Below are positions 1 through 58,155 of a DNA stretch of 58,155 nucleotides, piece after piece. Position numbers and translations under genes: made by a program. The notes under the pieces are model-generated. The model ran no database searches and was not told the DNA's origin. It saw only the letters and a program-made list of their open reading frames with translations. How positions within the stretch are numbered: position 1 is the first letter of the stretch; the number at the start of each line of letters is the position of its first letter. Origin of the DNA: Melioribacter roseus (GTDB lineage Bacteria; Bacteroidota; Ignavibacteria; Ignavibacteriales; Melioribacteraceae); NCBI GenBank assembly GCA_020724265.1, contig DYHH01000025.1, forward strand, positions 1-58,155, written 5' to 3'.

Positions 1-861
1 AACAACGGCAAGGGTTACTGCGGAGGATGGTTCAATTATAATTTTCATTCTTTCCCAAACTAATCGCATCGCTTCAATAATTTTTTCGTCATCAACAGTG
101 ATTATTTCGTCTACATATTGACCAATAATCTTAAATGTTATTTCGCCGAGAGAAGTCAGTAATCCATCACAAATAGTTTTTGGATTTTCGGAAGGATAAA
201 TTATTCCGTCGCGTAAAGATCGAAAAGCATCATCGGCGCCTTCCGGTTCACAACCTATAACTCTTGAATGGGGAGACAAATAATTTGTTGAAAGGGATGT
301 CCCGCTTAATAAACCGCCACCGCCAACTGGAGTCAGAATATAGTCAAGTTTATCGGAATCGTTAATTAATTCATAAGCTGCGGTTGCTTGTCCGGTTATG
401 ATCGAGTAATTATTAAACGGGTGAACTAAGTACGCTCCGGTTTCGTCAATTATTTTTTGTGCTGTTTCTTCGCGTGATTCAAGTGTGGGTTCACAAAAAG
501 TAATTTTTGCTCCATACGATTGTACGGCTTTCTTTTTAATTTCCGGAGCGGTTTTGGGCATAACTATGTATGCTGTTGTGTTGTTCATTTTAGCTGCTAA
601 CGCTAAAGCTGCCGCATGATTACCGGAAGAATGTGTAACAACTCCTTTTTGTAATTCTTCTTTTAAAAGAGAAGCGATTGTATTATAAGCACCCCTAAAC
701 TTAAATGCCCCGACCTTCTGAAAATTTTCGCACTTGAAGAAAACTTTACATCCGCATATTTCATTAATTAATTTGCTCGTTAAAATCGGAGTATAGTTTG
801 CCGCGACACTGATTCTTTTTGCGGCTTCTTTAATATCTTCTAATGTTGGAATAGTATTCAT
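1..861 (-). CDS. PLP-dependent threonine dehydratase / serine racemase family protein (3' end outside window)
   Basis: The reading frame starts at an ATG on the minus strand (859-861) and runs open to the left edge, giving 287 codons without a stop. The translation carries the fold-type II PLP signatures: the Schiff-base lysine in KVGAFKFRGA (K54), the SSGNHA substrate/phosphate loop, and the GGGGLLSG phosphate-binding loop. It breaks off near EPSSAVTLAV, a segment that lies late in this family of about 320-340 residues, so perhaps 30-50 residues are missing. The family includes catabolic threonine ammonia-lyase and serine/aspartate racemases, and I cannot choose between them without the C-terminus. 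The absence of a regulatory ACT domain also cannot be judged. The TetR gene ends 2 bases upstream, so the two probably share a transcript. Confidence 0.85.
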   Translation of the reverse strand, partial: MNTIPTLEDIKEAAKRISVAANYTPILTSKLINEICGCKVFFKCENFQKVGAFKFRGAYNTIASLLKEELQKGVVTHSSGNHAAALALAAKMNNTTAYIVMPKTAPEIKKKAVQSYGAKITFCEPTLESREETAQKIIDETGAYLVHPFNNYSIITGQATAAYELINDSDKLDYILTPVGGGGLLSGTSLSTNYLSPHSRVIGCEPEGADDAFRSLRDGIIYPSENPKTICDGLLTSLGEITFKIIGQYVDEIITVDDEKIIEAMRLVWERMKIIIEPSSAVTLAVV

Positions 862-863
862 AA

Positions 864-1466
864 TTATCGTTTAATACTTTCCCAGAAAAATTCAGTATGT
901 TCATTTGCTTGTTTGATTGCAGATTTTAAGTCAATGTTGTCTTCATCCAATAAAAATTTCATCCGGATAAAAAACAAAGGAGCAATAAATTCATTAGCAA
1001 AAATTTCGGGGCTGCCTTTTTTTATGAATTTATGATTTGTCATCTCTGTAAAAATCATTACCCAGACTTTTTGTGCATCTTCCAATAATGAATTAACCGA
1101 AATTTTTATTCCGTTGATCTCTGTACCGTTTTCTTTTAGAACAAGATTAAAAAAATGTATTTCTTCAATATCACCCCACTTCCTTAAAAGTTTCTCCGAA
1201 AAAGTTTGCATGAACTTTTGTGGTTTATTCAACATATTAATGAGTTCATCGTCGAGCAAATTAAGTCCGGCGGTTGATTGACCAAACTTCTCAAAAATTT
1301 CGGCAAGAATTGCTTTTTTTGAGCTGAAGTGATTATAAATAGCGCTTTCTCTTAATCCGACAGATGAAGATAAATCCCTAACAGATGTTCCGGAAAAGCC
1401 ATTCTTTGAAAACAATTGAAGTGATTGTGCGAGGATCAAATTCTTGGTTTTTTCGCCTTTTTTCAT
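864..1466 (-). CDS. TetR/AcrR family transcriptional regulator
   Basis: This is a 200-residue regulator with an N-terminal helix-turn-helix (GFSGTSVRDLSSSVGLRES followed by AIYNHFSSKKAIL) and a divergent helical ligand-binding domain, the TetR/AcrR pattern. The frame stays open upstream to a GTG at 1491-1493. I prefer the ATG at 1464-1466 (MKKGEKTKN) because family members begin just before the first helix and because the GTG lies inside a near-palindrome that looks like the operator. The gene is followed after 2 bases by the PLP-dependent dehydratase/racemase, so it probably regulates itself and that enzyme. The ligand is unknown. Confidence 0.85.
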   Translation of the reverse strand: MKKGEKTKNLILAQSLQLFSKNGFSGTSVRDLSSSVGLRESAIYNHFSSKKAILAEIFEKFGQSTAGLNLLDDELINMLNKPQKFMQTFSEKLLRKWGDIEEIHFFNLVLKENGTEINGIKISVNSLLEDAQKVWVMIFTEMTNHKFIKKGSPEIFANEFIAPLFFIRMKFLLDEDNIDLKSAIKQANEHTEFFWESIKR

Positions 1467-1486
1467 GGGTTGACCCCAATTATTTG

Positions 1487-1500
1487 TGAACACTCGTTAA
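1487..1500. promoter_or_regulatory. Candidate TetR operator
   Basis: TGAACACTCGTTAA is a near-palindrome (TGAAC, four bases, GTTAA) with one mismatch from a perfect TGAAC-N4-GTTCA dyad. It lies 21 bases upstream of the preferred TetR start, where an autoregulatory operator would be expected. The assignment rests on position and symmetry only. Confidence 0.4.
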
Positions 1501-1529
1501 GTTAATCTTTTTTTTAGAGGGAATCAACA

Positions 1530-1613
1530 ATGGCATTTATTCGGACATCAGACCGGGAAACATTAGCTGCAGCTCCCCAGCCAGCCGTGGTTAACCCGGT
1601 CAATCAGTCCTAA
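1530..1613 (+). CDS. Possible 27-residue small protein or structured GC-rich element
   Basis: An AGAGGG ribosome-binding site (1516-1521) precedes an ATG that opens a 27-residue frame beginning MAFIRTSDRETLAAAP and ending in TAA. The stretch is visibly more GC-rich than its surroundings and is divergent from the TetR gene, so it could be a TetR-controlled small gene. The same DNA contains a perfect 7-base inverted repeat (GACCGGG at 1551-1557, CCCGGTC at 1595-1601) and the palindrome AGCTGCAGCT, so it could instead be a structured RNA or repeat. I recognise no homologue. Confidence 0.3.
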   Translation: MAFIRTSDRETLAAAPQPAVVNPVNQS

Positions 1614-1710
1614 AATTTCATAACAAATTGCTGGATTTAAAAGTTCATCATACTTCTATGCATTAATATCAGTTGAATAATAAACGGTTATGATGTAATT
1701 TCCTTTTACA

Positions 1711-2691
1711 ATGACTACCTCATTTAAAATATTACCCGTCCTTTTGATTACCGTTAAAATATTTTCTCAAAGTATTAATTGTGATTACTGTAATCAGTCT
1801 ATCGAGCGATCATATATCTCATTCGAAGGGAAAAACTATCACAATGAATGCTATGAAAATCATATTCGAATTAAATGTAATTATTGCGGTCTCGCTATTG
1901 ACGGTAAGTTTATCATCGGTGATAACAATAAGTATCATCAAAAATGTTTTGCCGATCATGTTCAGTTACGATGTGATTTATGCAACGGATTAATAGATGG
2001 TCGATATATTTCCGATTATTGGGGGAATAAATATCATTCTTATCATTTACAAAAGGACGCACAATGTGATTACTGCGGTAGATTTATATCCGCACATTTA
2101 ACAAAAGGGGGAGCAAAATATAACGACGGAAGAGTGATTTGCAAATTATGCGAATCGACTTCTATTACAAGTATTAATAGAGCAGAAGAGGTGTTCGGTA
2201 ACGTTAGAGAATCTTTAAATAATATTGGAGTAATAATTAACTTCGATAAGATCGAGTTAAAGTTGGTCGATAAAAACGAACTGGAGCAAATTACTTCTAA
2301 AAAAGAAAAAAGCGGAGATACAAGAGGATTTGCACAGCACACCTATTTTGAATCAAATGGAAAAATTACATCGCGTCGGTTTACGGTTTATCTTTTATCC
2401 GGAATGCCCCAAAAAGATTTTGAAGCCGCTGCAGCTCATGAGTTAATGCATGTTTGGCAGTACTTAAATTGTTCTGATAAGTTAGACTTACTTATATCGG
2501 AGGGAAGCGCTGAATATACAGCATTTACTCATATGAGTAAGTATCAGGATCAATACTCAAAATATATTTTGTATAATATTGAAAACAATACAGATGTTGT
2601 TTACGGTGAAGGATTTAGAAGGATTAAAAAATTCATGGATCAAAACTCGTTTGATGAAATGCTGAGAATGTTACAAAGAAGTAATAGGTAA
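1711..2691 (+). CDS. Exported LIM-zinc-finger / DA1-type metallopeptidase
   Basis: A 326-residue protein with a hydrophobic N-terminal export signal (residues 1 to about 20, ending FSQ). Four consecutive CxxC zinc-finger modules of LIM type follow: C24/C27/H44/C47, C56/C59/H76/C79, C88/C91/H109/H112 and C119/C122/C144/C147. The C-terminal half has a zincin site HELMH (H243, E244, H247) with a probable third ligand E264 in ISEGS. LIM fingers followed by an HExxH peptidase is the architecture of the plant growth regulator DA1, and bacterial relatives annotated as DA1-like are known. The signal sequence implies action in the periplasm or outside the cell. There is no good Shine-Dalgarno before the ATG, as is common in this phylum. 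Substrate and role are unknown. The gene is not obviously in an operon. Confidence 0.8.
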   Translation: MTTSFKILPVLLITVKIFSQSINCDYCNQSIERSYISFEGKNYHNECYENHIRIKCNYCGLAIDGKFIIGDNNKYHQKCFADHVQLRCDLCNGLIDGRYISDYWGNKYHSYHLQKDAQCDYCGRFISAHLTKGGAKYNDGRVICKLCESTSITSINRAEEVFGNVRESLNNIGVIINFDKIELKLVDKNELEQITSKKEKSGDTRGFAQHTYFESNGKITSRRFTVYLLSGMPQKDFEAAAAHELMHVWQYLNCSDKLDLLISEGSAEYTAFTHMSKYQDQYSKYILYNIENNTDVVYGEGFRRIKKFMDQNSFDEMLRMLQRSNR

Positions 2692-2730
2692 AAACCATCG
2701 AAAAATAATTTTTTAGTGCCTGGTTTATTT

Positions 2731-2758
2731 GTAGAGACGGTAAATATGCCGTCTCTAC
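2731..2758. repeat. 10-bp perfect hairpin (GTAGAGACGG family)
   Basis: GTAGAGACGG (2731-2740) pairs perfectly with CCGTCTCTAC (2749-2758) across an 8-base loop. It sits between the convergent LIM-peptidase and lipoprotein genes, so it may act as a bidirectional terminator. It resembles the short dispersed hairpins at 25.2 kb. Confidence 0.6.
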
Positions 2759-2778
2759 AAAAATTTATTGAATAATAT

Positions 2779-3498
2779 TTATCTTGTTTTTGAAATATCT
2801 TCTCTCAAGACTTCGGCGATCAAAGCACCGGCACCGGCAGCAGCATCGTAAACACTATTCTGAATTTCCTCTTCAGATAAAGTTGCTAATTGAGCAGCAC
2901 CAATAACACTAGCTACGGTATTGGTTGTTCTATCAAAACTACCTGTTGATTTTCTTATCGGGACAATATTTGTGCCTTCATATTCCCAAACTATTTTAGC
3001 GGTTTTCCTGTCAATTATACGTGAGGTTGCCTCTACAAGAATACTTACACCTAAATCGGAAGAGCCGAGTTTACATTTAGTCAATACGGTTTCTACAATA
3101 AACATCGGTGCTTCGTCTTGTGATTCAACACTTTTGATATCGTAAAAGCGGGTGAGAGTTCTTTCAATTCCTTCCGAGACATAATAAGCCATCTGTGCAG
3201 GATCTACCGAGTTTACAAGTTTTTCTGCAGTTTCCGAGGATACAACTGCCGATACAACCGAACCGACTGCTTCTGCTACATCTAAAGCCGCACTAAATCC
3301 ACCGGATTGAAAAAGACTTTTTTTAGTTCCGAGCGGAGTGGTAAAATCAACTTGAACTTGCTGGGCACCGCCAGCAACTCCATCCTCAAAATGAAATGTT
3401 TTTGATTGTAAATCATAGTTAGCAAGCTCATTTGTATGACCACAACCGGTAAATAGAAAGATTAAAACGGAAGCAAATGGAATTATTATTTTTTTCAA
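2779..3498 (-). CDS. Lipoprotein of unknown function (TTG start)
   Basis: The protein has 239 residues if it starts at TTG (3496-3498). The frame continues upstream to 3558, but the TTG has a strong GGGAGG ribosome-binding site (3504-3509) six bases away and immediately yields a classical lipoprotein signal: basic KK, hydrophobic core, then the lipobox FTGC. After the lipidated cysteine the protein has an alanine- and valine-rich helical stretch (AALDVAEAVGSVVSAVVSS), a mixed alpha/beta segment, and a tail that mentions no catalytic motif. The layout is reminiscent of periplasm-facing lipoproteins that assemble complexes, but I do not recognise a family. It is a single gene between convergent and co-directional neighbours. 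Confidence 0.75.
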   Translation of the reverse strand: MKKIIIPFASVLIFLFTGCGHTNELANYDLQSKTFHFEDGVAGGAQQVQVDFTTPLGTKKSLFQSGGFSAALDVAEAVGSVVSAVVSSETAEKLVNSVDPAQMAYYVSEGIERTLTRFYDIKSVESQDEAPMFIVETVLTKCKLGSSDLGVSILVEATSRIIDRKTAKIVWEYEGTNIVPIRKSTGSFDRTTNTVASVIGAAQLATLSEEEIQNSVYDAAAGAGALIAEVLREDISKTR

Positions 3499-3503
3499 AG
3501 CAA

Positions 3504-3509
3504 CCTCCC
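3504..3509 (-). promoter_or_regulatory. Shine-Dalgarno that fixes a TTG start
   Basis: GGGAGG on the minus strand lies five bases before the TTG at 3496-3498 and decides the start of the lipoprotein gene in favour of TTG over the more distal in-frame codon at 3558. Confidence 0.65.
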
Positions 3510-3662
3510 AACTATTTTTAAAAGGCAAAAATACAATTTGTTTTTTCACTCCGGACAATATGTCTTATTTGTTAACGTTTTACAATCGCATGTTCATGCT
3601 ATGCTGGAATACTTGCTGAAAAATAAGAAAATATAGGAATAAATTTTCCTGAAATTCTCAGG

Positions 3663-5264
3663 TTACTTGACCAATAATAATTTTTTAGTCGTCGTGAAAT
3701 TACCATGAATTAATTTATATAAATACATTCCGCTTGATAAATTACCAGCATCAAAAATTACTTCATAATTACCTGGTTGAAGTTTTTGATTTACTAATAA
3801 TACAACTTCTCTTCCGAGGATATCATACACATTCAGCATTGTGTTTGACGCTTCACTTTTCATGTTTGACGGAATTGTAAATTTGATTGTAGTGCTTGGA
3901 TTAAATGGATTAGGATAATTTTGCTCGAGCGAAAATCCATATTCAATTTTATCATCAACAGAAGTAGTTTTTGTTAGATCTACTTTTACAATTTTAGAAT
4001 ATACGAAAGTTCCATCGTTATCTATTTGTTTTAATCTGTAGCTTGCTTGATCAGAATTCGGTAATTCGGAATCCGTAAATTCGTAATACTTCGGTGAGTT
4101 TGTTGTACCGTGTCCAAGTACAAATCCTAACTTATCCCACTCAGTTATCGACGAGGATCGTCGCTCTAGATCAAAGCCGTAATTATTCACTTCTGTTGCT
4201 GTTTCCCATTTTAACAACACTGTTTTGTCTTCGAGAAGTTCACCGGTGAAAGTTGTCAATTCAACGGGTAAAGGTACTTCGGGAAAAGTTGACGCAATTG
4301 CATTTGACATTTTAACCCAACCGGCTAAGTCATTACGTAATTTATATCTTTCTTGTTCAATATGAAGAAACTGCCCTGTGTTAACAGTAGCATTATCATC
4401 GCACGGATCACCGCTTCCGTTAATAAATCTTCCTTGCGTATTTGTTGTCGCGAGTAATCTATCCCATGTTGTATCGATATGAGCAATCTTAAAAGTAAGA
4501 GTTGTATCTTCTGCATATAGATTATCTTTTAAATCAGATAAATAATCAACCGGCGGAGTGTCGTTTTGAACTCCGTTGCTCATTATTACATATGGGTCAG
4601 ACGATAATTTTGAAAAGCCATGTAATTGAATGAATATCAAGTCAGAATTATTGTTAAGCATTCTTTCGGTTGTAATTTGGAAGGTCCCGTCTTCAGTATG
4701 AGCTTGATCGGACATTCTGTAATCTTCACTACTCCCGGTACATACGCTTGTAGTTCCATCACAAATTGAATAAGAACTGCTGCTGCATCTACTTGTTCCG
4801 CTTAAGAAAAATGCACGTGCACCGACTTCCCTAAAAACATAAAATCCTTGTTTACCTGTATTATAATCTTTCTTGGGGTGAGGACTTTGAATTACAAGCT
4901 GTGCTCTTTCAGGGTTTGGATTAAATATATACGTTCCCCAATAGTTAGAACCGTTTTGCTCCATTTGTAATATATAATAAGTAATATTCGGTGAAACGGA
5001 ATTATCTGTATATTCAATAACTCTATACTCTAAAGACGATGCAAGTGTATGTGCGGCGGAATAACTTTCCGCTAAAATACTGTCGATAATTTCTGACCAG
5101 TCGTTTTGTTCGTTCACATCCGGATGTTGATATTCGTTCCCCCCCACCGAATCTGGCATATTACTAATTATGCTGTCAATATAAGATTGTAAATTTCCGC
5201 TCAATTGTACTTGTGCGAAATTTGTTGCCACTGCCAAAAAGAATATTGATACAATTCTAATCAT
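3663..5264 (-). CDS. T9SS-secreted protein, N-formylglutamate-amidohydrolase-like N-terminal region
   Basis: A 533-residue protein with an N-terminal signal peptide (ends near NFAQ). A roughly 300-residue domain follows, then a beta-sandwich linker (PVELTTFTGELLEDKTVLLKW) of the kind found before sorting domains, and a C-terminal type IX secretion domain (YPNPFNPST motif, YDILGREV, LSSGMYLYKL, final KKLLLVK). The N-terminal domain has histidine-containing motifs SPHPKKDYNT, IQLHGF and LHIEQERYKLR that recall the metal ligands and substrate loop of N-formylglutamate amidohydrolases. It also has a cysteine-rich patch near residue 165. The hydrolase assignment is tentative, while the secretion assignment is firm. 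Confidence 0.7.
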   Translation of the reverse strand: MIRIVSIFFLAVATNFAQVQLSGNLQSYIDSIISNMPDSVGGNEYQHPDVNEQNDWSEIIDSILAESYSAAHTLASSLEYRVIEYTDNSVSPNITYYILQMEQNGSNYWGTYIFNPNPERAQLVIQSPHPKKDYNTGKQGFYVFREVGARAFFLSGTSRCSSSSYSICDGTTSVCTGSSEDYRMSDQAHTEDGTFQITTERMLNNNSDLIFIQLHGFSKLSSDPYVIMSNGVQNDTPPVDYLSDLKDNLYAEDTTLTFKIAHIDTTWDRLLATTNTQGRFINGSGDPCDDNATVNTGQFLHIEQERYKLRNDLAGWVKMSNAIASTFPEVPLPVELTTFTGELLEDKTVLLKWETATEVNNYGFDLERRSSSITEWDKLGFVLGHGTTNSPKYYEFTDSELPNSDQASYRLKQIDNDGTFVYSKIVKVDLTKTTSVDDKIEYGFSLEQNYPNPFNPSTTIKFTIPSNMKSEASNTMLNVYDILGREVVLLVNQKLQPGNYEVIFDAGNLSSGMYLYKLIHGNFTTTKKLLLVK

Positions 5265-5382
5265 TTTGATTTACCTATTTGTTCTAAAAATCAAACGGCA
5301 AATAAGACGTAATATACTATTAAAAGTTTTGGGAAATTAAATGTTTTTTCAAAAAGTTCTTTGTCCGCATTAATTCGGGAAG

Positions 5383-7038
5383 CTATTCGAGGCTAATTAT
5401 GTTGCTGATCTTATTGCTGCTTTCGTTATAACCATCGTTAATTTTGTTCATCGCATCTTTAAAAACGCCGAGTGAGCGCTGGCTTAACAGATCAATTTTT
5501 ATTAAACCGTAATCTTCAAGTGGATACATATCCGGCTGTGTAATTATTAATCCGAGTCCTTTATTCTTTGCAAACTCAAGCGCAAGATAATTTGTGATTG
5601 GCTCCTTTGTGATTACAATTCCCGACGGATGAATACTTAAATGACGAGGAAAGCGGGATAACTGTGATGCAATTTTTATAATTGTTCTCCACGGTTCATT
5701 ATTAAAATTTAGTGACTTTGCTTCGGGGAATTTTTCCGAAAGTTTATCCAGATTCTTTGCGCTCGTCCAAGGAATGAATTTACTGTATGTGGAAATTTCC
5801 GATTGAGAAATACCGAAGACTTTTGCAACTTCACGGAACGCAGACCGCGCACGGAACGTTACCATTGTGGAAATCATTGCAACGTGATTATAACCGTATT
5901 TATCAAAAACGTATTTTATGATATCATCGCGCTCTCTCCAAGAAAAATCAAGATCAACATCAGGCGGTGAAAATCTTCCTCGATTTAAGAATCGTTCAAA
6001 ATAAAAATTGTGCTTAATAGGATCGACTTCGGTAAAACCAAGGCAATAAGATACCAGGCTATTTGCTGCGGAACCTCTTCCGATGTGCAGCATACCCCGG
6101 CGCTTTGCTTCGCGTATAATATCCCAAACAATCAAAAAATAATCGCAGAACCCCATTTCATCAATTACCTCCAACTCATATTGAAGTCGCTTAACAGCTT
6201 GTTCTGTTATCGGTTTGAATCTTTCTTCCAAACCGCGAAAAGTAATTTTCCACAAAAAGGAAAAAGCAGTTTCACCCGGAGGGAGTGGAAAAATTGGAAA
6301 TTTATGTTTACCGAATTCCAAATCAACATTACAATTTTGTGCAATCCGTTCGGCATTCCACAGAGCTTCCGGTAATGCACGCCAATCTTGTTTTAGTTCA
6401 TCATTAGTCTTTAAGTAAAACTCTTCGTCAACTAATTCTTCTTCGGCAAGGTTATCAATTGTTGTATTAAGGTGTATTGCCGTGACGGTTTTATGCAGAA
6501 TAAAATCTTCTTTCTTTAAGAAATACGCCGGATGTGTTGCTACTATCTGTAATTTTTTAGCTTTTGCAAAATCGTATAGCTCGCGGGTTTTTCTTTTTTG
6601 TTTTTCGGTGATGACCAACTCAACAAACAAGTTCGAAAGTAATTCCGGGGCAAGTTCAATTTTTTTAAGTAACTCCAGCGATGATGTAATTATAAACAGG
6701 TTATCACTCGGCTCATTAAATAAATCAATTAAATGAAAATCATCTTTTAGTTTACGGGTCGTGATTATCTTACAAAGATGTGAATAGCCGGCATTATTTT
6801 TTGCAAGAAAAAGGGCAGATAAATTTTCGTCATGAGGATCATCAATCAAAGCACCGAGTATTGGTTTGATATTCTCATCCTGCGCAAGTTTTGCAAATTG
6901 AATGAGTCCGTACATTCCGTTTGTATCGGTTAATACGGCATAGCGGTTCCCGTCTTTCTTTGCAAAAGAAATAAGCTCTTCAATGGGAATTGTTCCTTGA
7001 AGCAATGAATAATTTGAATGTGTGTGAAGTGTTATCAT
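5383..7038 (-). CDS. DnaE2-type DNA polymerase III alpha subunit, N-terminal half of a split gene
   Basis: The 551 residues begin with a PHP domain (MITLHTHSNYSLLQG, TDTNGMYGL) and continue into the C-family polymerase palm: GRGSAANSLVSY, PDVDLDF with catalytic D362 and D364, and KIDLLSQRSLGVFKD with the third aspartate D516. The frame then ends abruptly after about 35 more residues with no fingers, beta-clamp-binding or OB domain. Those domains are encoded by the plus-strand gene at 9861-11555. Together the halves total about 1115 residues, close to the 1000-1080 of a full DnaE2/ImuC. No intein motif is present at the broken end. In DnaE2 systems this translesion polymerase works with a Y-family partner, and dinB is present between the halves. 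It may be inactive, or the halves may associate. Confidence 0.85.
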   Translation of the reverse strand: MITLHTHSNYSLLQGTIPIEELISFAKKDGNRYAVLTDTNGMYGLIQFAKLAQDENIKPILGALIDDPHDENLSALFLAKNNAGYSHLCKIITTRKLKDDFHLIDLFNEPSDNLFIITSSLELLKKIELAPELLSNLFVELVITEKQKRKTRELYDFAKAKKLQIVATHPAYFLKKEDFILHKTVTAIHLNTTIDNLAEEELVDEEFYLKTNDELKQDWRALPEALWNAERIAQNCNVDLEFGKHKFPIFPLPPGETAFSFLWKITFRGLEERFKPITEQAVKRLQYELEVIDEMGFCDYFLIVWDIIREAKRRGMLHIGRGSAANSLVSYCLGFTEVDPIKHNFYFERFLNRGRFSPPDVDLDFSWRERDDIIKYVFDKYGYNHVAMISTMVTFRARSAFREVAKVFGISQSEISTYSKFIPWTSAKNLDKLSEKFPEAKSLNFNNEPWRTIIKIASQLSRFPRHLSIHPSGIVITKEPITNYLALEFAKNKGLGLIITQPDMYPLEDYGLIKIDLLSQRSLGVFKDAMNKINDGYNESSNKISNIISLE

Positions 7039-7085
7039 TTTTACATTAATTAAAGAAAATAGACAAATACATTCCCTTGTTTTTG

Positions 7086-7106
7086 CACATATTTTTACAC
7101 ATATTT
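7086..7106. promoter_or_regulatory. Direct repeats upstream of the toxin-antitoxin operon
   Basis: CACATATTT occurs at 7086-7094 and again at 7098-7106, 12 bases apart and 31 bases before the preferred antitoxin start. Ribbon-helix-helix antitoxins usually bind short repeats at such a place to autoregulate, so this is a candidate operator. Confidence 0.35.
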
Positions 7107-7136
7107 ATTCATACAAAAATGACAATGGAATTACTT

Positions 7137-7385
7137 ATGCCGTCAATTAAAACCAAAAAAGAACGACTTAGCCTTTTTGTTGATCGTGATTTGTCCGAAA
7201 GAGTAGAGAAAATCTCCAAACTGACAAATCAAACAATAAGCGAATTAACGCGCAAAGCTCTGCAAGTATATATCGAGCAGATTGAAAAAGAAAAAACCGA
7301 ACAGGAATTAACGGACGGTTACAAAGCCAATTACGATTATTATTCTAAATCTCAAGAAGAGTGGAATTATGCAGATAAAGAGTAA
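7137..7385 (+). CDS. Ribbon-helix-helix antitoxin (MazE/CopG type)
   Basis: From the ATG at 7137 (MPSIKTKKERLSLFVDRD) this encodes 82 residues. The N-terminal part is a ribbon-helix-helix DNA-binding domain (beta strand LSLFVDRDL, helices ERVEKISKLT and SELTRKALQVYIE). The acidic, aromatic tail (YYSKSQEEWNYADKE) is the type that MazE antitoxins insert into their toxin. In-frame ATGs at 7119 and 7125 and a TTG at 7077 are possible, but 7137 has a GGA ribosome-binding site and the conserved family N-terminus. It overlaps the toxin gene by 17 bases, which is typical of a co-translated pair. Confidence 0.85.
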   Translation: MPSIKTKKERLSLFVDRDLSERVEKISKLTNQTISELTRKALQVYIEQIEKEKTEQELTDGYKANYDYYSKSQEEWNYADKE

Positions 7386-7749
7386 GACCGGCATTGTTAC
7401 CCCACTTCTTCGCGGAGATGTTTATTTAGTTAATCTTGACCCAATCGTTGGCAAAGAAATTGGCAAAGCAAGACCGGCAGTAATTATTCAGAACGATATC
7501 GGGAATAAATTCAGTCCGGTTACAATAATTGCTCCGATCTCAAGCATTAAAGAAATAACCAAACCGCTTCCGATTATGATTCGTCTTCAAAAAGGTGAAG
7601 GCGGATTAAAAGAAGAAAGTTTTGTTGATTGCGGACAAATTCGCACAATCGATAAAAAACAAAGACTAATTACAAAATTCGGAAGTTTAGATAAAGAAAA
7701 AATGCTTGATGTTGATAAAGCGATTAAAATTTCTCTAGCGCTTCGCTAA
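7369..7749 (+). CDS. MazF/PemK-type endoribonuclease toxin
   Basis: A 126-residue protein with the MazF/PemK core: RGDVYLVNLDPIVGKEIGKARPAVIIQND, then the VTIIAPISS strand and the FVDCGQIRTIDKK region. Members cleave mRNA at short sequences and are neutralised by the upstream antitoxin. The N-terminal residues MQIKSKTGIVTPLL extend slightly beyond the usual start. The gene overlaps the antitoxin and is followed by a hairpin terminator. The pair sits between the two halves of the split polymerase gene. Confidence 0.9.
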   Translation: MQIKSKTGIVTPLLRGDVYLVNLDPIVGKEIGKARPAVIIQNDIGNKFSPVTIIAPISSIKEITKPLPIMIRLQKGEGGLKEESFVDCGQIRTIDKKQRLITKFGSLDKEKMLDVDKAIKISLALR

Positions 7750-7787
7750 TTCCTTTTTCGTTGTTTGTTTATCAAAGAACTATGTAA

Positions 7788-7820
7788 CCGCAGACTTTAC
7801 CTCTGCGGATTTTTGTTTTA
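7788..7820 (+). terminator. Rho-independent terminator of the toxin-antitoxin operon
   Basis: CCGCAGA (7788-7794) pairs perfectly with TCTGCGG (7802-7808) over a 7-base loop and is followed by a T-rich run, 38 bases after the toxin stop codon. Confidence 0.75.
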
Positions 7821-7844
7821 ATAGTTTTTATATCAATCAGGGGC

Positions 7845-7928
7845 GACCAAAAAGTAATGTTTTATTTTTATTGGCCACGAATTACGCTAATACTCGCGGA
7901 TATTTTTTTGAATAATTACTTTTTGGTC
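7845..7928. repeat. 84-bp element with 14-bp terminal inverted repeats
   Basis: GACCAAAAAGTAAT at 7845-7858 is repeated in perfect inverse as ATTACTTTTTGGTC at 7915-7928. Beyond the outer ends the similarity continues with transitions only. The interior contains GGCCACGAATTACGC, a phrase that resembles widely dispersed intergenic repeats. The structure is that of a small MITE-like element or a long-stem RNA between toxin and dinB. Confidence 0.5.
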
Positions 7929-7947
7929 ACTCCTGCTACATAAGTAT

Positions 7948-9096
7948 TTACTCATTCCTCCCCATATGAATTACATCAAAACCAAACTTGTCGCGGATTT
8001 TCATTACGGCTCTCAGCATCCTTTTGCGGATTGTTTCTTCGTCTTCAAAAAGTAATTCTTGTTCGGTAAAGTGTTCAAGTTTGCTTAAGTGAATTCCGAT
8101 AAGCCGTATACCTACCCTTCGTGTGTATGCTTTACGAAAAAGATCAACCGCAACATTGTAAACTGTTTTATCATCATCAGTAGCGGGCAGCGACTTTGAG
8201 CGCGTCCATGTTACAAAATCAGAGTAACGAAGTTTTATTGACACGGTTGAGGTCTGCCAATTTTCATTTCGCAGTAATTGACAGGCTTCCTCAACAAGTT
8301 CAAAAAGAATAGATTCGATTTTATCCTTGTTAACAAGATCTTCCCCGAAAGTTGTTTCTTTAGAAATACTTTTTCGTTCGTGCTCGGTTGAAAAATGTGT
8401 GCTTCCTTCACCGTTGGCTTTCTCCCAAAGTGCTATGCCGTACTTTCCGAGTAAAGTAGTTAGATAGTCTTGAGATGCGTTGGCAATATCGCCGACTGTC
8501 TTAAACCCGCGTGCGCGTAAAATCGGAAAGGTTGCTTTTCCTATGCCGGGTACTTTTTCAATAGGCAGCGGAGCTAAAAATTCTTTTTCCTTTCCGTGAG
8601 GTACGAATGTAATACCATTCGGTTTCTTATAATCAGAGGCTATTTTTGAAACCGATTTATTGCTTGAAATTCCGATTGAACATGGGAGATGAAGTTCACG
8701 CCCAATTTCGGTTTGTATTTTTTTTGCAAATTCTTCCGGATGACCGTACATTTTTTCACAGCCGGTAAAATCGAGATAAAATTCATCTATTGAAGCACGT
8801 TCAACAGTTGGAAAATATTTTTCTAAAATTCGCTTAACGGCTTTCGAATAGCGGCTGTATTCTTTTCCGTGCCCGCGAATGTATTCTCCGTGGGGACATA
8901 ATCGGTAAGCAGTTTTAATCGGCATAGCCGAATGGAGCCCGTAAGCACGCGCTTCGTAACTGCATGCGGCAACAACTCCTCGTCCGCTTTTCGGATTACC
9001 GCCAACAATTACCGGCTTACCTTCAAGCAGAGGGTTTAAGTTTCGTTCAACCGAAACAAAAAATGCATCCATATCTAAGTGGAATATTGTTTTCAT
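7948..9096 (-). CDS. dinB: DNA polymerase IV (Y-family translesion polymerase)
   Basis: The 382 residues match DinB over the whole length. The palm has HLDMDAFF (D8, D10) and SIDEFYLDF (D104, E105), the metal-binding acids. The fingers carry ACSYEARAYGL, the thumb has a helix-hairpin-helix VPGIGKATF, and the little finger domain follows. Near the end QELLFED resembles the QLxLF beta-clamp-binding peptide. DinB copies past lesions and extends mismatched ends. The gene points in the same direction as the polymerase N-terminal half that follows it after the toxin-antitoxin pair. If the inversion inferred for this locus is undone, dinB would precede the complete dnaE2-type gene on one strand. Confidence 0.95.
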   Translation of the reverse strand: MKTIFHLDMDAFFVSVERNLNPLLEGKPVIVGGNPKSGRGVVAACSYEARAYGLHSAMPIKTAYRLCPHGEYIRGHGKEYSRYSKAVKRILEKYFPTVERASIDEFYLDFTGCEKMYGHPEEFAKKIQTEIGRELHLPCSIGISSNKSVSKIASDYKKPNGITFVPHGKEKEFLAPLPIEKVPGIGKATFPILRARGFKTVGDIANASQDYLTTLLGKYGIALWEKANGEGSTHFSTEHERKSISKETTFGEDLVNKDKIESILFELVEEACQLLRNENWQTSTVSIKLRYSDFVTWTRSKSLPATDDDKTVYNVAVDLFRKAYTRRVGIRLIGIHLSKLEHFTEQELLFEDEETIRKRMLRAVMKIRDKFGFDVIHMGRNE

Positions 9097-9149
9097 AGTT
9101 CGAGGAAAGTTATCTTTATTTAATTTATGTGAGAGGAACTCACCCTAAA

Positions 9150-9172
9150 TCCCTCTCTTAAAAAGAGAGGGA
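9150..9172. repeat. 10-bp hairpin flanking the DUF559 gene
   Basis: TCCCTCTCTT (9150-9159) and AAGAGAGGGA (9163-9172) form a perfect stem with a 3-base loop, four bases downstream of the DUF559 stop. The preceding CTCACCCTAAA and this stem resemble a widely dispersed bacterial intergenic repeat. It may also terminate the DUF559 gene. Confidence 0.6.
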
Positions 9173-9175
9173 CTT

Positions 9176-9568
9176 TTAAAGTTTTTCTGTAAAATGATTT
9201 CTGATTTTTTTGAGCACACTTTCTAAGTTATTTATTACTTCTTCATTTTTGAATCTGATTACTTTGATTCCAAGAAAATTGAGAATTTGTGTTCTATTCT
9301 TATCCTCTTTAAGTCTGTATTTGTGATAAATACCGTCCAATTCAATAATTAGCTTTTCTTCGTGACAATAAAAATCAGCGACAAAAAAAGATTCTTTTCC
9401 TGTGAGGTCATAAAACAGCGGATGTTGTCTCAAAAATTTTTTGTCATCTAACTTTCTATTACGAATTGCTTTCCAGAGTAATTTTTCTGCATGAGTTGAG
9501 TTTCGTCTTAAATCTCGGCAGACAATTTTAGCTATCTCTGCAAGTTCTTTTCTTTTGTTAATACTCAT
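9176..9568 (-). CDS. DUF559 domain protein (Vsr-like endonuclease fold)
   Basis: The 130 residues are a stand-alone DUF559 domain: NSTHAEKLLWKAIRNRKLDDKKFLRQHPLF, then FVADFYCHEEKLIIELDG, then IKVIRFKNEEVINNLESVL. The D...E-x-D pattern in the second segment is the PD-(D/E)xK-like site shared with the very-short-patch repair endonuclease superfamily. The biological role of these small proteins is unsettled. The gene is flanked on both sides by GC-rich palindromic repeats, which suggests it moves or is maintained together with them. Confidence 0.9.
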   Translation of the reverse strand: MSINKRKELAEIAKIVCRDLRRNSTHAEKLLWKAIRNRKLDDKKFLRQHPLFYDLTGKESFFVADFYCHEEKLIIELDGIYHKYRLKEDKNRTQILNFLGIKVIRFKNEEVINNLESVLKKIRNHFTEKL

Positions 9569-9583
9569 TTAACATTCCTTTTT

Positions 9584-9644
9584 CTCCCCTTCTCTTTTTA
9601 AGACCTGCCCGACCGGCAGGCGGGGAAGGGGCCGGGGGATGAGT
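9584..9644. repeat. Composite palindromic repeat upstream of DUF559
   Basis: CCCCTTC (9586-9592) pairs with GAAGGGG (9626-9632). The interior of the loop holds a second palindromic unit (9605-9625). The unit ends with GGCCGGGGGATGAG, a phrase seen in dispersed repeats of many genomes. It lies just before the DUF559 start, opposite the hairpin that follows its stop. Confidence 0.5.
9605..9625. repeat. 21-bp GC-rich palindromic repeat, copy 1
   Basis: CCTGCC and GGCAGG form the arms of this palindrome, followed by CGGG. The same 21 bases occur in reverse complement, with three differences, inside the SDR coding sequence at 31002-31022. Confidence 0.6.
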
Positions 9645-9822
9645 TCAAAGACTAAACATAATCGTAAAAATTTTTCCTCCGCGAACTTTGCAAAAATCTC
9701 ACCCCAAATTTTCCGGAAAATTTAATATGAGATTCTTTTTTGACTTGTCGAGGGAAGAATAGCATTGTGAGACCAAGACTCCCATTTTCTTCTTTTTCAC
9801 TCCAAAACCCCCATTTTTGTTC

Positions 9823-9851
9823 TTGAAAGAATCAAAATCTATTCGTATTAT
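9823..9851 (+). promoter_or_regulatory. Possible promoter for the polymerase C-terminal half
   Basis: TTGAAA (9823-9828) and TATTAT (9846-9851) are separated by exactly 17 bases. Transcription from it would start around 9858, almost at the ATG at 9861, which would make the message nearly leaderless. The pattern fits the classical sigma-70 consensus rather than the Bacteroidota one, so it may be fortuitous. Confidence 0.35.
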
Positions 9852-9860
9852 AGTGTCCAA

Positions 9861-11555
9861 ATGTTCACTACTAATATTAACAAATTGCCCGAAAGTAGCA
9901 AGTCAGTTTTGCTGAATATGTCGGATTATAAACTGTCGAACTCAAGTAATTTCGAAAGAATTTTCAACCGTATTCCGCAAGTCATTCAGCAAACCGGCTT
10001 CAACATGTTCGATTACGACAAGGTTTTTACCGATAAGGCGACAAATGATTTAATACGAAGCGGGAAAACTATCGGGTGTTTTTATATAGAAAGCCCAGGA
10101 ATGCGTTCGCTTCTCAGACGGCTTGACTGCGATAATTTTGAAATGCTCACGGCGGCAAGTTCGGTTATTCGTCCCGGTGTTGCCGAAAGCGGAATGATGA
10201 AAGAATTTATCGAGCGGCATAAAAATCCCGCAAGAAGAAAATATCTTATTCCCGAAATGGAAAAATATCTAGGTGAAACCTACGGTGTTATGATCTATCA
10301 AGAAGATGTGATTAAGATTGCTCATCATGTTGTCGGGCTTTCGTTAGAAGAAGCCGATTTACTCCGCCGTGCAATGAGCGGCAAGATGCGTTCGCACAAA
10401 GCAATGCAGTTAATAGTAGATAAATTTTTTGCTTGCTGCAAAGAGAAAGGTTATCCCGAAAAAGTTGCAAAGGAACTTTGGCATCAGATTGAATCCTTTG
10501 CCGGGTACGCATTCTGTAAAGCGCACAGTGCTTCGTTTGCCGTGCTCTCTTATCAAGTTGCTTACTTAAAAACATATTATCCTGCCGAGTTTATGGCAGG
10601 TGTACTTAGCAACGGCGGCGGGTATTATTCATCGGCGGTTTACATAAGCGAATGCAAACGCCTTGGTTTAAAGGTTCTTCTTCCGTGCATAAACGAAAGC
10701 GGGTATGATTATACGGGAAAAGATAAAGAAGTAAGAATCGGGTTTGTTGCCGTTAAAAATTTCGAGCAAAATTATGCCGATAAAATTTTAGAAGAAAGAA
10801 ACAAAAACGGAAAGTTCACATCGCTTGCAAATTTTCTTTCGCGTGTTCATCTCGGTTACGAAAGTGCTGAACGCTTAATAAGATGCGGGGCTATGGATTG
10901 TTTTAAACAAACACGCCCTACACTCCTCCGTCTGCTTGATATTTATTTCTACAACAAGAAACTCTTAGAAGATGAGAATATAAATCTTTTTGCAAACACA
11001 ACAAGCAAACTTGAAAAAGAAGTTGCTACCGATAGAGAATTCGGAATAGAGGAGACTTGTTACAATGAATATGAAATATTCGGCTATATGGTTTCGTATC
11101 ACCCGTTGGATTTCTTTGAAGAAGTAAACAGAGAATATATTGTTAAAGCTGCGGATATGAATAAGTATCACAACAAAAAAATTAAAATGATCGGATGGTA
11201 TATGGCATCGAAGCGGGTGGTGACAAGCAAAGGCGGGATAATGAAATTCCTTTCACTTGAAGATAAAACCGAAACATTCGAAGCAGTTATTTTTCCCGAA
11301 GCATACCGGAAGTATGCGGAACTTACAATGTCGATGGGTCCGTATTTGGTTGAAGGCAAAGTCGATGCAGAAAGCGGTAATAATATTATTGTCGAAAGAA
11401 TGGAGGTTCTCTCGGCAGTTAAAGCTCAATCGATAACACAAAAAGACAGGACAAGTAAAGATTTCTTCGGTGATGCGGAAAAGGATCTTACAATTGACGA
11501 AGTATACCTTGTAAATTCTTTAGGAAAGGAAAAGTTGAAGAGAGCTTATTTGTGA
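9861..11555 (+). CDS. DnaE2-type DNA polymerase III alpha subunit, C-terminal half of a split gene
   Basis: The 564 residues begin with about 45 residues of no family similarity and then enter DnaE at KVFTDKATNDLIRSGKTIG, followed by CFYIESPGMRSLL and the fingers (YQEDVIKIAHHVVGLSLEEA, FAGYAFCKAHSASFAVLSYQ). The helix-hairpin-helix/clamp-binding region and an OB fold (IKMIGWYMASKRVVTSKGG, FLSLEDKTETFEAVIF) complete the protein. It lacks the PHP domain and all three catalytic aspartates, which are in the minus-strand gene at 5383-7038. The two reading frames meet in the same stretch of the protein, between the third palm aspartate and the fingers. Alone it cannot polymerise. It could pair with the other half or be a remnant. 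Confidence 0.85.
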   Translation: MFTTNINKLPESSKSVLLNMSDYKLSNSSNFERIFNRIPQVIQQTGFNMFDYDKVFTDKATNDLIRSGKTIGCFYIESPGMRSLLRRLDCDNFEMLTAASSVIRPGVAESGMMKEFIERHKNPARRKYLIPEMEKYLGETYGVMIYQEDVIKIAHHVVGLSLEEADLLRRAMSGKMRSHKAMQLIVDKFFACCKEKGYPEKVAKELWHQIESFAGYAFCKAHSASFAVLSYQVAYLKTYYPAEFMAGVLSNGGGYYSSAVYISECKRLGLKVLLPCINESGYDYTGKDKEVRIGFVAVKNFEQNYADKILEERNKNGKFTSLANFLSRVHLGYESAERLIRCGAMDCFKQTRPTLLRLLDIYFYNKKLLEDENINLFANTTSKLEKEVATDREFGIEETCYNEYEIFGYMVSYHPLDFFEEVNREYIVKAADMNKYHNKKIKMIGWYMASKRVVTSKGGIMKFLSLEDKTETFEAVIFPEAYRKYAELTMSMGPYLVEGKVDAESGNNIIVERMEVLSAVKAQSITQKDRTSKDFFGDAEKDLTIDEVYLVNSLGKEKLKRAYL

Positions 11556-11702
11556 TTGGCTGCAATTGTTGATGAATAACGAGCTTTATTGTTGTTATTT
11601 TACTTTACACTCATTAAAATTTTCCCGCAGTTGTTATATATAACGTGCTTTCTTATAATTTTTTGCATTATGCAGGTATGCATCACAACAAAGTTTTAGT
11701 CT

Positions 11703-11753
11703 TTCTATAAGTAATAGTTCTCAAATATCAATAAGTAACTATTACTTATAGAA
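11703..11753. repeat. 17-bp perfect inverted repeat
   Basis: TTCTATAAGTAATAGTT (11703-11719) is matched exactly by its reverse complement at 11737-11753 across a 17-base spacer. It lies between two convergent genes, 23 bases past the DsbD-like stop. The AT-rich stem has no adjacent T-run, so it is a weak terminator candidate and could instead be a protein-binding site or a mobile-element end. The rest of the 220-base spacer shows nothing else. Confidence 0.6.
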
Positions 11754-11775
11754 TTGAATCAACTCTAATTATCAA

Positions 11776-12249
11776 TCAAATGTTTTTAACAGGGATTGCA
11801 AATGTAATTGTTCTTGGCATAAAACATTTTACTGAGTCACAAGCCTGATACTCAAATTCACCCTCAATCAGATCAAAATCTTTTTGCACAGGTTGAGTTA
11901 TTTGAACCGGAATTATGATATTTATTTTTCCATCGTAAACCACAAGATTTTCTTCAGTACCACGCAGTGTTAATGTTTTGCCTGCCGGATAAACCGGATT
12001 TCCCACAATAACATTTTTTGATGAAATAATTTTAACCGATGTAGGAATAAGAAATTCTTCATTAACAGGATTTGCCTGTATGTGATAACCCTTTTCAATG
12101 TTAATTTCAAGCACGATATTATTTATTTCCCCCGCCGCGGTATTTAATTCGGCGGGAGTCAACAGTTCAATAAAGTCTGGTGTTTGTGCAAACATACAAT
12201 TAACTAATGCCAGGAATATTAATGCAAGCAAATTGATTTTTTGATTCAT
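11776..12249 (-). CDS. Stand-alone DsbD N-terminal (alpha) domain protein
   Basis: A 157-residue exported protein (signal peptide ending MFAQ) with the immunoglobulin-like N-terminal domain of the thiol:disulfide interchange protein DsbD. The recognisable end is EYQACDSVKCFMPRTITFAIPV, with the redox cysteine pair C137 and C142. In DsbD this domain passes electrons from the membrane core to periplasmic partners. Here the membrane and thioredoxin-like domains are absent, and the neighbouring TlpA-type protein, which overlaps by 4 bases, could be its partner. It is the last gene of the thiol operon that starts at 15747. Confidence 0.8.
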   Translation of the reverse strand: MNQKINLLALIFLALVNCMFAQTPDFIELLTPAELNTAAGEINNIVLEINIEKGYHIQANPVNEEFLIPTSVKIISSKNVIVGNPVYPAGKTLTLRGTEENLVVYDGKINIIIPVQITQPVQKDFDLIEGEFEYQACDSVKCFMPRTITFAIPVKNI

Positions 12250-12797
12250 TCTTCCTCCATAAGTTGAGTAAGATTTGCGGTTAGTTCCGTTAACTGAGCA
12301 TCAAAGTTTTTACTATCGAGCAAGGAGTAAAATCGTATTTTACCTTCCTTATCAATAATTAAATTTGACGCAATTGGTACCTCATCTCTCGGCAGATCGG
12401 GCAAAATATCCTTTGGAGCATATTGTGCCGAAACTTGACCATCCGAATCCAATAAAACCGGGAATGAAAAATTGTGTCTTCCCTTCGCCCAGGCTTGTGT
12501 TATCTCAATGGTTTCTCTTACATCAATAATCAGAACTATTACATTTTGTTGCTTATAATTATTATACAGAGCTTCCAGCGATGGGGCTTCTGCGTTGCAG
12601 TACGGACACCAACTCGTTGCAAAATGTAAGACTATAAAATTTCCTTTCAACTCCGAAAGGATTATTGTGTTTCCATTTATGTCAACGAGTGAAAAATCCG
12701 GCGCGTTTTTACCTATCATTGACTGTGTTTCACTGCTGTATAATTGAGTTGTTAATAAAGCTAGAATAACAACCGACATTATTAATTTATTATACAT
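12246..12797 (-). CDS. TlpA-like periplasmic thioredoxin
   Basis: The 183-residue protein has a signal sequence and an AhpC/TSA-TlpA fold: GKNAPDFSLVDINGNTIILSELKG, active site SWCPYC (C64, C67), DVRETIEITQAWA and PIASNLIIDKEGKI with the cis-proline. Such proteins reduce or oxidise periplasmic thiols. I start it at the ATG at 12795-12797 because GAGG lies 7 bases upstream; an ATG 12 bases earlier has no such site. Its stop overlaps the start of the DsbD-domain gene, suggesting translational coupling. Confidence 0.88.
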   Translation of the reverse strand: MYNKLIMSVVILALLTTQLYSSETQSMIGKNAPDFSLVDINGNTIILSELKGNFIVLHFATSWCPYCNAEAPSLEALYNNYKQQNVIVLIIDVRETIEITQAWAKGRHNFSFPVLLDSDGQVSAQYAPKDILPDLPRDEVPIASNLIIDKEGKIRFYSLLDSKNFDAQLTELTANLTQLMEEE

Positions 12798-12826
12798 TTT
12801 TAACCTCATTTATATTTTTGTTTTCT

Positions 12827-13648
12827 TCAATTATTTTTATATCCGGCTGCTACTAAAAATTCTCCGGGAATGTTGTATCCTTTACCATTCTTAAACTGTT
12901 CAATTGATGACAGATATTCTTTATGTACTTCTTGCTTGGTTATTTCATCGAAACGTGAATACGCCATTGCCACCGGTCCGCCGGCAAAAACGGCCGTACT
13001 TGCCTCTTCCGCAGTTTCATAATAAAGCGTTGTCGAAATTCGCTTTAGTCTTATGTTTGTAAATCCTGCTTGCTCAAATGTGAACTTCAGATTATCCCCT
13101 CCTCCCAATTGGAAAAATAATGGACATACATCGGATTTTACCCTTGCATCGATAATTGGGAATATCTCTGCCCAACCACAGTTTTTTCTTTCACCCCAAA
13201 CTGCTGCAACTGCTCTTCCACCGTGCTTGATAACACGATTCATTTCTTTGCACGCAGTAAAAGGATCCGGACTGTACATTAACCCAAGAGCACTGAGAGA
13301 AGCATCAAAGTAATTGTCTTCAGCGGTCAATTCTTCCGCATCCATTCGTTGAAAATTTGTATTCCTCTGATTTTTATGTACAGAATATTGTAATGAATAC
13401 TCAATCATTTTATCGGAAAGATCACTGCCCAAGACAAAACCTTCCGTACCAACTTTTTCAGCAACTCTGAACGTTACCAATCCGGTTCCGCAAGCAATAT
13501 CAATTACTTTTTCCCCGATTTTTAGATCTGCCATTTCTATTAATAATTCTTGTGCGGGTTTTAGCTGGTCTGCCCAGCATCTTTCGTAGTAGTCCGAAGC
13601 TTTATCCCATCCGTATCTCTGCACTCTTTTTTGAAGTTCTGGTGACAT
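12827..13648 (-). CDS. Class I SAM-dependent methyltransferase
   Basis: A 273-residue soluble Rossmann methyltransferase. Motif I is VIDIACGTGLVTF, followed by an acidic SAM-binding strand end (GSDLSDKMIEY), motif II (MDAEELTAEDNYFDASLSALGLMYS) and motif III (IKHGGRAVAAVWGE). It belongs to the broad UbiE/small-molecule group; the substrate is not evident. Its ATG overlaps the stop of the OsmC gene by one base. Position inside an MddA/OsmC/TlpA operon suggests a sulfur- or thiol-containing substrate, which is inference only. Confidence 0.85.
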   Translation of the reverse strand: MSPELQKRVQRYGWDKASDYYERCWADQLKPAQELLIEMADLKIGEKVIDIACGTGLVTFRVAEKVGTEGFVLGSDLSDKMIEYSLQYSVHKNQRNTNFQRMDAEELTAEDNYFDASLSALGLMYSPDPFTACKEMNRVIKHGGRAVAAVWGERKNCGWAEIFPIIDARVKSDVCPLFFQLGGGDNLKFTFEQAGFTNIRLKRISTTLYYETAEEASTAVFAGGPVAMAYSRFDEITKQEVHKEYLSSIEQFKNGKGYNIPGEFLVAAGYKNN

Positions 13649-14172
13649 TAAATAACCTCCTGATTTATTTTATAATTAATTTCTCTTTCTAATTTTATTG
13701 GTCTCGTAAAAAGATCAATATACGAGCTGAGTTCATCCGATTTATTAATCATTTTTTCAACATCTTTTTTGGGTGAAGGACTTGCTATGTTCACAATGTA
13801 TTTTACTTTGTCATAACCAGGATTATAATTCCCGACGCCGAGTTCGCCGCGTGTATTGTAATCGGCTTGTATTTCAACTTCAAGTTCGTCTATTTGGATA
13901 TTCATAATTGCTGCCCACCTCATATAACCCATTGCTATGCAAGTGCCTAAAGCCCCTCGTCCGAACATTCCGGGATTAGGTCCTTCATTATTTCCTCCCC
14001 AACTTTCATTCATATCTGCAGTTAGATTCCAATCACCATCAGTGATGTTACAGGTTAAACCTTTCTCTACGGAAACTTTTGTTACTGCGGTTCCTATCCC
14101 CATTCCTTCTCTAAGTTGAACAACCCTTACTTGCCGTTCAAAAGCTGTTTTAATTTTCTCTGATTGATTCAT
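13648..14172 (-). CDS. OsmC family protein
   Basis: The 174 residues follow the OsmC/Ohr fold: an N-terminal beta region, the GPNPGMFGRGALGTCIAMGYMRWA helix with one conserved cysteine, and a C-terminal strand-helix unit. OsmC/Ohr proteins reduce organic hydroperoxides or act on thiol compounds through a pair of cysteines. Only the helix cysteine of that pair is visible here, so activity may differ from Ohr. The gene is tightly packed between the DUF4395 gene and the methyltransferase. Confidence 0.8.
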   Translation of the reverse strand: MNQSEKIKTAFERQVRVVQLREGMGIGTAVTKVSVEKGLTCNITDGDWNLTADMNESWGGNNEGPNPGMFGRGALGTCIAMGYMRWAAIMNIQIDELEVEIQADYNTRGELGVGNYNPGYDKVKYIVNIASPSPKKDVEKMINKSDELSSYIDLFTRPIKLEREINYKINQEVI

Positions 14173-14179
14173 TTTTCTC

Positions 14180-14665
14180 CTATGGTTTTACGGTAAATAA
14201 AAAGTTATAGATTATTGAAGGAATGCAAATGTCTGTTGTGCTCACAATAAATGCAACCATCGCTAAAAGACTACCCATTAAATAGCCAGCTAAGTTCATT
14301 TCAAAATGGAAAAAAAGTGCGGTAGCAATCATCCAGAATGTTGCTATTGTACAAGTGAATTTTAGTTGTTTTGATCTTGGCGGTAATGCCGGCTTATTTA
14401 ATTTATGCCTTACTAGGTGGTTATAAATATAATCAAATGGATGATGGGGAAGAATAATTCCTCCAAATGCAACCAATGAAATCACCAAAAGTATTGGAAC
14501 ATTAGCAGTTATTACACCAAGCAACAATATTGTCAAACAAACCACGTAGGCAAACCTGTTTCCGAAAGCGAGCGAAGTTAATTCTGTATCGGAATAGCCT
14601 GAATATCCTTGAACTTTCAGTCGATGTATTCTAGAAACAGATAATGTTTTTACTCTTTTATTCAT
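14180..14665 (-). CDS. DUF4395 membrane protein
   Basis: A 161-residue protein with four predicted membrane segments beginning FGNRFAYVVCLTILLLGVIT, and the arrangement HHPFDYIYNHLVRHKLNKPALPPRSKQLKF between them. This matches the DUF4395 family, whose members often lie beside thioredoxin-like or sulfur-handling genes. A C-terminal single cysteine (TTDICIPSIIYN) is present where relatives often have cysteines. Function is unknown. It follows the small membrane protein and precedes OsmC by 7 bases. Confidence 0.75.
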   Translation of the reverse strand: MNKRVKTLSVSRIHRLKVQGYSGYSDTELTSLAFGNRFAYVVCLTILLLGVITANVPILLVISLVAFGGIILPHHPFDYIYNHLVRHKLNKPALPPRSKQLKFTCTIATFWMIATALFFHFEMNLAGYLMGSLLAMVAFIVSTTDICIPSIIYNFLFTVKP

Positions 14666-14687
14666 TTTCCTTTTTCCCTTAAAAGTT

Positions 14688-14918
14688 TTAAAATATTCCT
14701 TGAGCTACGATGAAAGGGATTAGAATGTAAAGTATAGTATCCCTAACGGTGTAATAGGCGATAACAAAGACAAATACTTTCCATCCCCTTTTTTTAAGCA
14801 ATGATTTAATTCCTTCTTTTTTTGTAATAATTATACTGTCAATTATATAGTACTTGTAGAGTTTCATAAGTTTATTTTTCTCTGCAATATGATTTAAGAA
14901 TCCAATCACTGTGTTCAT
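14688..14918 (-). CDS. Small hypothetical membrane protein
   Basis: A 76-residue protein with a basic middle (KKEGIKSLLKKRGWK) and one C-terminal hydrophobic segment (VFVFVIAYYTVRDTILYILI). The N-terminus is amphipathic. I recognise no family. It is co-directional with and closely spaced to its operon neighbours, which supports it being a real gene. Confidence 0.6.
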   Translation of the reverse strand: MNTVIGFLNHIAEKNKLMKLYKYYIIDSIIITKKEGIKSLLKKRGWKVFVFVIAYYTVRDTILYILIPFIVAQGIF

Positions 14919-14939
14919 TTTGTTTTCCTTTTTAAGAAC

Positions 14940-14965
14940 GATGACATCTTTTAAGGGATGTCATC
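14940..14965. promoter_or_regulatory. Intra-operon hairpin after mddA-like gene
   Basis: GATGACATC (14940-14948) pairs perfectly with GATGTCATC (14957-14965) across an 8-base loop, between the MddA-like gene and the next gene. On the transcribed (minus) strand there is no T-run after it, so it probably stabilises or processes the message rather than ending it. Confidence 0.5.
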
Positions 14966-14982
14966 TGTTTTTAATAAATAGT

Positions 14983-15747
14983 CTAAGAAGCTTTTTCGTA
15001 GGCTGTTGAAACAGACTTCTGCTTTTTACCGATAGGGAGAATCATCGGAACGGATTTTTTATATTCTGCATAATCACGCCCGTGAATTGAAACCAAATCT
15101 TTTTCCTCAAACCAGATCGCAATGAAAATATAACCGGTTGTAGCTACGGCAAATAATAAATGAGCTGTTGTCATAACCGGAGTTGCCCAAAAAACTAATA
15201 ACCAGCCAAGGTAAAGCGGGTGTCTAATTAATCTATAAGGACCCGGTGTAACGAACCCAAGGTTTGTATATTTTTTACCTATTAACGGCAGCCATACCTG
15301 TCTCAATCCAAATAAATCGAAGTGGTCTATTAAGAATGTCGAAATAAGAACAGTAATCCATCCAAAAGCATAAATACCATAAATTATATATTGTGCCTTG
15401 GAGTTTGTTATATCCCAAATTGTCTCTCCCATCGGTTCCCATAACCAGAATATAAGTACGAATATCAGATTGGTTAATAAAACGTATGTGCTTCTTTCAA
15501 TTTCAACGGGAATAATTTTTGTCCACATTTTCTTGAATCCTTTTCTAGCCATTATACTATGCTGAAGAGCAAACAAACCTAATAATGCAGTATTAATTAA
15601 CAGCGCTTCACCCAAAGGTGATGTTGCTGCAGAATCCAGTGATTTCGGAACAAGAATATTACCGAGGAACCCAATAGCGTAAACAAATACGCCTAGGAAC
15701 ATTAAGTAGCAAAATACTCCGTACAAGAAAAAAAGTGTGCGTTTCAT
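14983..15747 (-). CDS. MddA-like methanethiol S-methyltransferase (NnrU/ICMT superfamily)
   Basis: The 254-residue membrane protein has about six hydrophobic segments. Motifs LFALQHSIMARKGFKKMW, VEIERSTYVLLTNL and the SAM-site signature RLIRHPLYLGWLLVFWATP followed by EEKDLVSIHGRDYAEYKKSVPMILP are those of MddA, which methylates methanethiol (and possibly hydrogen sulfide) to dimethyl sulfide. Relatives of unknown function share the RHPxY core, so the exact substrate is inferred. A strong AAAGGAGAC ribosome-binding site precedes the ATG. It is the first gene of a seven-gene thiol/redox operon and has repeats upstream that may bind the neighbouring regulator. Confidence 0.75.
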   Translation of the reverse strand: MKRTLFFLYGVFCYLMFLGVFVYAIGFLGNILVPKSLDSAATSPLGEALLINTALLGLFALQHSIMARKGFKKMWTKIIPVEIERSTYVLLTNLIFVLIFWLWEPMGETIWDITNSKAQYIIYGIYAFGWITVLISTFLIDHFDLFGLRQVWLPLIGKKYTNLGFVTPGPYRLIRHPLYLGWLLVFWATPVMTTAHLLFAVATTGYIFIAIWFEEKDLVSIHGRDYAEYKKSVPMILPIGKKQKSVSTAYEKAS

Positions 15748-15838
15748 ATAAGTCTCCTTTTGTTTATAAATAATGATAAATGGTTGTCAATCTTTACGTT
15801 GCTTATGTTTTTGCAAAAGCCCGCTTGAATTATGACCA

Positions 15839-15846
15839 CAAAAGTA
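15839..15846 (-). promoter_or_regulatory. Possible -7 element for the MddA-like operon
   Basis: TACTTTTG on the minus strand matches the Bacteroidota -7 consensus TAnnTTTG, about 90 bases before the MddA-like start. No convincing -33 element is at the ideal distance, which fits a promoter needing an activator. Confidence 0.35.
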
Positions 15847-15878
15847 GCTTAAGTGGGGGGTGGTTTTATTTCAAAATG

Positions 15879-15982
15879 GTTGCAACTATTTTAATTATTG
15901 TTGCAGTGATTTTGCTCGATTTGATGAGTTGATCTGGTTTTTTAATTAATGTTGCAGTTGTTTTAACTATTGTTGCATTGAT
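15879..15982. promoter_or_regulatory. Pair of 32-bp imperfect direct repeats, candidate activator sites
   Basis: Two copies, 15879-15910 and 15951-15982, spaced 72 bases start to start, differ at 5 of 32 positions. Each carries GTTGCA near both ends, giving GTTGCA-x-TT-x-TTTTAA-x-TATT-GTTGCA. They lie just upstream of the possible promoter of the MddA-like operon and just downstream of the hybrid two-component gene, whose AraC-type domain would be expected to bind direct repeats. Confidence 0.5.
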
Positions 15983-16023
15983 GAAAAATAACTTATTTGA
16001 AGATGGGAAAGAATCGGTTTTAG

Positions 16024-19000
16024 CTATCGTTTCTTTTTGCGATATTCACTAGGCGGGCAGCCAAAAAGCTCGGTAAAACTTTTTGTAAAATATGCTTGTG
16101 AACTGAAGCCAACTTTGTAAGCAATTTCTGCCATATTGCCCGCATTCTGTTTAATAAGATCAGCCGCACGCTGAAGTCTGAAATTACGAATGAATTCAGT
16201 TGTGGTTTGGTCACACACAGCTTTTAACTTCCTGTGAAGTTGAGAGCGGCTTAAACCTATTTCTTTCCCTAATTCAATCACACCGAAGTTTTCATCATCA
16301 ATTCTATTCTCAATTATCTCAGAAATTTTATCCAGAAATATTTTTTCGGATGAAGGTACTATCACACTTTTGGGCTGCAGAATCATTTCTGATCTAAATT
16401 TTTCTCTCATTTGTTCACGAAGCTTTATTAGATTTTTTACCCTGATGAGTAATTCTTCGTGATCGAAAGGTTTAACGAGATAATCATCCGCACCAATCTC
16501 AAGTCCTTCGATCTTATCCTCCTTAGCAGCTTTTGCGGTGAGCATTATAATAGGGATATGACTTGTTTTAAAATCCTTCTTCAATTTTCTGCTCATTTCA
16601 TAACCGTCCATCTTCGGCATCATAATGTCACTAATGATTAAATCGGGAAGAATCTCTGCTGCTTTCTGTAAACCTTGTTCGCCATCTTCTGCTTCGTACA
16701 CTAAATATCTTTCTTCCAACTGTTCGGTTATGTAATTCCGCAAATCAGAATTATCTTCAACTACCAAAATTATTTTTGCATCGGTTGAATCTTTAACAGT
16801 TCCCGAAGTTCCGTAAAGTCGGATATCAATTTCTTCGGAAGTAATTCTCTGCTCTTCAAGCTCATAGTTCAAACGCTCCGAATATTCCGGTGTATCTTTC
16901 TCTTCGGCGTCAGTAACAATGACTTGTTCAGGTTTATAATGTGCTCTGCCTACGGGAATTCTTATTGTAAAAGTTGTTTCTTTTTCTTCGATGCTGTGAA
17001 CGCTTATCTCACCGTTGTGAAGTTCAACAAGCTCTTTTACAAGTGCTAATCCAATGCCGGTGCCCTCATACGCCCTGCTTGATGTTTGATCAACCTGGTA
17101 AAACCTGTTGAAAATAAAAGGCAATTTATCTTCAGGAATTCCGACACCTGTATTTGTAAATCTTAAATCGACTTGATGAAGATGCGGAATAACTTCAACT
17201 TCAATTCTTGCTCCGCTCGGCGAGAATTTAAGTGCATTTGAAATCAGGTTGCTGACAATAGTTTCAAATTTTTCGGGATCGATGTAAAGATATACTTCCT
17301 TTGATTTTACTGAATCAGAAAGGGGATTATTATTAAAAGTAAATGTTATGTTTTTCTGTTCGGCAATCGAACTAAATGATGAAAGAATTCTTCTAAGAAA
17401 TTTATTTATATCGTACTTTGCAACTCTAAGATTTACATTCCCTGCTTCAAGTTTGGAGAGTTCCAACAGTTGGTTAATCAGCTGTAAGAGTCTGTTTGCA
17501 TTTTTTTTAATAACACCGAAATCTTTTTTACTTTCCTGCTCCGAAGATTTTTTAAGAAGTTTATCGGACAATCCAAGTATAAGAGTCAGCGGAGTTCTGA
17601 ACTCGTGAGAAATGTTCGCAAAGAATCTTGATTTCAACTTATCAACTTCTTGAAGTTTTTTTGCTTCAACCTCTCGTAGCTCAAGTTCATTGCGAAGTTT
17701 TACTCGTTTAATTTCAAATTGACGAATAAAAAGTAATATAGCACCTATTGCTGCCGTATAAATTAAAAAAGCCCACCATGTTTGCCACCAAGGCGGTCTT
17801 AATGTCACTCCAATCGATATTCCTTCTTCATTCCATACACCATTACTGTTTGTTGCTTTCACACGAAATGTATATTCACCCGGATCGAGATTTGTAAATG
17901 TTGCCGTTCTCTGGTTGCCTGCATTAATCCAATCTTTATTAAATCCCTCCATTATATATGCATATTGGTTTTTATCCGGGTTATTAAAATCAAGTGAAGC
18001 AAACTCGAATGAAATAAAATTATCTTCGTACGAAAGAGTTATTCCCTCTGCAAAAAGAATATTTCTTTTGAGAGGGGAGTTATTGAAAGAATCCCTCGTA
18101 ATTTTCACTTCTTTGTTGAAGATTTTAAAACCGGTTATTACTATTTGAGGTTTCCTTTGGTTCACAAGCATTTGTGAAGGATTGAATATGTTCAACCCGT
18201 TAACTCCGCCGAAATAAATTTGCCCGTTAGCCTGATCTGAGAAACCGGAATTTCTTAAAAAGTGATTTCCCTGCAAACCGTCATTTGCATCATAGTTATT
18301 AAACTCACCGCTTTCGGGTATAAATCGTGAAATACCTTTATCTGTACTCAACCACAAATTACCAAAACTATCTTCAAGTGCTTTCTGTATTGTATTGCTC
18401 GGCAAACCGTTATCAGTTGTGTAATGCCGGAAATTGTCTTCATCTTTTACCCATATATTCAATCCTCCACCGAAAGTACCGATCCAAAGATTACTTTTGG
18501 AATCGAATAGGAGTGAATTTATTCGATTGCTGGTAAGACTGCTTAGATCATCCACGTTGTGTGTATACCTCTTAACATTACCCGTTATTGGATTAAATTT
18601 GTTTAGCCCGTCGTGCGTAGTCCCGATCCACAAAAATCCATCATCATCCTCACAAATTGCTATAATTTGATTTGACGACAAGCTGCTTGAATCTAATGGA
18701 TTATGTTTATACACAGTAAAAGACCCGGTAGATTTATCAAATTTATTTAGTCCACCGGCACCGGTTCCTATCCAAATTGTTCCATCACTCGATTCAAAAA
18801 CGGTATGTGTAAAATTATTTGAAAGAGAATTGGAATTATTTTTATCTTGTTTCAGAAATCTAGTTTGATCGGATAACGGATCGTAAAAATATACACCATT
18901 GCCAAAAGTAGTAATCCAAATTTTCTCTTCTCTATCTTGGTAAATGGAAGTAACTTCAACAGGTGCAAGGTTCTTTACTTCATTCAAATAGATCACAGAT

Positions 19001-20208
19001 TCATTATTGGTATTCAATAGTTGTTTACGTGCTATTAAACCTGACTCAGTACCGATCCATAAATTGCCTTTGCCATCCGGTAATAAAGCATTTATTCTTG
19101 AATCTCCGAATTTAGTATTAGATGTTTTAGGAAGCCTATAAGTAATGAATTGCTCTGAGTAAATCGAATGTTTATTTACTCCCGAGTTGTTTGTTCCGAC
19201 CCAAAGTACTTTGTTAGGGTCTTCAAAAACGACTAACAAATAGTTCTCACTGATTGAATTTTCGACATCGGAATTTTTATAATTAATTATTTTTCCGGAT
19301 GCTGGAAAATACCTGAAAAGACCTTCACCTGTAGTAGTAAACCAAACCGAACCGTTGCTTCCGGTGCTGATGCAGCTGATTCCGACCCTTCGTCCCGGGT
19401 TTTTATAAATCAAATTAAATTTCTTGTTATTATTTATGTTAACATTCAAGTCGGTTGAGTAAAGAGCACTATAAGTCCCGACCAACAATTTGTTATTATG
19501 TTCAGCTAAGCTGATTACACCATTGGAGTAAACATCGGAAGGATTTTCAGTATTTATTTTATTTCTATAGAATCTGTTTCCTTTTTCATCGAAATAATCG
19601 AGACCCCCGCGGGTTCCGATCCAAATATTGCCGCGACTGTCCTGCAATACAGATGTAACAAAATTATTACTCAAACTATTTTCGTTAGCTTTAATAAATT
19701 TATAATTAGTGAACTTCTCTTCACCCGGATCAAATTTGCTTAGCCCATTTGAGGTGCAGATCCACAAATTATTTGAGTTATCCTTAACAATACGCCAAAC
19801 CATATTATTCGGCAAACTACTTGAGTCATTTGGGTCGTGTATAAAATGTTTGAATGATTCAGTTTTTAAATCAAACCTGCTTAATCCGCTCATAGTACCT
19901 ATCCAGAAAATCCCGTTCCCGGTTTCACAGATTGTATTTACGGCATAATCAGGCAAGCTGTTTTGATTTCCCGGTTCGTGTTTAATTATTTTGAAATCAT
20001 AACCATCGAATAAGTTAAGTCCGTCATTCGTTCCGAACCATATCAAACCTTTATTGTCGGAATAGATACAAGTTACCTGGTTTTGCGATAACCCATTTTC
20101 TGTTCCTATCCTTTCGAAAATTATATTAGTGCTCTGTGAGAACTGCGGGTGAGTAATTAACAACAGGTAAAATAAAGTGAGATAAAATATTTTTACTTTG
20201 TTCGACAC
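16024..20208 (-). CDS. Hybrid two-component system: beta-propeller sensor, histidine kinase, receiver and AraC regulator
   Basis: From the GTG at 20206-20208 the product is 1394 residues; an AGGG ribosome-binding site and a clean signal peptide support this over the TTG at 20241. The exported part has about a dozen two-component-propeller repeats (NNLWICTSNG-like, GNIWIGTRGG), then a Y_Y_Y domain (PGEYTFRVKATNSNGVW). One membrane segment precedes a coiled linker, HisKA (SHEFRTP, H868), HATPase, a receiver (DIMMPKMDG, Asp near 1194) and a C-terminal AraC helix-turn-helix. These fused systems usually sense sugars in the periplasm and control polysaccharide loci. Here the only adjacent operon is the thiol operon downstream. 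The ligand is unknown. Confidence 0.92.
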   Translation of the reverse strand: MSNKVKIFYLTLFYLLLITHPQFSQSTNIIFERIGTENGLSQNQVTCIYSDNKGLIWFGTNDGLNLFDGYDFKIIKHEPGNQNSLPDYAVNTICETGNGIFWIGTMSGLSRFDLKTESFKHFIHDPNDSSSLPNNMVWRIVKDNSNNLWICTSNGLSKFDPGEEKFTNYKFIKANENSLSNNFVTSVLQDSRGNIWIGTRGGLDYFDEKGNRFYRNKINTENPSDVYSNGVISLAEHNNKLLVGTYSALYSTDLNVNINNNKKFNLIYKNPGRRVGISCISTGSNGSVWFTTTGEGLFRYFPASGKIINYKNSDVENSISENYLLVVFEDPNKVLWVGTNNSGVNKHSIYSEQFITYRLPKTSNTKFGDSRINALLPDGKGNLWIGTESGLIARKQLLNTNNESVIYLNEVKNLAPVEVTSIYQDREEKIWITTFGNGVYFYDPLSDQTRFLKQDKNNSNSLSNNFTHTVFESSDGTIWIGTGAGGLNKFDKSTGSFTVYKHNPLDSSSLSSNQIIAICEDDDGFLWIGTTHDGLNKFNPITGNVKRYTHNVDDLSSLTSNRINSLLFDSKSNLWIGTFGGGLNIWVKDEDNFRHYTTDNGLPSNTIQKALEDSFGNLWLSTDKGISRFIPESGEFNNYDANDGLQGNHFLRNSGFSDQANGQIYFGGVNGLNIFNPSQMLVNQRKPQIVITGFKIFNKEVKITRDSFNNSPLKRNILFAEGITLSYEDNFISFEFASLDFNNPDKNQYAYIMEGFNKDWINAGNQRTATFTNLDPGEYTFRVKATNSNGVWNEEGISIGVTLRPPWWQTWWAFLIYTAAIGAILLFIRQFEIKRVKLRNELELREVEAKKLQEVDKLKSRFFANISHEFRTPLTLILGLSDKLLKKSSEQESKKDFGVIKKNANRLLQLINQLLELSKLEAGNVNLRVAKYDINKFLRRILSSFSSIAEQKNITFTFNNNPLSDSVKSKEVYLYIDPEKFETIVSNLISNALKFSPSGARIEVEVIPHLHQVDLRFTNTGVGIPEDKLPFIFNRFYQVDQTSSRAYEGTGIGLALVKELVELHNGEISVHSIEEKETTFTIRIPVGRAHYKPEQVIVTDAEEKDTPEYSERLNYELEEQRITSEEIDIRLYGTSGTVKDSTDAKIILVVEDNSDLRNYITEQLEERYLVYEAEDGEQGLQKAAEILPDLIISDIMMPKMDGYEMSRKLKKDFKTSHIPIIMLTAKAAKEDKIEGLEIGADDYLVKPFDHEELLIRVKNLIKLREQMREKFRSEMILQPKSVIVPSSEKIFLDKISEIIENRIDDENFGVIELGKEIGLSRSQLHRKLKAVCDQTTTEFIRNFRLQRAADLIKQNAGNMAEIAYKVGFSSQAYFTKSFTELFGCPPSEYRKKKR

Positions 20209-20480
20209 TTTTCCCTTAACAAGTTTATTGATTCGGATCAACTATCTTGATATTTACAATCGTAATGTCTTTAATAAAATGTTAATTTTGAGTCACTTTG
20301 TAACCTTAATTGACTCGCTCATCAAATTTACCACCATATAAATAGACAATCTATATATTTTTATGGAAAATCAGTAAAGCGAATTTCTTCATAAATAATG
20401 TAACCGAGGGAGATTTGAGAAAATTACGCTGCCTGATAATTTATGTAACTCTAAATTGTAGGATAGATTATGAGTAACAA
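20209..20480. other. Intergenic spacer upstream of the hybrid two-component gene
   Basis: AT-rich sequence with no convincing gene, terminator or repeat. It must hold the promoter of the hybrid regulator, which I cannot place. Confidence 0.4.
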
Positions 20481-20612
20481 ATCAAAGAAGAATATTTAGA
20501 AGCAATTAAAAACCGGTATTAATTTGTCGATAACAAAGAAAAGAAAAAATACTGGAGAAGTTTTGAAACACACTCTAAAGCCAAGAGCAATATCCAAAGT
20601 TTGAGAAAATAA
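20481..20612 (+). pseudogene. Possible transposase/integrase N-terminal remnant
   Basis: One frame reads IKEEYLEAIKNRY, a TAA, then FVDNKEKKKYWRSFETHSKA and ends at a second TAA. The pattern EYLEAIKxRY...KEKKxxLxxF resembles the N-terminus of IS481-like/integrase-type transposases, but the resemblance is short and comes from memory. There is no start codon, no catalytic domain and no flanking inverted repeat. Best regarded as a degraded fragment if real. Confidence 0.25.
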
Positions 20613-20647
20613 CAGTTAATTATGAGGACTATTGTCCCATTGTTAAA

Positions 20648-21526
20648 TCAAATTATCTTCTTCAACCGCGGATATGCTTTAAGAGTGTTTTCGGGTACAT
20701 TCACTTTCATTTTATCACTCAATAAATGAAGCATTTCAAGTGCGTTTGCAACAGCGTTTCCATGCGGATGATTATTCATAATAACAATAATTTTATTTAC
20801 CGTATCAATTACTTCTTTCAACTTTTGATCAATTTCAATTAACTCGCCGGGTGAATAAAGATAATCATATCTTGCACTTTGTTGTTTGTAAGTTTGTTTC
20901 TTACCAAAATTTTTAATTGACTGGCTCCAGGCTTTTTCGTTGCGACCATGAAAACGTAAATATAAATTTTCACCAATAATATTTGGTCTGAATTCAATTG
21001 CCTTTCCCAACACCGGTTGATCAATAACACACAATGAAGATTTGTTTGATTTCACAAAATCGAAAAAACGCTCTATAAACCATGACTGATGTCTAACTTC
21101 AATGAACTTTTCATATTCAGCAAAAGTATCGACTAACTTTTTAAGGTGATTTGCATTTGACTTATCAAGAGAAAATGAATAGGGAAACTGAATTAAAAGT
21201 CCGGCTAATTTTCCCTCTCTTGCTAATTGATCCAGTACAAGTTTAACAGCTTTTGTGTTTTCGTTCGTAAAGTTTTTTTTATGTGTAAAATCTTGATGAA
21301 GTTTAATTGCAAAAAGAAAATCACTTTTATCTTGGGTATGCTTTATCCAACTATTAACAGTTTTAGGATCGATATATGTATAATAACTTGAATTCACTTC
21401 AACACAATTAAAAAATTGAGAATAGTATTGAAGCCAATTAAAATCTGTCGACTGTGATTTTGGATAAAAACTTCCGATCCAATCTTTGTATGACCAACCG
21501 GCTGTTCCTACATATAATTTCTTCAT
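20648..21526 (-). CDS. DUF72 family protein (YecE-like)
   Basis: A 292-residue TIM-barrel protein with the DUF72 marks: LYVGTAGWSYKDWIGSFYP at the N-terminus, FNCVEVNSSYY, FLFAIKLHQDFTH, LAGLLIQFPYSF, FIEVRHQSWF and NLYLRFHGRN, ending with the IIVIMNNHPHGNAVANALEM strand. Members are widespread and soluble. No reaction has been assigned that I can name with confidence. It is followed by a TfoX-domain gene in the same orientation upstream, but the spacing does not demand an operon. Confidence 0.9.
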   Translation of the reverse strand: MKKLYVGTAGWSYKDWIGSFYPKSQSTDFNWLQYYSQFFNCVEVNSSYYTYIDPKTVNSWIKHTQDKSDFLFAIKLHQDFTHKKNFTNENTKAVKLVLDQLAREGKLAGLLIQFPYSFSLDKSNANHLKKLVDTFAEYEKFIEVRHQSWFIERFFDFVKSNKSSLCVIDQPVLGKAIEFRPNIIGENLYLRFHGRNEKAWSQSIKNFGKKQTYKQQSARYDYLYSPGELIEIDQKLKEVIDTVNKIIVIMNNHPHGNAVANALEMLHLLSDKMKVNVPENTLKAYPRLKKII

Positions 21527-21563
21527 AAATGAAAACTAATGAAATGCAAAGACGAATGCATTC

Positions 21564-21827
21564 TTAAAGCCTTGTCTCTTCGATTTCTTTATCTAATTTT
21601 TCTTTTACTTCGGGAGGGAGATCATTCCAATGAATATTATGTATTGCGCCCTGAAGTGCATATACCAATAACCTGTTTACCGGAAAGTCTTGAAGTTTTA
21701 GAATGTTGTAAATATTAACCGGACCAAGTTTTTCAATATCCTTTTTGGTGTTGATACCAATTTTGTTAAGCCACTCCTCGCTTTTGGGACCTAGGTTTTT
21801 AAGTGAAGATAATTTCGCTGGAGGCAT
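21564..21827 (-). CDS. TfoX C-terminal domain protein
   Basis: From the ATG at 21825-21827 this encodes 87 residues. The core SSLKNLGPKSEEWLNKIGINTKKDIEKLG followed by FPVNRLLVYALQGAIHNIHWNDLP matches the helix-hairpin-helix C-terminal domain of TfoX/Sxy competence regulators. The N-terminal TfoX domain is absent. The open frame extends to 21917, but that part runs into a palindromic repeat, while GGAG stands 9 bases before the chosen ATG. Stand-alone TfoX_C proteins are common; their function is unclear. Confidence 0.8.
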   Translation of the reverse strand: MPPAKLSSLKNLGPKSEEWLNKIGINTKKDIEKLGPVNIYNILKLQDFPVNRLLVYALQGAIHNIHWNDLPPEVKEKLDKEIEETRL

Positions 21828-21836
21828 TGAGCTATT

Positions 21837-21921
21837 CTCCGTGGTTTTCTGTATGCCCTCGGCAGTTCTTAGTGAAATGCATTGCACAGAGTTTTTCAGA
21901 TATGTCACAAGAACCACAGAG
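21837..21921. repeat. Imperfect palindromic repeat (CCACAGAG family)
   Basis: CTCCGTGGTTTTCTGT at 21837-21852 is the inverse of ACAAGAACCACAGAG at 21907-21921 with a few mismatches, and CACAGAGTTTTTC lies inside. The phrase structure is that of a dispersed intergenic repeat. It fills nearly all of the gap between the TfoX-domain gene and valS. Confidence 0.5.
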
Positions 21922-21924
21922 TTA

Positions 21925-24546
21925 TTACTTCAAATCTTCCAAAATCTTTTTCAGTTTGTCTACTTGCTCCGACCAATCATGCTGTTTTGCTTTTTCTTTT
22001 TCAACTACATCAGCCGGAGCGTTGTTTACAAATTTCTCGTTTGAAAGTTTTTTTGTAACTGAAATCAATAATCCTTCTAATCGAATGATTTCTTTTTCCA
22101 GCCTTTGTCTTTCAACATCTAAATCAATCAAGCCTTCAAGCGGAATATAAATATCACATCCCTTAACAACAGATGATGCACTTGCTTTGGGTTTATCTAA
22201 GTTGGCATCGACAATTAGGTTTTCAACTCTAACCAGCGATTGAATATATTTTTTCTGAACATCAGTAATTTTATTTGCTTTGAGGTAAACATCAATTTGT
22301 TTTGAAGGCGGAATATTCATTTCACCCCGAATATTTCTTATTGCGGTAACAACACTCTGCATAAATTCTATTTCTTCTTCAGCGGTTTTATCAATCTTGC
22401 TTTCATCCGCTTCGGGGAATTTTGAAGTTGAAATACTCTCGCCGTCTTTTCTATCATCAAGCAACTGCCAAATTTCTTCTGTTATATACGGCATCATCGG
22501 ATGAAGAAGTTTCATCATTTCAGCAAATAAATTTATTGAGCGTGTAAGTACAGCGGATTTTATTTCTTTGTCTTCGGAATAAATTCTGTTCTTGGACATT
22601 TCGAGATACCAATCACAGTAATCGTTCCAGATAAATCCATAAATAATTTTATGAGCACCGTTAATGTCAAATTTATCAAGAGCGGTTTTATATGATTTGA
22701 TTGTACTGTTGAAACGAGATTCAATCCAGTTATCGGAAAAATCAATATGTTTTTTAATTAATGATTCATCAAGTTCAATATCTTGTGCATTCATTAAGAG
22801 GAAGCGAGCTGCATTCCAAATTTTATTTGCAAAGTTTCTTCCAATCTCACATTTGTCGGTTGAAAAAAGAACATCCTGCCCAAGCGGAGCTAAATAATTA
22901 ATTGTGAATCGTAACGCATCTGCACCATATTGATCAATCACCTCAAGCGGATCGGGAGAGTTGCCGAGAGATTTGCTCATCTTACGTCCCTTTTCATCCC
23001 GGATGACGCTTGTGAAGTAAACATCTTTAAACGGGATATCATTCATAAAATGCATACCAGCCATTATCATTCTTGCAACCCAGAAAAATATTATATCCGG
23101 TGCTGTAACAAGCAAATTGGTAGGATAGTAATATTTTTGATCTCTTTCGTTTGTAAAAACATCCTGTGCCCAAAGCCAGCTTGAAGCCCAAGTATCAAGT
23201 ACGTCTTCTTCCTGATCCCAGTTTTCAATATCCTTAGGAGGTTCGACTTCACAGTAGATTTCTTTTGTATCTTTGTGATACCAAACCGGAATTCTATGTC
23301 CCCAATAAAGCTGTCGAGATATACACCAATCTTTTATATTCTCCATCCAATGTTTATAAGTTTTTACCCAATGACTTGGATGGAAATCAATTTTTCCTTC
23401 CTCGACAACTTTTAATGCCGATTCCGAAAGTTTATCCATCTTCATAAACCACTGTTCGGAGAGATAAGGCTCGATTGGTACTCCGCCGCGTTCCGAATAA
23501 CCGACATTGTTTGTGTAATCTTCTATCTTTTCAATAAATCCGATTTCCTCGAATTTTGAAACAACTCTTTTACGAACTTCGTATCTATCAAGTCCTCGTA
23601 AATCTTCCGGTACATTATTGTTTGTTGTTGCATCTTCGTTAAAAATGTTAATCATATCAAGATTATGACGCTGACCCATTTCGTAATCATTTATATCGTG
23701 AGCCGGAGTTACTTTTACAACTCCAGTTCCGAATTCTTTATCTACATATTCATCTGCAAAGATTGGTATTTCTCTTCCGACTAATGGTAGAATAACCTTC
23801 TTGCCTATCAAATCTTTGTAACGTTCATCGGTAGGATTAACAGCCACACCGGTATCTCCGAGCATTGTTTCGGGACGGGTTGTTGCAACAACAAGTTTAA
23901 CATCACTATCCTTAACCGGGTATTGAAAATACCAAAGTTTTCCGTTCACTTGTCTGAAAATAACTTCTTCGTCTGAGATAGCTGATTTAGATGCGGGGTC
24001 CCAATTTACCATTCTATAACCGCGGTAAATTAATCCATCTTTATAGAGTTTTACAAATGCTTCAATTACCTTCTTGTAATAATGGTCATCCATTGTAAAA
24101 CGTTCACGTTCCCAATCGCAGCTAACACCGAGCTTTTTTAATTGCTTGATGATAATGCCTCCGTATTTTTCGGTCCAGTCCCAGCAATGTTTTAAGAATT
24201 CATCACGGCTAAGTGAATGTTTATCGATTCCTTTTTCTTTTAAGAAGTTCACAACTTTAGTTTCGGTTGCAATTGACGCATGATCGGTACCCGGAACCCA
24301 GCAAGCGTTGTGACCAAGCATTCTTTTATATCGAACAAAAACATCTTGAATTGTATTATTTAAAACGTGACCCAGTGTGAGCATTCCGGTTACGTTCGGA
24401 GGAGGAATTACTACAGTATAAGGTTCTTTTGATTCGTCAACTTCGGAATGGTATAGCTTATGATCTTCCCAATACTTAAACCATTTGTCTTCAACTTCGC
24501 CGGGATTATATGCTTTTGGAATATCGGATAAATTCTTAACCTTCAT
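21925..24546 (-). CDS. valS: Valyl-tRNA synthetase
   Basis: An 873-residue class Ia synthetase that attaches valine to tRNA-Val. The HIGH motif appears as TLGH (57-60) in PPPNVTGMLTLGH, the editing domain carries TTRPETMLGDTGVAV, the catalytic core has DWCISRQLYWGHRIPVWY, and KMSKS is at 522-526. A C-terminal coiled coil (LDVERQRLEKEIIRLEGLLISV) completes the bacterial form. Length and motif order are normal. No T-box-like leader is visible upstream. Confidence 0.97.
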   Translation of the reverse strand: MKVKNLSDIPKAYNPGEVEDKWFKYWEDHKLYHSEVDESKEPYTVVIPPPNVTGMLTLGHVLNNTIQDVFVRYKRMLGHNACWVPGTDHASIATETKVVNFLKEKGIDKHSLSRDEFLKHCWDWTEKYGGIIIKQLKKLGVSCDWERERFTMDDHYYKKVIEAFVKLYKDGLIYRGYRMVNWDPASKSAISDEEVIFRQVNGKLWYFQYPVKDSDVKLVVATTRPETMLGDTGVAVNPTDERYKDLIGKKVILPLVGREIPIFADEYVDKEFGTGVVKVTPAHDINDYEMGQRHNLDMINIFNEDATTNNNVPEDLRGLDRYEVRKRVVSKFEEIGFIEKIEDYTNNVGYSERGGVPIEPYLSEQWFMKMDKLSESALKVVEEGKIDFHPSHWVKTYKHWMENIKDWCISRQLYWGHRIPVWYHKDTKEIYCEVEPPKDIENWDQEEDVLDTWASSWLWAQDVFTNERDQKYYYPTNLLVTAPDIIFFWVARMIMAGMHFMNDIPFKDVYFTSVIRDEKGRKMSKSLGNSPDPLEVIDQYGADALRFTINYLAPLGQDVLFSTDKCEIGRNFANKIWNAARFLLMNAQDIELDESLIKKHIDFSDNWIESRFNSTIKSYKTALDKFDINGAHKIIYGFIWNDYCDWYLEMSKNRIYSEDKEIKSAVLTRSINLFAEMMKLLHPMMPYITEEIWQLLDDRKDGESISTSKFPEADESKIDKTAEEEIEFMQSVVTAIRNIRGEMNIPPSKQIDVYLKANKITDVQKKYIQSLVRVENLIVDANLDKPKASASSVVKGCDIYIPLEGLIDLDVERQRLEKEIIRLEGLLISVTKKLSNEKFVNNAPADVVEKEKAKQHDWSEQVDKLKKILEDLK

Positions 24547-24623
24547 TTTTTGCCTTTATTCTGAAAATTTGAAAGGACAAATATAAGGAAATTTGAGGAG
24601 TGTATTAAATCTGACCCGCGGTT

Positions 24624-24704
24624 AAATCCCCGTGATTTTTCGGAATAATAATTCCATAATTCATTTCTTGAAATACATTTGTTATGGACAAATCCCGGGG
24701 ATTT
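24624..24704. repeat. CCCGGGG palindromic element, copy 1
   Basis: AAATCCCCGTGATTT (24624-24638) and AAATCCCGGGGATTT (24690-24704) are inverted copies with one mismatch, separated by 51 bases. The loop itself has GGAAT-AATA-ATTCC. Two related elements lie at 44.2 kb and 53.8 kb. This copy is in the divergent spacer between valS and the DUF5362 gene. Confidence 0.65.
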
Positions 24705-24789
24705 TTTTCTGAAGGTTTTACTTGCTTCATAAAAGGATTATTCAATAAATTCATTCCTGTATTAAATCCATTTACAAACAGGAGGTAAG

Positions 24790-25191
24790 ATGGACTTTAA
24801 CGAACAATCCAATACTCAACAAGATGATGCATCACGTCACTTGACAGAAATGGCCGCCGTTGGCGAAAACATGGTCGGCTGGCTAAAATTTCTTGGTGTT
24901 GTAAATATTATTATGGGAGTTTTTGTTGCTCTCAGTATTGTTGGTATAATCATAGCTTGGCTTCCGATTTGGTTAGGTGTATTACTCTTCCAAGCAGGCA
25001 ACCAAATTACCGAGGCGAGAATCAGTAGAAATTATTACCACTTGGTAACAATGATGCAGAAGTTTAAAATGTATTTTATGATACAAGGAATTTTATTGTT
25101 GATTTCTTTAATCTTCGGTGTAATAGGATTTCTAAGTTTTGGAGCCGCATTATTCGGAATTTTTGGTGGCGGCGAGTTTGATACATATTAA
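24790..25191 (+). CDS. DUF5362-like membrane protein
   Basis: A 133-residue protein with a polar N-terminus and two long hydrophobic regions (VGWLKFLGVVNIIMGVFVAL through LPIWLGVLLFQAGNQI, and FMIQGILLLISLIFGVIGFL), joined by a charged loop ARISRNYYHLVTMMQKFKMY. The spacing and the WLPIWLGVLLF phrase match DUF5362. Function is unknown. An AGGAGGTAAG ribosome-binding site precedes the ATG. Confidence 0.7.
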   Translation: MDFNEQSNTQQDDASRHLTEMAAVGENMVGWLKFLGVVNIIMGVFVALSIVGIIIAWLPIWLGVLLFQAGNQITEARISRNYYHLVTMMQKFKMYFMIQGILLLISLIFGVIGFLSFGAALFGIFGGGEFDTY

Positions 25192-25202
25192 TATTTTTTG
25201 TA

Positions 25203-25224
25203 GAGCGACGATCTTTCGTCGCTC
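25203..25224. repeat. 9-bp hairpin (GAGCGACGA)
   Basis: GAGCGACGA and TCGTCGCTC pair perfectly over TCTT, immediately after the DUF5362 gene, whose message it could terminate. The preceding TGTA-GAGCGACG phrase recalls the hairpin at 2731. Confidence 0.6.
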
Positions 25225-25251
25225 GTCTTAATTATTTTCAAGTTCTATACC

Positions 25252-25273
25252 AAGCGATCAAGGATGATCGCTT
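25252..25273. repeat. 9-bp hairpin (AAGCGATCA)
   Basis: AAGCGATCA and TGATCGCTT pair perfectly over AGGA, just past the stop of the minus-strand acid phosphatase. With the neighbouring hairpin it forms a tandem pair between convergent genes. Confidence 0.6.
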
Positions 25274-25283
25274 TACGATAATG

Positions 25284-25919
25284 CTAATCAATTAGGTAAA
25301 GATAGTTTGGTAATTTTACTCTCAAACCGGTGTTGCTTCCGTCCAAATCACTCCACTGATCGCCGATTGAAAGAATAATATTATATCCTTGCTCGGTTAG
25401 AATTTTTCTTTCGTAATCTTTAAACTCTTCAGCGAGCATTTTTCTTGTTTTATCAGTTCGTGTAATTAATGTATCGAAGGTAATTATGCCAACCTGGTTT
25501 AGATTTCTAATTGTTGCATTGTACTCGTAATCTTTTCTTCCGGTTAAAAATACAATTCCAACATTTCTTTCGAGCAGCCAATCATATAATCTTCTTGTTT
25601 GCGGAATTACTTCGCAATCGGCTCTTTGTATCCATTCACCCCATAGCTGCCATTCGAACCCGAAACCGATTTCTTTTGTGTGTGCATAGTTGGAAAGAAT
25701 TGTTTCGTCAACATCAAATATTGCCAAAGAGTTTTCCGGGAAGTTATGTTTTTCCAATTTCTTAATTGTTGAATTTATTATTTCTGTTACTTCTTTATCA
25801 TATTGACCGTTCTCGTAATAATCTTGGACAATAGCTTTCGCAGTATCCAAGTTTACTAACTCAGTAGAACTGCATCCTACAAAAACTAATGGAATGAGAA
25901 TCAACAAAAATTTCTTCAT
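25284..25919 (-). CDS. HAD-superfamily acid phosphatase lipoprotein (e(P4)/class C type)
   Basis: From the ATG at 25917-25919 (AGGAGG six bases upstream) the protein has 211 residues and begins with a lipoprotein signal ending FVGC (C16). It carries HAD motif I as IFDVDETIL (D69, D71), motif II in VFLTGRKDYEY, and motif III/IV around KMLAEEFKDYERKILTEQGY and SIGDQWSDLDG. Family members are outer-membrane or periplasmic phosphomonoesterases that release phosphate from nucleotides. The open frame continues 13 codons further upstream without a ribosome-binding site. Confidence 0.88.
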   Translation of the reverse strand: MKKFLLILIPLVFVGCSSTELVNLDTAKAIVQDYYENGQYDKEVTEIINSTIKKLEKHNFPENSLAIFDVDETILSNYAHTKEIGFGFEWQLWGEWIQRADCEVIPQTRRLYDWLLERNVGIVFLTGRKDYEYNATIRNLNQVGIITFDTLITRTDKTRKMLAEEFKDYERKILTEQGYNIILSIGDQWSDLDGSNTGLRVKLPNYLYLID

Positions 25920-25946
25920 TAATACCTCCTGTATATAGATAGAAAA

Positions 25947-25980
25947 GGGCTGTTTCAATTTGTTCGCATTGAAACAACCC
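25947..25980 (-). terminator. Terminator of the hslVU operon
   Basis: A 13-bp stem with one wobble pair, GGGCTGTTTCAAT (25947-25959) against ATTGAAACAACCC (25968-25980), lies 28 bases past the hslU stop. On the minus strand it is followed by CTTTTCT. Confidence 0.7.
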
Positions 25981-26008
25981 GAATTTTTCCACGAAATGTG
26001 AAAATCGA

Positions 26009-27397
26009 TTAAAGAATATATTTACTTAGATCTCTGTCTTTAACAATTGAATCAAGTTTATCAAAAACCAGTTTACCTGTAATTTCAAATTTCTTCTCTT
26101 TGTTTTTATCCGGCACATCGAATAAAATATCTTCCAATAAAGTTGTGAGAATTGTATGTAATCTTCTTGCCCCGATATTTTCAACTTCCGCATTAACGTG
26201 TGCAGCGGTTCTAGCCACTTCTTTAATTGCATCTTCTTTGAATGTTATATCTACACCTTCAGTGCTGAGCATAGCGGTGTATTGTTTTAATAAAGCATTT
26301 TGAGGAAGTGTAAGAATTTTGACAAAATCTTCTTCACTCAAACTGCTTAATTCAACTCTAATCGGGAATCTACCTTGAAGTTCGGGAATTAGGTCCGATG
26401 GTTTTGAAACATGGAAGGCACCGGATGCAATAAATAAAATATGATCGGTTTTAACAACTCCGTATTTTGTATTTACCGTGGAACCTTCTACAATTGGAAG
26501 TAAGTCGCGTTGAACTCCTTCGCGGGATACATCGGGACCTTGCTGACTTTTGGCACCGGCAATTTTGTCTATTTCATCAATAAAAACAATACCCGATTCT
26601 TGAACACGTTTTACAGCTTCACGTTGTACGGCTTCCATATCGATTAACTTTGCCGCTTCTTCCTGGGCAATTATTTTTCTTGCTTCGGCTATTGTTGTTT
26701 TTCTTTTTTTCTTTTTTTTCGGCATCATACTGCTCATAAGTTCTTGAATATTGATGCCCATATCGTCAAATCCAACCGGTCCAAGAACTTGCATACCGAC
26801 TGCAGGCTGTGTTGTATCGAATTCAATCATTCTTTCATCAAGCTCGCCGTTCTGTAGTTTCTTTCTCATCCATTCTCGAGTCTTTTCATTTTGAAGTGCT
26901 TCGGTTTCATCGGTTACATCAGTTGATACCGAAGTGTTGGATGGTTGATTAGGGCGTTTTACGGGGGGAATTAATAAATCAAGAATTTTTTCTTCGGCAA
27001 TTGTTTCGGCTTTCTCGTGTACTTCCTCAGTCTTTTCTTGACGAACCATGTTAACGGCTAATTCGGTTAAATCCCGGATCATTGATTCGACGTCTCTGCC
27101 AACATATCCGACTTCGGTAAATTTTGATGCTTCAACTTTTATAAACGGTGCACCGGCAAGTTTTGCTAATCTTCTTGCAATTTCGGTTTTGCCTACACCG
27201 GTTGGACCGATTAGTATAATATTATTAGGAACAATTTCTTCCCTTATCGCTTCTTCAACTTGCTGTCTTCTCCAACGGTTTCTAAGTGCTATAGCAACTG
27301 CGCGTTTTGCATCTCTTTGACCAATAATAAATTTATCCAATTCATCTACAATTTGTGTTGGTGTTAAATTTTCCATCAATTGAAATTTGTGTGACAT
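26009..27397 (-). CDS. hslU: HslU, ATPase subunit of the HslVU protease
   Basis: A 462-residue AAA+ unfoldase that feeds substrates into HslV. Walker A is GPTGVGKT (64-71), preceded by [19 protein letters not shown]. The I-domain is charged and includes [16 protein letters not shown]; Walker B and sensor are [15 protein letters not shown] and [28 protein letters not shown]. The C-terminus (DRDLSKYIL) is the tail that inserts into HslV to activate it. It starts 2 bases after hslV ends. Confidence 0.96.
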
Positions 27398-27399
27398 AC

Positions 27400-27942
27400 T
27401 TATCCTTCTATTACTTCAACATTAATATTACTGTTTGTATAAATACATATATCCGCCGCAGTTTTAAGAGCCTCTTCTACAATTTCTTTAGCCGATAAGT
27501 TGCTGTATTTCTTTAACATTTTTGCTGCGGCAAGGGCAAACATTCCGCCGGAACCAATTGCTACAATGTTGTCGTCCGGTTCAATTACATCGCCGGTACC
27601 GGAAACAACAAATGTTTTATCTTTTGAAACAACTGCCAACATTGCTTCAAGTCTACGAAGATATTTATCTGTTCTCCAATCTTTGGCAAGTTCAACAACG
27701 GAACGGCTGACATTACCGTTGTATTGTTCGAGTTTTTCTTCAAATCTCCCAAGTAAAGTAAATGAATCGGCTGCCGAACCTGCAAATCCGCATAACACTT
27801 GTCCGTTCATTAATTTTCTAATTTTCATCGAATTATGTTTCATAACTGTATTGCCGAGTGATACCTGCCCGTCTCCGCCAATTGCAGCAACATCGTTATG
27901 AATAATTCCAAGTATTGTTGTTGATCTAAATTTTTTACTCAT
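27400..27942 (-). CDS. hslV: HslV, proteolytic subunit of the HslVU protease
   Basis: A 180-residue proteasome-like subunit. The catalytic threonine is in RSTTILGI, most likely T8 or T9, so a short propeptide MSKKFRS would be removed. [20 protein letters not shown] and [12 protein letters not shown] are family-conserved, as is [15 protein letters not shown]. The gene is first in the hslVU operon and its upstream spacer contains a TACTTTTG sequence. Confidence 0.96.
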
Positions 27943-28001
27943 TATTTCTCCTATATATCATCTTAAGGAATCATAATCATATCTTGTTATTTGCGCCCCA
28001 T

Positions 28002-28009
28002 CAAAAGTA
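28002..28009 (-). promoter_or_regulatory. Possible -7 element for hslVU
   Basis: TACTTTTG on the minus strand, 60 bases before the hslV ATG, is identical to the element before the MddA-like operon and fits TAnnTTTG. No clear -33 element accompanies it. Confidence 0.3.
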
Positions 28010-28033
28010 AGGAGTAATGCTAATTATGATTTT

Positions 28034-28660
28034 TTATGTTTTTAAAAATTTCACCGGTATCAATCTCGGTGTAATCTTTTGATATTGGACATATTCTTCA
28101 CCGAAAAGTTCTACTAATTTTCTTTCTTCATAGATTGAACCGATTATAAAATAAAGTGATAAACAAATAAAGAACACTAAATAGAAGAAAGACATAACCG
28201 GACGTAAACCTAAGAACAAAATTGAAAAGAAATAAATGGGATGTCTTGAGAACTTAAACGCACCGGTTTTCTTCAGTTGATATCTTTCATCTAATTCGCT
28301 TGGGTTGTATTCTCCCCGTAAATATCTTTTGATCTGTGTAATACCTAAGAACTCCCAGATATTAACCGCAGAGGCAGCCCAAATAAATCCAATAAGTGCA
28401 AAGAACTGAAGCACAAAAATAACAATATCCCACGGATAAATTAAATCATATATAATAATATCAGGTTTAGGTGATAACTCGTAAATAAGATAAAATGTAA
28501 TCAACGAAACAACATTATAGAATAATCTATAGAATGCTATTTTATCTCCGATTTCTTCAACAAGTTTTCTCTTTAACTTATTAGATGCAAGTATTGAATG
28601 AGAAAAACCGAATAGTACAAAAAGAAAAACAATTATGAGTGCATCAATTAGAAGTGTCAT
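28034..28660 (-). CDS. NnrU/isoprenylcysteine-methyltransferase-like membrane protein
   Basis: A 208-residue protein with about five hydrophobic segments and the C-terminal signature KFSRHPIYFFSILFLG...EERKLVELFGEEYVQYQKITPRLIP. This is the SAM-binding end of the membrane methyltransferase superfamily that includes MddA, NnrU and ICMT. The N-terminus LFGFSHSILASNKLKRKL parallels the QHSIMARKGFKK of the MddA-like protein in this window, so the two are distant relatives. Its start overlaps the rpoN stop by 4 bases, so it is translated with sigma-54. Confidence 0.75.
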   Translation of the reverse strand: MTLLIDALIIVFLFVLFGFSHSILASNKLKRKLVEEIGDKIAFYRLFYNVVSLITFYLIYELSPKPDIIIYDLIYPWDIVIFVLQFFALIGFIWAASAVNIWEFLGITQIKRYLRGEYNPSELDERYQLKKTGAFKFSRHPIYFFSILFLGLRPVMSFFYLVFFICLSLYFIIGSIYEERKLVELFGEEYVQYQKITPRLIPVKFLKT

Positions 28661-30105
28661 AACTCTTTACGCAGACGGGCAACCGGTAATTTAAGCTGCT
28701 CTCTATATTTTGCAACTGTTCTACGGGCAATATGGATTCCTTTATCTTGAAGCATTTTAGAAATTTTCTCATCACTGTATGGGTTTTTCTTTGATTCGCC
28801 GTCGATTATTTCTTTTATAAGTTCTTTAATATGTTTATTCGAAATTTCATCGCCCGAATCTGTTGAAAGTCCTTCGCTGAAGAAATATTTTAATTCGTGT
28901 ATACCTTGCGGACTTTGTACATACTTACCGTTTACAACCCTGCTTATTGTAGAAATATCCATTCCAATTTCATCGGCAATATCTTTATAAATCATCGGTT
29001 TAAGATGTTTAGGACCGCTTTCAAAGAAGTGATACTGCTTTTCCAAAATAGCACGCATTATTTTCATTAACGTATTTCTTCTTTGCTGAATTGAAGCAAT
29101 AAACCATTTAGCCGATTCAAACTTTTCGCGCAAGAACTTATGTGTTTCTTTATCGCGCTCGTTCATTTTTCTTCTTCGTTTATTGGAATCAATCATTTCC
29201 AAATAAGTTTGACTTATTGTAACCGAAGGCATAGATTTATCGTTGAGTGTAACGATGTAGTTATTTTCCACTTTTTCAATTAAGAAATCCGGTGTTATTT
29301 GATTCGATTCAACTTCATCTATATTTCCTTCGCCCGGTTTAGGGTTGAGTTTTTGTATTAGGTCAAGAGTAGAACGAAGAGTAGTCCGTGTTAAATTCAT
29401 TTCCTTTTCGATTATGTCGAAACGCTTATTGACGAATTCCTTATAGAAATCGGTTAAAATTTTTTCGGCGAGATAAGAGTAATACGGGTCATAAGATGAA
29501 TTGCGAATTTGTATAAGCAGACATTCTCTTAAATCTCTTGCACCAATACCTACCGGTTCCAAAGTTTGAATAATCCCTAAAACTTTTTCGCCCTGTTCAA
29601 GAGTTACGTCAATTTCTTCGAAGAGTTTCAGTTCTTTAATAATTTTTTTCAAATTGGCTTTAAAGTAACCGTCTCTATCTAAACTACCGATAATATTTTC
29701 ACCGATAATAACTTCTTCATCCGAAAGATCGAGCATGTTGAGCTGTTCAACCAATTGTTCGCGCAAAGTTGTTCTTTGAGGGGCAATTGGTTGTGTTTGT
29801 TCATCATCGCGACTTCTATTTAACCTGTCGTTATCAATATCAACATCGTTCATGTAATCTTCTAATTCAAACTCATCATCGGAACTGTCATAATCTTCTT
29901 CGGTATCTAATGTTTCATCCGATGAATCATCGTCTTTTAATTCAAGTTCTTCATCAAGTACTTCTTCAAGAATCGGATTTAATTCGAGTTCCGTTTTTAT
30001 TCGTTGTTCGAGCGCAAGTGTATTAAGCTGCAGCAATTTCTGGTATTGAATCTGCTGAGGTGAAAGTTTCTGTTGTAGCGCAAATTTTTGTTGTAGTGAT
30101 AGCAT
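28657..30105 (-). CDS. rpoN: RNA polymerase sigma-54 factor
   Basis: A 482-residue sigma-54. Region I is glutamine-rich (SLQQKFALQQKLSPQQIQYQ), region II is strongly acidic, and region III contains the core-binding and promoter helix-turn-helix (DIADEIGMDISTISRVVNGKYVQ). The C-terminal RpoN box reads ARRTVAKYREQL. It recognises -24/-12 promoters and needs an NtrC-type activator; one such activator and a matching promoter are at 48.6-50.2 kb. It is in an operon with a DUF3109 gene upstream and a membrane methyltransferase-like gene downstream. Confidence 0.97.
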   Translation of the reverse strand: MLSLQQKFALQQKLSPQQIQYQKLLQLNTLALEQRIKTELELNPILEEVLDEELELKDDDSSDETLDTEEDYDSSDDEFELEDYMNDVDIDNDRLNRSRDDEQTQPIAPQRTTLREQLVEQLNMLDLSDEEVIIGENIIGSLDRDGYFKANLKKIIKELKLFEEIDVTLEQGEKVLGIIQTLEPVGIGARDLRECLLIQIRNSSYDPYYSYLAEKILTDFYKEFVNKRFDIIEKEMNLTRTTLRSTLDLIQKLNPKPGEGNIDEVESNQITPDFLIEKVENNYIVTLNDKSMPSVTISQTYLEMIDSNKRRRKMNERDKETHKFLREKFESAKWFIASIQQRRNTLMKIMRAILEKQYHFFESGPKHLKPMIYKDIADEIGMDISTISRVVNGKYVQSPQGIHELKYFFSEGLSTDSGDEISNKHIKELIKEIIDGESKKNPYSDEKISKMLQDKGIHIARRTVAKYREQLKLPVARLRKEL

Positions 30106-30108
30106 AAC

Positions 30109-30675
30109 TTATTTTTCTAAAAATTTCTTTGCCTGTTCAAACCATTGATTACCGTATAGTCTTTTCAACGAGTCTTTGCAAAATTCCAAAATTGTTAAAT
30201 TAGTTTTCTCCCCTTTTTCAACAGCAGGAGAACATTCGCTGTAATTTTCGTAACGCAAAATGTCGCCGCCAAAAGAAGCAACACGAATCGGGAATAAATG
30301 ACAAGAAATTGGTTTTTGAAAGTTAATTTTTCCCTCTGAGTATGCTTTTTCGATGCCACATCTTGCAATTTCGTTATCGAAATAAACAAATACACAAGCC
30401 TTATTGTCAACACTCTGTGTCATTAACTGACCGAATTTTTCCACCCAAAACCCGGTTGTTTCAATCTCATCAAGATGCCGCTTAGGAAGATACTCTTTTA
30501 TTATATGAAGTTTACCGTTTATTTTATCAATTTCTTTTTGAGTTATCGGTGCGCCGAATTCGCTTTCCATTGTACAACAAGCACCCTTGCATTTTTCAAG
30601 ATCGCATGTGAATTTAACCTCAAATATTTCGGGATTTATCACAATGTCGTTTATTTCAACAAAATTCTGTCTCAT
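30109..30675 (-). CDS. DUF3109 family cysteine-cluster protein
   Basis: A 188-residue protein with an N-terminal cysteine cluster CDLEKCKGACC and further cysteines in DNKACVFV, ARCGIEKA, PISCHLFP and YSECSPA. The arrangement is that of DUF3109, related to the YkgJ-type proteins thought to bind zinc or an iron-sulfur cluster. No reaction is known. It ends 3 bases before rpoN and is probably the first gene of that operon. Confidence 0.85.
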   Translation of the reverse strand: MRQNFVEINDIVINPEIFEVKFTCDLEKCKGACCTMESEFGAPITQKEIDKINGKLHIIKEYLPKRHLDEIETTGFWVEKFGQLMTQSVDNKACVFVYFDNEIARCGIEKAYSEGKINFQKPISCHLFPIRVASFGGDILRYENYSECSPAVEKGEKTNLTILEFCKDSLKRLYGNQWFEQAKKFLEK

Positions 30676-30769
30676 TATCCTAATTAAAAATTGTGGCGCA
30701 AGATAACAATTTTGCGTTTGTTTATAAAGAAATTAGCATCTTATATATTATTAAATAAATGGTTTTGCA

Positions 30770-31558
30770 ATGGAATTCAAAAACAAAACGATACTTCTTA
30801 CGGGTGCATCAACAGGTATAGGAAAGGAAATTGCTAAAAAGCTTGCAATGATTAGCTGCAGATTAATTTTAATTGCACGAAGGACAAATTTAATTGAAGA
30901 ATATCTTTCCGCGATAAATAACAAACGTGCTGATATTGAAGTTATTCAATGTGATGTTTCGAAAAAAGAATCTGTTATTGAGAGTATGATTAAAATTAAG
31001 ACCCGCCTGGCGGACAGGCAGGATAAGATTAAGAATAATATTGATATCGCTATACTTAATGCAGGAATAAGTTACAGAACAGATATAACAGAGCTTAACT
31101 CCAAACATGCGGAAGAAATTTTCGGCGTAAATGTAATGGGAATAATTTACTGGGTTGAACAATTACTTCCGGATATGTTGAATCGTAAAGATGGAATGAT
31201 TGTAGGAGTTTCAAGTTTGGCTGATAGCCGGGGTCATGCCAAAAGTGAATTCTATTGTGCAAGTAAATCTGCCGCCACAAAAATACTCGAAGGACTACGG
31301 GTTGAACTGCATCCGTACAACATAAAAGTAGTAACGGTTAAACCGGGATTTGTGGAAACTCCGATGACTGCTAAAAATAAATTTAAAATGCCATTATTAA
31401 TGGAACCCGAAAAAGCTGCCGATTTAATTTTAAGTGGAATTGAAAAAGAAAAACCTGTAATTGCATTTCCGCTACCGATCGTCTTTGCATCATGGCTGGG
31501 CGGAATTTTGCCAAGCAGAGTTTATGAGTTTTTTGCGAAAAGAGTGAAGGTTAGATAA
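30770..31558 (+). CDS. Short-chain dehydrogenase/reductase
   Basis: A 262-residue classical SDR with cofactor motif TGASTGIG (11-18), NAGIS, VSSLADSRG and the catalytic YCASK. A C-terminal hydrophobic piece (VFASWLGGILPSRVYEFF) may attach it to membranes, as in the DltE/YqjQ-like group. Residues 78-85 (TRLADRQD), between the dinucleotide-fold strand and NNIDIAILNAG, are encoded by a GC-rich palindrome at 31002-31022 and look like an in-frame insertion. The substrate is not evident. A methyltransferase gene follows in the same direction. Confidence 0.88.
   Translation: MEFKNKTILLTGASTGIGKEIAKKLAMISCRLILIARRTNLIEEYLSAINNKRADIEVIQCDVSKKESVIESMIKIKTRLADRQDKIKNNIDIAILNAGISYRTDITELNSKHAEEIFGVNVMGIIYWVEQLLPDMLNRKDGMIVGVSSLADSRGHAKSEFYCASKSAATKILEGLRVELHPYNIKVVTVKPGFVETPMTAKNKFKMPLLMEPEKAADLILSGIEKEKPVIAFPLPIVFASWLGGILPSRVYEFFAKRVKVR
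31002..31022. repeat. 21-bp GC-rich palindromic repeat, copy 2, inside the SDR gene
   Basis: CCCGCCTGG-CGGA-CAGGCAGG in the plus strand is the reverse complement, with three differences, of the intergenic palindrome at 9605-9625. It adds codons of high GC content (CGC CTG GCG GAC AGG CAG) to an AT-rich gene and keeps the frame. Confidence 0.65.
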
Positions 31559-31589
31559 CTATTATATTTTACTATATATTGAATTTTAA

Positions 31590-32372
31590 ATGGATAAATC
31601 AAAACAAGAACAAATCTTTTTTGAAATTCACACCGACCTACCACGTGAAGGTCCCGGTAATTTTAAATCAACTAAAGCAGCTTTTTCATTTTTAACCGAA
31701 TTGCCTGAGAAACCGGTTATTCTTGATATCGGTTGCGGACCCGGTAAACAAACATTTGATCTTGCTAAAATCTCAAATAGCATAATTACGGCTATAGATA
31801 ACCATCATGCTTATATTGATCGGTTAAATAAAAAAGCTTCCGATCAAAATATATCATCAAGAGTTACCGGTAAGGTTGGAGATATGAACAATCTTCAATT
31901 CGAAGAACATTCATTTGATATTATATGGGCTGAGGGTTCAATTTATTTAATGGGAATCGGTAAAGCATTATCACTTTGGAAAAAATTTCTTAAACCAAAC
32001 GGCTATATAGTTTTTAGCGAATTATGCTGGTTTAAAGATGATCGTCCGGATGAAATCGAAAATTATTGGCTTTCGAATTACGGAGAAATTAAAACAATCG
32101 ATTCCATAGTAAAGTTTTTATCTAATACCGATTATAAATTTATAGGCAGTTATGTATTACCCGATAACGCTTGGTGGGATGATTATTATACGCCGCTCAC
32201 AAACAGAATCAATGATCTGAAGAAAAAATACTCCAACGATCCGGAAGCTACGCAAGTATTGGAAAATGAATCACTGGAAATGGAAATGCATAAAAAGTAT
32301 TCTGCTTATTATGGATATTCGTTTTTTGTGGTAAAGAATATTTTGTATTATCATAATAGTAAATACAAATAA
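31590..32372 (+). CDS. SAM-dependent methyltransferase
   Basis: A 260-residue class I methyltransferase with motif I VILDIGCGPGKQTFDL, acidic residue in ITAIDNHHAYID, and DIIWAEGSIYLMGIGKALSLWKKFLKPNGYIVFSE. The aromatic-rich tail (NAWWDDYYTPL, YYGYSFFVVKN) resembles methyltransferases of the UbiE/small-substrate group. The substrate is unknown. It follows the SDR gene by 31 bases. Confidence 0.82.
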   Translation: MDKSKQEQIFFEIHTDLPREGPGNFKSTKAAFSFLTELPEKPVILDIGCGPGKQTFDLAKISNSIITAIDNHHAYIDRLNKKASDQNISSRVTGKVGDMNNLQFEEHSFDIIWAEGSIYLMGIGKALSLWKKFLKPNGYIVFSELCWFKDDRPDEIENYWLSNYGEIKTIDSIVKFLSNTDYKFIGSYVLPDNAWWDDYYTPLTNRINDLKKKYSNDPEATQVLENESLEMEMHKKYSAYYGYSFFVVKNILYYHNSKYK

Positions 32373-32438
32373 ATCAAGTTACCTATAAAACAAATTGTTT
32401 CTTTATGTCATTATAAACTCATTAATAATTTTAGCATT

Positions 32439-35090
32439 ATGAAAAAGTCAATAATAATTATATCGGCATTATTAATGTTGTCACAGTATATATATTCACA
32501 ATCATTTTCACATCCACCGGAAGAATTTCGCAAGTCAGAAGAGCAAAGTTGGCGAGAATTAATTGCTGCATCACAAAATTTTAGTGAAAGAGATTACTTT
32601 GATGTTCTTTTTTATAATATAAATGTAGATATCAAAATTCATACAAGATATATAACCGGAAATGTACTTTGCCGGTTTAAATCACTTAAAGAAAATTTAC
32701 AATTCATTGTACTCGACTTGCACAATGCACTAAAAGTTGACAGCATAAAAGGAAATGTAAATAGCTTTGAAGTAATAGGAGATTCGATCAAAATATTTTT
32801 AGATAACTCTCTAAATTATGGCGATGTTACCGAGATAGAAGTCTTTTATCGCGGAGTTCCTGAATTAGCAAACGAAGTAAAGGGTTTAAGGTACGAAACA
32901 CACGGTCTCAATGAGCCGGTAATCGCAACATTATCAACACCATATTTAGCACATTACTGGTATCCTTGTAAAGACGGCCCGGGCGATAAAGCTGATTCGG
33001 TTTATATAAATATTACGATACCCGACACAACTATTCGAGGTATTCCATTAATCGCAGTATCCAATGGAGTATTAGAAAATATAGTTATCGAAAACGGTAT
33101 GAAGACCTTTCAATGGCGCGAGAGATATCCTATTGTTACTTACTATGTAATGGCGGCAATTTCAAACTACAGAACTTTCCAGCATGTATTTGAAACCGAA
33201 AGCAGAAAAAATTTTCCAATCGATTACTATGTGTTTGATGATCATTTATCAATTGCTCAAACAGGCGTAGCTCAACTTCCCGAAGCTATGGAATTGTTTT
33301 CCGAACTTTTTGGTGAATATCCGTTTGCAGATGAAAAATATGGAATGACTCAACTTGGTTATTACGGTGCAATAGAAAATCAAACTAATACAATTACAAA
33401 TAACTTGTCCTTAAGCTGGTTTTCTACTTCGGTACACGAACTTGCTCATATGTGGTTTGGTGATATGATTACTTGTAAAACATGGAATCACGCCTGGTTG
33501 AATGAAGGTTTCGCAACCTATTCGGAGGCTTTATGGGCTGAATCGGTTGGCGGATTTGAAGCGTATAAATCATATATATCTACTTTTGAATATTTCTATG
33601 AAGGAACTCTTTACTTATATGATGATAGTGATCCGTTTGGAATTTTCATCCCTATAATTTATAACAAGGGGGCTTATTTTCTTCATATGTTAAGAGGGTT
33701 ATTAGGAGATGAAGTATTCTTCCAATGCTTATATACGTATGCAAATCATCCCGATCTAAAATATGCTTATGCTGAAACCGATGACTTTAAAAATATTTGT
33801 GAAGAAATAAGCGGAATGGATTTGGATTTCTTCTTTAATCAATGGATTTACGAAGAAGGATTTCCTCACTATAACTTTGGATGGTCTTCAACTGAAGATA
33901 ATGATTCATATAAAATTGATGTGTTGATTGAACAAAAACAAACTATGGGACCGATTTTCACAATGCCAATTGAACTAGTCGTCGAGTATATTGATGGCTC
34001 TAATGACTCATTTATCCTTTGGGACTCAACTCAAAGCAGTATATATAATTTAATGGTTAGCAAAGAACCGGCAAGAGTTCTTTTTGATCCCGACAATTGG
34101 ATATTGAAAAAAGTTGATCACGTTATATACAACCCTTCGATGGATAAAGGCGTACTATTGGTAAACGGACTAAATTGGAATGGAGATATCATAAGCTCTT
34201 ATGAGAATAAAGCTTATTGGGGAGAAGTAAATATTTCTTTCTGGGATTTATACGAAGCACCGAATGCGGGCTATCCCTCAACTCTGCCGATTCCCTTAGG
34301 CAATGGAGATTTAATTGCATCTTCTTTACAGAATTACTCAACTATAATTTGGGTTTCAGGCAGCAATGATGCAAATAAGTTTAATAAAGAGTTAATGAAA
34401 AATTATTTAGACTATGGCGGAAATCTGGTTTTACTCACAAATGCCGGAAGAAATTTTTTGGACGATTCATTGCAGAATTATTTGGGGATAACTTGGACTC
34501 CGTCTCCTTTATCAACGGTGAGAGATTTTCAAAGTGTCCATAATGAGTTAATGAACATTGCAGTAACCGCAAATCAATTATTTATTAATTTATTTGAAAC
34601 AGAACTCACTTCAGAATCCTCTACTTTATTATATCAGACAGTTGAAGGATTTGATTTTCCAAGAGGAACAGGAGTTATTTCTCAGCCGATGGACAAAGGA
34701 AAATTAGTATTGCTTGCTTGTAAGCCCAATCTATTCGATTATGAAGGCTTATCAAAAAATATGCAAGCTATAATAAATAAGTTTTTTGATGAACCGTTAA
34801 CGGATGTTGAAGATGACATTTTATTATTCGAATATAATTTGGAATCGATTTATCCAAATCCATTTAATCCAAAAACAACAATACAATTCTCTATTCCACA
34901 AACGGAAAAAGTAATTTTAACAGCATATAATATTTTGGGTCAAAAGGTAAATGAGATAGTTAATGCTAGCTATCGAGCCGGTACACATAAAGTGGAATGG
35001 AACGCTGACAATTTATCGAGCGGTGTTTATATTATTAAACTCAATGCAGGAAAGTTTTATTCAACAACCAAAGCATTGCTCCTAAAATAA
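32439..35090 (+). CDS. T9SS-secreted M1 family aminopeptidase
   Basis: An 883-residue secreted metalloprotease. After a signal peptide (ends IYSQ) comes the M1 beta domain, the exopeptidase motif GAIEN in place of GAMEN, and the zinc site HELAHMW (H333, E334, H337) with E356 in WLNEGF, exactly the M1 spacing. The C-terminal 80 residues are a type IX sorting domain (YPNPFNPKT, YNILGQKVNE, LSSGVYIIKL). The middle part lies outside the catalytic core and may be a binding domain. The protein would act outside the cell, trimming peptides for uptake. Confidence 0.9.
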   Translation: MKKSIIIISALLMLSQYIYSQSFSHPPEEFRKSEEQSWRELIAASQNFSERDYFDVLFYNINVDIKIHTRYITGNVLCRFKSLKENLQFIVLDLHNALKVDSIKGNVNSFEVIGDSIKIFLDNSLNYGDVTEIEVFYRGVPELANEVKGLRYETHGLNEPVIATLSTPYLAHYWYPCKDGPGDKADSVYINITIPDTTIRGIPLIAVSNGVLENIVIENGMKTFQWRERYPIVTYYVMAAISNYRTFQHVFETESRKNFPIDYYVFDDHLSIAQTGVAQLPEAMELFSELFGEYPFADEKYGMTQLGYYGAIENQTNTITNNLSLSWFSTSVHELAHMWFGDMITCKTWNHAWLNEGFATYSEALWAESVGGFEAYKSYISTFEYFYEGTLYLYDDSDPFGIFIPIIYNKGAYFLHMLRGLLGDEVFFQCLYTYANHPDLKYAYAETDDFKNICEEISGMDLDFFFNQWIYEEGFPHYNFGWSSTEDNDSYKIDVLIEQKQTMGPIFTMPIELVVEYIDGSNDSFILWDSTQSSIYNLMVSKEPARVLFDPDNWILKKVDHVIYNPSMDKGVLLVNGLNWNGDIISSYENKAYWGEVNISFWDLYEAPNAGYPSTLPIPLGNGDLIASSLQNYSTIIWVSGSNDANKFNKELMKNYLDYGGNLVLLTNAGRNFLDDSLQNYLGITWTPSPLSTVRDFQSVHNELMNIAVTANQLFINLFETELTSESSTLLYQTVEGFDFPRGTGVISQPMDKGKLVLLACKPNLFDYEGLSKNMQAIINKFFDEPLTDVEDDILLFEYNLESIYPNPFNPKTTIQFSIPQTEKVILTAYNILGQKVNEIVNASYRAGTHKVEWNADNLSSGVYIIKLNAGKFYSTTKALLLK

Positions 35091-35154
35091 ACTACCTTTT
35101 TGGGTGATGTCTATCAAGAATTAATGACTTTATATTTATTGATAATAAATTTGC

Positions 35155-36135
35155 ATGACAATGTATTTAGCAAAAGTAATTTATATAATATTAATTTATT
35201 CATCACTTTCGTTTGCTCAACGAAACTATACCTTCGGTTGGCATAACGAATCAATTGAGGTTGATAAAATAGAAAGACACTTCAGAATTTTTATTCCACG
35301 TGAATTGCAGAACAAGACGCCGCTTGTTTTAATTTTTCATGCATCAAACAGCGGAATGGATAATGTATTTAATAACGGCGATGGATTCAACGAATGGCAG
35401 AACCTTGCCGAGAGAGAAAAATTTATCATCGTTGCACCAAATGGAATTAATCCGGTTAACGGTGATGCCTTAGGGACAAATCAAAAATGGAATGACTGCA
35501 GAAAGAGTAACACTGAATCCGAAAAATTGCCGGAAACCGATGACGTCGGTTTTGTTAGAGAACTAATTAATTGGTCAATTGAAAACCTAAAGATAGACGA
35601 GAAGCAAATCTATGCAGCCGGTATCGGTAACGGCGGAATGATGGTTTATCGACTTGCTATTGAAATCGGTGAAGTTCTTTCCGCTGCGGCAGTATTTTTT
35701 GCTAATCTACCTGCCGATTCCGAATGTACTCAACCTGTAAAATCATTGCCCATCTTTATAATGAATAGTACCGATGATCCTTTCGTACCTTTTGACGGAG
35801 GAATAATTACTGGCGAACGCGGTAGAGTTTTATCTGCAGAAGAAACCTTAAACTTTTGGGTCAACCTTAATGATCTTCATCCGTTAAAGCGAACAAATAA
35901 ATTTCATGAAGATATTAATCCGGATGATAATTCCAGAGTAATTAAAAATGAATTCAACCGTCCTTTCGCAAATCCGCCTGTTGTTTTTTATGTGATTACA
36001 AACTCAGGACATGTTGTTCCCTCTATTAAATATGCTTTGCTAAGCTCACATCAAAGAGAATTATTAGGAAATCAAAACCGTGATATTGAGGGCGTTGTGG
36101 AAGCCTGGAGGTTTTTACGGAGATTTTCGAAATAG
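35155..36135 (+). CDS. LpqC/PHB-depolymerase-like esterase fold with the nucleophile serine missing
   Basis: A 326-residue secreted alpha/beta hydrolase (signal peptide ends FAQ) of the esterase/feruloyl-polyhydroxybutyrate depolymerase family: HFRIFIPRELQNKTPLVLIFH, FIIVAPNGI, the acid loop IMNSTDDPFVPFDGG and the histidine loop TNSGHVVPS. The nucleophile elbow, normally GxSNGG, reads AAGIGNGGMM: Gly158 (GGT, 35626-35628) stands where serine is expected. As written it should not hydrolyse esters. It follows the M1 peptidase by 64 bases and may be co-transcribed. Confidence 0.82.
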   Translation: MTMYLAKVIYIILIYSSLSFAQRNYTFGWHNESIEVDKIERHFRIFIPRELQNKTPLVLIFHASNSGMDNVFNNGDGFNEWQNLAEREKFIIVAPNGINPVNGDALGTNQKWNDCRKSNTESEKLPETDDVGFVRELINWSIENLKIDEKQIYAAGIGNGGMMVYRLAIEIGEVLSAAAVFFANLPADSECTQPVKSLPIFIMNSTDDPFVPFDGGIITGERGRVLSAEETLNFWVNLNDLHPLKRTNKFHEDINPDDNSRVIKNEFNRPFANPPVVFYVITNSGHVVPSIKYALLSSHQRELLGNQNRDIEGVVEAWRFLRRFSK

Positions 36136-36179
36136 TTTTAATTCATAATCCATTATTTTAGTCAATTTTAATTCCCCCC

Positions 36180-36197
36180 TTGGAATAAACATTCCAA
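36180..36197. terminator. Weak hairpin after the esterase-like gene
   Basis: TTGGAAT and ATTCCAA pair perfectly over AAAC, followed by AT-rich sequence. It could end transcription of the esterase-like gene but lacks a T-run. Confidence 0.35.
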
Positions 36198-36247
36198 TAA
36201 ATTAATTTTGAAATATAATTGTCCATTGGTTAATTGGGTTACATGAA

Positions 36248-37405
36248 ATGAGAAAACAAATTGTAATTTTTCTATTCATCTTAATAATCAGTACTTCATT
36301 AGCACAAAATCAACTCCCGGAAAACAATGTCAACTATTTATCACAAGGCTTTATTTTAACAAATTTGAATTCATTAGGAATTTCAAATACTAATAATTCT
36401 GTTTCAAACATCGGAACAACAAATCCATCATCTTTGAGCAACTTCAATAGAATTAGTATCGGTGGTAGTTATCATTTCGAAACGAAATTAGAAGAAGCAT
36501 ATATTGCAAGTATTGGTCATAGAAGAATTTCTAATGAGTTGCCTCAATCAATTGGGATTGTTTTCCCTTTTCAAAATTTTAGACTCGGTTTAGCATTTAA
36601 TCAAAAGTATAATTCATCCCCTGAATTTGACAGCATCCCTATAACGACTGTCAATTTTCCCGACGGTACTGGTGAGAATTACAAACCGGTAATGGAAACT
36701 AAAGTGTCAAGTTATTCGGTTTCTGCTTCTTATTTATTTGATAATTTATTTATTGAGAATTCTTCTTTGGCACTTGGTGCTCGACTAACGAGAAACAATT
36801 TAGTTTATCACGAAGGACTTTTAAGTTATTCATTTGATGTTGAGTCCGAAAAGTATAATTGGGCTTTTGGTGTTTTATTTAATCATGTGTTCGATAACAA
36901 GAAATCGTTTTCCGCAGGCATTCTATATGAGAGTGATATTAATATGAAAGAAACAATAGTTCATTCGGATAAAAACTTAAATAATAATCCGAACTTTTCG
37001 GCTTCTCAATTTTTATTAATCTATTCTGCAAATTTTCCTGCTAAGGTTAGTCTTGACTTATCGGCGAACTTAATAAATAATATTAGTTTGTATTCTACTG
37101 TTAATTATTTATTGTGGGGCGATGTACATCCTAATCTTAAAAATCAATTTGAATATTCCTTTACTGGGTTATTTTCATTAGATGAAAACCTTAAAGTCTC
37201 ATTCGGTTTTTTTACAACAGACCGTAACTATAAAGATGATATGCTTGGACTTAATGAAAAGCTAAGAGCCGTATATTTATTAGCCGGAATTAATTATAAA
37301 ATTTCTCTATTCAATTTCGGTTTATCAATAGCCGACAGCCATCTTTTTTCGGATGAATGGCGAAAGCAGACAATAGTAAAATTAGAGTTTGAGATTAATT
37401 TCTAA
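36248..37405 (+). CDS. Outer-membrane beta-barrel protein
   Basis: A 385-residue protein with a signal peptide (ends SLAQ), alternating polar/hydrophobic strands throughout, and an aromatic C-terminal strand KLEFEINF that fits an outer-membrane barrel. Segments such as SIGIVFPFQNFRLGLAFNQKY and FSAGILYESDINMKE are reminiscent of the FadL/OmpP1 fold. I cannot name a substrate. It lies alone after the esterase-like gene. Confidence 0.65.
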   Translation: MRKQIVIFLFILIISTSLAQNQLPENNVNYLSQGFILTNLNSLGISNTNNSVSNIGTTNPSSLSNFNRISIGGSYHFETKLEEAYIASIGHRRISNELPQSIGIVFPFQNFRLGLAFNQKYNSSPEFDSIPITTVNFPDGTGENYKPVMETKVSSYSVSASYLFDNLFIENSSLALGARLTRNNLVYHEGLLSYSFDVESEKYNWAFGVLFNHVFDNKKSFSAGILYESDINMKETIVHSDKNLNNNPNFSASQFLLIYSANFPAKVSLDLSANLINNISLYSTVNYLLWGDVHPNLKNQFEYSFTGLFSLDENLKVSFGFFTTDRNYKDDMLGLNEKLRAVYLLAGINYKISLFNFGLSIADSHLFSDEWRKQTIVKLEFEINF

Positions 37406-37432
37406 TTTTTATTAAAGAGCAATTGATCAATT

Positions 37433-38284
37433 TTACTTATTTTGATTCCCAAGTCTATCCGGATTCTTTTGGATTTTTTTATCTTCTGATTTAACCCGGC
37501 GCTCTAATTTTTTTATATCTTCTTCTGCCGGTAAATCTTCGGGTACAATTCCTCGCTCAATTAACAGTTTTCTTACGCTTTTGTTGTTTCTTATGTGTTC
37601 CCAGGCGATTCGGTTACCCTTTTCAATATGCTTATCCTTTACATTAAAGATTGTTATTTCCGTTGCAAAATCTTTTGCTTTAATAGTTATGGTAGGTAGG
37701 AAATCTGCCAATGGTTTGTTTGATTTTACACCCAATCTCTTTTTCATTTGGGAAGTTGAAAAGCCGAACAAGGCTTTATCACCCTGACTGCGAATAAGAC
37801 CAAAATCTTTTTCATTACCGGTGCGTTCGTAAATTAATTCCGAAAGTTCTTTTTCAGATAATGTAAGTTTCTGACGGGCTTGGAGACGTTCCCATTCTTT
37901 AATTCGTTTTTCAACTAACTCAAACTTACGGGTTTGTATTGCAAAGTAATTTTGGGCAAAAGCTATCGGTTCTTTTTGGGGATCGCCGTTTTGAGCAATT
38001 AAATAGCAGGCAAACCGGGTTAGCATCAAATCATCAATTTCACGTCCCGTCCCCGAGCCGATTTTGACCATTTTGTTGATATCAACAAAATGGTCTGTTA
38101 TACTATGCCCGGCTGCTTCGCAGCTTATTTTTGCCTTTGTTAAAACTTTTGTGAAATTTCGCCACTCAGTGTAACCAAGCAGATGCTGTAAATCCCGGGC
38201 AAACCAAAATTCTATGTTGTTTTCCGTTTTGTTTGAATAGGAATCGAAATTTTCTGCGAGCGATTTAATCACTTCTTTTTTCAT
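37433..38284 (-). CDS. dinD: DNA damage-inducible protein D
   Basis: A 283-residue protein with an N-terminal BRO-like domain (EFWFARDLQHLLGYTEWRNFTKVL), DDLMLTRFACYLIAQNGDP, the FAQNYFAIQTRKFE helix and the C-terminal KDFATEITIFNVKD region. These are the conserved parts of DinD, which in Escherichia coli is SOS-induced and inhibits RecA. A lysine-rich tail follows. The gene is convergent with the barrel gene. It adds to the DNA-damage genes in this window, but I found no LexA-box I can vouch for. Confidence 0.85.
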   Translation of the reverse strand: MKKEVIKSLAENFDSYSNKTENNIEFWFARDLQHLLGYTEWRNFTKVLTKAKISCEAAGHSITDHFVDINKMVKIGSGTGREIDDLMLTRFACYLIAQNGDPQKEPIAFAQNYFAIQTRKFELVEKRIKEWERLQARQKLTLSEKELSELIYERTGNEKDFGLIRSQGDKALFGFSTSQMKKRLGVKSNKPLADFLPTITIKAKDFATEITIFNVKDKHIEKGNRIAWEHIRNNKSVRKLLIERGIVPEDLPAEEDIKKLERRVKSEDKKIQKNPDRLGNQNK

Positions 38285-38434
38285 TTTATAGCCTTTATTT
38301 TGTTTGGCATAATTTTGAATAAAATATTAAAACTTGCAATAAAAAACTATTTTGATCTCGGTATTCGTTGAATTACAACAAAATTTTTTAACTTACCACA
38401 CTTAATTCGAATCAAACAAAATAAGAGGTAATAC

Positions 38435-40531
38435 ATGTACAAACTAAGTTTATTTATTCTTATCAGTGGAGTGTTTTTTATGACTTTTTCGCAAAACAGC
38501 AATCCGTTTTTTCAACAGTGGGATACACCTTTCGGTACACCCCCTTTCGATAAAATTGAACAAGCACATTATCTTCCTGCTTTCAAAGCCGGAATCGAAG
38601 AACAAAACAAAGAGATTGAAGCAATTGTCAACAATACCGAAGAACCGACTTTCGAAAATACTATTGTTGCTTTAGAATACAGCGACGGCTTACTGACAAA
38701 AGTATCAAATGTATTTTTTGCAATGCTTTCTTCTATGACAAACGATGAGATGCAGGCAATTTCCAAAGAAGTTTCTCCTATGCTTTCAAAACATAATGAT
38801 GATATTAAACTTAATCCCGAATTATTTGCAAGAATTAAAACCGTTTATGAAAATCAAGATGAATTTGATTTAAATACTGAACAAAAGCGACTTCTTGATG
38901 AATACTATAAAAGCTTTGTAAGAGGCGGTGCTAATCTTTCCGACGAAGCAAAAGAGAAGTTCAGAAAAATTAACGAAGAACTCTCTCTTCTTTCACTCGA
39001 GTTCGGAGAAAATGTACTAAAAGAAACGAACAAATTTGAACTCGTTCTTGAAGAAAATGATCTTGATGGTTTACCGGAAAGCGTTAAAGCAATTGGTGCA
39101 GACGAAGCAAAAGATAAAGGTTACGAAGGTAAATATGTTTATACTATTCAAAGAACAAGTCTTTATCCCTTCTTAACTTATTCAACAAGACGCGATTTAC
39201 GAGAAAAGCTTTATAAAGGTTACATTCTTAAAGGCGATAACAATGATGAATTTGACAACAAGAAAAAACTCTCAAGAATGGCGGCTTTAAGAGTTGAAAG
39301 AGCTAATCTATTGGGTTATAACACTCATGCCGATTTTGTATTAGAAGAAAGAATGGCTAAAACTTCCGAAGCCGTTTATGAATTATTAAATAAACTTTGG
39401 GAGCCTGCGTTAAAAGTAGCTAAAAAAGAACGTGACGATATGCAGCAAATGATTTTTGATGATGGACATGATTTTGAATTAGAATCTTGGGACTGGTGGT
39501 ATTACAGTGAAAAAGTTAAAAAAGCAAAGTATGATTTGGATGAAGAAGAACTTCGTCCTTACTTTGAAGTAACAAACGTAATTAAAGGAGTGTTTGATCT
39601 TTCTACAAGATTATGGGGCATAACTTTCGAAGAAAGAGATGATATAACAAAGTATCATCCGGAAGTAAAAACTTTTGAAGTAAAAGATAGAGACGGTAGT
39701 CATATCGGAATTTTATATACCGATTATTTTCCTCGTGCAAGTAAAAGAGGCGGTGCATGGATGAGTTCATTCCGCAAACAACATGTTGATAAAGACGGAG
39801 TATATCAGACTCCGATAATTTATAACGTCGGTAACTTCTCTAAACCTACCGCAGATAAACCGGCTCTGCTTTCTATTGATAATGTGAATACATTATTCCA
39901 TGAGTTTGGCCATGCGTTACACGGATTATTGTCAAACACAGTTTATCCGACCTTATCCGGAACATCAACTCCGCGTGATTTTGTTGAGTTTCCATCACAG
40001 GTAATGGAAAACTGGTGTATGCATCCGGATGTTCTTAAAAATTATGCTTTCCATTATGAAACCGGCGAACCGATTCCCGGTGAATTAATTCAAAAAATTG
40101 AAAACTCCGGTAAGTTTAATCAAGGATTTGCAACAGTTGAATATCTCGCCGCATCATTTCTTGATATGGATTGGCATACTTTAACAGAAGCCGTTGAGCA
40201 TGATGCTATTGAATTTGAAAACACATCAATGAATAAGATTGGTTTGATTAAACAAATTGTACCGAGATACAGAAGTACATATTTCAACCACATTTTTGCC
40301 GGTGGATACTCTGCAGGTTATTACAGTTATATTTGGTCTGAAGTTCTCGATGCAGATGCATTTGCCGCATTTGAAGAAACCGGTGATGTTTACAATCAAG
40401 AGTTGGCAAATAAGTATAGAGAGTTTATACTTTCAAAAGGCGGTACCGATGATGCAATGGAATTATACAAAAAATTCCGTGGTCAAGAACCGGCAATTGA
40501 ACCGTTGCTTGAAAGAAGAGGGTTGAATTGA
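38435..40531 (+). CDS. dcp: Secreted M3 peptidyl-dipeptidase (Dcp-like)
   Basis: A 698-residue M3 metallopeptidase with an N-terminal export signal (ends TFSQ). The zinc site is HEFGHALHG (H489, E490, H493), with the third ligand expected in the EFPSQVMENW segment. Other conserved blocks are PFDKIEQAHYLPAF, the TPIIYNVGNFSKP strand, and FNHIFAGGYSAGYYSYIWSEVLDADAF. It removes dipeptides from the C-terminus of peptides, here in the periplasm. Confidence 0.93.
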   Translation: MYKLSLFILISGVFFMTFSQNSNPFFQQWDTPFGTPPFDKIEQAHYLPAFKAGIEEQNKEIEAIVNNTEEPTFENTIVALEYSDGLLTKVSNVFFAMLSSMTNDEMQAISKEVSPMLSKHNDDIKLNPELFARIKTVYENQDEFDLNTEQKRLLDEYYKSFVRGGANLSDEAKEKFRKINEELSLLSLEFGENVLKETNKFELVLEENDLDGLPESVKAIGADEAKDKGYEGKYVYTIQRTSLYPFLTYSTRRDLREKLYKGYILKGDNNDEFDNKKKLSRMAALRVERANLLGYNTHADFVLEERMAKTSEAVYELLNKLWEPALKVAKKERDDMQQMIFDDGHDFELESWDWWYYSEKVKKAKYDLDEEELRPYFEVTNVIKGVFDLSTRLWGITFEERDDITKYHPEVKTFEVKDRDGSHIGILYTDYFPRASKRGGAWMSSFRKQHVDKDGVYQTPIIYNVGNFSKPTADKPALLSIDNVNTLFHEFGHALHGLLSNTVYPTLSGTSTPRDFVEFPSQVMENWCMHPDVLKNYAFHYETGEPIPGELIQKIENSGKFNQGFATVEYLAASFLDMDWHTLTEAVEHDAIEFENTSMNKIGLIKQIVPRYRSTYFNHIFAGGYSAGYYSYIWSEVLDADAFAAFEETGDVYNQELANKYREFILSKGGTDDAMELYKKFRGQEPAIEPLLERRGLN

Positions 40532-40569
40532 AAAAGTATAATTATTTAACTATTAGTTACGTGATTATG

Positions 40570-40591
40570 GGGTTGACATTTACGTCAACCC
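40570..40591. promoter_or_regulatory. Perfect palindrome at the promoter of the XRE-kinase-TPR cassette
   Basis: GGGTTGAC (40570-40577) and GTCAACCC (40584-40591) are exact inverted copies with a 6-base spacer, 15 bases before the XRE start. The palindrome contains TTGACA, and TACTTTTA 20 bases after that TTG gives a fair Bacteroidota-type -33/-7 pair. It could be the autoregulatory operator of the XRE protein. It could equally be the terminator of the peptidase gene, since T-rich DNA follows. Confidence 0.45.
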
Positions 40592-40606
40592 TGTTTACTT
40601 TTATAT

Positions 40607-40891
40607 ATGAAAAATTTCGGTAAAATACTTAAAAGTATACGTTTGGAAAGAGGAATAGGAATCAAGAAATTAGCCTCTGATATTGGTGTTAGCTATACTT
40701 ATATAAGTAAGTTAGAGAATGATAAGTCTATGCCATCATCTGATTTTATTAAGAGAATTGCAGACTATTTTAATTATAATTCTGACAAATTATATGTTTC
40801 AGCAAATAAATTACCTCACGATGTTGAAGAAATAATAAGGGATAACCCCGAAGAAGCTATTAATTACCTCCGTGATATGTTTAGGAGGTAA
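40607..40891 (+). CDS. XRE-family transcriptional regulator
   Basis: A 94-residue protein: residues 4-60 are a Cro/CI helix-turn-helix (ILKSIRLERGIGIKKLASDI, GVSYTYISKLENDKSMPSS), followed by an acidic tail that contains DVEEIIRDNPEEAINYLRD. It would bind DNA as a dimer and, given the palindrome just upstream, probably represses its own operon. The next gene, a Ser/Thr kinase, begins after 6 bases, so regulator and kinase are translated together. Confidence 0.85.
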   Translation: MKNFGKILKSIRLERGIGIKKLASDIGVSYTYISKLENDKSMPSSDFIKRIADYFNYNSDKLYVSANKLPHDVEEIIRDNPEEAINYLRDMFRR

Positions 40892-40897
40892 TTTTTA

Positions 40898-41950
40898 ATG
40901 AGTAAAAATGAAGTTTTTCTGAGAATAATTGAATCACAAAAAATCATTAATAATAGGTTTTATGATATTAGGAGAATAAATCAAGAAGGAGGAAATGGTA
41001 ATTTTTCTTTGGTATTCTTAGCAAAAGATAAGACGCTTAGAAAGAACAAAGATGTTGTGTTGAAATTTTTTAACCCAACAAGAGCATCAGTTCTCGGGGA
41101 TTATAGACAAAAGTGTTTCGAGCGAGAAGCCAAGATACTTTATCGACTAAAAAACCAGCGCAATATCTTGCCGATATTGCAAAAATTGCGAAATCTAGAA
41201 ATCGAATTAGATTATGAACATAACAAAATACCAATACAACTTAATTATTATGTAACACATAAAGCTAAATGTAGTATTGGTGATTATATCTACAGTGAAG
41301 ATTGGAATTTAATCCGCTCGATTCGATACTTTAGAGAAATATGTAAAGCTGTTCAGAGAATTCATACACAGAGGATCTATCATAGGGATTTAAAACCAGA
41401 GAACTTTTTATTGTTTAGTTATGGTTACGTTTGCGCCTGCGACTTTGGCTCAGCATGTGATTATTCAGAAGAAAGAATACCAATACTTAAAGATCAAGAT
41501 TATGATGAAACTGAGATTGGTGATCCAAGTTATTATTCACTTGAGTTAATTTGTAACTTACAACCTTCAGAGGAGTTATATAGGTACTCAGATTTTTTCG
41601 CGTTAGGAGCAATTCTGTTTGAATTATTTACACGAACACGATTAACGCTGATTGCTTTACGGGATCCCAAACTACAAGTCTTAATAAATGTTATCAGAAA
41701 CCAGAAAATTTACAAAAGGCGAGATGTGTTTTTGTCAGTTATAAGTGATGTTGAAAGACAGATTGATTTACCTAAAGTCAGATCCCTAAATGGTGAATTA
41801 ATTAAAAATATTTCCCATAGAGTTGATGATTTGTATATGAGCCTATCTCGTTTGAATTATAAATTTCGGGAAACTGATTTTAGTAAAATTTTCAACAGAA
41901 TAAATGTCATAGAAAAGTTAATTCTTTATGATAAGTTGAGAAACAAATAA
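40898..41950 (+). CDS. Ser/Thr protein kinase (soluble, Hanks-type)
   Basis: A 350-residue protein with all key kinase residues: Gly-loop GGNGNFSLVF (31-40), ATP lysine K56 (VVLKFF), helix-C glutamate E77, catalytic loop HRDLKPEN (D164, N169), metal-binding DFG (D182), and SDFFALGAILFELFT. The activation segment ends GDPSYYSLE instead of the more usual TPxYxAPE. There is no membrane segment or sensory domain, only a 100-residue tail of charged helices. It sits between an XRE regulator and a TPR protein in a tight operon, so its substrate may be one of them. An AGGAGG ribosome-binding site precedes it. Confidence 0.88.
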   Translation: MSKNEVFLRIIESQKIINNRFYDIRRINQEGGNGNFSLVFLAKDKTLRKNKDVVLKFFNPTRASVLGDYRQKCFEREAKILYRLKNQRNILPILQKLRNLEIELDYEHNKIPIQLNYYVTHKAKCSIGDYIYSEDWNLIRSIRYFREICKAVQRIHTQRIYHRDLKPENFLLFSYGYVCACDFGSACDYSEERIPILKDQDYDETEIGDPSYYSLELICNLQPSEELYRYSDFFALGAILFELFTRTRLTLIALRDPKLQVLINVIRNQKIYKRRDVFLSVISDVERQIDLPKVRSLNGELIKNISHRVDDLYMSLSRLNYKFRETDFSKIFNRINVIEKLILYDKLRNK

Positions 41951-41962
41951 AAAGGTTATGTA

Positions 41963-43756
41963 ATGCAGACACAATTAGCAGATAAATCAATTGAAGAAAA
42001 ATTACTTTTAGCAGATGAAGAAGTATACACAACATTATTCTCGAAAAATCCATTTTATAAAAATTTGGATATAAATTTTAAGGAGAGTACTTTTCTAAAA
42101 AAATCCATTGGTAAGATTTATACTACCGAAGAAATATCCTCTTTAGAAAAAGGAAACTTATCTATAGAATCTAAAAATATTAATAAGAGACAGATTTATT
42201 ATTGTCTTAGAGATGTTAAGAAAAATCCCCAAAATCCTTTTTTATTGAACAATCTTGGACTAGCCTTCATTTCAGCAAGAGAATATAAGAAAGCTCTGAA
42301 ATGTTTTAATGAGGCAATATTATACGACAGTACGTTTATAAGTGCAAAATTAAACATCGCTTATATTTATGTACTATTAAAGGAATATGCAGAAGCTAAG
42401 AAAATATATACTGATTTGCTTAATAGTGAACCAGGTAATAAAGCCATTAAAATCAACTTAGCCAATATTAGTTTAATTGAAAGGGATTTAGATAAAGCAA
42501 AAAAATTATTTTCAGAAATATGGACTAAAGAGAAAAAGAATACTGATGCTGGACATAAACTTTCTATAATATATATCCTAAATAATAATGGAGAAAAGGC
42601 AATATCTACCTTAAGAGACTGTTTGCGAATTGAAACAAACAATCCGTTTCTATTTAATACATTAGGTCTAGCATTTCTAGTCTCAGGGCTGCCGAATAAA
42701 GCACTTAATGCTTTGTTTACAGCTACTCGCTTACTACCTAGAAATAATAAACTAGCACTTAATTATATCAATTTATTATTTGATTTAGGTAAAACAGATT
42801 CCGCAATAAAATATGCTGAAAACTATTTAGATAAAGAATATGATAGAAATATTACAGAAATACTTGTTGAAATGTATTTAAAGAAGGATGAGCCTAAACT
42901 TGCAATTAGGGAGATGAAAAAAATCATTAATGAGTCTAAAGCAGTAGAGACAAATGAGTTTGAAATTGCAAGGCTATATAATAATTTAGGAGTTATCTAT
43001 GATAGAATGTTAGAATATGAGAATGCAGAAAAAATGTATCTGTCTTCATTGAAATTAGTTAACTTCAACAATTCTGTATTTCTAATGAATATTATTGATT
43101 TTTATATTGAAAGAAAACAGAATGTAATTGCTAAGTCCTATATTGATTTATTGGAAAAGTCTTTTCCATCAAAAAATTTGCATCTTTTTTATAAAGGTAT
43201 TTTAGCCAGAAATGAAGAAAAATTTGAAGAAGCAATTAACTGCTTAAACGAGTTTTTACTGGTAAATAAAGAATTTATGTATGCATATATAACACTTAGT
43301 GGAATTTATTGTGAATACTTATCAAATTATGAAAAAGCAATAGATGTTTTACTAAATGCACCAACTGAATTTAAAGAAAGAATCCCTTTTATTAATGATT
43401 TAGCTTATTCTTATTTAATGAATAATAATCTTATGAAAGCTAATGAGGTGCTCAAAAAGGTCAAACCCATTCTAAATGATCCATTCATAACTGCAACAAG
43501 AGGGTTGTTGAAGATAAAAGAGGGGAAAATTGAGGAAGGGAGAAAATTGTATAATGAAGCAAAAAAAATTGCTCGAGGTGATATTTTAAAATATCAAATT
43601 GAACAGAAAAAGCATCTAGAAATTGGTAAGTATTTTATAGGCAAGGATAAACAATTAGCCCTAAAGAATCTTACTCAAACTAAAAAGTTGTCAAAGCATC
43701 AAACAATATTTAGAAAGCAGGCAATAGAACTATTAGAATCTTTACTAATAGAATAA
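41963..43756 (+). CDS. TPR-repeat protein
   Basis: The 597 residues are almost entirely helical repeats of the tetratricopeptide type, for example NPFLLNNLGLAFISAREYKKALKCFNEAIL, SAKLNIAYIYVLLKEYAEAKKIY, and YNNLGVIYDRMLEYENAEKMYLSSL. I see at least a dozen units. No signal peptide, membrane segment or catalytic motif is present, so it is a cytoplasmic scaffold or binding protein. It follows the kinase by 12 bases. The N-terminal 75 residues, before the repeats, are of no recognised family. Confidence 0.85.
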   Translation: MQTQLADKSIEEKLLLADEEVYTTLFSKNPFYKNLDINFKESTFLKKSIGKIYTTEEISSLEKGNLSIESKNINKRQIYYCLRDVKKNPQNPFLLNNLGLAFISAREYKKALKCFNEAILYDSTFISAKLNIAYIYVLLKEYAEAKKIYTDLLNSEPGNKAIKINLANISLIERDLDKAKKLFSEIWTKEKKNTDAGHKLSIIYILNNNGEKAISTLRDCLRIETNNPFLFNTLGLAFLVSGLPNKALNALFTATRLLPRNNKLALNYINLLFDLGKTDSAIKYAENYLDKEYDRNITEILVEMYLKKDEPKLAIREMKKIINESKAVETNEFEIARLYNNLGVIYDRMLEYENAEKMYLSSLKLVNFNNSVFLMNIIDFYIERKQNVIAKSYIDLLEKSFPSKNLHLFYKGILARNEEKFEEAINCLNEFLLVNKEFMYAYITLSGIYCEYLSNYEKAIDVLLNAPTEFKERIPFINDLAYSYLMNNNLMKANEVLKKVKPILNDPFITATRGLLKIKEGKIEEGRKLYNEAKKIARGDILKYQIEQKKHLEIGKYFIGKDKQLALKNLTQTKKLSKHQTIFRKQAIELLESLLIE

Positions 43757-43784
43757 ATTATAACTTGTACTAACAAGTTTATAG

Positions 43785-44225
43785 ATGAATGAAATAGAAA
43801 TCCGTTTGTCAAATACAAATCTAACCAGGTTAAGCAAATATCTGAACTACGAAATAGCGGGTTCAGTTTTATTCCTTTTCTCATTTTTTGCAGGCTTTCT
43901 TATCTTTTTTCTTATAGTGGCTGCATTAGTTTTCACTCCGTTTATGCTTTATGAGTTATACAAAGAAAATAAAAATGGCTGGATAGTTTTCTTTTTTATT
44001 TTGATTGTTGTTCCGTTTATCTTGTCCATAATTTTCCATCTAACGGTTTCATTCGTTTTCCCATGGTATCTAATTGTTTTGGCGCTGTTTTATTTTTATT
44101 GTTTTCTACTTCGTATTGAGGTTAACAACTGGATGCGCGAAAGAAGATCGAAACTGCAGTATATAATTGAAAAACAAAAACGACAAATCGAAACCGAAGT
44201 GTTTATGAGCAAATTCAAAGATTAG
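43785..44225 (+). CDS. Small membrane protein with three to four hydrophobic segments
   Basis: A 146-residue protein: a short polar N-terminus (NEIEIRLSNTNLTRLSKYL), hydrophobic segments around residues 26-55, 65-90 and 92-110, then a basic, helical C-terminus (NWMRERRSKLQYIIEKQKRQ). No family is recognised. It follows the TPR gene by 28 bases and may be the membrane part of that cassette, but could be unrelated. Confidence 0.6.
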   Translation: MNEIEIRLSNTNLTRLSKYLNYEIAGSVLFLFSFFAGFLIFFLIVAALVFTPFMLYELYKENKNGWIVFFFILIVVPFILSIIFHLTVSFVFPWYLIVLALFYFYCFLLRIEVNNWMRERRSKLQYIIEKQKRQIETEVFMSKFKD

Positions 44226-44243
44226 TTGTTATAAGGGATTCTA

Positions 44244-44275
44244 AAATCCCCGGGATTTCTAAAATCCCGGGGTTT
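44244..44275. repeat. CCCGGGG palindromic element, copy 2 (short loop)
   Basis: AAATCCCCGGGATTT (44244-44258) and AAATCCCGGGGTTT (44262-44275) are inverted copies separated by only 3 bases; one base is missing from the right arm. It lies between the convergent membrane-protein and msrAB genes and could serve as a bidirectional terminator. Confidence 0.65.
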
Positions 44276-44283
44276 AAAAAGAT

Positions 44284-45366
44284 TTACTCAACTACCCACA
44301 AATATTCATCATAACCCATTTCTTTCATTTTATCTTTTGGGATAAATCTCAACGAAGCAGAATTAATACAATATCTTAAGTTAGTCGGTTCCGGACCATC
44401 ATAAAAAACATGACCCAAATGTGAATCGGCAATCTTACTTCTTACTTCAATTCTGTTCATTCCATGTGAGTTGTCTTCTTTCTTCCGGGTAAATCTTGTA
44501 TCGATTGGTTTTGTAAAACTTACCCATCCGCTTCCGCACTCAAATCTATCTTTTGAACTGAATAATGGTTCACCGGAGACTATATCAACATAAATACCAT
44601 CTTCTTGATGATCCCAAAATTCATTCTTGAAGGGAGGTTCTGTAGCGCTCTTTTGCGTTACATTATACTGCAGCTCAGTTAAATTCTTTTTAATATTCTC
44701 ATCTTTTGCATTACGAATATATTGATCGACTTTTTCATCTCCCCATACCGCTTTTATGAATGATTCTCTGCCGGAACCTTTTTTATAATTACTGTAATGA
44801 AGCGGATTTTTCTCCGCATAATCTTGATGATATTCTTCGGCTTTATAGAAGTTTACAAACTTTTCAATTCTGGTCACAATTGGTTTATCGAAAATTCCCG
44901 AACGTTCTAAATCATTTTTGGATTTTTCGGCAATCTGTTTTTGTTTATCATCATGATAAAAAATCCCCGATTCATATTGTGAACCTCTATCATAAAATGA
45001 ACCGCCAACATCGGTTGGATCAAACTGCTTCCAAAACACATCGAGTATTTCGGAGTAACTTATTAATTCCGGATCAAAATAAACTTGAACCGCTTCTTTA
45101 TGCCCGGTTGTGCCGCTTGTTACTTGTTCATAAGTCGGATTTTCAACCGTTCCTCCCGAATAACCCGAGACGACTTTTAACACTCCGTCAATTGATTCAA
45201 AAGGAGCTTCGATACACCAGAAACATCCGCCGGCTAATGTGGCGATTTCAATTTTTCCGCTTATGGATTTTATATTTTCGGATTTCATCCTAGTATCTTT
45301 CATGTTTCCCTCGCTGCATCCAGTGAAAAAAATAAATAGTAAAATGAAAATTGTTAAATGGTTCAT
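44284..45366 (-). CDS. msrAB: Lipoprotein methionine sulfoxide reductase MsrA-MsrB fusion
   Basis: A 360-residue lipoprotein (signal ending FTGC) that joins two reductases. The MsrA part has GGCFWC (catalytic C48, C51) and [19 protein letters not shown]. The MsrB part has [25 protein letters not shown] and the catalytic cysteine C333 in [12 protein letters not shown]; the zinc-binding cysteines of some MsrB proteins are not seen. It repairs both S- and R-sulfoxides of methionine, presumably in envelope proteins. Within this window it adds to the periplasmic thiol-redox group. Confidence 0.93.
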
Positions 45367-45448
45367 TCCGACCTCAAATTGGTTGTCGTATCCTATTAAA
45401 ACAAAAGTTTAGGATTAAAGTTGCAATTATAGAAGGAAATTTTTAGTA

Positions 45449-46600
45449 CTATTTATAAATTCGTGGTACACGTGTGTTAATATTGGTAAGAATCTCATAA
45501 GGTATTGTACCTGCCCATTCTGCTAAATCTTCTGCTGTTATTGAGTTAGTGCCATCGCTTCCTAATAGAAAAACTTCATCACCGTTATAAGCGCTGTTAT
45601 CTTCAATGTTCACAATAATCTGATCCATAGAAATTGAACCTATAACGTGATATAATTTTTTATTAAGAAGGACTTTTGCTTTATGCGACATACTTCTTAA
45701 ATAACCATCGCCATAGCCGACGGGAACCGTAACCGCTCTTATATTTTTATTACTCTGCCAGGTTAACCCGTAACCAACAGGATGACCCGGTTTGATTACC
45801 TTAAAATATACGACAAGCGATTTCCAGGTTAACGCCGGTTTAACATCAATTACTCTTGGCAAATCTTTACTTGGATAAACCCCATAAAATAAAATTCCCG
45901 GTCTAACCATATCAAAATAAGTTTCGGACATTTGCAGCATAGCTCCGGAATTTGCAATATGACGAATTGGTGTTTCAATAGAATTCTTGTCAAAAAATTG
46001 CAATGATTCGTTAAATCGTTCCAGCTGAAGTTTTGTATGAGTTAAGTCAGTGGAGTCGGCATTTGCAAAATGAGAATAAATTCCTTCCACCAAAACATTT
46101 TCGCATTTATAAACTGCTTCAAGAAATTTATCTGAATTATAGTAATGAACACCGATTCGTTCCATACCGGTATCAATCTTAATGTGAACTTTTGCTTTCT
46201 TCTTTAATTGAGTAGAAATTTCGTTTATCTGTTTAACTTTCTCTAAAGAAGATGCAGTAATGTGCAAATCATAATTGATAAATAACGGTACTTGATTACC
46301 CCATACACCACCAAGTACAAGTATTGGCATTTTGATTCCGGCTTTACGCAATAAAATACCTTCCTCAACAACCGCAACGCTGAGATAATCAGCGCCAATT
46401 TCTTGTAATAATTTTGCTACCCTAACTAAACCGTGTCCGTAAGCATTTGCCTTTAAGACAATATTTACTTTCGAAGGTGAAGCTAATTGCTTGATGAGAT
46501 TAAAATTGTTTTTCAGTGTGTTTAGATCAACTTCAACTTTTGTAGGACGAATTATTTTTTCGTCTTCGCTAATGGTTGGATGATTATACTCGGCAGTCAT
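45449..46600 (-). CDS. alr: Alanine racemase
   Basis: A 383-residue fold-type III PLP enzyme making D-alanine for peptidoglycan. The PLP lysine is K50 in NIVLKANAYGHG, followed by the barrel strands (DYLSVAVVEEGILLRKAG, KVHIKIDTGMERIG, GIYSHFANADS) and the C-terminal beta domain with SMDQIIVNI, GDEVFLLG and EILTNINTRVPRIY. The extra N-terminal 20 residues are polar. It is divergent from the glycosylase gene. Confidence 0.95.
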   Translation of the reverse strand: MTAEYNHPTISEDEKIIRPTKVEVDLNTLKNNFNLIKQLASPSKVNIVLKANAYGHGLVRVAKLLQEIGADYLSVAVVEEGILLRKAGIKMPILVLGGVWGNQVPLFINYDLHITASSLEKVKQINEISTQLKKKAKVHIKIDTGMERIGVHYYNSDKFLEAVYKCENVLVEGIYSHFANADSTDLTHTKLQLERFNESLQFFDKNSIETPIRHIANSGAMLQMSETYFDMVRPGILFYGVYPSKDLPRVIDVKPALTWKSLVVYFKVIKPGHPVGYGLTWQSNKNIRAVTVPVGYGDGYLRSMSHKAKVLLNKKLYHVIGSISMDQIIVNIEDNSAYNGDEVFLLGSDGTNSITAEDLAEWAGTIPYEILTNINTRVPRIYK

Positions 46601-46689
46601 AATTTCTTTTCAAGTTTCTACAAAGATAATATTTATTCAAATTCTTTTTACCTTTGTCGAAAATATTTATTAACTAATACTGAGGTTAA

Positions 46690-47367
46690 ATGTTTGCTGA
46701 AAAAGTTCTAAATTTTTATAAAGGACTTGAAATAACAAATACTCTTCCAAATCATGTTAGCGTTATGAACCCTTACGATTCTGATATTACTTTCTCTCTT
46801 GTAGAAAAGTTTTTTAAAAAATATTACGAAGATGAAAATAAACGTACATTTATTGTCGGAATTAATCCCGGCAGATTCGGCGGAGGAGTCACAGGTGTTG
46901 CCTTCACCGATCCTGTAAATTTGGAATTGAAATGCGGTATCAAAAACGATCTCGATAAAAAGCAAGAACTTTCCAGTCAGTTTGTTTATAAATTAATAGA
47001 TGAATTTGGGGGAGTTGAAATATTCTATTCGAAATTCTTTATCTCTGCGCTTTATCCTTTAGCATTAATAAAGGACGGAAAAAATTATAATTATTATGAC
47101 TCGCAAAAAATTTACAAAGCGTTAAAACCCCAGATCCTAAAAACATTTCAACAGCAAATTGATTTCGGAGCAAATGATAATTGTGTTATTTCATTCGGGA
47201 AGAAAAATGCGATATACTTAAAAGAGATTAATGATGAGATAAAATTTTTCAAAGAGATAATTATTTTTGATCATCCGAGATTTATTATGCAATATAGATT
47301 GAAAAAATTAGATGAATATTTAACAGGTTACTCGAAAATTTTGAAAGAAAACTGCGGATTGTTATAA
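46690..47367 (+). CDS. SMUG2-type uracil-DNA glycosylase family protein
   Basis: A 225-residue member of the uracil-DNA glycosylase superfamily. The active-site strand reads FIVGINPGRFGGGVTGVAFTDP, characteristic of the SMUG2 (DUF4918-type) group, and the second motif is HPRFIMQY. The conserved SSQFVYKLIDEFGG helix and CVISFGKKN segment lie between. These enzymes excise uracil and related deaminated bases. The ATG follows directly after a short spacer divergent to alr. Confidence 0.85.
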   Translation: MFAEKVLNFYKGLEITNTLPNHVSVMNPYDSDITFSLVEKFFKKYYEDENKRTFIVGINPGRFGGGVTGVAFTDPVNLELKCGIKNDLDKKQELSSQFVYKLIDEFGGVEIFYSKFFISALYPLALIKDGKNYNYYDSQKIYKALKPQILKTFQQQIDFGANDNCVISFGKKNAIYLKEINDEIKFFKEIIIFDHPRFIMQYRLKKLDEYLTGYSKILKENCGLL

Positions 47368-47402
47368 ATATTTATGAAATAATTAATTATTAAGTTTCGG
47401 CT

Positions 47403-48578
47403 ATGGATTATCAAATAGAAAAAAGATACGAACGGCTCATCAACTTTTTAACCGATTATATCTATACGGTAAAAATTGAGAACGGAAAAGTTGTTGATAC
47501 ATTTCATGGGTTGGGTTGTGTAAATGTAACCGGTTATACTTCCGATGATTATAAACGAGATCCTGAGTTGTGGTATCGTATGGTACATGAAAAAGACAGT
47601 AAGACTGTATTAGCACAGGCACAAAGAGCATTAAAAGGTGAAGATGTTGAACCTATTGAACATAGAATTATTCACCGCGACGGTTCGGTGAGATGGGTAC
47701 GGAATAGTATTGTAATTACAAGAGATGAATACGGCAGCGCAATTTATTATGACGGCTTGATTAACGATTTAACAAATTTGAAAAAAGCAGAAGAAGCCGC
47801 AGAGAATAGAAAGAAGCAATTAATTCAAGCTGAAAAAATGGCTTCTCTTGGTGTCTTGATTTCCGGTATCGCACATGAAATAAACAATCCCAATAATTAT
47901 ATTCTTCTTAATATTCAGCTGTTTCAAAAAATTTGGAAAGACATTCAACCGATATTGGAAGACTACTTTAAAGAAAACGGTGATTTTGTTTTAGCAGGAA
48001 TGTTGTACAGCCGGGCTTCTCAAAAAATCAATCATTCGCTTGAAGGAATTTTAAGCGGCTCTGTAAGAATTCAAAAAATTGTTAGCAGTTTAACCGATTA
48101 TGCTAAACTTGATTCGGGCAAACTCGACGAAAATGTTGATATAAATAAAGTTGTTGATATGGCGGTAACTATTACTAATAATATGATTCAAAAGTCAACC
48201 TCAAAATTTTCGGTAAGTTATGAAAAAAATCTACCCCGGCTAAAGGGAAATTCTATGCAGCTTGAACAGGTGATAATTAATTTGATAACAAATGCTTGCC
48301 AATCATTAAAAAATAGAAATGGTAAGATATCCGTTGAGACTGGAATCGATCAAAATAAATTCTTAACTATAAAAGTTGAGGATGAAGGAGTTGGAATAAA
48401 AGAAAAAAATCTCAAACATATTATGGACCCTTTTTATACAACAAAACGAGACAGCGGGGGAACAGGTTTGGGACTGTCGATTTCTTACAACATTATAAAA
48501 AATCATAAAGGTGACTTATCTTTACATAGTAAACCCGGTAAGGGGACAGTTGCATTAATAACACTGCCAATTAATTGA
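47403..48578 (+). CDS. PAS-domain sensor histidine kinase (cytoplasmic)
   Basis: A 391-residue kinase without membrane segments. A PAS domain (residues about 10-120) ends RDEYGSAIYYDGLINDLTNLKKAEE; the phosphorylated histidine is in ASLGVLISGIAHEINNPNN; the ATPase has INLITNACQSLKN, EDEGVGIKEKNL, GGTGLGLSISYNIIKNHKG. The ENN-rich HxxNNP layout is that of NtrB-type kinases, which phosphorylate NtrC-type regulators. The next gene is such a regulator and begins at or just after the stop codon. Confidence 0.9.
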   Translation: MDYQIEKRYERLINFLTDYIYTVKIENGKVVDTFHGLGCVNVTGYTSDDYKRDPELWYRMVHEKDSKTVLAQAQRALKGEDVEPIEHRIIHRDGSVRWVRNSIVITRDEYGSAIYYDGLINDLTNLKKAEEAAENRKKQLIQAEKMASLGVLISGIAHEINNPNNYILLNIQLFQKIWKDIQPILEDYFKENGDFVLAGMLYSRASQKINHSLEGILSGSVRIQKIVSSLTDYAKLDSGKLDENVDINKVVDMAVTITNNMIQKSTSKFSVSYEKNLPRLKGNSMQLEQVIINLITNACQSLKNRNGKISVETGIDQNKFLTIKVEDEGVGIKEKNLKHIMDPFYTTKRDSGGTGLGLSISYNIIKNHKGDLSLHSKPGKGTVALITLPIN

Positions 48579-48589
48579 ATGAAACCAAA

Positions 48590-50008
48590 ATGAAACCAAA
48601 AATTAGACCCGATAAACCCATCTTACTTGTTGATGATGAAGAACATTTTTTGTTAAGTGCCGAGTTAACAATTTCATCAAACGGTATAAAAAATATTGAA
48701 ACATGCAGTGACAGCAGAAATGTTTTATCAATTCTGGCAAAAAAGGAATTTTCAATAGTTGTACTTGATCTTAACATGCCTTTTGTTTCCGGTTCAGAGC
48801 TTCTTCCGCAAATTGTAAAAAATTACCCTGAGATTCCCGTAATTGTTATAACCGCTGTTAATAATGTTGAAAGTGCTGTTCAATCAATGAAAGAGGGTGC
48901 TTTTGATTATGTTGTAAAACCTGTTGATGATACACGTCTATTGGCTACAATAAAACGCGGTTTAGAATTAACCGAGATGCGAAATGAGAATAAGCTTCTT
49001 AAAGAATCGCTATTAAAAGAAAAATTAGAACACCCGGAATCTTTTGAGCAAATAATAACGACTAGCGGTTCAATGAAAGCAATATTTCGCTACATAGAAG
49101 CAATTGCTAAAACTAATCTTCCGGTTTTAATAACAGGAGAAACAGGAACCGGTAAGGAACTAATTGCGCAAGCCGTTCATAATATCAGCGGAAGAAAAGG
49201 TGAACTTGTTCCCGTTAACGTTGCCGGAGTAGATGACAATCTTTTTTCGGATACATTGTTCGGACATAAAAAAGGTGCATTTACCGGGGCGGATATAGAA
49301 AGAAAAGGATTGATTGAACATGCTGAAGACGGCACTTTATTTCTTGATGAAATTGGAGATCTAAGCATTGAATCACAAGTAAAATTATTAAGATTATTAC
49401 AGGACGGGAAATATTACCCGCTTGGATCAGATATTGCAAAACTTTCTAATGCAAGAATTATTGTTGCTACAAACCGTGATATCAAATCAATGCAAAATGG
49501 TGACGGGTTTAGGCAGGATCTTTATTATAGATTAAGATCTCATCATATTCACATACCTCCGCTTCGTGAAAGAAAAAAGGATATACCTTTTTTAATTGAC
49601 TACTTTTTAATTAAGTCATCAAATGAATTGGGAAAAAAGAAACCCCATCCACCGAAAGAACTTTTTACTTTGTTAAGCAATTATCATTTCCCGGGTAACG
49701 TTCGTGAACTTGAAGGAATTATTTTTGATGCGGTCAGCCTGCATAAATCCGGGATATTATCTTTAGAACTAATTAGGAAAAAATTAGCCGATCAACTTAT
49801 AACCAAACCGATATCTGATGGAAATGTTGAAGAAACCGATGATTCTCCAATTACAATTACTGGCAGGTTCCCGTCCTTGAAAGAAACCGAGAATGTTATA
49901 ATTAACGAAGCGCTGAAAAGAGCAGATGGAAATCAAACTATTGCTGCTGAATTATTAGGAATTTCCAGAAGAGCACTGAATAATCGTTTGCAGCGGAAAA
50001 AAGAATAA
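48590..50008 (+). CDS. NtrC-family sigma-54-dependent response regulator
   Basis: From the ATG at 48590 the protein has 472 residues; a TTG at 48575 in the same frame overlaps the kinase stop. It has an N-terminal receiver (ILLVDDEEHF, phospho-acceptor in VVLDLNMPF), an AAA+ domain with GETGTGKE, the sigma-54 contact loop KKGAFTGAD, and ALFLDEIGDLS-type Walker B (LFLDEIGDLSIE), then a Fis-type helix-turn-helix (NQTIAAELLGISRRALNNRLQ). It activates RpoN promoters. A promoter of that kind lies 205 bases past its stop codon. Confidence 0.93.
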   Translation: MKPKIRPDKPILLVDDEEHFLLSAELTISSNGIKNIETCSDSRNVLSILAKKEFSIVVLDLNMPFVSGSELLPQIVKNYPEIPVIVITAVNNVESAVQSMKEGAFDYVVKPVDDTRLLATIKRGLELTEMRNENKLLKESLLKEKLEHPESFEQIITTSGSMKAIFRYIEAIAKTNLPVLITGETGTGKELIAQAVHNISGRKGELVPVNVAGVDDNLFSDTLFGHKKGAFTGADIERKGLIEHAEDGTLFLDEIGDLSIESQVKLLRLLQDGKYYPLGSDIAKLSNARIIVATNRDIKSMQNGDGFRQDLYYRLRSHHIHIPPLRERKKDIPFLIDYFLIKSSNELGKKKPHPPKELFTLLSNYHFPGNVRELEGIIFDAVSLHKSGILSLELIRKKLADQLITKPISDGNVEETDDSPITITGRFPSLKETENVIINEALKRADGNQTIAAELLGISRRALNNRLQRKKE

Positions 50009-50103
50009 ATAAGACGGTGCCTCCGATAACGGTGCCACATTTCTTCTCATCGCAATTTTTTCAAAGTTCTCCAAATTGTTAATATTAAATAACTTACAGC
50101 GAT

Positions 50104-50122
50104 TTCACAATATTTCTGTGAA
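50104..50122. promoter_or_regulatory. Candidate enhancer site for the NtrC-type activator
   Basis: TTCACA (50104-50109) and TGTGAA (50117-50122) form a dyad with a 7-base spacer, about 100 bases upstream of the -24 element, the usual distance for an activator-binding enhancer. Assignment is positional. Confidence 0.35.
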
Positions 50123-50212
50123 TTTTTGTGGCATCCTTTTGAATTGGTTATATTCATTATCTTTCCGTCTAACACATTATAATATAATAGCTTAGCTGCA
50201 GCAATCATATCT

Positions 50213-50228
50213 TGGCACATCAGTTGTT
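50213..50228 (+). promoter_or_regulatory. Sigma-54 promoter
   Basis: TGGCAC-ATCAG-TTGTT agrees with the consensus TGGCAC-N5-TTGCW at every position except the C of the -12 element, with exact spacing. It lies 35 bases before the ATG of a secreted protein gene, and the window encodes both RpoN and a sigma-54 activator just upstream. Confidence 0.65.
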
Positions 50229-50263
50229 TATTAAATAGTGAATTGATCTGGAAAGGAGGCAAT

Positions 50264-50674
50264 ATGAAAACGATCAAAACATACATTGTTTTATTTGCGG
50301 TAATGGTAATGGCAACAACAAATTCAATGGCTCAACGTCCTGAGAATTTTTCTGAATTAGTTACAAAAAACATTGTTGAATCTTTGAAGCATGATATAGA
50401 AGGTGTTGTTGAAGCATCAATATATAACTCAATATTCTTAACTAAGTATTATCCGGAAGCAAAGATAGATAGAGTATTAAATCAACTTAACAAGGTTGTA
50501 GTTAATTCGAGCAACCCGGTTTTGCGCTATAAAGCTCAATTAGCTGTTCTTTATATTACAAATTATACCAATGATGAATTGAATATGGATAATTATAAAG
50601 AAGACCAAACAGAATTATTCCGGGTTATTTCGGAAAAGCTACAAGATACATTTTTAGTATCAAGTAATAAATAA
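50264..50674 (+). CDS. Small secreted protein of the sigma-54 promoter
   Basis: The 136-residue product starts at the ATG at 50264, behind AAAGGAGG, rather than at the upstream TTG in frame. A signal peptide (MKTIKTYIVLFAVMVMATTN, ends SMAQ) precedes a helical domain of about 110 residues (RPENFSELVTKNIVESLKHD, then KIDRVLNQLNKVVV, ALQYKAQ-like helices). It has no cysteines and no recognised family. Short helical periplasmic proteins of this size occur downstream of two-component systems. A strong terminator follows. Confidence 0.75.
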   Translation: MKTIKTYIVLFAVMVMATTNSMAQRPENFSELVTKNIVESLKHDIEGVVEASIYNSIFLTKYYPEAKIDRVLNQLNKVVVNSSNPVLRYKAQLAVLYITNYTNDELNMDNYKEDQTELFRVISEKLQDTFLVSSNK

Positions 50675-50696
50675 CCAAAAGTTCCATCCTCCCTGT

Positions 50697-50742
50697 ACCG
50701 GCTTATGGAGTTCGTGGGGTCTCCTGAGCCGGTCTTTTATTT
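50697..50742 (+). terminator. Rho-independent terminator
   Basis: ACCGGCT (50697-50703) and AGCCGGT (50727-50733) form the outer stem, with GGAG and CTCC pairing inside, followed by CTTTTATTTT. It ends transcription of the secreted-protein gene. Confidence 0.8.
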
Positions 50743-50817
50743 TAAAGCAAATCCTAAACCATAATCTCTAAATACTAAACAAATTGAAAGCACTAAATCA
50801 GATATAATATCTTAAAC

Positions 50818-50846
50818 TTGACCCAAATATCTTTTTTGTATATGTT
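50818..50846 (+). promoter_or_regulatory. Possible promoter of the Rrf2-cydAB operon
   Basis: TTGACC (50818-50823) and TATGTT (50841-50846) stand 17 bases apart. The Rrf2 operator-like palindrome lies just downstream, between this promoter and the Rrf2 start. Confidence 0.35.
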
Positions 50847-50861
50847 ATCCTTCAAATAATA

Positions 50862-50880
50862 TATTACTTGGTAAGTAATA
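50862..50880. promoter_or_regulatory. Palindromic operator upstream of the Rrf2 regulator
   Basis: TATTACTT-GGT-AAGTAATA is a perfect 8-base inverted repeat ending five bases before the Rrf2 ATG. Rrf2 regulators of the NsrR/IscR kind bind such dyads over their own promoters. No second copy was seen in the 80 bases before cydA, so a single site would control all three genes. Confidence 0.5.
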
Positions 50881-50885
50881 ATTAA

Positions 50886-51293
50886 ATGCAAACCTACATT
50901 ACACGTGAACAAGACTACGCACTTCGCATTACCTCTGCATTAGCAGCACTTAAGCCAAACGAACAACTTTCCGTAAACGAACTATCGAAACATTTATATA
51001 TATCAAAAAGTTTTGCTGCACGAATTGTGCATAAATTAACTAAGCATGGAATTCTTTCGACCACACAAGGTAAATTTGGCGGTGTATCTCTTAATAAAAA
51101 CCCCGGAAAACTTTCTCTCTTTGAAGTACTTGATACTATCGGGTTCAAAACAAAATTCAATCAATGTCTTGATGATAGATTTCATTGTGTGTTTTCAAAT
51201 AAATGTTTGTTCCATTCTTTTTTTGATGAAGAAGAAAAAAAACTTCACGATCGATTAAAAGAGAAAATGATTTCCGATTTTGTATTAAAGTAA
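50886..51293 (+). CDS. Rrf2-family regulator with three cysteines
   Basis: A 135-residue Rrf2 protein: winged helix with SVNELSKHLYISKSFAARIVHKL, the wing TTQGKFGGVSL, and cysteines C94, C101 and C107 in NQCLDDRFHC and SNKC, a spacing like that of the iron-sulfur-binding NsrR group. It probably senses oxygen, nitric oxide or iron-sulfur status. The operator-like palindrome overlaps its 5' region, and cydAB follow in the same direction, so it likely regulates itself and the oxidase. Confidence 0.88.
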   Translation: MQTYITREQDYALRITSALAALKPNEQLSVNELSKHLYISKSFAARIVHKLTKHGILSTTQGKFGGVSLNKNPGKLSLFEVLDTIGFKTKFNQCLDDRFHCVFSNKCLFHSFFDEEEKKLHDRLKEKMISDFVLK

Positions 51294-51374
51294 GTTCGTA
51301 ATTACAATTTTCGTTTTAGCGAATTGAAATTATTATCCGGAATCAACTACTTATAATAAACGGAGGTAAACTTA

Positions 51375-52748
51375 ATGGATGTTGAAATATTAGCCCGTAT
51401 CCAGTTTGCATTTACTATTGCCTTCCACTACATATTCCCGCCGTTAAGTATTGGCTTGGGTGTACTTCTTGTTATAATGGAAGGAATGTATCTAAAAACA
51501 AAAAATCCCCTTTACGAAAGGATGACAAAATTTTGGGTTAAGGTATTCGCATTGACGTTTGCGATTGGTGTTGCGAGCGGTATTGTTATGGAATTTGAAT
51601 TTGGTACAAACTGGGCAACCTATTCAAGGTTTGTCGGTGATGTCTTCGGAAGCGCTCTTGCAGCCGAAGGAATTTTTGCTTTCTTCCTTGAATCCGGTTT
51701 TCTTGCAGTTTTAGTTTTCGGATGGGATAAAGTAAGTCCACGTGTGCATTTCTTTTCAACTATAATGGTTTCGCTTGGCTCAATGTTAAGTGCAGTTTGG
51801 ATTGTTGTCGCTAATTCTTGGATGCAAACACCGGCTGGATTTCATGTTGTAGGCGAAGGCTTAAATGCAAGAGCTGAGATTACCGATTTCTGGGCAATGG
51901 TTTTTAATCCGTCTTCCATGGAAAGATTATCACACGTTCTTTCCGGCTGCTGGCTTGCCGGAGCTTTTTTGGTAATTAGCGTTAGTGCATATTATTTAAT
52001 TAGAAAAAAACATATTGAGTTTGCAAAAGCATCAATGAAAATTGCATTAGGATTAGCATTGTTTGCTTCCTTATTTCAATTAATTACCGGACATCAAAGC
52101 GCAATCGGTGTTAGTAAAAACCAACCGGCAAAATTAGCCGCTTATGAAGCACATTTTGATTCATCTGCTGCCGCTCCTCTTTATTTATTCGGATGGGTTG
52201 ATGAGCAAAAACAAGAAGTTAAGTTTGGAGTGGCTGTTCCGGGATTATTAAGTTTTTTGCTTTATGGAGATACAAAAAGAGAAGTTACCGGATTAAATGC
52301 ATTTAACCCGGAAGATAGACCGCCTGTTAATATTGTGTTCCAGGCTTATCATTTTATGGTTGCTATCGGATTCTTTTTAATTGCTATTAGTATTCTCAGC
52401 ATAATTTATCTAAAACGAAATAAACTTTTTGAAACTAGATGGCTGCTTTGGGTTTTAGTGTTTTCGGTTCTTGGTCCGCAAATCGCAAATCAAATAGGTT
52501 GGATTGCAGCCGAAGTCGGAAGACAACCATGGATAGTATATGGATTGTTAAGAACTTCCGAGGGTCTTTCAAAAGTTGTTGAAGCTAATCAAGTTATATT
52601 CTCATTAGTACTCTTTTTTGTTATCTATTCACTTCTGTTTGTTTTATTCATTTATCTGCTTAATGAAAAAATTCAACACGGACCTGAACAGCCGGATACA
52701 ATTTCTTCCGAATATGAAAAACAAAAAGGGGTTTTAAACCATTCATAA
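51375..52748 (+). CDS. cydA: Cytochrome bd ubiquinol oxidase subunit I
   Basis: A 457-residue membrane subunit with the heme ligands H18 ([13 protein letters not shown]) and H187 ([11 protein letters not shown]). Conserved segments [43 protein letters not shown], the short Q-loop after KREVTGL, and [21 protein letters not shown] are present. At 457 residues it is the short-Q-loop form. It reduces oxygen with quinol, allowing respiration at low oxygen and under nitric-oxide stress. GGAGG lies before the ATG. Confidence 0.95.
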
Positions 52749-52770
52749 AAATTAAAGATGAGGATAAATA

Positions 52771-53799
52771 ATGGAATTCACATTTGACTTAAATACAATT
52801 TGGTTCATCTTAATAGGAGTATTGCTTACAGGTTATGCAATACTTGATGGATTTGATTTGGGGGTCGGCTCTCTTCATCTTTTAGTTAAAGATGATACCG
52901 AAAGAAGAATCATGTTAAATTCGATAGGGCCGGTTTGGGACGGTAACGAAGTTTGGTTAGTAACCGGTGGCGGTGCATTATTTGCTGCCTTTCCTCATGT
53001 TTATGCTACGGTGTTTTCCGGTTTTTATACTGCGTTTATGTTACTTCTAGCCGGATTAATATTCCGCGCAGTTGCAATTGAATTTAGAAGTAAGCGACCG
53101 GGCAAACGCTGGAGAAGCGCTTGGGATATAGCTTTTAGTATTTCAAGTATTTTAATTGCTTTACTTATGGGCGTGGCACTTGGAAATATTGTAACAGGTA
53201 TTCCGCTTGGTGCCGATAAGGAATTTGCAGGTAATTTTTGGACTCTTATTAATCCATATACTCTTTTGGTGGGAATTACAACTCTATCGTTATTTATGAT
53301 GCATGGTGCTATTTATGCTGTACTTAAAACAGAAGGGTCACTTCAAGAAAAAGTAAGAGGATGGGTTAACAATACAATTATTTTCTTTGTAATTATGTAT
53401 GTACTAACGACTATGGCAACATTAATCTATTTTCCTCATATGCTGGACCATTTTAAGAATTCACCGTTATTCTTTGTTGTTGCGATATTAAACATGCTTG
53501 CAATTGCAAATATTCCAAGAGAGATACATCACAAGAGAGAATTTAGAGCGTTTCTTTCTTCGGCGGCAAGTATAGCTGCGTTGTTGACAATTTTTGCAAT
53601 TGGTTTATTCCCGAATATTGTTTTGTCAACTCCTAATCCTGAATTATCATTAAATATTTATAATGCCGCTTCTTCTCAAAAGACACTAAACATTATGTTG
53701 ATTATGGCAATCATAGGTATTCCATTTGTGCTTGCTTATACAATAAGTATTTATTGGGTATTTCGTGGTAAGGTTAAGTTGAATGCGATGAGTTATTAA
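52771..53799 (+). CDS. cydB: Cytochrome bd ubiquinol oxidase subunit II
   Basis: A 342-residue membrane protein beginning FTFDLNTIWFILIGVLLTGYAILDGFDLGVGSL, followed by NSIGPVWDGNEVWLVTGGGALFAAFPHVYA and RSKRPGKRWRSAWDIAF, the CydB signature. It completes the bd oxidase with CydA, 22 bases upstream. No cydX-like small subunit was found after it; a repeat element follows. Confidence 0.95.
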   Translation: MEFTFDLNTIWFILIGVLLTGYAILDGFDLGVGSLHLLVKDDTERRIMLNSIGPVWDGNEVWLVTGGGALFAAFPHVYATVFSGFYTAFMLLLAGLIFRAVAIEFRSKRPGKRWRSAWDIAFSISSILIALLMGVALGNIVTGIPLGADKEFAGNFWTLINPYTLLVGITTLSLFMMHGAIYAVLKTEGSLQEKVRGWVNNTIIFFVIMYVLTTMATLIYFPHMLDHFKNSPLFFVVAILNMLAIANIPREIHHKREFRAFLSSAASIAALLTIFAIGLFPNIVLSTPNPELSLNIYNAASSQKTLNIMLIMAIIGIPFVLAYTISIYWVFRGKVKLNAMSY

Positions 53800-53806
53800 A
53801 TTCAAA

Positions 53807-53886
53807 AAATCCCCGGGATTTATCGGTTAAAAAAGTTATGAGATAAACTCAAGTCTTAATATGTACTTAGAAAATCCCGGGGATTT
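53807..53886. repeat. CCCGGGG palindromic element, copy 3
   Basis: AAATCCCCGGGATTT (53807-53821) and AAATCCCGGGGATTT (53872-53886) are exact inverted copies separated by 50 bases. It is almost the same length as copy 1 (81 and 80 bases), and both loops begin with a TCGG near the left arm. It lies after cydB. Confidence 0.65.
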
Positions 53887-54035
53887 TTTACTGCATCATT
53901 TCAATCATTCATTTCACTTTGAGACACTTCATTATTTTTAAAGACCCATTATCGACTAAAATCAAAATATAATACTGGTATCACTTTTGCCTCTTACTCC
54001 TCGATTAAAATATCGACCAATAAAAAGAGGTAAAG

Positions 54036-57000
54036 ATGAAAACCAGAATCACTCTGTTTTTCATCGTCGCACTCATATATATATCGCAAGCGGCGATGTT
54101 CGCACAACCGTATTCGGATGACTTTTTTCCGGAAACAACTATACAATCACCATGGACTTTTTTCGATCCTGTTGGTGATGCAACATTAGAATGGACGGGA
54201 ACAAATGCTGAGATTTCTGTTCCGGCTGGCACAGGTCATGATTTGTGGACTGGATCAGGAAATCGAGCTCCGAGAATGTTACAGCCTGCACTAGACACCG
54301 ATTTTCAAATAGTTGTAAAATTTGAATCAGTGCCTTCTGTACAATATCAAATGCAGGGAATAATTGTACAGGAAACTAATAATCACTTTATCAGATTTGG
54401 TACATTCTATAGCAGTAGTCCAAATTTATTTGTAGCAGTAATTAATGGAACAACTTTAGTGTCAACCCCGACAGTTTCAAGTATTTCCTCAATACCAATG
54501 TATATCAGAGTAACCAGAACCGGAAATAATTGGGTATATGATTATTCATATGACGGCACGACATGGAGCAACGGCGCAAACTTTTCATATACATTTTCTG
54601 TAACCGAGGTTGGGTTTTATGCCGGTAATGCCGGAGCTAATCCTGCATTTACGGCAAGTGCCGATTACTTTTGGAATACTGCCGATGTAGGTTTTACAGA
54701 TACAGACACACAAGGAATGACTCCGCCAACAATAGAAGTTTGGTATGGTGACGACCAAACATTCGGTAATCTTGGTAATCCGCAACAGTGGATTAACATT
54801 TTGGGAAGAGTTTCTGATGATAATGGTGTAGCAAGTTTATCCTACAAGTTGAACGGAGGTTCTTCTGTTTCATTAAATATTGGTCCAAACGGAACACGGT
54901 TGTTAAATGCCGGAGACTTTGTAACGGAAATAGATTATTCTGATTTAATAAACGGTATAAACACCGTTGAATTTACCGCAACTGATGCGTTAGGAGCACA
55001 AGCAACTAAATCTGTTACATTAAATTATGAAGCCGGTAATATCTGGCCTATTCCTTACACTGCGGATTGGACAACACTAAGCAGTATTGATGATATAAAT
55101 AACTTAGCAAACATAGTTGACGGGTTATGGGAGTTAACTCCTAACGGAATTCGTACTACTGAATCAGGTTATGATAGATTAATTGTCCTTGGTGATAAAA
55201 CCTGGATAACCAATTATGAAGTAACTGCAGAGATGACAGTTCATTCTACTACAAGCGGATCCGGTGTAGGGTTTGCTATCGGCTGGCAAGGTCATACCGG
55301 AACAGCTTCTCCAAGAACTCAATGGCCTCTTGAAGCAATTGGCTGGATCAGAAATTTTAATTCGCTTAGAATTCTTACTTATGATTCAGGTATTGTAGCC
55401 TCACAGAGTTATTCTATGAGTTACAATACAAAATATTTATTAAAAGCTAAGTCAGAAGATATCGGCGGAGGACAAAGCAAATTTTCCGTCAAGATTTGGG
55501 CAGATGGCGATGCTGAACCTGCAAGCTATATGATATCGGCAGATATTACAGATAGAAGTGGTTCAGTTCTTTTAATAACTCACATGGCAGATGTAACATG
55601 GGGAACAATTTCAATTGAACCGCTTAGTGGCAATTTCCCACCGCAGTTTACAAGTTCTCCGATTACAAACGCACAAGTTGATCAAGCTTACAATTATAAT
55701 GTTACAGCGTCGGATCCGAATGCCGGGGATGTGTTAACAATTACTGCCCCAACATTACCAAGCTGGTTAACTTTTATCGATAACGGAAATGGCAGCGCTG
55801 CCTTATCCGGAACTCCTACAAGTGGTAATTTAGGAACTCATTCCGTTCAACTTGTAGTTGATGATGGAAACGGCGAAACTGCAGAACAAAACTTTTCAAT
55901 AACTGTAACACCCGATGCGAGCACACTTCCATTTTCGGATCAGTTTTGCGGTCCGGATATTGAATCATATTGGACAATTTTTGATCCATATAATAATCAA
56001 GCTGGAGAATCAACTTATGAAATTAATGACGGTGTTTTAGAAATCGCTATTCCTAGCGGGATTTCACATGACTTAGCAACCAATTCCGCACCAAGAATCT
56101 TGCAAACAGTTCCCGATGATGATTTTGGTGTTGAAGTAAAATTTAATTCTATTCCATCATCAACTTATCAAATGCAAGGTATTGTTGTACAAGGTGCGGG
56201 GTATCGGTTAAGATTCGAAACATATTTTGGCGGGCAAAATTATTTCTATGCAAATGGTTACGGTGTGTCATTCGGTACTGCTATTAATCAACCAATTGGC
56301 GGTCCTATTCCTGCATACTTACGCGTTATTAGAACAGGTAACTCGTTTGCCTTTGATTACTCCTACGATGGTACAACCTGGACAAATATAGTAACCAGAA
56401 CTATTAATGTTGTAGTTGCACAAGTGGGATTATATGGTGCAAACCATAATCCTAATCCTGCATTTACGGTTGAAGCCGAATATTTCAGAAACACTAATGA
56501 TCCTATTCCATCGTGCAGCTTTGTTGAAGTTACTTCACCTAATGGAGGAGAAATTTGGGCTGGCAGTTCAACACAAAATATTACTTGGACAAGTGCAGAT
56601 GTAATAAACGTAAATATCGAATTCTCATCAGACAATGGTTCTATTTGGAATACAATAGCAACTTCTGTTGATGCTTCAACAGGTACATTTGCTTGGGCTG
56701 TTCCAAATATTAGTTCAACCGAATGTTTGGTTAGAGTAAGTGATACCGATGATGCAAACACGTTTGATATAAGCGATGCTTCCTTCACAATAAATTATAC
56801 TGTTACCGATCCAACAATAACAATCGGATCCGCAACAACAGTTGCCGGTTCTTATGTTACAATTCCTATTGATTTGACAGCGCCAACCGGGTTCAATATT
56901 GACCACTTGTTGCAAGGTAAAATTCACTTCAATGCAAGTAAATTAAAATTCTTATACGGTGGCTATGATCCGGGTATGCTGGTTAATGATTATGCTTGGA

Positions 57001-58109
57001 ATGGAACATTTTATTCAGCGTTCCCCGGTACGGTTGATATAATTCTCTCAGGCGGAAATCCAATTAATACCAGCGGAACATTGTTTTATCTAACATTTCA
57101 AGTTCTTGATGTAAATCCGGGAAGTGTAAATTTAACTTCGTCAACTTCTAAGTGGCCTGTTGATGTATTAGAGTATCCGTTAACTATAGTAAATGGTACA
57201 ATAACATATAGCGCGGCTTCGGGTATTTCAACGAATCGCGGCGATGCAACATTGAATTATATTGTTGATATATTTGATGCTCTCTCTGTTATTTATCATT
57301 GGATTGGTCTATACCCGTTAACGGGTCAGGCATTTATCAATGCCGATGTTAATTATGACGGTAAAGTTGATATAGACGATTATTTGAGAATTATCTTTTT
57401 TGTTTATTTGCATGATTGGGATTTTGTTTTCCCAAGTGTATCACCGAGTAGTGTAATTACAATGGGAGGTGCGTCCTTTGAAAACTCCGAGATAATCTCA
57501 ATTCCGGTTGAATTATCATACTCAAATAATGTTCAATCTGTTGAAATAGGATTTGATTTTAATGCTACTGAGTTTGAATACATAAACACGAGCCCGGTAT
57601 CAAAGGATGAAATAAATCTCAAAACCGCTGTAAAAAATGGTAAACTTACTTTGGTTGGTATTTCTCGTGAAGAAATTCAAAATGGAATAATTGCAGATGT
57701 TAGGTTTAAGAAACTGGTTAACAACTCAAACACAGAAATATTGTCGACTTACAAATTAAACAATGGCAAAGCAACCGGAAATAATTTGCTTTCAATAGGT
57801 GATGGAACAATAACCGATGTGAACGATAGTGATAATGAAACTCCGTTAAACTTTGATTTATCACAAAACTATCCAAATCCTTTTAATCCATCGACGCTTA
57901 TTAAATTTGCAATCCCGAAATACGGTCACTATCAATTAAATATTTATAATATCTTAGGACAAAAAATGATGACATTGGTTTCAGGACAACTGCAGCCGGG
58001 GTATCATTCCTCTTTATTTGATGGTAGTAAACTGAGTTCAGGAATTTATATATACAGTTTAGAAGGTGAGAATGTTAATATCTCAAGAAAAATGATGCTA
58101 ATAAAATAG
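54036..58109 (+). CDS. Large T9SS-secreted multidomain protein with cohesin-like and dockerin-like modules
   Basis: A 1357-residue secreted protein (signal peptide ends FAQP). Two related lectin-like beta-sandwich units (residues about 26-215 and 632-825; both contain IPSG/VPAG-HDL, YQMQGI-VQ, RVxRTGN and DYSYDGTTW) flank a third sandwich and a cadherin-like domain (PPQFTSSPITNAQVDQAYNY). A further sandwich (SPNGGEIWAGSSTQNITW) is followed by a cohesin-like domain (TITIGSATTVAGSYVTIPID), then a dockerin-like pair (DIFDALSVIYHWIG and DVNYDGKVDIDDYLRII) with a calcium loop. The type IX sorting domain closes it (YPNPFNPST, YNILGQKMM, SSGIYIYSL). No catalytic domain is evident; binding or adhesion is likely. 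Confidence 0.82.
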   Translation: MKTRITLFFIVALIYISQAAMFAQPYSDDFFPETTIQSPWTFFDPVGDATLEWTGTNAEISVPAGTGHDLWTGSGNRAPRMLQPALDTDFQIVVKFESVPSVQYQMQGIIVQETNNHFIRFGTFYSSSPNLFVAVINGTTLVSTPTVSSISSIPMYIRVTRTGNNWVYDYSYDGTTWSNGANFSYTFSVTEVGFYAGNAGANPAFTASADYFWNTADVGFTDTDTQGMTPPTIEVWYGDDQTFGNLGNPQQWINILGRVSDDNGVASLSYKLNGGSSVSLNIGPNGTRLLNAGDFVTEIDYSDLINGINTVEFTATDALGAQATKSVTLNYEAGNIWPIPYTADWTTLSSIDDINNLANIVDGLWELTPNGIRTTESGYDRLIVLGDKTWITNYEVTAEMTVHSTTSGSGVGFAIGWQGHTGTASPRTQWPLEAIGWIRNFNSLRILTYDSGIVASQSYSMSYNTKYLLKAKSEDIGGGQSKFSVKIWADGDAEPASYMISADITDRSGSVLLITHMADVTWGTISIEPLSGNFPPQFTSSPITNAQVDQAYNYNVTASDPNAGDVLTITAPTLPSWLTFIDNGNGSAALSGTPTSGNLGTHSVQLVVDDGNGETAEQNFSITVTPDASTLPFSDQFCGPDIESYWTIFDPYNNQAGESTYEINDGVLEIAIPSGISHDLATNSAPRILQTVPDDDFGVEVKFNSIPSSTYQMQGIVVQGAGYRLRFETYFGGQNYFYANGYGVSFGTAINQPIGGPIPAYLRVIRTGNSFAFDYSYDGTTWTNIVTRTINVVVAQVGLYGANHNPNPAFTVEAEYFRNTNDPIPSCSFVEVTSPNGGEIWAGSSTQNITWTSADVINVNIEFSSDNGSIWNTIATSVDASTGTFAWAVPNISSTECLVRVSDTDDANTFDISDASFTINYTVTDPTITIGSATTVAGSYVTIPIDLTAPTGFNIDHLLQGKIHFNASKLKFLYGGYDPGMLVNDYAWNGTFYSAFPGTVDIILSGGNPINTSGTLFYLTFQVLDVNPGSVNLTSSTSKWPVDVLEYPLTIVNGTITYSAASGISTNRGDATLNYIVDIFDALSVIYHWIGLYPLTGQAFINADVNYDGKVDIDDYLRIIFFVYLHDWDFVFPSVSPSSVITMGGASFENSEIISIPVELSYSNNVQSVEIGFDFNATEFEYINTSPVSKDEINLKTAVKNGKLTLVGISREEIQNGIIADVRFKKLVNNSNTEILSTYKLNNGKATGNNLLSIGDGTITDVNDSDNETPLNFDLSQNYPNPFNPSTLIKFAIPKYGHYQLNIYNILGQKMMTLVSGQLQPGYHSSLFDGSKLSSGIYIYSLEGENVNISRKMMLIK

Positions 58110-58122
58110 TGCCAAATGACCC

Positions 58123-58155
58123 CTCAGGATATTAAATTTACCAAAAAAGCCTGAG
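58123..58155. terminator. Possible hairpin at the right edge
   Basis: CTCAGG (58123-58128) and CCTGAG (58150-58155) are inverted copies across a 21-base AT-rich loop just after the last gene. The window ends there, so any T-run is unseen. Confidence 0.3.

Follow-up and report, generated by a model that had tools for sequence, protein, structure and literature searches.

The window, that is the whole 58,155-nucleotide stretch of Melioribacter roseus DNA that was analysed, contains four closely spaced genes on the + strand between an M3 peptidase gene, which we label dcp, and msrAB. The first codes for an XRE-family HTH regulator of 94 aa (40607..40891; HTH_19 in Pfam, 55 bits), the second for a predicted soluble Hanks-type Ser/Thr protein kinase of 350 aa (40898..41950), the third for a TPR protein of 597 aa (41963..43756), and the fourth for a small membrane protein (43785..44225) with a clear membrane segment in its hydropathy profile. 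The gaps between dcp and these genes are of 75, 6, 12, and 28 bases, in that order. Both the tight packing of the first three genes, with the fourth 28 bases further on, and the ordinary character of the flanks had been pointed out in an initial sequence-only reading; the open reading frames and gaps were verified, and the flanking genes were identified as M3 peptidase and MsrAB.

The start of the kinase gene is preceded by an AGGAGG embedded in the final XRE codons and this, together with the 6-base gap, suggests that translation of the kinase is coupled to that of the XRE gene. No evident ribosome-binding sequence was found at the XRE start itself. The GC content of the regulator, kinase, and TPR genes is 27-31%, that of 13 other genes of the window 30-38%, and a gene shared with congeners is, at 0.298, equally low as the XRE gene. 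Their codon usage is unremarkable (-1.36 to -1.47 vs -1.30 to -1.50), and an Rfam scan of 40400-44400 found no family at gathering score.

The kinase matches Pkinase with 84 bits over residues 31-251 (Pfam cut-off 31.7), and has a complete set of catalytic motifs: the glycine loop GGNGNFSLV from residue 31, K56, E77, HRDLKPEN from 162, DFG from 182, SLE at 214-216, standing at the place of APE, and D232. It thus has both the domain score and the motifs of a Hanks-type Ser/Thr kinase. Neither a second domain (Pfam) nor a hydrophobic segment (hydropathy) was found in it, in agreement with the early description of a catalytically complete kinase devoid of sensory or membrane domains. The TPR protein is matched by a run of many TPR models (Pfam), its repeats extending from about residue 75 to 540, and hydropathy gave no membrane segment. 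Structure models of the two proteins were too poor for use and were set aside: that of the TPR protein is all-helical with low confidence (mean pLDDT 49, from one sequence), and that of the kinase has a mean pLDDT of 35 (two sequences). Two additional kinase-domain matches are present in the Melioribacter roseus genome, at 31.5 and 18.6 bits.

The inverted repeat ahead of the XRE gene

An inverted repeat, GGGTTGAC-N6-GTCAACCC (40570..40591, no strand assigned), whose perfect arms of 8 bases enclose 6 bases, may represent the terminator hairpin of dcp, an operator for the XRE protein, or both, as judged from folding, a terminator scan, and a repeat search. The window has 14 distinct perfect 8-base hairpins, this one included, after 22 overlapping entries were merged by hand, and nine of the 14 lie between open reading frames. 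On the + strand it is the only terminator-like site in 40480-44400, a region where the two such sites on both strands, against 1.2 expected from shuffles, are not above chance. Folded as RNA, 40560-40604 yields -17.8 kcal/mol (z -4.6). In two relatives that were folded, G142 and G141, the same place also holds strong hairpins, of other sequence (z -6.6 and -6.5), and these genomes have no XRE gene there, so that a dcp terminator is no less likely here than an XRE operator.

The 20-base core of the repeat (7-base arms) has a single occurrence in the genome at 0 mismatches. With 2 mismatches it matches 8 further places, against 7 for a reversed control pattern, and thus no regulon stands out for it in this genome. 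Read by eye, a TTGACA followed 17 bases on by a TACTTT, the pair overlapping the first arm, could form a promoter; this pair is absent from the listing of the site scan of 40480-44400. The palindrome initially noticed at the promoter is real, its role as an operator at that promoter is putative, and the status of proven operator was rejected; the terminator reading is at least equally good.

The locus in congeneric genomes

We compared the locus with three other genomes of the genus (G140, which is listed as 80% complete, G141, and G142). All three have a homologue of the fourth gene immediately after dcp; identities are 70-84% for the former and 88-97% for dcp, the distances between the aligned parts are 63, 81, and 81 bases (counting the stop codon), and the order dcp, membrane protein gene, msrAB is the same, with alr following msrAB as in the window. 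None of the XRE, kinase, and TPR genes is found between dcp and the membrane protein gene in any of these congeners. A four-gene cassette, as first proposed, does not hold up against this comparison: the gene at 43785-44225 was rejected as a member because it adjoins dcp in 3/3 congeners that have no trio there, and it is best regarded as a native neighbour of dcp outside the cassette. An additional insert is present in G141 and G140 between the membrane protein gene and msrAB.

A blastn alignment of the window with G142 breaks at 40551 and restarts at 43775, leaving between dcp and the gene at 43785 a block of about 3.2 kb that is absent in the congeners (40552..43774, + strand, approximate edges). 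No terminal repeats or target duplication were recognised at these edges. Across the three congener genomes, the best matches to the XRE and TPR proteins are at generic levels (23.8 and 29.5 bits), and the kinase has no match at E 1e-20. On this comparison the three genes make up about 3.2 kb that is specific to the lineage and was either gained here or lost from the other genomes in one piece; gain in the Melioribacter roseus lineage would be the simpler reading. That regulator, kinase, and TPR protein make up one unit is supported by their spacing, by the AGGAGG within the end of the XRE gene, and above all by the contrast of one block with three sites that do not have it. The comparison also provides near-exact borders of the block, which are useful for cloning and testing.

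Relatives, known systems, and genomic neighbourhood

The kinase appears to be very rare. At E <= 1e-20 it is found in 1/164 genomes of the order, its own, and in none of the other 163, and at 1e-15 in 1/294 genomes of the class, again its own (best 7 candidates per genome scored). At 1e-12, 11/395 genomes of a phylum sample give a match (best 5 candidates per genome scored): its own plus ten in which the matches reach at most 55 bits and fall on the kinase domains of frames of 766-965 aa. In the class of G346, 3/244 genomes match at 1e-14 (best 8 candidates per genome scored), with at most 57 bits and frames of 880-967 aa. In none of these four samples, which overlap, was an orthologue found apart from the kinase itself. 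No second example of the XRE-kinase-TPR trio was found, nor, in these samples and in plasmid, phage, and contig searches, a second kinase copy from which linkage to defence genes could be counted. A collection of phage records gave no match, and viral contigs no confirmed relative, the latter a weak negative from a scan for few exact peptides. Genome contigs were scanned with two peptide patterns, likewise a weak negative; the sole match, L020 (Arenimonas), is a kinase frame of 817 aa that we read as generic and discarded. In the plasmid collection the kinase is matched by 13 records and the TPR protein by 5, each covering no more than 80% of the query, and the XRE protein by 7, one of which exceeds 80%. 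The one plasmid match that was inspected in context is on an Acinetobacter plasmid, where a kinase occurs with a PP2C phosphatase.

Concerning known defence systems, the leading PADLOC models for the kinase are MAD6 (97 bits, on the catalytic core, residues 32-248) and PD-T4-6 (73 bits). Membership in MADS was rejected, the kinase reaching 62 bits against an equivalog cut-off of 460 for MAD6 in NCBIfam, on the catalytic core only; as for MADS partners, 18 other proteins of the window were scanned and include one partial mad2 match (57 bits), with no other mad model among the matches listed. BREX membership through PglW was likewise rejected (21 bits against an equivalog cut-off of 990), as was HipBA membership, no HipA model matching the kinase in Pfam (E up to 0.1) or NCBIfam (E up to 0.01). 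With the PD-T4-6 and Stk2 defences the window kinase has its kinase domain in common (73 and 40 bits) and nothing else that matches; neither is known to act with a TPR partner.

The closest likeness in layout is to PDC-M71, an uncharacterised pair in PADLOC (PDC standing for phage defence candidate), which also consists of adjacent kinase and TPR genes on the same strand, in the same order, and of similar size. The window kinase matches PDC-M71A over residues 18-340 of its 350 with 50 bits, and the TPR protein matches PDC-M71B with 68 bits. A search of the 395 phylum genomes gave one true PDC-M71A, in G376, at 461 bits (with an E limit of 1e-30); for PDC-M71B there are, apart from the weak match in the window, two true members, at 500 and 517 bits (with an E limit of 1e-15). 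True members thus score far above the window proteins (461 vs 50 bits for the kinase, 500 and 517 vs 68 bits for the TPR protein), direct BLAST between the window pair and PDC-M71 is marginal (30.8 and 29.3 bits), and an unrelated TPR family, PrsT, matches the TPR protein better than M71B does (103 bits), with other TPR models equal or higher. Membership in PDC-M71 was rejected on the two PADLOC scores, the adjacency of the two genes (12-base gap) being as in the pair. The window set has the same kinase-TPR layout as PDC-M71 without being a member. We regard the lineage-specific three-gene block as real, and its layout as of a known type.

In G376 the PDC-M71 pair lies inside a type I R-M operon with the order hsdM-hsdS-kinase-TPR-hsdR, Methylase_S and HSDR_N genes flanking the pair, and in this operon as listed no XRE gene is seen, unlike in the window set. 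In G205 only M71B is seen, near a contig end, and restriction genes like those of G376 were not found within the 7.5 kb that end there; the R-M link of PDC-M71 thus rests on one genome, G376.

A fusion of a TPR region to a Ser/Thr kinase is found in PknG, whereas the TPR protein of the window is a separate gene, and reaches 14.9 bits on PknG_TPR, for which the cut-off is 27. According to PMC8546545, it is through its TPR domain that PknG links the detection of a signal to the phosphorylation of its substrates, in the control of metabolism. A literature search for 'PDC-M71' returned no paper, and among the papers listed by further searches nothing was recognised as an XRE-kinase-TPR trio. Kinases are on record in defence: the accessible portions of two papers report a HipA-type kinase system (DefensePredictor; PMC13092281) and a eukaryotic-like kinase among E. 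coli defence systems found by selection, with a staphylococcal one cited (PMC9519451), and no description of the trio was met in those portions. 'PDC' is missing from the main text of the 2022 PADLOC web-server paper (PMC9252829).

In the neighbourhood of the block, four of the 18 window proteins scanned with PADLOC besides the four genes above gave matches. On the other side of dcp, a Bro-N gene (37433-38284) matches PDC-S13 from end to end with 384 bits, and is missing at the corresponding place in all three congeners. The three others look like shared-domain matches: a sigma-54 response regulator, matched with up to 309 bits by RtcR-type models in its AAA and HTH region, a small regulator resembling Rrf2 (no more than 23 bits), and a methyltransferase 8 kb from the kinase (31590-32372; mad2, 57 bits, on part of the model). 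Two blocks of possible defence character hence flank dcp in the Melioribacter roseus lineage, and on these matches the neighbourhood as a whole is no clear defence island. The resemblance to a defence module claimed at the outset is supported only indirectly, by the weak PDC-M71 matches, a true PDC-M71 pair being part of the type I R-M operon of G376, and by the nearby PDC-S13 gene.

Possible function of the block

We tentatively propose, with a probability of about 0.42, that the block is a horizontally gained three-gene switch in which an XRE-controlled kinase-TPR pair would halt growth or phage production, perhaps as abortive defence; in our view, phage defence would be the most likely purpose of the cassette. 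The XRE protein would keep the operon low, and the TPR protein would hold or aim the soluble kinase, either sensing a signal or recruiting substrates, as a separate-gene counterpart of the TPR domain that PknG has on the kinase itself. On a signal, the kinase would phosphorylate the TPR protein, cell targets, or both, and growth or phage production would stop, the defence output being the least certain step. If a switch for defence or stress is what the block encodes, it would carry the kinase and its TPR sensor in two distinct genes of a small mobile cassette, and would offer an independent example of the PDC-M71 layout. A bolder version, which we hold to be improbable, is that of an immune switch not previously described, controlled by the XRE protein, in which the separate TPR protein senses infection and unleashes the soluble Hanks-type kinase, the window copy and PDC-M71 being distant versions of one design that moves either by itself or within type I R-M operons.

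Ordinary stress or metabolic signalling by an accessory kinase and its TPR partner under an XRE regulator, with no relation to phages, is a plausible competitor to the switch, though we find it doubtful. Generic matches dominate for both kinase and TPR protein, there is little defence context nearby, and PknG provides a precedent for TPR-kinase control of metabolism (PMC8546545); however, a kinase found in one genome of the order and present as a block suits mobile over core functions. The gene order recalls instead an addiction module of the toxin-antitoxin type in the manner of HipBA, with the kinase as toxin and the XRE protein, perhaps also the TPR protein, as antitoxin: a small XRE gene comes first, the kinase follows 6 bases behind, and the XRE protein weakly matches antitoxin models (e.g. 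couple_hipB, 28 bits for a cut-off of 72). This reading is unlikely, as the kinase is of Hanks type and its listed matches include no HipA model, and HipBA is not known to have a TPR gene.

It is least probable, and to us quite unlikely, that the XRE gene is a chance neighbour imported together with an unrelated kinase-TPR pair and has no joint function with it. This would fit the lone occurrence of the trio, the XRE start with no evident ribosome-binding sequence, and an operator that is only putative, whereas the coupled translation suggested by the 6-base gap and by the location of the kinase's AGGAGG in the final XRE codons points to a shared function.

Variable junctions around dcp and msrAB

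The M3 peptidase gene dcp is adjoined by a Bro-N gene on the minus strand (window 37433-38284), which matches the PADLOC candidate model PDC-S13 with 384 bits. This gene is missing from the corresponding place in all three of the congeners and makes up another lineage-specific block next to dcp.

The block formed by the XRE regulator, Ser/Thr kinase and TPR genes has at its right edge, in the gap separating the TPR gene from the membrane gene, an inverted repeat with perfect 7-base arms, AACTTGT-N4-ACAAGTT (window 43762-43779). In the congener G141, the membrane gene is separated from msrAB by a calcineurin-like phosphoesterase gene on the minus strand (locus L064, 5484-6953), and a second congener, G140, has a gap of equal size there. 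This is a further variable junction within the dcp-to-msrAB stretch.

The PDC-M71 pair within a restriction operon

A true kinase-TPR pair of the PADLOC candidate PDC-M71, carried by another genome of the phylum (G376), lies inside a type I restriction operon (locus L021, 2406-13154), enclosed by hsdS and hsdR. The 497-aa ORF following this operon has no Pfam match.

A DNA polymerase III alpha-like protein in two pieces

Elsewhere in the window, a DNA polymerase III alpha-like protein is encoded in two pieces on opposite strands, one with PHP and NTPase domains (5383-7038, minus strand) and the other with finger and HHH domains (9861-11555, plus strand). Between them lie genes for a PemK/MazF-type toxin (7369-7749) and a DinB-type polymerase (7948-9096). 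The arrangement looks like a gene split by inversion, or an assembly join.
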